DNA of 26,481 nucleotides from a virus. The stretch lies in IMG/VR virus record IMGVR_UViG_3300020160_003103, positions 1 through 26,481 of that record; one strand, given 5' to 3'. How positions within the stretch are numbered: position 1 is the first letter of the stretch; each line of letters starts with the position of its first letter. Of this stretch, positions 1 to 26,481 are shown in pieces. Position numbers and translations under genes: made by a program. The notes below the pieces were generated by a model. It saw nothing but the letters and a program-made list of their open reading frames with translations. It made no database searches and was not told where the DNA came from.

Positions 1-3000
1 CCAACATAGAAGTCACCATCAGCATTCATTCCAGTGAATACGACAATACCACCACTCTGCTTTGTTGCTTGTGATAAAAGTTCTTCTTGAGCAGTAACAG
101 TACGATCTTGTCTTTCTGGGAATGCCGTTGAATAGTTACCAGGACCAAAACCAAGGTACTCAAAGGTATGACCTGATGCGCGAATTAATGAATTACGACG
201 AAGTTCAATTGGAATTGGTTTAATTCTACGAACAACTTCTCCAGAATTATGAGATGTTCTACGAGTTCCAAACAGACCTCTGAATACTGAAACATTTGAA
301 GAAGTTACTGTTGTCTTAATTCTGACAATTTCTTCATCTAATAGTAAGTAATCGCCAATATTAAGATCAAGAGAAGTTGCGTTTAGAATACCAAGAGTCG
401 CTGAGTTTGGATCACTGACTGTGGAAGCTAGTGTTGTTGTAATACCAGCATATTGTGTGATTTGTCTTCCACCAAGATTTTCATTAACTCTAGTGATATT
501 ACCACCACTTGCAACAAATCCACTTTGATATACAAATTTATTTCCAGTTGTTGCTGGAACATCTGTTCTCACACCAGGATTAATTACAAAGGAGGTATTA
601 CTTACAACTCTCTTAACAACAAAATCTCCATTGTAGAAACTATTTTCTGCTCCACCAAGATGAACCTTATTATCAACATTCAAACCATGATTCTGTAAGG
701 TGGTAACTGTTGCAAGACCTACAACATTATTATAAACCAAGGAAGAAATATTGAGAGTTTGTCCTGTTAGAATTGCATTAGAGAATGCAGTAACAGTTAA
801 TCCAAGACCAGTTGTAACAGCTGGACTAATTGTAGATGCCGATGCAACACTAACTGTCTTACTACTCGAAATTCCAGTGATACGATAATAGTTATTGTAC
901 GCATCAAAAGTTTCAGGTACAATACCACTAACGAGTAAAGTATCACCAACATTATTATAAATTCCAGTAACACTTACGATACCAACAGAGAATCCAGTAG
1001 TAGTTGCAATACCAACAACATTGAGTTGATCTCCAACAGAATACGCACTACCACCGTCCATTATTTTAACTGCGGTAATAGTACCAGCAGCACTTACACT
1101 AACTCTTGCAGTTGCATTGAATCCATTTGTAGCACCAGAAGCATTAATTAACTGTGCGTTGAAATAATTCTTAGCAGATGCAGTACCATCACCATATCCT
1201 GCACCTTGATTTACAAGAGAAAGTGAGATAATACGATTCAGTCCATGATCTTGTTTAGTATTAAAGGTGTGTGTAGTTCCAGCAGCACCAGAAATAATGT
1301 TTGTAAGTGCAACACCAACATTGAAATCAATTAATCCTTTTCCTAGACTTTCTTTTGTGATGCTGTTCTGAGGTTTGTTAATTACAACCTGACCGATTGG
1401 ATCTGGAAGTGCAAAAGAAACAGATGCCTTTGGATCAGATACTGGAGTATCGCGGTTTGTCTGAGGATATAGATTTTGTATTGGTTGAGCGAACTCTAAA
1501 TCATTAAATGGGACAACAGAAGGTGAATTGGAAGCATTAGCAACAAGTAGATGATAAACACCATCTTGTTCTCCTGGAATATAACTCTGAACTTCTTGAG
1601 AACGATAGATGTAATAGTTGTTTAGGAATTTCTTTCTTCTTAAATAAGGAAGATTAGTTGTTCTTACAGAAGTGTCGTTCGTAAATGTTCCTGGATTTGA
1701 TGCAATAGTAACAGTAAACTTTTTACTATTAACTACAGAAACTACAGTAAATGTTCCATTATATCCTTGATCTACAGTTCCTGAAGTATTATTTGTACTA
1801 GTTACATTTAAAATTTCAACTTCAGATCCAGCATTCAAATTATGAGGAAGTTCAGTTGTAATTGTAGCTACAGTAGAATTCCATGTAGCACCGGCAATAA
1901 TCTTTTGGTTTCTAAGTTCTGTTGAGTTAGAAAGTGTAACAGTTGATGGATTAAACTGATAAGCAACTTCTGTAGAAGTAGATCCTATAGATGTATTTGA
2001 CTCTTGAAGAACATAACCATCAAGAGGTGGTCTTGCTACAATTGTTGAGTCTGAAGGAATTACATAACGAAGTCTGTAAACAGTGTCAATAATATTACGA
2101 GTATCAGGTTTTCTCTTGATATAAGTTCTTGGCGTTGCATCTCCTAGACCAGATACTCCTAAAGTTCCAAGCGCACTATAAATTGTATTTGCAGTTGCTG
2201 CGGTTGCAACATTTACATACCACTGACCTTGTGCGGAATCATATTGAATTGGATGTCCGATATCACCAGAACTCTTATCTGAGACACGACTTACAATACT
2301 GAGAAGTCCGCCTTTATTATTGATTGTAATTGGATTATCTGCAATAGCATCGTTTAGTGTTTGTGCGATCTTAATTTGATATGCATTAATTGATGCAACA
2401 GTATTTGTGATAGCATAATAAACCTGATTTGGCTGAACTCCATCAGGAAGTTGTCCTGTGTTTGAAATAACACGAACACTCTCACCGTTAATCAAGTTGT
2501 GATTTGAGGTAAGAGTCATAACATTACTCGTAATGCTATTAATACCTGCAGAACTTCTACCGACTGTTAGTTTTTTCTCTGAAATAACATCCAGAGTATT
2601 AGGCATTACAATATTTGCAGAATACTCCGTTGCAGTTCCACTATCAGTAATCAATACATTAATTGTTTCATCAACTTTTGCGCCAATTCGGTATCCTTCA
2701 ATAACACCTTCTGGAAATACAGCAGCGTTAGTCTGATTATACAGATACAAGTGAGATGAGATTCCGACAGAAGTTGTAACACCGACATCAATAGATGTAA
2801 ATTCAACTGTAGTTTCTTCAGACTCTAGAACCTTAGGAGGAATAACGTGAGTGATATATCCTACATCATCTCTTGGAAATGCATTATCTCTAAATCCTGG
2901 TGCAACTAATGCCTTTGCGCCAAAGTTAGAGTTTGAGTTGTTGATTGATTGATCGCCACCAGACTCAACCAAGAAGTGATTTGCATAACCGATAGCAAAT

Positions 3001-4418
3001 ACAGAAACTAACTGAAGATATGCGTCATTCGAACACTTGATGTGATAGTTTTCATACTCCGGTTTAAATCGAGCACGAGAATCTGTGTGTATATTTTCAT
3101 TTCCAAATGCAGTATTGTCTTCATATACACCAGAAGTTGTATTATATTTTACAAAAGCATTATCATCTTTTTGAAGACCAATACCTGTAAATTGTGCGAC
3201 AACCATGCTCTTGAATCCATCAGCCTTGTCTCCATCTGCATGAAGACCGCACATTCCATATACAGATCTCATCGAGATATTAAAGATATATGGAGATGCT
3301 GATGTTACAGTATCAACAGAAATGTTGAGAGTTGCACTTACAACAGGAGGAAGTGGATCAAGAGGTGGATTTTGAACCTGATAGACAATTTCTGTAGAAT
3401 TATTGACCTCACTTACAACATATTGACCGTCATAACCAGATGCACCGACACCTTCGATACGAATAGGTGTATCAACATCAATCCCGCCAAGTGAATTTTC
3501 AAGTGTGACTGTAATGTTTGTAGATGGAATAACACCATTACCAGACTTTATACTTGTAATGCCAATTTCAGCACCACGAGAACCAACAATACGATATTCA
3601 TCAATCTTAGGTTGAATATCAATAGAGGATGACGGATAATCTGGTTGAATCTCACGACCAGAAGAGGAACCATATGCTAGTCCAATCTTCTCATAATACA
3701 TCTGCAGATCTGTTCTGGTCGTAGAGTAAGTCTGGAAATCATCCGCAATACTTACACCATTTGCACCATCAGCATATTCAAATGCCGTTAATTTGTGGTG
3801 AGAAAAATTAGGAACAAAAATATTTGTGGTATAGTCCTTATAACAAGTTCCATTTGGATTTGCATCAAGAACAGTAAACTGCCAAAGATAACAAGCACCT
3901 GTTACGCGGAATACCGCAGATCTTTCAATTTGATTGTTTTCTGGATTTGGAACATACTTAGGACGAATTCTTGTTTTTCTTAGATCAAGACCGATAATTG
4001 AGGTTCCTCGCGGAATAATAACACCACCATGAACAGAGTTCAACTTGTAGAGTGCATTATTTGGTGTTTCTAAATCAAAATTAGTTGTAAGATCCCAAGA
4101 AGGAAAGTCGTTAGAAGTTAAACCATTACGAAGACGATAGTTATTTGCGCCATCAGGAATCCACCCTGGACGGTTATCTACAACATGATCTCCAGGATAC
4201 AAAAGAATTGTAGTTTTCTCAAATCTATCGTTATCTAATCCTCTCTGATAGGAAAATCTAGATGCCTCGGCCAGTGCTCTTTGTATAGTTTTAAAAGGTC
4301 TGGTTAGACTATTTCCTTGATTTTCAATGCTATCAGTAGCGTCAATACTATTTGGATCAACATAGATAATATTTCCGCGAACAGACTTCAGAAAATTATC
4401 AAGACGACTTAATCCCAT
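1..4418 (-). CDS. Giant cyanophage virion structural protein (C-terminus off the window)
   Basis: The frame is open from the ATG at 4418 to the window edge, about 1472 codons without a stop; I checked that the frame is the same near 2099, 1013 and 8. The N-terminus (MGLSRLDNFLKSVRGN, then IIYVDPNSxDATDSIENQG and RPFKTIQRALAEAS) is the signature of a long virion protein conserved in T4-like cyanophages. The FKTIQRAL segment resembles the entry to parallel beta-helix adhesins. The rest is beta-rich. It holds several copies of a module of the form HGL-x-x-G-x-x-V-x-I, then YNG-x-F-x-V-x-x-V, and one G-x-G-Y/S-x-Y-x-x-G-D module. There are no catalytic motifs. A late promoter lies 30 bases upstream and a terminator isolates it from the mom region. 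It is probably a baseplate or tail-fibre-associated protein; its exact place in the virion is not known to me. Confidence 0.82.
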   Translation of the reverse strand, partial: MGLSRLDNFLKSVRGNIIYVDPNSIDATDSIENQGNSLTRPFKTIQRALAEASRFSYQRGLDNDRFEKTTILLYPGDHVVDNRPGWIPDGANNYRLRNGLTSNDFPSWDLTTNFDLETPNNALYKLNSVHGGVIIPRGTSIIGLDLRKTRIRPKYVPNPENNQIERSAVFRVTGACYLWQFTVLDANPNGTCYKDYTTNIFVPNFSHHKLTAFEYADGANGVSIADDFQTYSTTRTDLQMYYEKIGLAYGSSSGREIQPDYPSSSIDIQPKIDEYRIVGSRGAEIGITSIKSGNGVIPSTNITVTLENSLGGIDVDTPIRIEGVGASGYDGQYVVSEVNNSTEIVYQVQNPPLDPLPPVVSATLNISVDTVTSASPYIFNISMRSVYGMCGLHADGDKADGFKSMVVAQFTGIGLQKDDNAFVKYNTTSGVYEDNTAFGNENIHTDSRARFKPEYENYHIKCSNDAYLQLVSVFAIGYANHFLVESGGDQSINNSNSNFGAKALVAPGFRDNAFPRDDVGYITHVIPPKVLESEETTVEFTSIDVGVTTSVGISSHLYLYNQTNAAVFPEGVIEGYRIGAKVDETINVLITDSGTATEYSANIVMPNTLDVISEKKLTVGRSSAGINSITSNVMTLTSNHNLINGESVRVISNTGQLPDGVQPNQVYYAITNTVASINAYQIKIAQTLNDAIADNPITINNKGGLLSIVSRVSDKSSGDIGHPIQYDSAQGQWYVNVATAATANTIYSALGTLGVSGLGDATPRTYIKRKPDTRNIIDTVYRLRYVIPSDSTIVARPPLDGYVLQESNTSIGSTSTEVAYQFNPSTVTLSNSTELRNQKIIAGATWNSTVATITTELPHNLNAGSEVEILNVTSTNNTSGTVDQGYNGTFTVVSVVNSKKFTVTIASNPGTFTNDTSVRTTNLPYLRRKKFLNNYYIYRSQEVQSYIPGEQDGVYHLLVANASNSPSVVPFNDLEFAQPIQNLYPQTNRDTPVSDPKASVSFALPDPIGQVVINKPQNSITKESLGKGLIDFNVGVALTNIISGAAGTTHTFNTKQDHGLNRIISLSLVNQGAGYGDGTASAKNYFNAQLINASGATNGFNATARVSVSAAGTITAVKIMDGGSAYSVGDQLNVVGIATTTGFSVGIVSVTGIYNNVGDTLLVSGIVPETFDAYNNYYRITGISSSKTVSVASASTISPAVTTGLGLTVTAFSNAILTGQTLNISSLVYNNVVGLATVTTLQNHGLNVDNKVHLGGAENSFYNGDFVVKRVVSNTSFVINPGVRTDVPATTGNKFVYQSGFVASGGNITRVNENLGGRQITQYAGITTTLASTVSDPNSATLGILNATSLDLNIGDYLLLDEEIVRIKTTVTSSNVSVFRGLFGTRRTSHNSGEVVRRIKPIPIELRRNSLIRASGHTFEYLGFGPGNYSTAFPERQDRTVTAQEELLSQATKQSGGIVVFTGMNADGDFYV

Positions 4419-4447
4419 TTTAAGTTCTTTTTACTTCTATTATAGAT

Positions 4448-4455
4448 TATTTATC
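4448..4455 (-). promoter_or_regulatory. T4-type late promoter (GATAAATA)
   Basis: GATAAATA on the minus strand matches the NATAAATA late-promoter consensus of T4-like cyanophages. With T4 geometry the transcript would start near 4442, giving a 24-base leader before the ATG at 4418. Two other late promoters here (upstream of gp26 and gp4) have the same spacing. A TATAAT-like string overlaps downstream but lacks a good -35. Confidence 0.65.
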
Positions 4456-4460
4456 ATAAG

Positions 4461-4483
4461 AAAAAACCTCCTAGAAGGAGGTT
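4461..4483 (-). terminator. Rho-independent terminator
   Basis: A perfect 8-bp stem (AACCTCCT / AGGAGGTT) with a 3-base loop is followed on the minus strand by six T residues. It stops transcription from the accessory island before the late structural gene. The stem contains a Shine-Dalgarno-like AGGAGG and its complement. Confidence 0.85.
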
Positions 4484-4520
4484 CACTATGCACATTGTGC
4501 CACTATTCACACGGAAGGAA
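4461..4520 (-). ncRNA. Candidate small non-coding RNA
   Basis: A promoter-like pair (TTGACA, 18 bases, TAAAAT) at 4526-4555 would start transcription near 4519, and the strong terminator at 4461-4483 ends it about 58 bases later. No credible ORF lies between; the only ATG opens a 13-codon frame running through the terminator. A small GCAC-AAT-GTGC hairpin lies in the middle. This is inferred from promoter-terminator spacing only; it could simply be a readthrough leader. Confidence 0.33.
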
Positions 4521-4525
4521 CTTAT

Positions 4526-4555
4526 ATTTTACCACTTCTCTTCCTTCCATGTCAA
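4526..4555 (-). promoter_or_regulatory. Sigma70-type early promoter candidate
   Basis: A CTTGACA -35 and a TAAAAT -10 are separated by 18 bases, overlapping the last codons and stop of the mom-like gene. The CTTGACA start is shared with three other early promoters in the window. The -10 is the weakest of the set. Confidence 0.45.
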
Positions 4556-5149
4556 GCGTTTTTTCAGTTCTTTATCAAATATCATAAGGTATCGGTGTTT
4601 CCTACTTCTTTCTCTCCATTCACCATCCAATCCTTTAGTTGGCCCTCTAGAGTGTTTTATAAAAGAACCATCGGATTGTTTAATCCAAAAATCTTTTTTT
4701 GGATCAGTCATACCGTAGTAAGTAAAATTACAAGCTCTGTATATAGTTCCAGAGTGGTGATTAGCATCAGCGTAGCTAAGAATACAAGAAACGCGGACAT
4801 CTTTTCTAAACCTCTTTATACAACGACTGACGAACCAAGATGTGATATTATACTCTTCTTTTTGAATATCAGGATGTATACAAAGTCTTGACAACTCGTA
4901 TATTCCTTCTTGTTGATTTCTTTCTAGTCCAAAAGCACCTACGGCAATTTCTGGAACTGGGAGAGTACTGAAAATGCAAGCACCAACAGAGCCGCCAATA
5001 TTAAGTACATCTGTGAATGATTTGCGGTAAAGTGAGTAATTGTATCCACTTTTGAAATCCTTCGATTCGTCTTTAAGATAATGATGAGTATAAAGAAGTT
5101 CTTTGATTTCTTCTTTACCTACTCTATCTATATAAAAATCTGATTTCAT
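4529..5149 (-). CDS. Mom-like GNAT-fold DNA modification protein
   Basis: 206 aa, ATG start. Residues 85-93 (YELSRLCIH) and 125-146 (SYADANHHSGTIYRACNF, then YYG) match the core of phage Mu Mom, which has SYAD followed by G-x-IY-x-A-x-x-F. The C-terminal R-KHRY motif is also common in phage Mom relatives. Mom proteins have a GNAT acyltransferase fold and convert adenine in phage DNA to a carbamoylmethyl derivative that resists restriction enzymes. I infer a related base modification or, more cautiously, an acyltransferase; the chemistry cannot be read from sequence. It is the last gene of the accessory island, 9 bases after a small gene and followed by a terminator. It has no obvious signal peptide or membrane segment. 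Confidence 0.72.
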   Translation of the reverse strand: MKSDFYIDRVGKEEIKELLYTHHYLKDESKDFKSGYNYSLYRKSFTDVLNIGGSVGACIFSTLPVPEIAVGAFGLERNQQEGIYELSRLCIHPDIQKEEYNITSWFVSRCIKRFRKDVRVSCILSYADANHHSGTIYRACNFTYYGMTDPKKDFWIKQSDGSFIKHSRGPTKGLDGEWRERSRKHRYLMIFDKELKKRLTWKEEKW

Positions 5150-5158
5150 TAAGTATTT

Positions 5159-5332
5159 TTACTCACTTTGTTTGCATTTTAACATATATTCTATAGTGTT
5201 TGCAATGTCTTCCATAGCATCACGAAGGTGTGGTCTCTGCCCTGATTCTTGTCTACGAATTGTGCGTGAAGAGTCGCATAGGGTCCACCGCCATTGATTC
5301 ATAGATTCACAATACCAGATTGATATCTTCAT
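5159..5332 (-). CDS. Small conserved cyanophage protein
   Basis: 57 aa starting MKISIWYCESMNQWRWTL. The frame stays open upstream through tRNA-Thr, but the ATG at 5332 is the only start that avoids the tRNA and lies at the N-terminus of a compact sequence. Composition is soluble, with a W/C-rich beginning and an acidic helix (DAMEDIANTIEYML). The start overlaps the end of the preceding small gene by 26 bases and the mom-like gene follows after 9 bases, suggesting a co-transcribed trio behind tRNA-Thr. I recognise the style of such small cyanophage proteins but no function. Confidence 0.6.
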   Translation of the reverse strand: MKISIWYCESMNQWRWTLCDSSRTIRRQESGQRPHLRDAMEDIANTIEYMLKCKQSE

Positions 5333-5480
5333 TTTTGAAATGTTCGAGTCGAATCCAATTGAGGAGTGTGTTGTAGGAATAAATTGCCGCATCATTGCAG
5401 TTATTTTTTTCCATATCCTGGACATAATATTCAAGTGCTTCAATGACCATTTGACGGTCTTGTTGTGAAATAAGTGACAT
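5307..5480 (-). CDS. Small hypothetical protein
   Basis: 57 aa (starts MSLISQQDRQMVIEALEYY, ends NEDINLVL). It begins 19 bases after tRNA-Thr and overlaps the next small gene by 26 bases in another frame. Two predicted helices (residues 5-25 and 29-50), acidic, soluble. There is no clear Shine-Dalgarno, which is usual here. The normal amino-acid composition and its fit between tRNA and next gene support it as real; function unknown. Confidence 0.5.
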   Translation of the reverse strand: MSLISQQDRQMVIEALEYYVQDMEKNNCNDAAIYSYNTLLNWIRLEHFKNEDINLVL

Positions 5481-5499
5481 TGGAGTTTTATAGAACTCA

Positions 5500-5573
5500 A
5501 GCCAAATGTCGGGCTCGAACCGACGACCTTTCGCTTACAAGGCGAATGCAACTACCAACTGTGCTAATTTGGC
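5500..5573 (-). tRNA. tRNA-Thr (anticodon TGT)
   Basis: The acceptor stem GCCAAAT pairs perfectly with ATTTGGC. Anticodon stem TTCGC/GCGAA holds the loop CTTGTAA (anticodon TGT, reading ACA). The T arm is GTCGG-TTCGAGC-CCGAC. The D arm has three pairs plus a C-T mismatch. No CCA is encoded. A consensus sigma70 promoter lies just upstream. ACA is a frequent threonine codon in this AT-rich genome. Confidence 0.95.
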
Positions 5574-5582
5574 AATAAAAAC

Positions 5583-5611
5583 ATCATAAGGTATCTATGC
5601 CAGACTGTCAA
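5583..5611 (-). promoter_or_regulatory. Sigma70-type early promoter for tRNA-Thr
   Basis: TTGACA, 17-base spacer, TATGAT. The predicted start near 5576 is 3 bases before the tRNA 5' end. The -35 lies inside the last codons of the upstream 95-aa gene and the -10 just past its stop. The small downstream genes and the mom-like gene can be served by the same transcript. Confidence 0.72.
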
Positions 5612-5882
5612 GTTCTTCAAGCATTTCTGGATTTTCTAATTCCAGTTCAAACAAACAAGGATGACATTCTTCATCTATTAAGTAAAATGATTTTAAGTAA
5701 AAATATTCGGGTGTATATGTAAGATTTTGATTTGCCTGAATTATAATCTCTGGATGGTCTTGAAATATTGAAGGAACATCATCAAAGGTAAAAGCAACAC
5801 CATTAATATAGTATGTTTTTATGATGCTCCTATCAGTTTCAGTTTCATACCAATTATAAGAAAAAGAAATCTTATATTTCAT
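5595..5882 (-). CDS. Hypothetical acidic protein
   Basis: 95 aa, ATG at 5882. It is tyrosine- and phenylalanine-rich with an acidic C-terminus (FELELENPEMLEELDSLA) and an alternating pattern typical of a small beta-sheet protein (KYKISFSYNWYETETD near the N-terminus). It has two cysteines, no membrane segment and no recognised domain. It begins 11 bases after the homing endonuclease and ends just before tRNA-Thr; its last codons contain the tRNA promoter. I do not recognise it. Confidence 0.6.
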   Translation of the reverse strand: MKYKISFSYNWYETETDRSIIKTYYINGVAFTFDDVPSIFQDHPEIIIQANQNLTYTPEYFYLKSFYLIDEECHPCLFELELENPEMLEELDSLA

Positions 5883-5893
5883 TGGTTTTGATT

Positions 5894-6574
5894 TTATTTA
5901 TTTCTTGTATAATACAATCTACCTGGTTTCCATTCTTCACCTGGACATTCTCTTTTCATTACATTTGATTTGCCATCATTCCACCACTTTAGACCCTCTC
6001 TTCTTTTTCTCATTTTTTCTTTTGTTTCGTCAGTATGTTTAGTTCCCAATCTATAAGTATTTCCAGTATTAATTTCTTTACATCTTTCTCTACATTTTTT
6101 CGACAGTGGTTTTCCCTTTTTACTTTCACTTATTTTTTTGGCGTGTTCTTCAGTGATTATCATATTTCTTCCAGTATTTGCTTGTTTTATTTTAGCAATT
6201 ACTTTATCACTATGTTTTTTTCCATAAAATGGATTATTTTCACCTGACATTATTTTACTTTTCCTCATTCTAGAACTTTCATATAATCTAGAGTTAATAT
6301 ATCTATTTTTATGATATTGATTACTGGCGCTCATATTACAGTATGCAAAAATCATTTTTTGAGTTTTCCAATTTTCAATACCATATCTATTCAAATAAAT
6401 TTTTTCTAACAATGCGTGTGCAACAGAATGTTCTCTTGCTGTAAGTACCACAATTCTATTGTTTTTTCCAAAAATACTTTTTGGAAAGGTATGATGTTTT
6501 TCTATATAACCTTCGGGAGGAGTTCTATTCTCCGCTTTCCTGATAAGTCTACAATAAATTTTTAAATAATTCAT
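5894..6574 (-). CDS. HNH homing endonuclease with NUMOD3-like repeats
   Basis: 226 aa. An HNH-type core is visible at residues 24-60 (IEKHHTFPKSIFG, then VVLTAREHSVAHALLEKIY), followed by DNA-binding NUMOD3-like units: GENNPFYGKKHS (about 112-123), a second around 134-156 and a third around 171-195. The C-terminus (KWWNDGKSN, GEEWKPGR) is typical of phage-encoded homing nucleases. Such free-standing enzymes cut related genomes lacking the gene and spread by repair. It lies between tRNA-Leu and tRNA-Thr, a classic insertion area. The catalytic histidines H27/H28 are present, so it is probably active. Two TATAAATA late-promoter motifs and a strong RNA structure precede its start. Confidence 0.85.
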   Translation of the reverse strand: MNYLKIYCRLIRKAENRTPPEGYIEKHHTFPKSIFGKNNRIVVLTAREHSVAHALLEKIYLNRYGIENWKTQKMIFAYCNMSASNQYHKNRYINSRLYESSRMRKSKIMSGENNPFYGKKHSDKVIAKIKQANTGRNMIITEEHAKKISESKKGKPLSKKCRERCKEINTGNTYRLGTKHTDETKEKMRKRREGLKWWNDGKSNVMKRECPGEEWKPGRLYYTRNK

Positions 6575-6584
6575 TTCTACTCTA

Positions 6585-6651
6585 TGGTCGGCACTATTAT
6601 TTATAATAAAATAGAGGGACTTTCACCCTCTTCCTGTTAGTTTGCCGACCA
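6585..6651 (-). promoter_or_regulatory. Structured leader (three-way junction) before the HNH gene
   Basis: A 9-bp perfect inverted repeat (TGGTCGGCA at 6643-6651 on the minus strand, TGCCGACCA at 6585-6593) encloses two hairpins: AGAGGG/CCCTCT with a 7-base loop (6613-6631) and the palindrome TATTAT-AA-ATAATA (6595-6608). The structure ends 10 bases before the ATG. A CTCTAT strand (6611-6616) can alternatively pair with the ATAGAG (6580-6585) that precedes the start codon. See the findings for the proposed switch. Confidence 0.5.
6598..6605 (-). promoter_or_regulatory. Inner late promoter (TATAAATA) for the HNH gene
   Basis: A perfect T4 late-promoter octamer, inside the second hairpin of the leader. 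With T4 geometry the start would be about 6592, giving an 18-base leader that begins within the 3' arm of the large stem and therefore cannot form it. Confidence 0.55.
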
Positions 6652-6661
6652 CAGGTATTAT

Positions 6662-6669
6662 TATTTATA
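6662..6669 (-). promoter_or_regulatory. Outer late-promoter motif (TATAAATA) at the end of tRNA-Leu
   Basis: A second perfect octamer that overlaps the last bases of tRNA-Leu. The two motifs share an extended direct repeat, TATAAATAATA then R-T-R-CC. A start near 6656 would place the large stem at the very 5' end of the transcript. It could be a fortuitous match created by duplication. Confidence 0.4.
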
Positions 6670-6741
6670 GGCGTGGTGGGATTCGAACCCACACTTTATT
6701 GATTTTAAGTCAATTTTCTCTGCCGGTTGGAATACACGCCC
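6668..6741 (-). tRNA. tRNA-Leu (anticodon TAA) lacking a long variable arm
   Basis: Acceptor GGGCGTG pairs with CACGCCT (the first pair is G-T). Anticodon stem ATTGA/TCAAT carries loop CTTAAAA, anticodon TAA, reading UUA. The T arm is GTGGG-TTCGAAT-CCCAC. The D arm has three pairs (TTC/GAA) and a C-A mismatch, as in leucine tRNAs, but the variable region is only AAAGT, five bases. CCA is not encoded. A consensus sigma70 promoter is 33 bases upstream. Confidence 0.9.
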
Positions 6742-6752
6742 AAAAAAAAAAC

Positions 6753-6959
6753 TTACGCTTTGTAAGTAGTAGGATTATACTTGAGATACTCAAAGAATGT
6801 CAACTTCATCTCCTTTTCACTCATCCCACAGTTCTTAGCGGCGGTTGGTAAGTTCCAACGAGCACGAAACAAGTTCTCATTTGCTTCCTTCACATTCTCT
6901 GGTGTTGTTTTCACTGGGTCTTCTTTCAGTGCCTTGTAGTTAATGCGATAAGGATTCAT
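6753..6959 (-). CDS. Small conserved cyanophage protein
   Basis: 68 aa, starting MNPYRINYKALKEDPVKTTPENV. The middle and C-terminus (ARWNLPTAAKNCGMSEKEMKLTFFEYL) look like a small helix-turn-helix-type helical bundle, but no DNA-binding role can be claimed. I recall similar small proteins next to tRNAs in T4-like cyanophages; function is unknown. The ATG at 6959 begins 59 bases after the preceding 60-aa gene. Its last 17 codons carry a complete sigma70 promoter that drives tRNA-Leu. Confidence 0.72.
   Translation of the reverse strand: MNPYRINYKALKEDPVKTTPENVKEANENLFRARWNLPTAAKNCGMSEKEMKLTFFEYLKYNPTTYKA
6774..6803 (-). promoter_or_regulatory. Sigma70-type early promoter for tRNA-Leu
   Basis: Both hexamers are perfect: TTGACA, 18-base spacer, TATAAT. 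The predicted start is near 6767, 26 bases before the tRNA. The whole promoter lies inside the coding sequence of the 68-aa gene, where it is read as LTFFEYLKYN. Confidence 0.75.
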
Positions 6960-7018
6960 TTTTAAAAAAGTATCGTGCGTAAATTTTTGCCGGGATTTTT
7001 CTTTGACCTTTTTGGAAG

Positions 7019-7201
7019 CTAGAGTGGATTTGCGTATGAGAGAGTCTCTTCGTCCACTGTAGCACGAACGAAGTCTAGCACGTTCATAAACTCCTCTACC
7101 GTATCACAGGTGACTTCCTTGGTGTCTCCTTCACTAGAATACAGATACACGGTTCGCTTGATGGGGTCCACCACGCAGCGTGTCAGGTACTCATCTTGCA
7201 T
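7019..7201 (-). CDS. Small conserved cyanophage protein
   Basis: 60 aa, starting MQDEYLTRCVVDPIKRTVYLYSS. It alternates short beta strands with an acidic helix (VEEFMNVLDFVRATVDEE). The ATG at 7201 is preceded by its own consensus promoter, and the gene and its upstream region are visibly richer in G and C than the neighbours. There is no signal peptide or membrane segment. I know no function; the solo promoter directly behind the late tail genes suggests early expression as the first gene of the accessory island. Confidence 0.72.
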   Translation of the reverse strand: MQDEYLTRCVVDPIKRTVYLYSSEGDTKEVTCDTVEEFMNVLDFVRATVDEETLSYANPL

Positions 7202-7226
7202 TTGGTCGTCCGTTGATTACCTAGGT

Positions 7227-7255
7227 ATCATAGCACGGTCGGGGGTCCGTGTCAA
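7227..7255 (-). promoter_or_regulatory. Sigma70-type early promoter
   Basis: TTGACA, 17-base spacer, TATGAT, starting 4 bases beyond the stop of the last tail gene. The predicted start near 7220 leaves a short leader before the ATG at 7201. It would restart early transcription for the accessory island independently of the late hub operon. Confidence 0.78.
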
Positions 7256-7258
7256 GGG

Positions 7259-7897
7259 CTATTTGTTGATGCTATATTGAGAATTGTCCCCAGGGTAATC
7301 ATCAATGGTGCTTCCTTCATATTCCACAATTAGCTTTTCTCCATCAATTCTTTCTGCGTGAATCAAATAATAACAGTCAATTGCAGAAGCACTTCCAGAT
7401 CTCAATACAACTCTTTTACCCCATTCAATTCGATCAACAATCAAATCTTGAGAAGATCCAATTTGAGTGAGAGTAACTGTAATTGTTTCTGGGTCAATCA
7501 GTCCCTCCCAGTAAGTAGGTAAATCAATTACATTTGAATCTGTAAGTCTGCCACGATAATAGACACCAGATTCTGGACCCTCTAAACAAACATGGCGAAG
7601 TCTCCATCCAGGTTTGCTTGGATGTGGAATATCAAATGGTTTTCTGGAGGTTAAAGTAATTCCACTTGCAGTAACCTCAGATGCAGTAACAGTTCCTGTA
7701 ACATCAACATCATTAGTAACTTGAAGATTGTCGAACTTTGCATTTACTTGAAGATATCTTGCACAGGCATCTTCAGGATAGTCTTCATCTCCTGTCGTAG
7801 TTCTATGAAGATAATCAAAGTTTGGATGAGGAATCCCAGTTATAGGATCATCGCAATTTCTTCTACCAAAATTTCTAGGTATAAATTCGTTTGCCAT
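7259..7897 (-). CDS. Virion tip/fibre-like protein, paralogue B
   Basis: 212 aa, ATG preceded by AAGGAG. Residues 85-212 form a domain shared with the preceding gene: KPFDIPHPSKxGWRLRH, EGPExGVYYRGRL, IDLPTYWEGLIDP, ITVTLTQIG, IDCYYLIHAER-DGEKLIVEYEG. The N-terminal part differs and includes short beta repeats (VTNDVDVTGTVTASEVTAS) typical of fibre shafts. The EGPE-x-x-VY-x-RG domain occurs at the C-termini of phage fibre, spike and other adhesin-like proteins. It is the last gene of the hub operon, 2 bases after its paralogue, so a role at the tail tip or a short fibre is inferred. Confidence 0.7.
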   Translation of the reverse strand: MANEFIPRNFGRRNCDDPITGIPHPNFDYLHRTTTGDEDYPEDACARYLQVNAKFDNLQVTNDVDVTGTVTASEVTASGITLTSRKPFDIPHPSKPGWRLRHVCLEGPESGVYYRGRLTDSNVIDLPTYWEGLIDPETITVTLTQIGSSQDLIVDRIEWGKRVVLRSGSASAIDCYYLIHAERIDGEKLIVEYEGSTIDDYPGDNSQYSINK

Positions 7898-7899
7898 AA

Positions 7900-8676
7900 T
7901 TACTCCTTGACATCATAGTGATAACCAGAAACAGAATACTCATTATTGTTTCCTGGATAGTCGGCAGGACTTTCTCCCTGATATTCAGGAATAAGTTTCT
8001 CACCATCTTTTCTTTCTGCAAAAATGTGATAATAACAATCAATAGGCATATTTCCTCTTGACTGCAGAAACACTTTATTCTCGCCAATTCTTTTTACAAT
8101 CACATCCTGATGAGCACCAATTGGAGTCAGTGACACTGTAATTGATCTTGGATCAACAAGTTCAGTCCAATACTCTGGCAGTTCAATTTCTCTTTTGCCA
8201 GTCACTCTACCGCGAGTGTAAACATCATTTGAGGGACCTTCTGGACAGGTGTGGCGAAGTCTCCAACCATCTTTTGTTGGGTGGGGAATGTCAAAATTTT
8301 TCTTTGCAGAAAGAATATGACCACCACATCGAGACATTACCTCTCCTTGTGCAACAATATTTAACCCAGCATTAATATTTAAAGCTACATCTAATGTATT
8401 AAAAATTGCAGCATCTCCATCAACAGCAAGAGAATATGGATTATTAACACCAGTACACAATGCTCCAGGAACAACCGGAGGTATTGCTTCTCCATTTCTA
8501 TTTGGTCCAACCATTAAGGTTGCATAATTAAATGGAAATGATAAGGGTTCTCCAATAATTGCTGGACCTTCAATGTAAGCAGAACCTCTTGCTTCTAGTG
8601 GGCCGATACCCAATGCAATTGGGTTGCCTTCTCCAACAAATAATCTCTTACCAACATATAAATCAGGTACTTTCAT
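7900..8676 (-). CDS. Virion tip/fibre-like protein, paralogue A
   Basis: 258 aa. The C-terminal ~130 residues (from 125) are homologous to the next gene: KNFDIPHPTKDGWRLRH, EGPSNDVYTRGR, IELPEYWTELVDP, SITVSLTPIG, IDCYYHIFAERKDGEKLIPEY. The N-terminal half is different, glycine- and proline-rich with short beta strands (KVPDLYVGKRLFVGEGNP, LAVDGDAAIFNTLDVALNINAGLNI) resembling a trimeric fibre shaft. The start overlaps the needle gene stop by ATGA, indicating translational coupling. Location next to the needle gene suggests a tail-tip or short-fibre component; this is inference. Confidence 0.7.
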   Translation of the reverse strand: MKVPDLYVGKRLFVGEGNPIALGIGPLEARGSAYIEGPAIIGEPLSFPFNYATLMVGPNRNGEAIPPVVPGALCTGVNNPYSLAVDGDAAIFNTLDVALNINAGLNIVAQGEVMSRCGGHILSAKKNFDIPHPTKDGWRLRHTCPEGPSNDVYTRGRVTGKREIELPEYWTELVDPRSITVSLTPIGAHQDVIVKRIGENKVFLQSRGNMPIDCYYHIFAERKDGEKLIPEYQGESPADYPGNNNEYSVSGYHYDVKE

Positions 8677-9257
8677 TTTTTATTTTGCTCCTCATTTGTA
8701 GAACCACCTTTAGATCCTTTAAGTTTTGTAGCGCCATCGGCACAATCAATCAATCCTCCGTATATATTCAAGATTGCTTTACCAATTATATCAACTGTTT
8801 TTTCAGAGAAGATCTTTGTAGATACTTTTGAATTGATATCAATTTGTGGTGCTTTTACAATAACCTTTTCATTACCATCAATAGTTATAACTCCATTTTG
8901 ACCATCAGAACCAGAAGCAATCAATTCGATATTTTGAGCGAAAATTCTGATTCTGCCGCTTGGAGCACCAATAATTATATCACCATTCTCTGCATACTGA
9001 AAGATTGCTGGGGTTTCTTTTGCGACATCTTTTCCTGCCATTACAGAAAAAGATCCGGGACACACATTCATTGTGCTTCCTTTTCTTCCCTGATCAATGT
9101 CACCAGAAGAATCCATCGTCATGTAATGACGACCACCATCTTCTCCGGTTCTTAACATAACCCCAGAGATGTTATTATCTTGGTGGATATGACCAAATCT
9201 TATTTCGCCATGATCATTACCAACACGATTAAAATGATAATTTGTTCTTTCTGACAT
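8673..9257 (-). CDS. Hub needle (gp5 C-terminal beta-helix-like) protein
   Basis: 194 aa. Residues about 85-165 are runs of alternating short beta strands (NGDIIIGAPSGRIRIFAQNIELIAS, GVITIDGNEKVIVKAPQIDIN, KTVDIIGKAILNIYGGLID). This is the pattern of the trimeric beta-helix that forms the membrane-piercing needle of T4 gp5 and of VgrG spikes. The first 80 residues are histidine- and glycine-rich. It overlaps the stop of gp5 by one base (TAATG). I infer that it is the needle part of gp5 encoded as a separate gene. Confidence 0.68.
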   Translation of the reverse strand: MSERTNYHFNRVGNDHGEIRFGHIHQDNNISGVMLRTGEDGGRHYMTMDSSGDIDQGRKGSTMNVCPGSFSVMAGKDVAKETPAIFQYAENGDIIIGAPSGRIRIFAQNIELIASGSDGQNGVITIDGNEKVIVKAPQIDINSKVSTKIFSEKTVDIIGKAILNIYGGLIDCADGATKLKGSKGGSTNEEQNKK

Positions 9258-11539
9258 TAGAACTTACCTACACAATCCACGACATTGATAATTCCAGTAA
9301 CTGGAACTTGAATTTCTTCATCAACAACTCTTCTAACATTAAATATTGGAATAATTTTAGCATTATAACCTGTATCACTCTCAATGTAAATCTCTGGGAA
9401 TTCTTTAAATCCTTGACCAGGATTTATAATATTCACCTTAGTTAGAGATCCAAGACTATCAAATTTTGGTTCTAAGACTAATCCATTAGATGGAGATACT
9501 ACAATTCTATCTCCATTTTCATATGACAATCCTGGATCAGAAATAAACACATCACCAACCTCAAGAACAATCGGATACTCTCCATTATTTGATGTTGGAC
9601 TATTTCCACCAATCCTCTGAACATTATACTCTGGAGCAGTTATGGATGTTGTTTCATTAACAACATACGCTGGTTCAGAAGGAGTTTGAACAATATCACC
9701 GGGATTTAAATTAATAACTTGTCCAGACTTATAGGGAGAGTCATATATTCCATTTGCTCTTTTAACAACGGTATCTCCTGCTCCAGCCCAAGTTCTACCG
9801 TCTCCACCCTGACTTCCATCTGGAGCTGGCAAGTATCCAGTACCAGATTGATCAATCACTACATTTACCACTCCTGTTGTTTGAGTTTCTCCATTTTCAC
9901 TATCAGTTACTGGAACTTGTCCCAAAATTGCTCTGGCAGCTGCCCCTCTTCCATTTCCACAGTTATCTCTAAAATTAACAAAAGGTGCAGATGAATATCC
10001 AGATCCTGGAGTTATAATGTCAACTCCAAGAATGTCGCCAGCAGCTCCAATGATTGCATTTCCAGTTGCACCAGATCCGCCACCACCAAAGAACTCAACA
10101 ATTGGTGGACCACAGAAAATTGGACCAACATTACATGATCCAAGAGAATCAAACACATCAGTAAAGTCTAAATCAAAATTAAAATTATTTAGATCAATTG
10201 CCTGTGTAATAGTACTAGCAACATTTTGAACTTCACTTACGATTGAGTTAAGATCTAAAGTTGGAACAGATTCAGATCCTTCCCAAATACTCCATTCCTT
10301 AATTTCTGAACAAGATGGTTTTTCTTCACATGATAAGAAAGAAAGAAGATCAGTAATGAAGTTTAAAATACCACCAGCAAGATCAAATGCTGCACCTACG
10401 ATTGCCTTAACTGGACCTAAAATAGCATCTACTGCTGAGGTAATTAATCCTGCAAGTTTACCAACCAATGCACCAACAAAATTTTCAACAGCACATAAAG
10501 GCGTATTGATAAATCGATCTACAGCAGAAAGTAAAAATCTACCAACCATCTTCAAAAGATTACTAATGATCTTTCTGAATAAACATGCAATCAAATCATT
10601 CGCAGTTTCTACTGCTTTTTTAAGTCTTGGTCTTTGATTAGGAAACAAAAGATAATAAGTATCTTTCATTGTATTGTTTATTTTATTGGTGGTATATTTT
10701 TGCACCTCCTCAATCAACCACTTTATACCACCAGCAATAAACTCTGAAGATTTAGAAACTGCCTTATTAATTTCGTTCTCTATGTTATTAATCTTAGTAG
10801 ATACTTTTGTTTCCCAATCACCTGCAGTTTTCTTGATCCTTTCAATATCAGCAATAAGATTTTTAATTCGTCTCTGTATTGCTCCTAAAGGAACTGGTTC
10901 ACATGTTGATGGTTTAGGTATAGGTTTTTTTACTTTTCCATTCTCATATTGTTCTTTATCGGATCCAGAAGACAACTCTTGACCAGCAACACCTTCCTGT
11001 TTTCCTTTGTTGCTAGGTTTTTGTGTAGATCCTGTCTGAGTTGCTGGAGGAGATGTAGTATTATCTAATGTTAATGAATATCTTGCAACAGTATTGGTAT
11101 TTGTATATCCACTGAATGGAAAGAATGCAATATCAGGATTATCTTTTGATGCAAGAGCAGTGTATTGATTAGTTCCCAACACACCCATAATTACAGGTTG
11201 TTGTGCATCTTCTCCATCAATAAAGAAACCAAAAACAAAATTGCCTTGACGGATTGCAGCATTGGACCATGTTCCAGCACCACCGCCACCTGCAGTAACT
11301 GGATACATTACAGATGCCCAAGGCAACTCATCATCACTTAATTCTTTTTTGTTCGCAGTATGATACCCCATAATGCGAACTTTAAATCTTTCACCAAAAC
11401 CAGCATGATCCGATGTATTTCTTGTTGGTCTTGCGGGAATATTACCTGCCCACTTTTCCTCCGAAACTACTTGACCTATCCACCAAATAAAACCATCACG
11501 ACCAACGAAATGTCTCTTGAAAAGTCCTTGTTCAATCAT
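9257..11539 (-). CDS. gp5: gp5-like baseplate hub protein (OB-fold) without lysozyme domain
   Basis: 760 aa. Residues 1-130 match the OB-fold of T4 gp5 and other spike proteins (FIWWIGQVVSEE, FKVRIMGYHT, LPWASVMYPVT, GNFVFGFFIDGEDAQQPVIMGVLG). T4 gp5 then has a lysozyme and a needle; neither is seen here. Instead there is a polar linker, a coiled-coil region (about 220-290), a long Ala/Gly-rich amphipathic helical region (about 320-400), and from about 490 repeats of the form I-x-P-G-S-G-Y-S-x-x-P-x-V-x-F with G-RG-AA. It lies between the small hub-cluster gene and the needle gene. Membrane-active helices or scaffolding inside the hub are possible roles of the insert. Confidence 0.8.
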   Translation of the reverse strand: MIEQGLFKRHFVGRDGFIWWIGQVVSEEKWAGNIPARPTRNTSDHAGFGERFKVRIMGYHTANKKELSDDELPWASVMYPVTAGGGGAGTWSNAAIRQGNFVFGFFIDGEDAQQPVIMGVLGTNQYTALASKDNPDIAFFPFSGYTNTNTVARYSLTLDNTTSPPATQTGSTQKPSNKGKQEGVAGQELSSGSDKEQYENGKVKKPIPKPSTCEPVPLGAIQRRIKNLIADIERIKKTAGDWETKVSTKINNIENEINKAVSKSSEFIAGGIKWLIEEVQKYTTNKINNTMKDTYYLLFPNQRPRLKKAVETANDLIACLFRKIISNLLKMVGRFLLSAVDRFINTPLCAVENFVGALVGKLAGLITSAVDAILGPVKAIVGAAFDLAGGILNFITDLLSFLSCEEKPSCSEIKEWSIWEGSESVPTLDLNSIVSEVQNVASTITQAIDLNNFNFDLDFTDVFDSLGSCNVGPIFCGPPIVEFFGGGGSGATGNAIIGAAGDILGVDIITPGSGYSSAPFVNFRDNCGNGRGAAARAILGQVPVTDSENGETQTTGVVNVVIDQSGTGYLPAPDGSQGGDGRTWAGAGDTVVKRANGIYDSPYKSGQVINLNPGDIVQTPSEPAYVVNETTSITAPEYNVQRIGGNSPTSNNGEYPIVLEVGDVFISDPGLSYENGDRIVVSPSNGLVLEPKFDSLGSLTKVNIINPGQGFKEFPEIYIESDTGYNAKIIPIFNVRRVVDEEIQVPVTGIINVVDCVGKF

Positions 11540-11541
11540 TT

Positions 11542-11754
11542 TTATTCATATATCCTACATTCTAAGGCATTTCGGTTTGCATCACAAAAAAGTTCTAAAG
11601 CATTTGGATCGTGATCATCATCTGGATGATTTGCTTGATACTTTTCTAAGGAATCAAGTTCATCCTCTAAGTGACGACGACGTTGGCCACTTGTAGTGGG
11701 ATTATCAATCTCATCACGATCATCATTAATGTGTTGTTGTAATGTTCTGTCCAT
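11542..11754 (-). CDS. Small hub-cluster protein
   Basis: 70 aa, MDRTLQQHINDDRDEIDNPT and so on, with a conserved-looking core SGQRRRHLEDELDSLEKY and end NALELFCDAN, ALECRIYE. It is mostly helical, highly charged, with two cysteines near the C-terminus. I chose the ATG at 11754, one base after the gp27 stop, over an in-frame TTG at 11778 that would overlap gp27; neither has a clear Shine-Dalgarno. It sits between gp27 and gp5, where I recall cyanophages carrying a similar small gene, so a hub assembly or regulatory role is inferred. Confidence 0.7.
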   Translation of the reverse strand: MDRTLQQHINDDRDEIDNPTTSGQRRRHLEDELDSLEKYQANHPDDDHDPNALELFCDANRNALECRIYE

Positions 11755-11755
11755 G

Positions 11756-13123
11756 TTACTTAAATGGCTTTCTGCCAAAGGTGTCTCTTACTAAAGTCAA
11801 ACTAGAAAATGTATTTCTAGGTGTAATTCTATGACATATACTCGCTATCATATATATACCTCCACTCTCACTGTTTACTTCTTTATTTTTATCCAAAGTC
11901 AACTGAGGAAAGTCACAATGAATAAGATCACCTGCTCTCAGACTAAAATCTCCAGGAATAACTATATTTGTTTTAATAGTAAAAAGTTGATTATATCTCA
12001 TGATTGACTGCACCATTGTGTTTGCAGCATCGTAAGTAGGATCAAATGGAGTATTTTTCCAGTTATCTAACTGTGAGGTAATATCTTTTCCAGATGGCAA
12101 TGTACCAACATCAAGAACATGGCTCATAAGTCTTGATGTTGGTGTTCTAAACTCATCAGCAACCCAACTAATATCTTTAGATCCAGCATTCTTAATTTTA
12201 TCTTTTTGATCGTCATCTACATTATAATTTCTTCGGATATAATCCATCGCATAAAAATCAAAAAAGATACTAGAGTTGGAATAAGATCCTAGCGTAAGAT
12301 TTTGTTGCAAGTCAATATCTCTATCAATTTTTGCAGAAAGAATTTTTCCATCATATCCATCAGGTTTTTCTGCAGTATTTGTGTAAATATATTTTTTGAT
12401 AGGAGATCTAGAATTAGAATCTAAAAGTTTATCTAAAGATTTAAACTTGAATCCATCATAATTTTCAAAAAAGAAATATCCAGCTGCACCACCAATACTA
12501 CTTTTTCCATCAACACTTAACTCAGGAACAGACTTAGACGCTAACCATGTGCAAACATAAAATGGTTTTTTATCATTTCCAATAAAGTTATACTTTATTG
12601 AGGTAGAATCTATCTCTAAATTTTTTTCAGTATTTAATCCTTTAGAATCAGTGAGTATTCTCCGTATATTATCTGATATTTTTTCATTATACCTGTTAAC
12701 AACTCTCGTTTGTTCATTTGTAATAAATTCTCTTGTACAAAAATCAATAAAGTATAGATCCTTTTGCGTTCCAGGATCAATATCTCTTACTCTATTGACA
12801 TAAAGAGACTTCTCGCCTTTGAAAGATAACTTATTTGGCGTTGCTTGATTATCTTCAAATTCAATTATTGTTTGCTCACCACCACGAACAGGAAGTGTAT
12901 CCAGAATACCTGTTGGTTTGACTTGATCTTCAGCAATTTTAATGTCAGTAAATCCAGTTTCTATGATTGTTGCTGTGAGAGAAACAGAATTTGATAAGAC
13001 ACTTTCGTAATAACTTATCTCAACAGCAGATGCGGACATGTCAACAGAGTTCGTTCCGTTTTCTGCAGAGTATATTTGAAATCTTGATAGATTACCTGAT
13101 GTTATTTTGCTATTATTTGCCAT
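11756..13123 (-). CDS. gp27: gp27-like baseplate hub protein
   Basis: 455 aa, beta-rich. N-terminal strands (SGNLSRFQIYSAENGTNSVD, AVEISYYESVLSNSVSLTATIIETG) and the segment LYFIDFCTREFITNEQTRV followed by DNIRRILTD and KYNFIGNDKKPFYVCTWLASKS are typical of gp27 of T4-like cyanophages. The C-terminal part (IKTNIVIPGDFSLRAGDLIHCDFP, GGIYMIASICHRITP) is the last beta-domain of the trimeric hub ring. gp27 forms the ring connecting the tail tube to gp5, and the genes are neighbours here. The start overlaps the previous stop by one base. Confidence 0.8.
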   Translation of the reverse strand: MANNSKITSGNLSRFQIYSAENGTNSVDMSASAVEISYYESVLSNSVSLTATIIETGFTDIKIAEDQVKPTGILDTLPVRGGEQTIIEFEDNQATPNKLSFKGEKSLYVNRVRDIDPGTQKDLYFIDFCTREFITNEQTRVVNRYNEKISDNIRRILTDSKGLNTEKNLEIDSTSIKYNFIGNDKKPFYVCTWLASKSVPELSVDGKSSIGGAAGYFFFENYDGFKFKSLDKLLDSNSRSPIKKYIYTNTAEKPDGYDGKILSAKIDRDIDLQQNLTLGSYSNSSIFFDFYAMDYIRRNYNVDDDQKDKIKNAGSKDISWVADEFRTPTSRLMSHVLDVGTLPSGKDITSQLDNWKNTPFDPTYDAANTMVQSIMRYNQLFTIKTNIVIPGDFSLRAGDLIHCDFPQLTLDKNKEVNSESGGIYMIASICHRITPRNTFSSLTLVRDTFGRKPFK

Positions 13124-15009
13124 TAACCTTGCTTATAAAGGAATCCAATAAGTTGAGATTGATAATAACTATTTAATGCTTCTTTTTTGGACATTGATAG
13201 AAGCACTGATCTAGATCCAGATGACATAGAAACATTTGGCGATTTACTCGAACCAATCATAAAAATATTATTTTGAGTTCCTTGAATTTCATATTCTGCT
13301 TGCTGCATTATTTGAGGTACACTTGCAGACACTGATGGAGGTTCTTGCATCGATGATATTTGTGCTTGTGTAATTTGAGTTTGTTGTAGTGTTGTGCTTG
13401 ACTGGACAAGCATAGAAGAAGATGTTTGATTTGGTGCGGTCAATGATGCTGGTGATGCTGAGGTTAGTGCTGCTGGTGATGCTGAGGTTGGTGCTATTGA
13501 TGCTGGTGTTGATGCTGTTGGTGATACTGAGGTTGGTGTAATTTGATTTTGCGCGGCGGCTGCCTGTGCGGTTGTATCTGCGATCGTTTGTTTATATGAA
13601 GGAGATCTTTTAAATGCCTCTCGTAAAGCATTACTATATTTTGTTCCCGAGGTTCCAAATCCATCTTTACCAACCTTTCCAGTTCTCATCCATTTTGATG
13701 CCCCACCAGCACCTTGATTATGTGCATAACCCAAAACCTGTAACTTTTGCTCTACAGTTTGTTTTGCTTGATAGTTTGGATCGGAAGAAAGATATCCATG
13801 GTTTGCTAGTGTGTATGCAGCAAACATTTTTTCTTGAAGTTCTGGATTTCTCCTAAATGCAACTCTCCTTGGATCATTCGGATTAGATGAATGACCTGGA
13901 TTAGGTATTCCTAGAATTCTAGCTGCATCGGTTTTTGCCTCTCCTCCCATTTGATATCTTCCATCATAATAATCTCCACTTCCACCTACTGCTTCATATC
14001 GTCCACCAGATTCTATTTGAGCTATAGTATTTCTATAAGTATCCCACTGCTGTTTATTTGCACCTATTCTAGAAGCAACATCATACGCTCCTTGCTTCGA
14101 TCCTACAGCAGGAGCAACATATCCACCTCCACTAGAGGTAGAACCACCATCACTTGATGGTTCTTTATATCCTCTGATACTATCAATAGTATCTTGAATT
14201 CCTTTGAACAGATCACCAATTACAGGAATTTTTTTAGTAATCTCTTCCAAATTTTTACTTATACTATTAGTATCTGCTTCTTGCGATGGAATACCCAATA
14301 TTTTTGCAATAATATTTGCACCTCCACCAACAATCCATTTCATGCCATCCCAAATAGGTTTCACAAAAGGTTCAATTGCCTTAAAAAATTCCTGTATCTT
14401 TAAGAATGTTTCCTCAAAGAACTTGATGATTTCATTAATTTTTTTATATAAAAACAAAACCAAAGAACCAATTAAAACCATACCAAAAAAATTCATGATG
14501 CGATCAATAAAAGGAATACCTGAAGTTTCAAACTTGAGTTTACCTAAAGATCCTTTTTTTGATTTTGTTTCAAGTTTTGCTTCTCTTTTTCCAGATCTTC
14601 TTTTTGATGTTTCTTTTCTTTCAGTAGTTTCATCTTCTAAAGATATTTTTTTTCTTTCATTAAGTGTTTCTTGAATTCTATTAAGAGTTATTTTTATAGA
14701 TTGAAGTGTATTTAAAATATCATCAAAAAAAGATTCTGTTATTTTTGCAGCATCCTTTTTTTCCGATTCATCTTCTTTCTCAGTACCAAGAAGTGAATCT
14801 GCAGAAATTATTTTTGTAGATATTTTCGGAACTTTTACAAGAGCAGATCCTTTTCCACCACCTGCAGATTCAATTGGACTTTCTTTATTTCTATTAAAAA
14901 CTTTTTCAGCAATCTTTTTACCACTTTTCTTTGCACCTTCATCCGCGACTTTTTTTCCGACCTTTGATGAAATTGCTAACCTTCCAATTGACGCGAGTAG
15001 TGGTAACAT
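13123..15009 (-). CDS. Tape-measure/hub-like protein with lytic transglycosylase-like domain
   Basis: 628 aa. Order: basic N-terminus (1-45), coiled coil (about 90-150), hydrophobic helices (about 165-190 and 215-240), then a lysozyme/SLT-like domain at about 318-475 with IAQIESGG (E333 the likely catalytic glutamate), DGRYQMGG and LGYAHNQGAGGASKW. An S/A/P/T-rich linker (about 480-545) and a short C-terminal domain follow. It resembles the neighbouring 731-aa protein in the N-terminal two fifths. Such proteins run in the tail and degrade peptidoglycan at infection. It could replace the lysozyme missing from gp5. Which of the two is the real tape measure (gp29 equivalent) is undecided. Confidence 0.72.
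   Translation of the reverse strand: MLPLLASIGRLAISSKVGKKVADEGAKKSGKKIAEKVFNRNKESPIESAGGGKGSALVKVPKISTKIISADSLLGTEKEDESEKKDAAKITESFFDDILNTLQSIKITLNRIQETLNERKKISLEDETTERKETSKRRSGKREAKLETKSKKGSLGKLKFETSGIPFIDRIMNFFGMVLIGSLVLFLYKKINEIIKFFEETFLKIQEFFKAIEPFVKPIWDGMKWIVGGGANIIAKILGIPSQEADTNSISKNLEEITKKIPVIGDLFKGIQDTIDSIRGYKEPSSDGGSTSSGGGYVAPAVGSKQGAYDVASRIGANKQQWDTYRNTIAQIESGGRYEAVGGSGDYYDGRYQMGGEAKTDAARILGIPNPGHSSNPNDPRRVAFRRNPELQEKMFAAYTLANHGYLSSDPNYQAKQTVEQKLQVLGYAHNQGAGGASKWMRTGKVGKDGFGTSGTKYSNALREAFKRSPSYKQTIADTTAQAAAAQNQITPTSVSPTASTPASIAPTSASPAALTSASPASLTAPNQTSSSMLVQSSTTLQQTQITQAQISSMQEPPSVSASVPQIMQQAEYEIQGTQNNIFMIGSSKSPNVSMSSGSRSVLLSMSKKEALNSYYQSQLIGFLYKQG
13448..13540. repeat. 24-base imperfect tandem repeat inside the transglycosylase-like gene
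   Basis: Two adjacent 24-base units (13448-13471 and 13472-13495) differ at one base, and a third diverged unit is at 13517-13540. They encode the (P)TSASPAAL-type linker in the minus-strand protein. Slippage would lengthen or shorten the linker in frame. Confidence 0.75.
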
Positions 15010-15011
15010 TT

Positions 15012-17207
15012 TTATCCGACCATATTATAAATTGCTTTTACTGTTAACATAGTCATGTTATTTGGATCCTCTGAAGAGAAGTTTGGAACAGGAGCCTGAT
15101 TTGGTGAGGTTCCACTAGAAACTTGTTGAGGACCAGCACCTGCAATTAATGGTAACATAGTTATATTGCTTCTTCCTGTTGGTGAAGGTATTGATGGTGT
15201 TGCAATTGGTTTTTGTGCAATTTGTGCTGCCTCAACTTTTCCAGTAAAAGGTGCTTGAGCAGGAAAACCCATTTCGATGGGATCAATAATATTTGCTCTT
15301 GGTCTTCCAACTTCGCCCATTACTCTAGAAACTTCCCAGTGAAGATGAGGTCCTGTACTTCTTCCAGTAGATCCAACTCTTCCAATAATATTTCCTGGAG
15401 ACACAGTATCTCCAACTTTAAGTGGAGACTGTTCTATCATATGTCCATAAAAATGTTCAACGCCGTTAGAATCTTTGAATACAACATAATTTCCATATCC
15501 ACCATCAACACCTTTGTCGGTAATCACAGATTCAGAAGGAACTGTTAAACCCGTTCCTGATGGTGCAGCAATATCTCTTCCACGATGCGCTCTTCCTCTA
15601 GATGCACTATACGCAGATGCTTTCTCACCAATAGTAATCGGAGCATTTCCAGTTATTTTACTTGCATTAAGTATCGCTCTATCCCTTGCACCAGCAAAAG
15701 GACTTACATAATCTGAGGATGATGGAACAGCAGAATTTTGTGGTTGAACTTCAGTATTTAAGTTTTCAACCATTTTTTGAGAATCTTTTATAAACTTATC
15801 AATTTTATCAATAACATCACCTTGAGCTCCTTCAGGGCCCATAATGTCTTTCATTAACTTATCTTGTTCTCTTTGCGATATTGGAATATTTTTTTCATTC
15901 TCTGATATTATCTTTTTAGATATTTCTATATCTTTTAATTTAGCCTTATAGAATGGAGTGCCTTCATACCCTTTTAATTTTTTAAGTTCCTCTTCATCCT
16001 TTTTTAATTTTTGTTTTGTTTGATTTAATTGCCTTTTCATACTTTGAGTTTTGGTCATTCTAGGCAAAAGTTCTTGCTCTATCCTATTGAGTTTTTTTTC
16101 ATCTTCTTGTATTTTTTTCAAAGATTGTTCTTTTTCTTTTCCAGACATCAATTGTGCTTGTCCTTTTCTGAGAACCAAATCTTTTTTCAGTTTATAAAGT
16201 TCACTTTCGACAGCTGGAGCATCTTCACCTCCAGCAAATTTTTGCAGGTTTTTAAATATCATTTGACCGCCAACAAATGCACCAAATAAACCAAAAGCAG
16301 GAAGTAAAGTAGTTAATCCACCTAGTGCAGTTCCGAGCATACCAATTCCACCAATAACAGCGGTAGTTAACTTAAACAAAGTTGCAGCTATAGGAAGTGA
16401 TGCAATAGCAAGCAATCCTCCAAGTATCAAAGGTGCATTATCAGTAAGAAACTGTCCAAAACTATTGATTGCCTTTTCATTCTTAGGATCTTTCAACCAC
16501 TTAAATAGACCCAATACTACAGAACCAAGTAGTACATTGGTGACAAACTTTTTAATGGAATCGAAAAAATTAATTACAGGAGTTTTTAATTTCTCTTCTT
16601 CCTCTTTCTTTTTAGTAGGTTTTGATTCTAATTCAGACTCTCTTTTAGACTTCTTTTCAAGTTCTCCAGTTCTTCTTTTAGACTCTCTCGACTTTCTATC
16701 AATCTGATTTTGTTCCTTAAGTGTCTGATTGATTTGAGTAAGAGACTCTAGAATAGAAGATAAACCACTAAGAAGATCTCCTTTCAGAAAATTTAGAATA
16801 TCTTTTATAGATGGTTCTTTTTCAATCTCTACTTTTTCTTCTTCTTTTGGTAGAGGTAAAAGTTTACTTGGATCTAATTGTGCCTTTTGTGGTAAAGGTG
16901 TCCGGACATTAACAACCTTTTCAAAATTAATTTTTTGCGATTTAACTTTAAATTTTCCAGATTTTCTCTTTACTCTTTTAAATTCTTCTGTTATTAATTC
17001 GGCACTTTCAGTAGGAACATCCGCACCGGACATTCGATACTCTATTGATTTCTCTTTAAGTAAAGAAATATATTCTTCATAAGTTAAATCAAAAACATCT
17101 CCTATTCCTAAGATTGCAAGAATTCTCTCATCAATCTTTTCTTCTACTAAGTTGTCATTGTCAACCTTTACAGGAACTAATGCAGAAGATGTAGGATTAG
17201 GAACCAT
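15012..17207 (-). CDS. Tape-measure/hub-like protein with M23 peptidase domain
   Basis: 731 aa. Order: N-terminal domain (1-100), coiled coil and K/E-rich segment (about 145-208), hydrophobic helices (about 210-240 and 255-320), a long coiled coil (about 335-485), then a LytM/M23 metallopeptidase domain (about 520-645). The zinc and catalytic residues are visible: H541-x3-D545, H589 in YGHM, and HLH at 621-623. Long helical tail proteins with an M23 domain commonly act as tape measures that open the cell wall during DNA entry. It begins 11 bases inside the end of the 58-aa gene and is 2 bases before a structurally related gene. Confidence 0.77.
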   Translation of the reverse strand: MVPNPTSSALVPVKVDNDNLVEEKIDERILAILGIGDVFDLTYEEYISLLKEKSIEYRMSGADVPTESAELITEEFKRVKRKSGKFKVKSQKINFEKVVNVRTPLPQKAQLDPSKLLPLPKEEEKVEIEKEPSIKDILNFLKGDLLSGLSSILESLTQINQTLKEQNQIDRKSRESKRRTGELEKKSKRESELESKPTKKKEEEEKLKTPVINFFDSIKKFVTNVLLGSVVLGLFKWLKDPKNEKAINSFGQFLTDNAPLILGGLLAIASLPIAATLFKLTTAVIGGIGMLGTALGGLTTLLPAFGLFGAFVGGQMIFKNLQKFAGGEDAPAVESELYKLKKDLVLRKGQAQLMSGKEKEQSLKKIQEDEKKLNRIEQELLPRMTKTQSMKRQLNQTKQKLKKDEEELKKLKGYEGTPFYKAKLKDIEISKKIISENEKNIPISQREQDKLMKDIMGPEGAQGDVIDKIDKFIKDSQKMVENLNTEVQPQNSAVPSSSDYVSPFAGARDRAILNASKITGNAPITIGEKASAYSASRGRAHRGRDIAAPSGTGLTVPSESVITDKGVDGGYGNYVVFKDSNGVEHFYGHMIEQSPLKVGDTVSPGNIIGRVGSTGRSTGPHLHWEVSRVMGEVGRPRANIIDPIEMGFPAQAPFTGKVEAAQIAQKPIATPSIPSPTGRSNITMLPLIAGAGPQQVSSGTSPNQAPVPNFSSEDPNNMTMLTVKAIYNMVG

Positions 17208-17373
17208 TTTGTTGTTGTCTTAGTTTTTCTTCTTCCAGATGATTTTGGAGTAATCCAACATAAATGTCACGCTCCCACGGCATCATATTTTCAATCTCTG
17301 TTAATGAATATTTATGGAACTGCATGAGAGCAAAGTTTATTTTATAAAAATTCTCTAGATCCATATGGATCAT
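17197..17373 (-). CDS. Small baseplate-hub assembly protein (gp51-like), too short for usual calling
   Basis: 58 aa (MIHMDLENFYKINFALMQFH, then KYSLTEIENMMPWERDIYVGLL, ending QQQNGS). The helix-turn motif with M-P-WERD-x-Y is typical of small tail or baseplate assembly chaperones encoded just after gp26-type proteins; T4 gp51 is the assembly factor of the same cluster but is much longer, so the name is tentative. It starts 2 bases after the gp26 stop (an alternative ATG is at 17364) and overlaps the M23 gene start by 11 bases, which argues for translational coupling. Confidence 0.65.
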   Translation of the reverse strand: MIHMDLENFYKINFALMQFHKYSLTEIENMMPWERDIYVGLLQNHLEEEKLRQQQNGS

Positions 17374-17375
17374 AC

Positions 17376-18095
17376 CTAACCGAAAAAACTTGATAACCCT
17401 TCTAGTACGACTGTGCTTTCTACTTTTGTTTTTGGATTAGTGAATGTAATTTCATGAGAAAGTTTGGGCATAGTCTCAAAAAACTTTTCAATCTGCTTGA
17501 ATTGAAGACTATTCATTTGCTCAAGAAAATCCACTAGTTCTTTCTGCGTAACATCAGATGCAACCCAAACTTCTTCTTCATTATAAATTTTATCAATGCA
17601 TGAAGCTATAAGATTAAATGATTGATCTAAAGTGTTATCATCAGAAAAATTAAAATTATTTTTTATAAATTGCTCAAGTGATGGATATTTCATTTCCATC
17701 ATCAATGAATCATCCAACTTAATTTTATTAGTATGATCAGGATTCTTTTGGACTTTTATTTCATCAACATTAATAATAACAGGGACAGAAGTTTCTCCAT
17801 CATCAGGAGCAATAAGATTTACTTCTATTTCTTCACCAACAGACTTAGCACGAATATTTAAAAATAGATACTCAATATCAAAAGTTGGAAGTGTATCAAC
17901 CTTAATATTTTTTGCTTGAATACAATTTTTTAAAACTGCTTTAATTGCATTCGTAATTTCTTTTGTATCTTCACTCTCAAGTGCTAACACTAAAAGTTTT
18001 TCTTCTTTTACTAAGAATGGTCTATATTTAATTTTTTGTTTCGTAGACGGCAACTCAAGTTCATAAGTAGGAGTCGCAATTGTAGGTAAAGGCAT
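17376..18095 (-). CDS. gp26: gp26-like baseplate hub protein (T4_baseplate family)
   Basis: 239 aa. The N-terminus (PTYELELPSTKQKIKYRPFLVKEEKLLVLA, then L-x-x-C in an AIKAVLKNCI helix) followed by LPTFDIEYLFLNIRAKSVGE is the core signature of the T4 gp26/T4_baseplate family. The C-terminus (FLEQMNSLQFKQIEKFFETMPKL) and the beta hairpin with a GLSSFF end are also characteristic. Family members act during assembly of the hub. It follows the gp54-like gene after 36 bases and has its own late promoter that overlaps that gene's stop codons. Confidence 0.88.
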   Translation of the reverse strand: MPLPTIATPTYELELPSTKQKIKYRPFLVKEEKLLVLALESEDTKEITNAIKAVLKNCIQAKNIKVDTLPTFDIEYLFLNIRAKSVGEEIEVNLIAPDDGETSVPVIINVDEIKVQKNPDHTNKIKLDDSLMMEMKYPSLEQFIKNNFNFSDDNTLDQSFNLIASCIDKIYNEEEVWVASDVTQKELVDFLEQMNSLQFKQIEKFFETMPKLSHEITFTNPKTKVESTVVLEGLSSFFG

Positions 18096-18125
18096 AATCT
18101 TTTATGATAAAGATCTCAGATATTT

Positions 18126-18133
18126 TATTTATT
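18126..18133 (-). promoter_or_regulatory. T4-type late promoter (AATAAATA) for gp26
   Basis: AATAAATA on the minus strand overlaps the tandem TAA stops of the gp54-like gene. The predicted start near 18120 leaves a 25-base leader before the gp26 ATG, the same spacing as for gp4 and the giant virion gene. Confidence 0.6.
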
Positions 18134-19013
18134 ATGCTATGCCGCGAGTAAAATTAGTTGCATCTTGTCTTATATCGCCAGGTCCTTGAATTTGTTGACT
18201 AGGAAGAGGTCCACGAATAATTCCATTATTATAGTACTCATTAGTCAATGTTGTTGATAATCTTTGTGTATTAAATGTAGGAGTAGGAGTAGGTCCATTA
18301 AACACTGTAGTTCCTTGAGGAGATTTTACTTCTGGAACTCCAGGAGCATTAAAATTTACTAACGAGGATGCAGATGCTGCTGAACTTCTTTCAACAACAT
18401 ATCTAATGTATGAGAAAGAAACACTACATTTTAAGAGTTGACTCTGATCATACGAAACTGGAACTGCAATGATATTAGTTGGAAATGCATAAACAAAAGT
18501 ATAATCAAGAGTCACAGCAGGTATTCTAGATTGCTGAGAGTGCTGATCTTTTTCAAACTTAGTAAGATACATATTGATCTTATAGTCATTTGGATATGCC
18601 ATCCTATGATGAACATAAGGACTCTTGAAATCAGCTCTTGAGAATACGCTTCCAACTCCACTGATAAAGTCAATCCAACTTTCAAAAAAATCAACTACTT
18701 TATAATTTCTATCAACATAAAAAGTCAAGTCTAAAGTTTCATCATACATTCTTCTATATGCCATCTTTTCAGTTACACCATGATAATCATTTGTAACATC
18801 ATGAGTTGCTAAAGAAGATCCTGGTAAGGAAGCTTCGCTACAAAGTAATGATATATTATCGATGTCAATAGAAGTTATTCCTCTTCTAGATATAAAAGAA
18901 GATACTCCAGAAGGGACTGGTATAGTTACTCTATAGAGAGAAGTTTGTGCAATATTTAATAGTCTGGACTTAATATCACTTACTCTTAAGTTTTCTGGAC
19001 GAACTCCCGCCAT
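18132..19013 (-). CDS. gp54-like baseplate/tail-tube initiator protein
   Basis: 293 aa. The region ISLLCSEASLPGSSLATHDV, then AYRRMYDETLDLTFYVDRNYKVVDFFESWIDFISG and YPNDYKINMYLTKF is the tube-protein fold shared by T4 gp54 and gp19. SYDQSQLLKCSVSFSYIRYVVE ends the conserved core, and a proline- and threonine-rich tail follows (about 225-293). Since gp48 is the divergently transcribed neighbour and gp26 follows, gp54 (tube initiator on the baseplate) is favoured over the major tube protein gp19. No exact late promoter is seen upstream; a TATATAAA string at about 19028-19035 is the nearest match. Confidence 0.72.
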   Translation of the reverse strand: MAGVRPENLRVSDIKSRLLNIAQTSLYRVTIPVPSGVSSFISRRGITSIDIDNISLLCSEASLPGSSLATHDVTNDYHGVTEKMAYRRMYDETLDLTFYVDRNYKVVDFFESWIDFISGVGSVFSRADFKSPYVHHRMAYPNDYKINMYLTKFEKDQHSQQSRIPAVTLDYTFVYAFPTNIIAVPVSYDQSQLLKCSVSFSYIRYVVERSSAASASSLVNFNAPGVPEVKSPQGTTVFNGPTPTPTFNTQRLSTTLTNEYYNNGIIRGPLPSQQIQGPGDIRQDATNFTRGIA

Positions 19014-19080
19014 CTATAAGTACTCTAAGTTTATATATTATGTAGACGAGAAAGAGAAAGAAAATGTCTTCAATTCCACC

Positions 19081-19088
19081 TATAAATA
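19081..19088 (+). promoter_or_regulatory. T4-type late promoter (TATAAATA) for gp48-gp53
   Basis: A perfect TATAAATA with a C before it (CTATAAATACATA). The predicted start near 19094 gives an unusually long leader, about 80 bases, which contains the strong ribosome binding site. It lies in the 160-base divergent gap between the gp54-like gene and gp48; apart from these signals I see nothing else there. Confidence 0.68.
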
Positions 19089-19159
19089 CATAATAAAGAT
19101 CTTATAGTTTAATGCTTTTAGAAGTAGTAAAACAAAAAAGTTTTAATTTCCTTGTGAAT

Positions 19160-19166
19160 AAGGAGG
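19160..19166 (+). promoter_or_regulatory. Strong ribosome binding site for gp48
   Basis: AAGGAGG ends 7 bases before the ATG at 19174. It is among the best Shine-Dalgarno sequences in the window, where many genes have none. Confidence 0.85.
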
Positions 19167-19173
19167 ATTTCTA

Positions 19174-20331
19174 ATGGCAAAAAGTACTCCATTTGTGATA
19201 GATCAAGGTTATTATACTTCTGAAGAAAGAACACCGGGGACAGGAAATCTTACAATATCAGAATATACATCAAACTCAGATCAAGCTGTAGTAAATTATA
19301 CTACTAATACTTTCAGGCAAATTAATGGGTCTACAAATTTCATGAAAAGTTTGGCAGATCCAAATGTAAAGAAGACAATATTAAATTCCACTGGAAATAT
19401 AGAAACTGCATTTGATCCAAACGTCGAACTTTCTGGAGCATCTGTAGCAACAAACACTGATGCAAATGGATCTTCAACATCACCAAGCACCACTAATGTA
19501 AATTTTAGATATCCACTCCAATCAAACGGTGGATATGATTATTTACTAATATCTGCATATGAATATGAACCATTAACTACAGAACAAATACAATCATTTA
19601 CTCTTCCAGAAGCAGAAGAAAGAATACTTAACAAAAAAGCAATTGGATCAGTAGCATTACCAATGCATCCAGGAATTAGTGATTCAAATTCTGTAGACTG
19701 GGGCGCAGATCAATTAAATCCAATACAAGTAGCAGGAGCAGGTCTTGCAGGAGGATTGATTGAAAATCTAAGCAATGCAGATATCGGAGCTGCGGCTCAA
19801 CAGTTCGTAAGTCAATTAAAAAGTGCAGCAACAGCAGGTTTAGGAGATATTGAAAAACAAGATATTATCAGTTACTTTGCAGGTCAAGCCGTAGGTGCTA
19901 ATCTACTAGGAAGAACAGGAAAAGTTATTAATAATAATCTCGAACTTCTTTTCAGAGGACCTCAATTAAGAAGTTTTAATTATAACTTTAAGTTTACTCC
20001 TAGAGATTCTGCAGAGGCAAAAGAAATTAAAAATATTATTCTTTTCTTCAAAACTCAAATGGCAGTAAAGAGAAGTGCTGGAAGTCTATTCTTAAAAACT
20101 CCAAATGTATTTAAACTAAAATACATTTATTCTCAAGGAGATCAGCATCCATTCTTGAATGCTATTAAACTTTGTGCTCTCACAAACTTTAATGTTGATT
20201 ACACTCCAGAAGGATCTTACATGACATATGGAGATGGATCAATGACTTCCTATAATGTCACTATGCAATTCTCAGAACTAAATCCAATTTATGCTGATGA
20301 TTACGATAAAATTGGAGGAACTGGATACTAA
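19174..20331 (+). CDS. gp48: gp48-like baseplate tail-tube cap protein
   Basis: 385 aa. The C-terminal third has FRGPQLRSFNYNFKFTPRDSAEAKEIKNIILFFK, corresponding to the T4 gp48 KVFTWDLTPRSTEDLMAIINIY segment, followed by INALCALTNFNVDYTPEGS-like beta strands that fit the tube fold. The N-terminal third is low-complexity (T/N/S-rich) and a glycine/alanine-rich helix (AGAGLAGGLIENL) precedes the tube domain. gp48 caps the dome of the baseplate and nucleates the tube. It is followed by gp53 after 2 bases and shares its late promoter. Confidence 0.8.
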   Translation: MAKSTPFVIDQGYYTSEERTPGTGNLTISEYTSNSDQAVVNYTTNTFRQINGSTNFMKSLADPNVKKTILNSTGNIETAFDPNVELSGASVATNTDANGSSTSPSTTNVNFRYPLQSNGGYDYLLISAYEYEPLTTEQIQSFTLPEAEERILNKKAIGSVALPMHPGISDSNSVDWGADQLNPIQVAGAGLAGGLIENLSNADIGAAAQQFVSQLKSAATAGLGDIEKQDIISYFAGQAVGANLLGRTGKVINNNLELLFRGPQLRSFNYNFKFTPRDSAEAKEIKNIILFFKTQMAVKRSAGSLFLKTPNVFKLKYIYSQGDQHPFLNAIKLCALTNFNVDYTPEGSYMTYGDGSMTSYNVTMQFSELNPIYADDYDKIGGTGY

Positions 20332-20333
20332 AA

Positions 20334-21353
20334 ATGGCTAAACCATACTTCAGACAAGTACCTAATTTTTCATACGTCAATCGTAATCTGGATGCACGGA
20401 TATCAGATTATACTGATGTAAAGAATCTATTCAAAAGAGGAAAACTCAGAGAAGACATCTTTGGAAACCTTGCATTCTTCACAAAATACAAAATTGTAGG
20501 TGATGAGAGACCTGATAATGTTGCAAACAAAATTTATGAAGATTCGACTTTAGATTGGGTAGTTCTCCTATCAAATAACATCCTAAATGTACAATCTGAG
20601 TGGCCATTGTCACAAGCATCTTTTGATAAGATTATGCTTGAAAAATATGGTTCATATGAAAATCTATATTCAGGTATTCATCATTATCAGACTCAAAGAC
20701 TTTCAGATTCGAACGGTATTACCTTAATACCAGAAGGTCTTAGAATGCCAAATCAATGGAAAACAAATGGTAACTTTGTTGAAATCAATAACTCTAAGAT
20801 CAGTCAAATATTTTCTGGTAATGGTCAGACTTCTTCAACTACAGTAACTGTTACCATGAATAATGGTATTCAAGGATTACAAGTTGGTTCAGAAGTCACA
20901 ATCAATAACATATCAGAAATAGCATACAATGGTCGATACAGAGTAACATCAGTCTATATTCCTTTCGATGATGGATCTGCAAGATCATTTACATATGAAT
21001 TGCCTTCTACTCCAACTGTTGCAAGTCCAACAATGAGTACAAGTCAGCAAGAGGAAGCACTTTTTACTATTGAAAACGGACAATTCACAGGAAACTCATA
21101 CTACTATGAGTATTATGATTCTAATTTAGGATCTTTGGTACAAGTTCCATCAACTTCCTTCTTGGTTCCAGTTACAAATTATGAATATGAATCTAAAATT
21201 GAAGATAACAAGAGAAACATATATGTACTTAAACCAAGATACCTAAATGTGGTCTTCAATGATCTTGAAGATCTAATGCCATACAAAAAAGGTGGAAATC
21301 AATTTGTAAGTTCCACCTTAAAGAAAGGAGACAATATTAGATTGTTTGAGTGA
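20334..21353 (+). CDS. gp53: gp53-like baseplate wedge protein with inserted repeat module
   Basis: 339 aa against 196 in T4. Residues 20-125 align with T4 gp53: ISDYTDVKNLFKRGKLREDI, YKIVGDERPDNVANKIYEDSTLDWVVLLSNNI, WPLSQASFDKIMLEKYGSYENL and HHYQT. Residues about 163-238 are an inserted beta module (TVTVTMNNGIQGLQVGSEVTI, AYNGRYRVTSV) of the type repeated in the giant virion protein at 1-4418. Residues 278-310 (VTNYEYESKIEDNKRNIYVLKPRY) resume gp53. gp53 helps join wedges to the hub. Its stop codon abuts the gp32 stop on the other strand. Confidence 0.85.
   Translation: MAKPYFRQVPNFSYVNRNLDARISDYTDVKNLFKRGKLREDIFGNLAFFTKYKIVGDERPDNVANKIYEDSTLDWVVLLSNNILNVQSEWPLSQASFDKIMLEKYGSYENLYSGIHHYQTQRLSDSNGITLIPEGLRMPNQWKTNGNFVEINNSKISQIFSGNGQTSSTTVTVTMNNGIQGLQVGSEVTINNISEIAYNGRYRVTSVYIPFDDGSARSFTYELPSTPTVASPTMSTSQQEEALFTIENGQFTGNSYYYEYYDSNLGSLVQVPSTSFLVPVTNYEYESKIEDNKRNIYVLKPRYLNVVFNDLEDLMPYKKGGNQFVSSTLKKGDNIRLFE
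21285..21319 (-). terminator. Rho-independent terminator for gp32, inside the gp53 coding region
   Basis: Minus strand: a 9-bp perfect stem (AAGGTGGAA / TTCCACCTT) with a 13-base loop, followed directly by a run of six T that partly overlaps the stem. It is 35 bases downstream of the gp32 stop, inside codons about 318-328 of gp53 on the other strand. The gap between the two genes is zero, so no intergenic terminator is possible. Confidence 0.7.
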
Positions 21354-22325
21354 TCAATCGTCTACCAATTTCTGGAAATACGAAAGGGCATCATCTTCAT
21401 CTTCATCGTTCGAAGAAAGATTGTCAATTTCCTTTTTAAGATTTTCAGGAACAGGAGCAGCACTCTTACTCTTACGATAAGACTCTTCAAGTTCTTGCAT
21501 CACATTCTCTTCACGAGATTGACGAGGAACATAAGATTCATACTCTTCTTCTTCATCAGCAGATGCAGATTTTGGTGCTACTTTACCAACACCCAGAACA
21601 TAGTTCAAACGCTTTTCAAGTTCATCATAAGACTTGAACTGATCTGGAGCAACAATTGCAGATAGTGAATATTGTTTTTTCCAGACTGCTTCCAGAGCAT
21701 CGTCATCTTCTAGTAAAGGTGAAACTGGAGCAAAATCCGATTTGTCGTAATTCCAGTATCCATCTTTTTTGACTAGTTTCAGACGGAAGTTAGCACCCTG
21801 CCAGAAATCAAAAGGATTGATGGGAGTTTCATCTTCAAACTCAGGTTGCATAGATTCCATGATCTTATCAAAGATCTTCTTACCATACTTAAACAAAAAG
21901 ACTTTACCTTCATTTTCAGGATTTGTAGGATCCTTTACAACATAGATATTACTGTAGTAAGACAGTTTACGCTTCTGCTTACGAACAGTTTCTTTATCTG
22001 CATCATGACCGCTGTTCCAGAGTTCACGATTGTGTTCTGAAACAGGGTCTTTCTGACCAATTGTAGTCAGAGAGTTTTCAATATACCATCCACCAGGACC
22101 TTGGAATCCATGAGAAAACATTTTAATCCAAGGAATATCTTCACCTTCTGGTGCAGGAAGGAAACGGATCACTGCAGATCCTACACCATCTTTACCCATT
22201 GTTGGTTTCCAGAAACGATCATCTCCAGCACTGGAACCGTTACTATTCATTTTTTCAACTTCTTTCACCAACTTTTCAGTGAGAGAACCAAGTTTAGACT
22301 GTTTTTTGAGAGATTCGAAAGACAT
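21354..22325 (-). CDS. gp32: gp32 single-stranded DNA-binding protein
   Basis: 323 aa. N-terminal basic LAST-like segment (SLKKQSKLGSL), core OB fold (WKPTMGKDGVGSAVIRFLPAPE, YYSNIYVVKDPTNPENEGKVFLFKYGKKIFDKI, INPFDFWQGANFRLKLVKK), then an acidic C-terminal tail (SSNDEDEDDALSYF) that binds partner proteins. T4 gp32 coordinates zinc with cysteines in the core; this protein has no cysteine at all. I start at the ATG at 22325; an upstream in-frame TTG overlaps the -35 of the gp32 promoter, so the longer form would not be transcribed. It has no Shine-Dalgarno but a structured leader. It binds ssDNA and would load the helicase with gp59. Confidence 0.93.
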   Translation of the reverse strand: MSFESLKKQSKLGSLTEKLVKEVEKMNSNGSSAGDDRFWKPTMGKDGVGSAVIRFLPAPEGEDIPWIKMFSHGFQGPGGWYIENSLTTIGQKDPVSEHNRELWNSGHDADKETVRKQKRKLSYYSNIYVVKDPTNPENEGKVFLFKYGKKIFDKIMESMQPEFEDETPINPFDFWQGANFRLKLVKKDGYWNYDKSDFAPVSPLLEDDDALEAVWKKQYSLSAIVAPDQFKSYDELEKRLNYVLGVGKVAPKSASADEEEEYESYVPRQSREENVMQELEESYRKSKSAAPVPENLKKEIDNLSSNDEDEDDALSYFQKLVDD

Positions 22326-22392
22326 TTGATTTTTTCGTATTTGGCTTGTGAGCAACTTTATCACTCTAGGTGAAGGGATGCTAAGCCCGAAT
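22326..22392 (-). promoter_or_regulatory. Structured leader of gp32
   Basis: The 67-base leader can form a stem GGCTT+AGCA (22379-22387) with TGCT+AAGCC (22343-22354, 3-base bulge), enclosing a TCAC-CTAGA-GTGA hairpin (22361-22373), and is then A-rich up to the ATG. T4 gp32 represses its own translation by binding cooperatively from a folded leader over an unstructured AU-rich start region; this layout is similar. The actual binding is inferred. Confidence 0.4.
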
Positions 22393-22398
22393 GATCTT

Positions 22399-22427
22399 AT
22401 TCTACCAGTTTTCCCTTGTCTTGTCAA
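22399..22427 (-). promoter_or_regulatory. Sigma70-type early promoter of gp32
   Basis: TTGACA, 17-base spacer, TAGAAT, preceded by C as in most of the set. The predicted start is near 22392, giving a 67-base leader. It is back to back with the late promoter of gp4, with only two bases between. Confidence 0.75.
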
Positions 22428-22429
22428 GC

Positions 22430-22437
22430 GATAAATA
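22430..22437 (+). promoter_or_regulatory. T4-type late promoter (GATAAATA) for gp4
   Basis: GATAAATA; predicted start near 22443, leader 25 bases, with AGAGG before the ATG at 22468. It drives gp4 and the downstream small gene. Confidence 0.7.
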
Positions 22438-22467
22438 TTTTTACTTATATATTAGAGGTTGGAAAAA

Positions 22468-22920
22468 ATGCCGCGTGATTCAAAGTATCATCAGGGATTC
22501 TTCCATCCACAAAATCCAGAAAAATATATTGGAAATCCGCGAAATATAGTATACAGAAGTTCTTGGGAATTAAAGTTTATGAGATGGTGTGATAGAACAC
22601 CAAGCATATTAAAATATGGTTCAGAAGAATTTTTTGTTCCTTATTTCAATCCTGTTAAAAATAAAGTTTGTAGATACTTTCCCGATTTTATAATTGAAGT
22701 ATTAGAAAATGATAATAAAGTCAGAAAATATATTATAGAAATAAAACCAAAAAAACAAACAGTACCTCCCGTAAAAGGAAATAAAAAAGAACAAACATAT
22801 ATCAATGAAGTTAAAACCTATGCAATCAATCAAGCAAAGTGGAAATCCATTCAAGAATGGTGCGACGACCGCATGATAGGATTTAAGATTATCACAGAGT
22901 CGGAATTAGGGATCAAGTAA
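22468..22920 (+). CDS. gp4: gp4-like head completion protein
   Basis: 150 aa from the ATG at 22468 (an upstream in-frame TTG at 22459 lies in the ribosome binding region). GFFHPQNPEKYIGNPRNIVYRSSWELKFMRWCD is the hallmark of T4 gp4. Residues 70-95 (YFPDFIIEV, then YIIEIKPKK) show the PD-x(n)-E-x-K pattern of TnsA-type nuclease folds. In T4 gp4 (with gp2) completes filled heads before tail attachment. It overlaps the next start by one base (TAATG). Confidence 0.9.
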   Translation: MPRDSKYHQGFFHPQNPEKYIGNPRNIVYRSSWELKFMRWCDRTPSILKYGSEEFFVPYFNPVKNKVCRYFPDFIIEVLENDNKVRKYIIEIKPKKQTVPPVKGNKKEQTYINEVKTYAINQAKWKSIQEWCDDRMIGFKIITESELGIK

Positions 22921-23303
22921 TGGCAGAAGGTTTCGGTAAAAATATCAAGGACTCATCACCAAGAGTAAAACTACTTAAAAGAAGAATAAAGGGACTTAGC
23001 GATCCAGATTCTATCATGATGGAAATACTAAGTATTTTCAGAGAAACTGAATTTATACCTAGTGTTGGAAACTATTCTACTTTTGTATATCTTGCAAAGA
23101 CATCAGGGATTACTTTTGATGTTCATCCATTGATTGCTTGTATTGACATTCAAAGATGGGGATTTAGAGGATTAAATTTTCATTGGGGAACTGTAAGAAA
23201 TTACACATGGCAAGAAGTCGCTGGACCATTACATATTATAAAAAATGATGAGATTGATTATTTACGAACTTTTCCTTACGCCAGATTTTTGAATAAACCG
23301 TAA
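22920..23303 (+). CDS. Conserved small cyanophage protein after gp4
   Basis: 127 aa. Basic N-terminus (VKLLKRRIKGL), helix (DSIMMEILSIFRET), beta-rich middle (VGNYSTFVYLAKTSGITFDVHPLIACIDIQRWGFRGLNFHWG) and C-terminus (PYARFLNKP). It is translationally coupled to gp4 and under the same late promoter, so a virion or assembly role is inferred. T4 has gp53 after gp4, but gp53 is encoded elsewhere here and this protein does not look like it. Its last codons form one arm of a 14-bp inverted repeat shared with the convergent gene. Confidence 0.75.
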   Translation: MAEGFGKNIKDSSPRVKLLKRRIKGLSDPDSIMMEILSIFRETEFIPSVGNYSTFVYLAKTSGITFDVHPLIACIDIQRWGFRGLNFHWGTVRNYTWQEVAGPLHIIKNDEIDYLRTFPYARFLNKP

Positions 23304-23322
23304 ATTTTTTTATTCAAAAATC
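23284..23322. repeat. 14-bp inverted repeat at the convergent gene ends
   Basis: GATTTTTGAATAAA (23284-23297) and its exact complement TTTATTCAAAAATC (23309-23322) flank an 11-base loop holding one stop codon of the plus gene; the second arm covers the end of the minus DUF1825-like gene. No separate T-run follows on either strand. It may be a bidirectional transcription terminator or an mRNA-end-protecting hairpin. Confidence 0.6.
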
Positions 23323-23658
23323 CGATCCCGTTTCATCAATTCTTTGACGCATTGCCTCTAGCATCTTACTCATATTACTAAAAATTACATTCATATCAAC
23401 ATTTGCAGGAAGACCCATCATTGATGCAGACTCGGCAATACGACTTTTCATTTCCTGAGCTTCAGGATCATCAGATAAACTCAAACGAGTATAAAGCACC
23501 TTTTGTTTATTCAACAGTTTGTCTAAGAGATCTACGTGAGATAGTTTTTGCTCTTTAGACATACGAGGAAACTCAAAAACATTTTTATAAATTTCCTCTT
23601 GCATTTCAGATATTTCAGTCATCTCCGCACGGACGACTTCAGATTTAAAGAAACTCAT
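23314..23658 (-). CDS. DUF1825-like protein (host-type)
   Basis: 114 aa. SFFKSEVVRAEM at the N-terminus, a helical middle with LSHVDLLDKLLNKQKVLYTRLSLSDDPEAQEMKSRI, and a helical C-terminus resemble DUF1825, a cyanobacterial family of unknown function that marine cyanophages carry. The protein is all-helical with no cysteine. It is the last gene of the early block, starting with an ATGA overlap to gp59. I infer a small host-interaction or replication role; no mechanism is known. Confidence 0.62.
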   Translation of the reverse strand: MSFFKSEVVRAEMTEISEMQEEIYKNVFEFPRMSKEQKLSHVDLLDKLLNKQKVLYTRLSLSDDPEAQEMKSRIAESASMMGLPANVDMNVIFSNMSKMLEAMRQRIDETGSDF

Positions 23659-24251
23659 TTGTCTCCCAGAACAACTTCTTTCAAGATTTTACGAAAACGA
23701 AACACATCAATATTTAGAAAAGGAGAATACTTTTTAATCTTTTTACTTATGGTTTCCCACACAGGATCTTTGAGTTTCTTATCAAAATTTTTACCGAACA
23801 GGAATATTCTGTCGTAGATCACCATTGTTTCTGGACTAATATTGCCACTCAGAAACTTTTTAAGAATTACTGGATGACCTTTGGAACAGTCAAATACTTC
23901 CTCAACTTTTCTATCTTCAAATAAACTTTGAGTTTCTTCTTTAAAGATATAAGAAAGTGATTGATTTCTTTTCTTCCATTGTTCGTATCTCTCTTCACCT
24001 TCTCGTATCATTTCTCCTATCCAAAGCTTACTTGGATCAGTGCAGGCGATAAAGTTAGATACAAAGAATTCAACAACTTCTTGATCTGTTTTTTGTCTTG
24101 CAATCTTTTCAAACCAGAATCTGTCGCGTCGTTTATAGAAAGATTGCACAGTTGCTCTTGATTTCCCACAATACTTATGATAATCGTAACTATCTTTAGT
24201 AAAGTGATTCTTCAGTGCAAGATATTCACGATATGCATCAAAAGGCATCAT
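23655..24251 (-). CDS. gp59: gp59-like loader of DNA helicase
   Basis: 198 aa. MPFDAYREYLALKNHFTKDSYDYHKYCGKSRATVQSFYKRRDRFWFEKIAR is characteristic of T4 gp59 in cyanophages. FFVSNFIACTDPSKLWIGEMIREG and the helical C-terminal domain are also matched. gp59 binds fork DNA and gp32 and loads the gp41 helicase. The first of two adjacent ATGs follows the gp33 stop without a gap. The rare sequence of two ATGs makes the exact start uncertain by one residue. Confidence 0.9.
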   Translation of the reverse strand: MMPFDAYREYLALKNHFTKDSYDYHKYCGKSRATVQSFYKRRDRFWFEKIARQKTDQEVVEFFVSNFIACTDPSKLWIGEMIREGEERYEQWKKRNQSLSYIFKEETQSLFEDRKVEEVFDCSKGHPVILKKFLSGNISPETMVIYDRIFLFGKNFDKKLKDPVWETISKKIKKYSPFLNIDVFRFRKILKEVVLGDK

Positions 24252-24509
24252 TCAAAAAATTAATTTAGCGCGGGAGGTTTTCTTTAAGAAATTAAGTTCC
24301 ATTGCTTCATACTTAATCTTTTCCTTTAGAGGTTTAGAAATAAGTTTAGGAACTGACTCTACATCAATATTATTCATCTCACAGAAGTAAATAATTGCAT
24401 CAATGTAGTTCATGTCTTCATTTGTTTGCACTAAAGATTCAATCTCCTGTGCAAACCGAGAAGGGCAGAAGAATTTACTTTCTAATACCTTTTCTAACTC
24501 ATTCTCCAT
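24252..24509 (-). CDS. gp33: gp33-like late transcription co-activator
   Basis: 85 aa from the ATG at 24509, which overlaps the nuclease gene by 11 bases; the longer form would need a TTG at 24533. The core (FAQEIESLVQTNEDMNYIDAIIYFCEMNNIDVESVPKLISKPLKEKIKYEAMELNFL) follows the pattern of T4 gp33, which has IEKMV-x-x-x-MSYLEA, ENSI and IIEKIQSEA. The C-terminus AKLIF resembles the hydrophobic clamp-binding end of gp33 (LDFLL in T4). gp33 bridges host RNA polymerase and the sliding clamp to activate late promoters with gp55. It may have its own early promoter inside the preceding gene. Confidence 0.75.
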   Translation of the reverse strand: MENELEKVLESKFFCPSRFAQEIESLVQTNEDMNYIDAIIYFCEMNNIDVESVPKLISKPLKEKIKYEAMELNFLKKTSRAKLIF

Positions 24510-25179
24510 TTGACCCAGTATTGTGATGTACAAATTCTTTAATATAACGAACTAATAACTTAATATAGTCGCCTTTGTTTCTTTTGTCAAATACTTTCAC
24601 TTCTCCTCCAGGAGTAACCATCAATGTGATAAGTTTTTTAACTACCTTACCTGTAAGTTCATAGTATGCGGATGCATAGAATGTCTCTTGAACAAAGTAA
24701 TTTTCAATCCACTCTTCAGGTTTAATTTTTTCAGATGTCTTAAAGTCGATGACCGCAAGTTCACCATCATACTCTGCAATACAATCGACTCTACCAGCTA
24801 GACCTAAGTATTCTGAGTAAAGTGTTCTTTCGATTGCATGGATATTATTTATCTTATCAAGATAAGGTTTTGCATGAAAGAACATGTGTTTTGTCAGGAG
24901 TTGATAATCATCCCAATTTAATTCCTTGTTTTCAAGGTAGTCTTGACAGACTTGGTGAAAATCAGTTCCTCTTGCAGTTGCTTTTTTAGTAATGCGATTC
25001 GCCTCTTCAATACCTACTCTTTGTCTCCACTTAGCAAAGATTTGACGATTATAAAATGAGGTAACTGAAGTGATAGAAGGCACCCAGTTACCATTCGGAA
25101 GATTATAGAGACGAATACTTTCTGTTGTTTTACATTCTAGTTCAATATCACCCAAATAATTATGATGAATAAATGTCAT
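24499..25179 (-). CDS. Cas4/RecB-like PD-(D/E)XK nuclease
   Basis: 226 aa. Motifs in order: GTDFH (H75), LAGRVD (D132), VIDFKTS (D145, K147) and QETFYASAY (Q164, Y168). These are the RecB/Cas4-type nuclease residues, so it should cut or resect DNA with a metal ion. There are no cysteine ligands for an iron-sulfur cluster as in Cas4. It is coupled to phoH by an ATGA overlap and precedes gp33. Likely role: exonuclease in host genome breakdown or phage recombination, from family knowledge. Confidence 0.85.
   Translation of the reverse strand: MTFIHHNYLGDIELECKTTESIRLYNLPNGNWVPSITSVTSFYNRQIFAKWRQRVGIEEANRITKKATARGTDFHQVCQDYLENKELNWDDYQLLTKHMFFHAKPYLDKINNIHAIERTLYSEYLGLAGRVDCIAEYDGELAVIDFKTSEKIKPEEWIENYFVQETFYASAYYELTGKVVKKLITLMVTPGGEVKVFDKRNKGDYIKLLVRYIKEFVHHNTGSNGE
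24562..24590 (-). promoter_or_regulatory. Sigma70-type promoter inside the nuclease gene, ahead of gp33
   Basis: TTGACA, 17-base spacer, TATATT. The predicted start near 24555 is 46 bases before the gp33 ATG. It could give gp33, gp59 and the DUF1825-like gene expression independent of phoH and the nuclease. Being inside coding sequence, coincidence is possible. Confidence 0.55.
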
Positions 25180-25934
25180 AAATTCAATTCCGCTTTTGCA
25201 ATTAGATATTCCTTACAGAGACCTGAACGAACAATATCTTCAACGCCAAATTCAATGACATCAATTGAAGGCATGACATTTAGAATTCGCATAAAATCAA
25301 TAATACCATTCTTTTCTGCAGTTTTTACAAGGTCAGATTGGGTTGCATCACCACAGAACATAATCTTAGAGTTTTCACCAACACGAGTAATGATTGAATC
25401 AAGTTCATGGAAGTTTAAATTCTGAAACTCATCAACAATAATAATAGAATTGTCAAGAGTTGTACCCCGAATAAAAGATGTACTCCAGAAACTAATCGTT
25501 CCTTGTGTTTTAAGATTGCCATAAAGCATCTCAAATGCAGAGTCATCAGGCATCTCAAACATGTACTTTACCATATTCTTATATGGAATCTGATAAAGAG
25601 ATGACTTATCTTCATGATCTCCAGGAAGGAAACCAATCTCACGAGTTGCAACAAGAGATCTTACAATGTAAATCTTTTCATATGGTGATTTTTCGTCAAG
25701 TACATCTTTTAATGCATTATAAAGAGTAATGAATGTCTTACCTGTACCAGCAGCACCATATGCAACGATGTTCTGATCTTTCTTATAAGACTGAAATAGT
25801 AATTCTTGATTATCTGTCAGAGGTTCAACTGTTCGTATATAATCAAGACTAATTGGTTTTTTTCTTTTCATTTGCCTATTACTTGTTCCAAAAGGAACAG
25901 GATTCTGAGGAGTGTTTCTTTTCTTAGCAGGCAT
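25176..25934 (-). CDS. phoH: PhoH-like P-loop ATPase
   Basis: 252 aa. Walker A is GAAGTGKT (residues 60-67), Walker B is IIIVDEFQN (about 164-172), and CGDATQSD (about 194-201) is the motif III of PhoH/helicase-like ATPases. The N-terminus is basic. phoH is a near-universal gene in cyanophages; a role in phosphate stress or RNA processing has been suggested, but the function is not settled. It is coupled to the nuclease gene by a 4-base overlap and preceded by the 82-aa gene with a 6-base gap. Confidence 0.95.
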   Translation of the reverse strand: MPAKKRNTPQNPVPFGTSNRQMKRKKPISLDYIRTVEPLTDNQELLFQSYKKDQNIVAYGAAGTGKTFITLYNALKDVLDEKSPYEKIYIVRSLVATREIGFLPGDHEDKSSLYQIPYKNMVKYMFEMPDDSAFEMLYGNLKTQGTISFWSTSFIRGTTLDNSIIIVDEFQNLNFHELDSIITRVGENSKIMFCGDATQSDLVKTAEKNGIIDFMRILNVMPSIDVIEFGVEDIVRSGLCKEYLIAKAELNL

Positions 25935-25940
25935 ATTTTA

Positions 25941-26189
25941 TCAAATTGGTTTTACAGTTGATCCAGGAGCTTTTGAAGCTTTACGCAGAACATCGTTCCA
26001 TCCAGGGTGAGACTTTTTAAGTCGATCATAAACTTCTCCAATCTCTCCTGATGCTGGACAAGTTGTAGGATCAGACCAATCCCTTTCCCAGTCCGGATTG
26101 TCTTGTTTCCATTGGTCCCAATTATGAACACTCATGGTCACTTCTTTTTGTTCACCAGTTTCTTTATTAACTACAGGATATGTGGGCAA
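25941..26189 (-). CDS. Conserved small protein of the thyX-phoH cluster, TTG start
   Basis: 82 aa. Starts at TTG (26187-26189) with an excellent GGAGG six bases upstream; no ATG is in a sensible place. MPTYPVVNKETGEQKEV resembles the beginning of FmdB-type small proteins (a β-hairpin MPTY-x-Y), but the zinc-binding cysteines are missing. W-rich middle (WDQWKQDNPDWERDWSD) and a helical end. I recall this gene next to phoH in cyanophages; its role is unknown. Confidence 0.78.
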   Translation of the reverse strand: MPTYPVVNKETGEQKEVTMSVHNWDQWKQDNPDWERDWSDPTTCPASGEIGEVYDRLKKSHPGWNDVLRKASKAPGSTVKPI

Positions 26190-26214
26190 TTTTAACCTCC
26201 ATTCTATATGTAAA

Positions 26215-26222
26215 TATTTATT
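26215..26222 (-). promoter_or_regulatory. Possible late-type promoter (AATAAATA) before the 82-aa gene
   Basis: AATAAATA matches the late consensus. The predicted start near 26209 gives a leader of about 20 bases that includes GGAGG. A late signal in front of early-type genes would be unusual, so this may be coincidence in AT-rich DNA. Confidence 0.35.
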
Positions 26223-26228
26223 TCAAAC

Positions 26229-26481
26229 TTATGGAGACAATCTTGCTCTATGCAATCGCTTTTCTTCATAATAGTTCCAGACATTTGGAGCCCATTTCTG
26301 AAGTTCAGGAACAAACGCATCACATAGTGCTTGAATTTCAAGTTGAGCATCAAGTTTAGAACGAAGGTCCATAAAGTGAAGAACAGAACGAAGGTTGAAG
26401 GAAACTACAAAGTTCTGGCGGATTGCTTGGGGAAGGTAATCACGAATGTGTTCTTCACACATTCCCTCTGCATACAGATCA
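26229..26481 (-). CDS. thyX: ThyX flavin-dependent thymidylate synthase, C-terminal part
   Basis: The 5' end is outside the window; the frame is open to the right edge, giving 83 codons before the stop at 26229-26231. FNLRSVLHFMDLR, then DAQLEIQ and PNVWNYYEEKRLHRARLSP is the C-terminal signature of phage ThyX. The conserved NLRS arginine belongs to the substrate and flavin site. ThyX makes dTMP from dUMP with folate and FAD, supplying thymidine for AT-rich phage DNA. The upstream signature motif (RHR...S) is not visible. Confidence 0.93.
   Translation of the reverse strand, partial: DLYAEGMCEEHIRDYLPQAIRQNFVVSFNLRSVLHFMDLRSKLDAQLEIQALCDAFVPELQKWAPNVWNYYEEKRLHRARLSP

Follow-up and report, generated by a model that had tools for sequence, protein, structure and literature searches.

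As selfish DNA cutters, homing endonucleases have to spare the phage that carries them. In the IS10 RNA-OUT/RNA-IN pair and in the antisense RNAs of plasmid copy-number control, a short hairpin RNA pairs through its loop with the 5' end of a selfish-gene mRNA. RNA control is also known for phage homing endonucleases. For T4 gene e and I-TevI, a late promoter lies inside a structure into which long early transcripts fold, whereas late transcripts lack its 5' strand (PMC3014915). According to the 2010 review of T4, functional characterization had yet to reach any small trans-acting RNA of this phage, and the hope was that relatives would suggest candidates (PMC3014915). In the T4-like cyanophage S-PM2, CfrI is an RNA of ~225 nt antisense to psbA and a homing endonuclease gene, and NATAAATA is the reported late promoter (PMC2984593). 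Among cyanophages, CfrI is the closest earlier case in which a regulatory RNA is linked to a homing endonuclease (PMC2984593). The paper on cyanophage S-SRM01 mentions endonucleases and a psbA intron, and neither promoters nor terminators (PMC8557907). Here, we describe a leader that, by its sequence, is a real, conserved and RNA-based element and very probably a control cassette. It is apparently undescribed; our search of the open-access literature found no account of it.

The window is the whole stretch of DNA that we analyzed, a 26-kb virus record (26,481 nt) with T4-like cyanophages among its relatives. The leader occupies the minus strand at 6669-6572, between a tRNA-Leu and an endonuclease gene (Table 1). 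It reads TATAAATA, five bases, the outer predicted start, CCTG, arm A, ACAGG, a terminator hairpin and a T-rich tail. Its second half reads TATAAATA, five bases, the inner predicted start, arm A', TAGAGTAGAA and ATG. Both starts were derived from the T4 rule, by which the late motif TATAAATA spans -13 to -6. The original prediction had placed a 9-bp inverted repeat around two hairpins before the nuclease gene, with a late promoter motif between its arms and a start within the 3' arm. The repeat is indeed exact (TGGTCGGCA, 6651-6643, with TGCCGACCA, 6593-6585, minus strand), the enclosed hairpins are one terminator-like and one weak AT hairpin, and the inner start falls on the first G of the 3' arm. 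As RNA, this helix (P2) grows to 12 bp in the window, with one G.U. That prediction did not include the P1 hairpin (CCTG..CAGG), nor did it recognize that the middle hairpin looks like a terminator and that the outer TATAAATA would serve as a promoter.

Table 1. Features of the leader and its surroundings in the window.
Feature	Position	Strand	Basis or remark
Sigma-70 promoter TTGACA-18-TATAAT	6774..6803	-	12/12 match, consensus only; upstream of tRNA
tRNA-Leu(TAA)	6667..6742	-	ARAGORN, Rfam; directly upstream of leader
Outer late promoter motif TATAAATA, predicted start A6656	6662..6669	-	T4-type motif; relatives
P1 hairpin, CCUGU (6655-6651) / ACAGG (6637-6633)	6633..6655	-	Arm A mostly in its loop
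Arm A CUGUGGUCGGCA, 5' strand of P2	6643..6654	-	12 bp with 6593-6582
Intrinsic terminator hairpin, AGAGGG (6631-6626) / CCCTCT (6618-6613), then ATTTTATTA	6613..6631	-	Terminator scan
Inner late promoter motif TATAAATA, predicted start G6592	6598..6605	-	Motif; 92/92 relatives
Arm A' UGCCGACCAUAG, 3' strand of P2, first nucleotides of predicted endonuclease mRNA	6582..6593	-	
Purine-rich short stretch GAGTAGAA before start codon	6575..6582	-	TAGAGTAGAA / TAGAATAGAA conserved before ATG
HNH-type homing endonuclease, NUMOD3 motifs, 226 aa	5894..6574	-	Pfam NUMOD3 5.9e-12; PHROG 655 homing endonuclease 4e-33

Note that TATAAATA occurs three times in the whole window, two of them in the leader, and that three is also the chance expectation. 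The motif is therefore no proof by itself, and our argument is built on conservation. Folding of the leader, which the original prediction had proposed, gave -32.1 kcal/mol with RNAfold (z = -6.0; 0/200 shuffles as good). Of two finer parts of that prediction, one was not confirmed and the other is not needed. The suggested pairing of CTCTAT (6616-6611), which is the 3' strand of the terminator hairpin, with ATAGAG is not conserved; in relatives whose terminator is of this kind, the sequence at that place is CCCTCC. A duplication, suggested from two TATAAATAATA-R-T-R-CC copies, need not be invoked: both motifs are predicted late promoters, and the spacers vary freely from copy to copy. Elsewhere in the window (4529-5149, minus strand), a 206-aa protein matches the Mom family (Pfam 2e-19). 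Mom is a DNA-modification protein known from phage Mu.

Sequence comparison identifies this leader as one copy of a widespread cassette of freshwater-type T4-like cyanophages. Using pattern scans, endonuclease homology and a covariance model, we gathered at least 92 distinct copies in viral contigs, with six in the sequenced cyanophage S-SRM01 (MW015081). The homology search with the window endonuclease returned 33 loci, most with the same leader. Two pattern scans that required neither outer motif nor arms yielded 99 stretches, of which all but one with a readable leader carried the outer TAAATA and a complementary arm. The covariance model detected several copies per phage: nine in one 136-kb contig, after one copy matched on both strands was counted once instead of as a tenth, and six and five in two others. 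It scores the window leader at 83 bits (E = 2e-14), a match by construction since the window is among its 49 rows. Model R1 had no match in T4, Aeh1, KVP40, RB16, P-SSM2, S-PM2, Syn9 or S-SKS1, and a pattern search of bacterial genomes likewise had none.

The order of elements is constant among the copies: outer late promoter, P1 with the 5' arm, terminator, inner late promoter, 3' arm and start codon. An outer (A/C)TAAATA at fixed spacing is present in 92/92 distinct elements, and its exact spacing argues for function; an inner TATAAATA, as a motif, lies between the arms in the same proportion (92/92). The terminator hairpin and T-rich tail are found in the copies read, with stems that differ between copies. 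There were two exceptions. L079 is a decayed copy. In L007 (upstream of 406), the arms do not match, yet the nuclease gene behind them is intact; this leader may have arisen by recombination of two elements or be a chimera of the assembly. Two further leaders, those upstream of 1116 in L009 and of 1501 in L017, are unrelated in sequence and have no clear terminator; they retain TAAATA at the outer position and a hairpin, together with a loop complementary to the 5' end of the mRNA (-20.3). L033 and L034 have a simpler leader directly before the nuclease gene, a single AT-rich hairpin with TATAAATA in its loop, as do L032 and L036; in this, the four resemble T4 gene e.

The two arms are matched to each other within each copy. 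P2 is an RNA helix of 12-16 bp in nearly every copy, built from 75 different arm pairs. Across 51 distinct copies, the helix formed with the own partner averages -23.4 kcal/mol (range -26.6 to -19.7), compared with -10.8 for swapped partners, and none of 10,000 partner permutations was better than -13.4. For 92 copies, the corresponding means are -23.8 and -10.0. Two-sided changes affect 9/15 pairs in an alignment of 28 copies, in which 98.1% of cells are paired, and covariation of P2 plus terminator is 0.379, against 0.141 in shuffled alignments and at most 0.08 when slid. Over all P2 helix positions, there are 91 G.U and only 1 A.C, which shows that selection acts on a sense-strand RNA and not on a DNA repeat. 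P1 covaries too (0.394 versus 0.247 in shuffles), with 94.6% of cells paired in the type-B alignment and an energy of -7.9 for own versus -5.2 for permuted partners. Since P1 and P2 share their 5' strand and both covary, the two helices should compete in the long RNA; in L110, L131 and L030, the strands are altered together. Folding predicts P1 for every one of 91 short RNAs, and the minimum-energy structure of the read-through RNA contains P2 in 91/91 elements, in line with the expectation that read-through RNA can fold the arms together.

We consider it probable, with moderate confidence, that the cassette silences read-through transcripts in cis and that it also produces a terminated RNA of 50-70 nt able to bind the endonuclease mRNA in trans by base-pairing at its 5' end. 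Early read-through transcripts from upstream would stop at the terminator. Those passing it would fold P2, the ribosome-binding stretch would be abutted and partly covered, and no early nuclease would be made. Such read-through is plausible in the window because an early-type promoter lies upstream of the tRNA, and this sigma-70 promoter is its likely source. Late in infection, the inner promoter would give a translatable mRNA with a 5' UTR of 20-24 nt. Up to this point, the scheme is similar to that of T4 gene e and I-TevI. The outer promoter would simultaneously give the 50-70-nt terminated RNA, presenting arm A in a hairpin, and pairing of this short RNA in trans with the nuclease mRNA 5' end would keep nuclease synthesis low. 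The promoters and the terminator of the cassette are motif predictions. The trans step is new, and we infer it from the conservation of the outer promoter, P1 and the terminator, none of which a switch acting only in cis needs.

Several features fit this scheme. The predicted outer and inner starts each fall where a complementary stretch begins, and the helix begins at about -1/+1 of the inner start. The conserved complementarity joins two stretches of ~16 nt, one counted from each predicted start, with a predicted mean gain of -14 kcal/mol on pairing of short RNA and mRNA. Among the hallmarks of small regulatory RNAs, a promoter and a terminator of its own are present as sequence motifs, and there is conserved complementarity to a target mRNA whose leader adjoins in cis. 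RNA pairing probably restrains the nuclease gene, although P2 covers the ribosome-binding stretch only in part: it ends near -8, within the purine-rich stretch, and leaves the AUG free. In silico, the mean unpaired probability at -12..+6 falls only from 0.52 to 0.44 with P2.

The cassette combines traits of the known systems with several of its own. It resembles T4 gene e and I-TevI in having a late promoter motif between the strands of a helix. In those systems, however, the RBS itself is in the stem, and the part of the review cited here does not describe an outer late promoter, a terminator or P1 (PMC3014915). Each is also a single gene, whereas the cassette is a module common to unrelated genes. 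Aeh1 mobE and T4 segB are likewise free-standing homing endonuclease genes with an inhibitory RNA structure, but no paired two-promoter layout is reported for them in that part of the review (PMC3014915), and R1 does not match either phage. With CfrI, the cassette has in common that a candidate regulatory RNA of a T4-like cyanophage is linked to the gene for a homing endonuclease (PMC2984593). The regulatory RNA predicted here is instead short and encoded upstream, and both predicted RNAs lie on the same strand as the gene, which follows a tRNA. RNA-OUT and the plasmid antisense RNAs come from the opposite strand, whereas here two complementary segments would be transcribed from one strand. 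What appears new is therefore a modular cassette with two late promoters, a terminator, hypervariable matching arms and a predicted short RNA. As such it is a trans-acting RNA candidate of the kind hoped for from relatives of T4, and the cultured phage S-SRM01, with its six copies, allows testing.

A switch acting only in cis is a possible but rather unlikely alternative. Read-through RNA would fold P2 and go untranslated, RNA from the inner promoter would lack the 5' arm and be translated, and the outer late motif, P1 and terminator would be insulation or leftovers. This is close to the early-off/late-on logic of the original prediction, which drew on I-TevI. Part of it stands. RBS hairpins control T4 e, soc, 49 and I-TevI, Aeh1 mobE and probably segB (PMC3014915), P2 is conserved, the predicted inner start marks where the 3' arm begins, and the tRNA has a perfect sigma-70 promoter upstream. 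The distant relatives L032 and L036 have only the hairpin with TATAAATA in its loop, and several S-SRM01 copies sit within small-ORF arrays that resemble early-gene clusters. The remainder fits less well. The outer TAAATA, with its fixed spacing, is a late motif as well, which predicts that some late transcripts also contain the 5' arm. In addition, the terminator between the arms is conserved. A purely cis-acting switch leaves unexplained the nucleotide-exact spacing of the outer TAAATA, its carriage to new sites and the separate covariation of P1, a helix that competes with P2. The late promoter motif inside the structure matches I-TevI, but because the AUG is not buried, this is probably not a simple RBS-in-stem switch of that type.

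Less probable still is that the upstream RNA activates or protects the nuclease mRNA, for example by capping its 5' end against 5'-end-dependent decay. In its favor, the pairing is limited to the first ~16 nt and leaves the AUG open. Against it, stable helices that abut a ribosome-binding stretch are usually inhibitory, and we know of no such precedent among phage homing endonucleases. A DNA-level inverted repeat would suit a mobile and precisely bounded element; it could be a cruciform, the recognition site of an endonuclease or a pair of transposon-like ends. It is highly improbable, since the arms are internal to the element and hypervariable, and G.U pairs are tolerated in them while A.C is almost never seen. 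A ligand-binding riboswitch or other known RNA family, suggested by a structured, conserved leader with a terminator, is just as improbable, given that the helix sequence is hypervariable, the loops are short, there is no conserved aptamer core, and only two tRNAs in the window reach an Rfam gathering score, the few sub-threshold matches being at chance level with no riboswitch among them. We also rejected AACAGGAAGAGGGUGAAAGUCC, which we take to resemble cobalamin riboswitch cores, as such a core: the Rfam scan contained no cobalamin family, and the arms are not conserved.

If the short RNA acts in trans, the diversity of the arms may carry meaning. Each element's outer-promoter RNA might silence its own mRNA through the first 15 nt, and the arms would then form a large set of distinct pairing codes, much as plasmids fall into incompatibility groups. 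We hold this proposal tentatively and with some doubt. In several close pairs, divergence is much greater in the arms than elsewhere: L078 and L103 differ at 32/690 positions in the nuclease and 1/50 in the middle but at 8/28 in the arms, and the window and L005 at 71/678, 6/44 and 14/28, respectively. In three other close pairs with similar upstream flanks, the arms are kept (1, 0 and 0 of 28). If orthogonal trans repression mattered, arms within one genome would be expected to be less alike than arms drawn at random. We saw no such excess (P = 0.14 and 0.47), and there are co-resident copies with shared arms, which counts against the proposal. That the insertion site dictates the arms was rejected, as elements at the hsp20 site show at least three different arm pairs.

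The same leader precedes HNH/NUMOD3, endonuclease VII-like, GIY-YIG and related nuclease families and is therefore a module. Two insertion sites have no outer motif when empty; at the point where the filled alleles L293 and L299 have TAAATA, the empty alleles L294-L296 and L300 read TGAGGACAC. One of these sites reads ..TAT TGA GGACAC when empty and ..TAC TAAATA.. when filled, with two different nucleases at the same point. The other, at a zinc-ribbon gene, follows the same pattern, the outer TAAATA being absent from empty alleles. The element can thus bring its outer promoter along. At the hsp20 site, TAAATA is already present in empty alleles, so the element there landed behind an existing late motif. 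A mobile RNA control module shared across unrelated nucleases would make regulation itself a travelling part.

Leaders and nucleases also appear to recombine. L048 and L005 have identical arms and different nuclease families, and the gene downstream is apparently the same as that of the window. The L339 protein has a different N-terminus (FYVYYSYEPWGRGYIGKRE) and a C-terminal block nearly as in the window nuclease (KWWNDGKSNVMKRECPGEEWKPGRLYY), suggesting domain shuffling between nuclease families with a common leader. L356 (G017:58487-59535) has a perfect leader, with a 15-bp helix and a strong terminator, and lies in the reverse orientation to the remaining copies on its contig. The protein that follows (190 aa) matches no Pfam or PHROG family convincingly; this cargo could be a new nuclease or a non-nuclease. 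Finally, a repeat motif, GACACTTnnnnAACTGGnACA, often followed by a TTGnnn-17-TATAAT-like promoter, occurs in L300, S-SRM01 (W01), seven other records and S-PM2. It is always on one strand per record, and 16/77 endonuclease genes end directly before a version of it.
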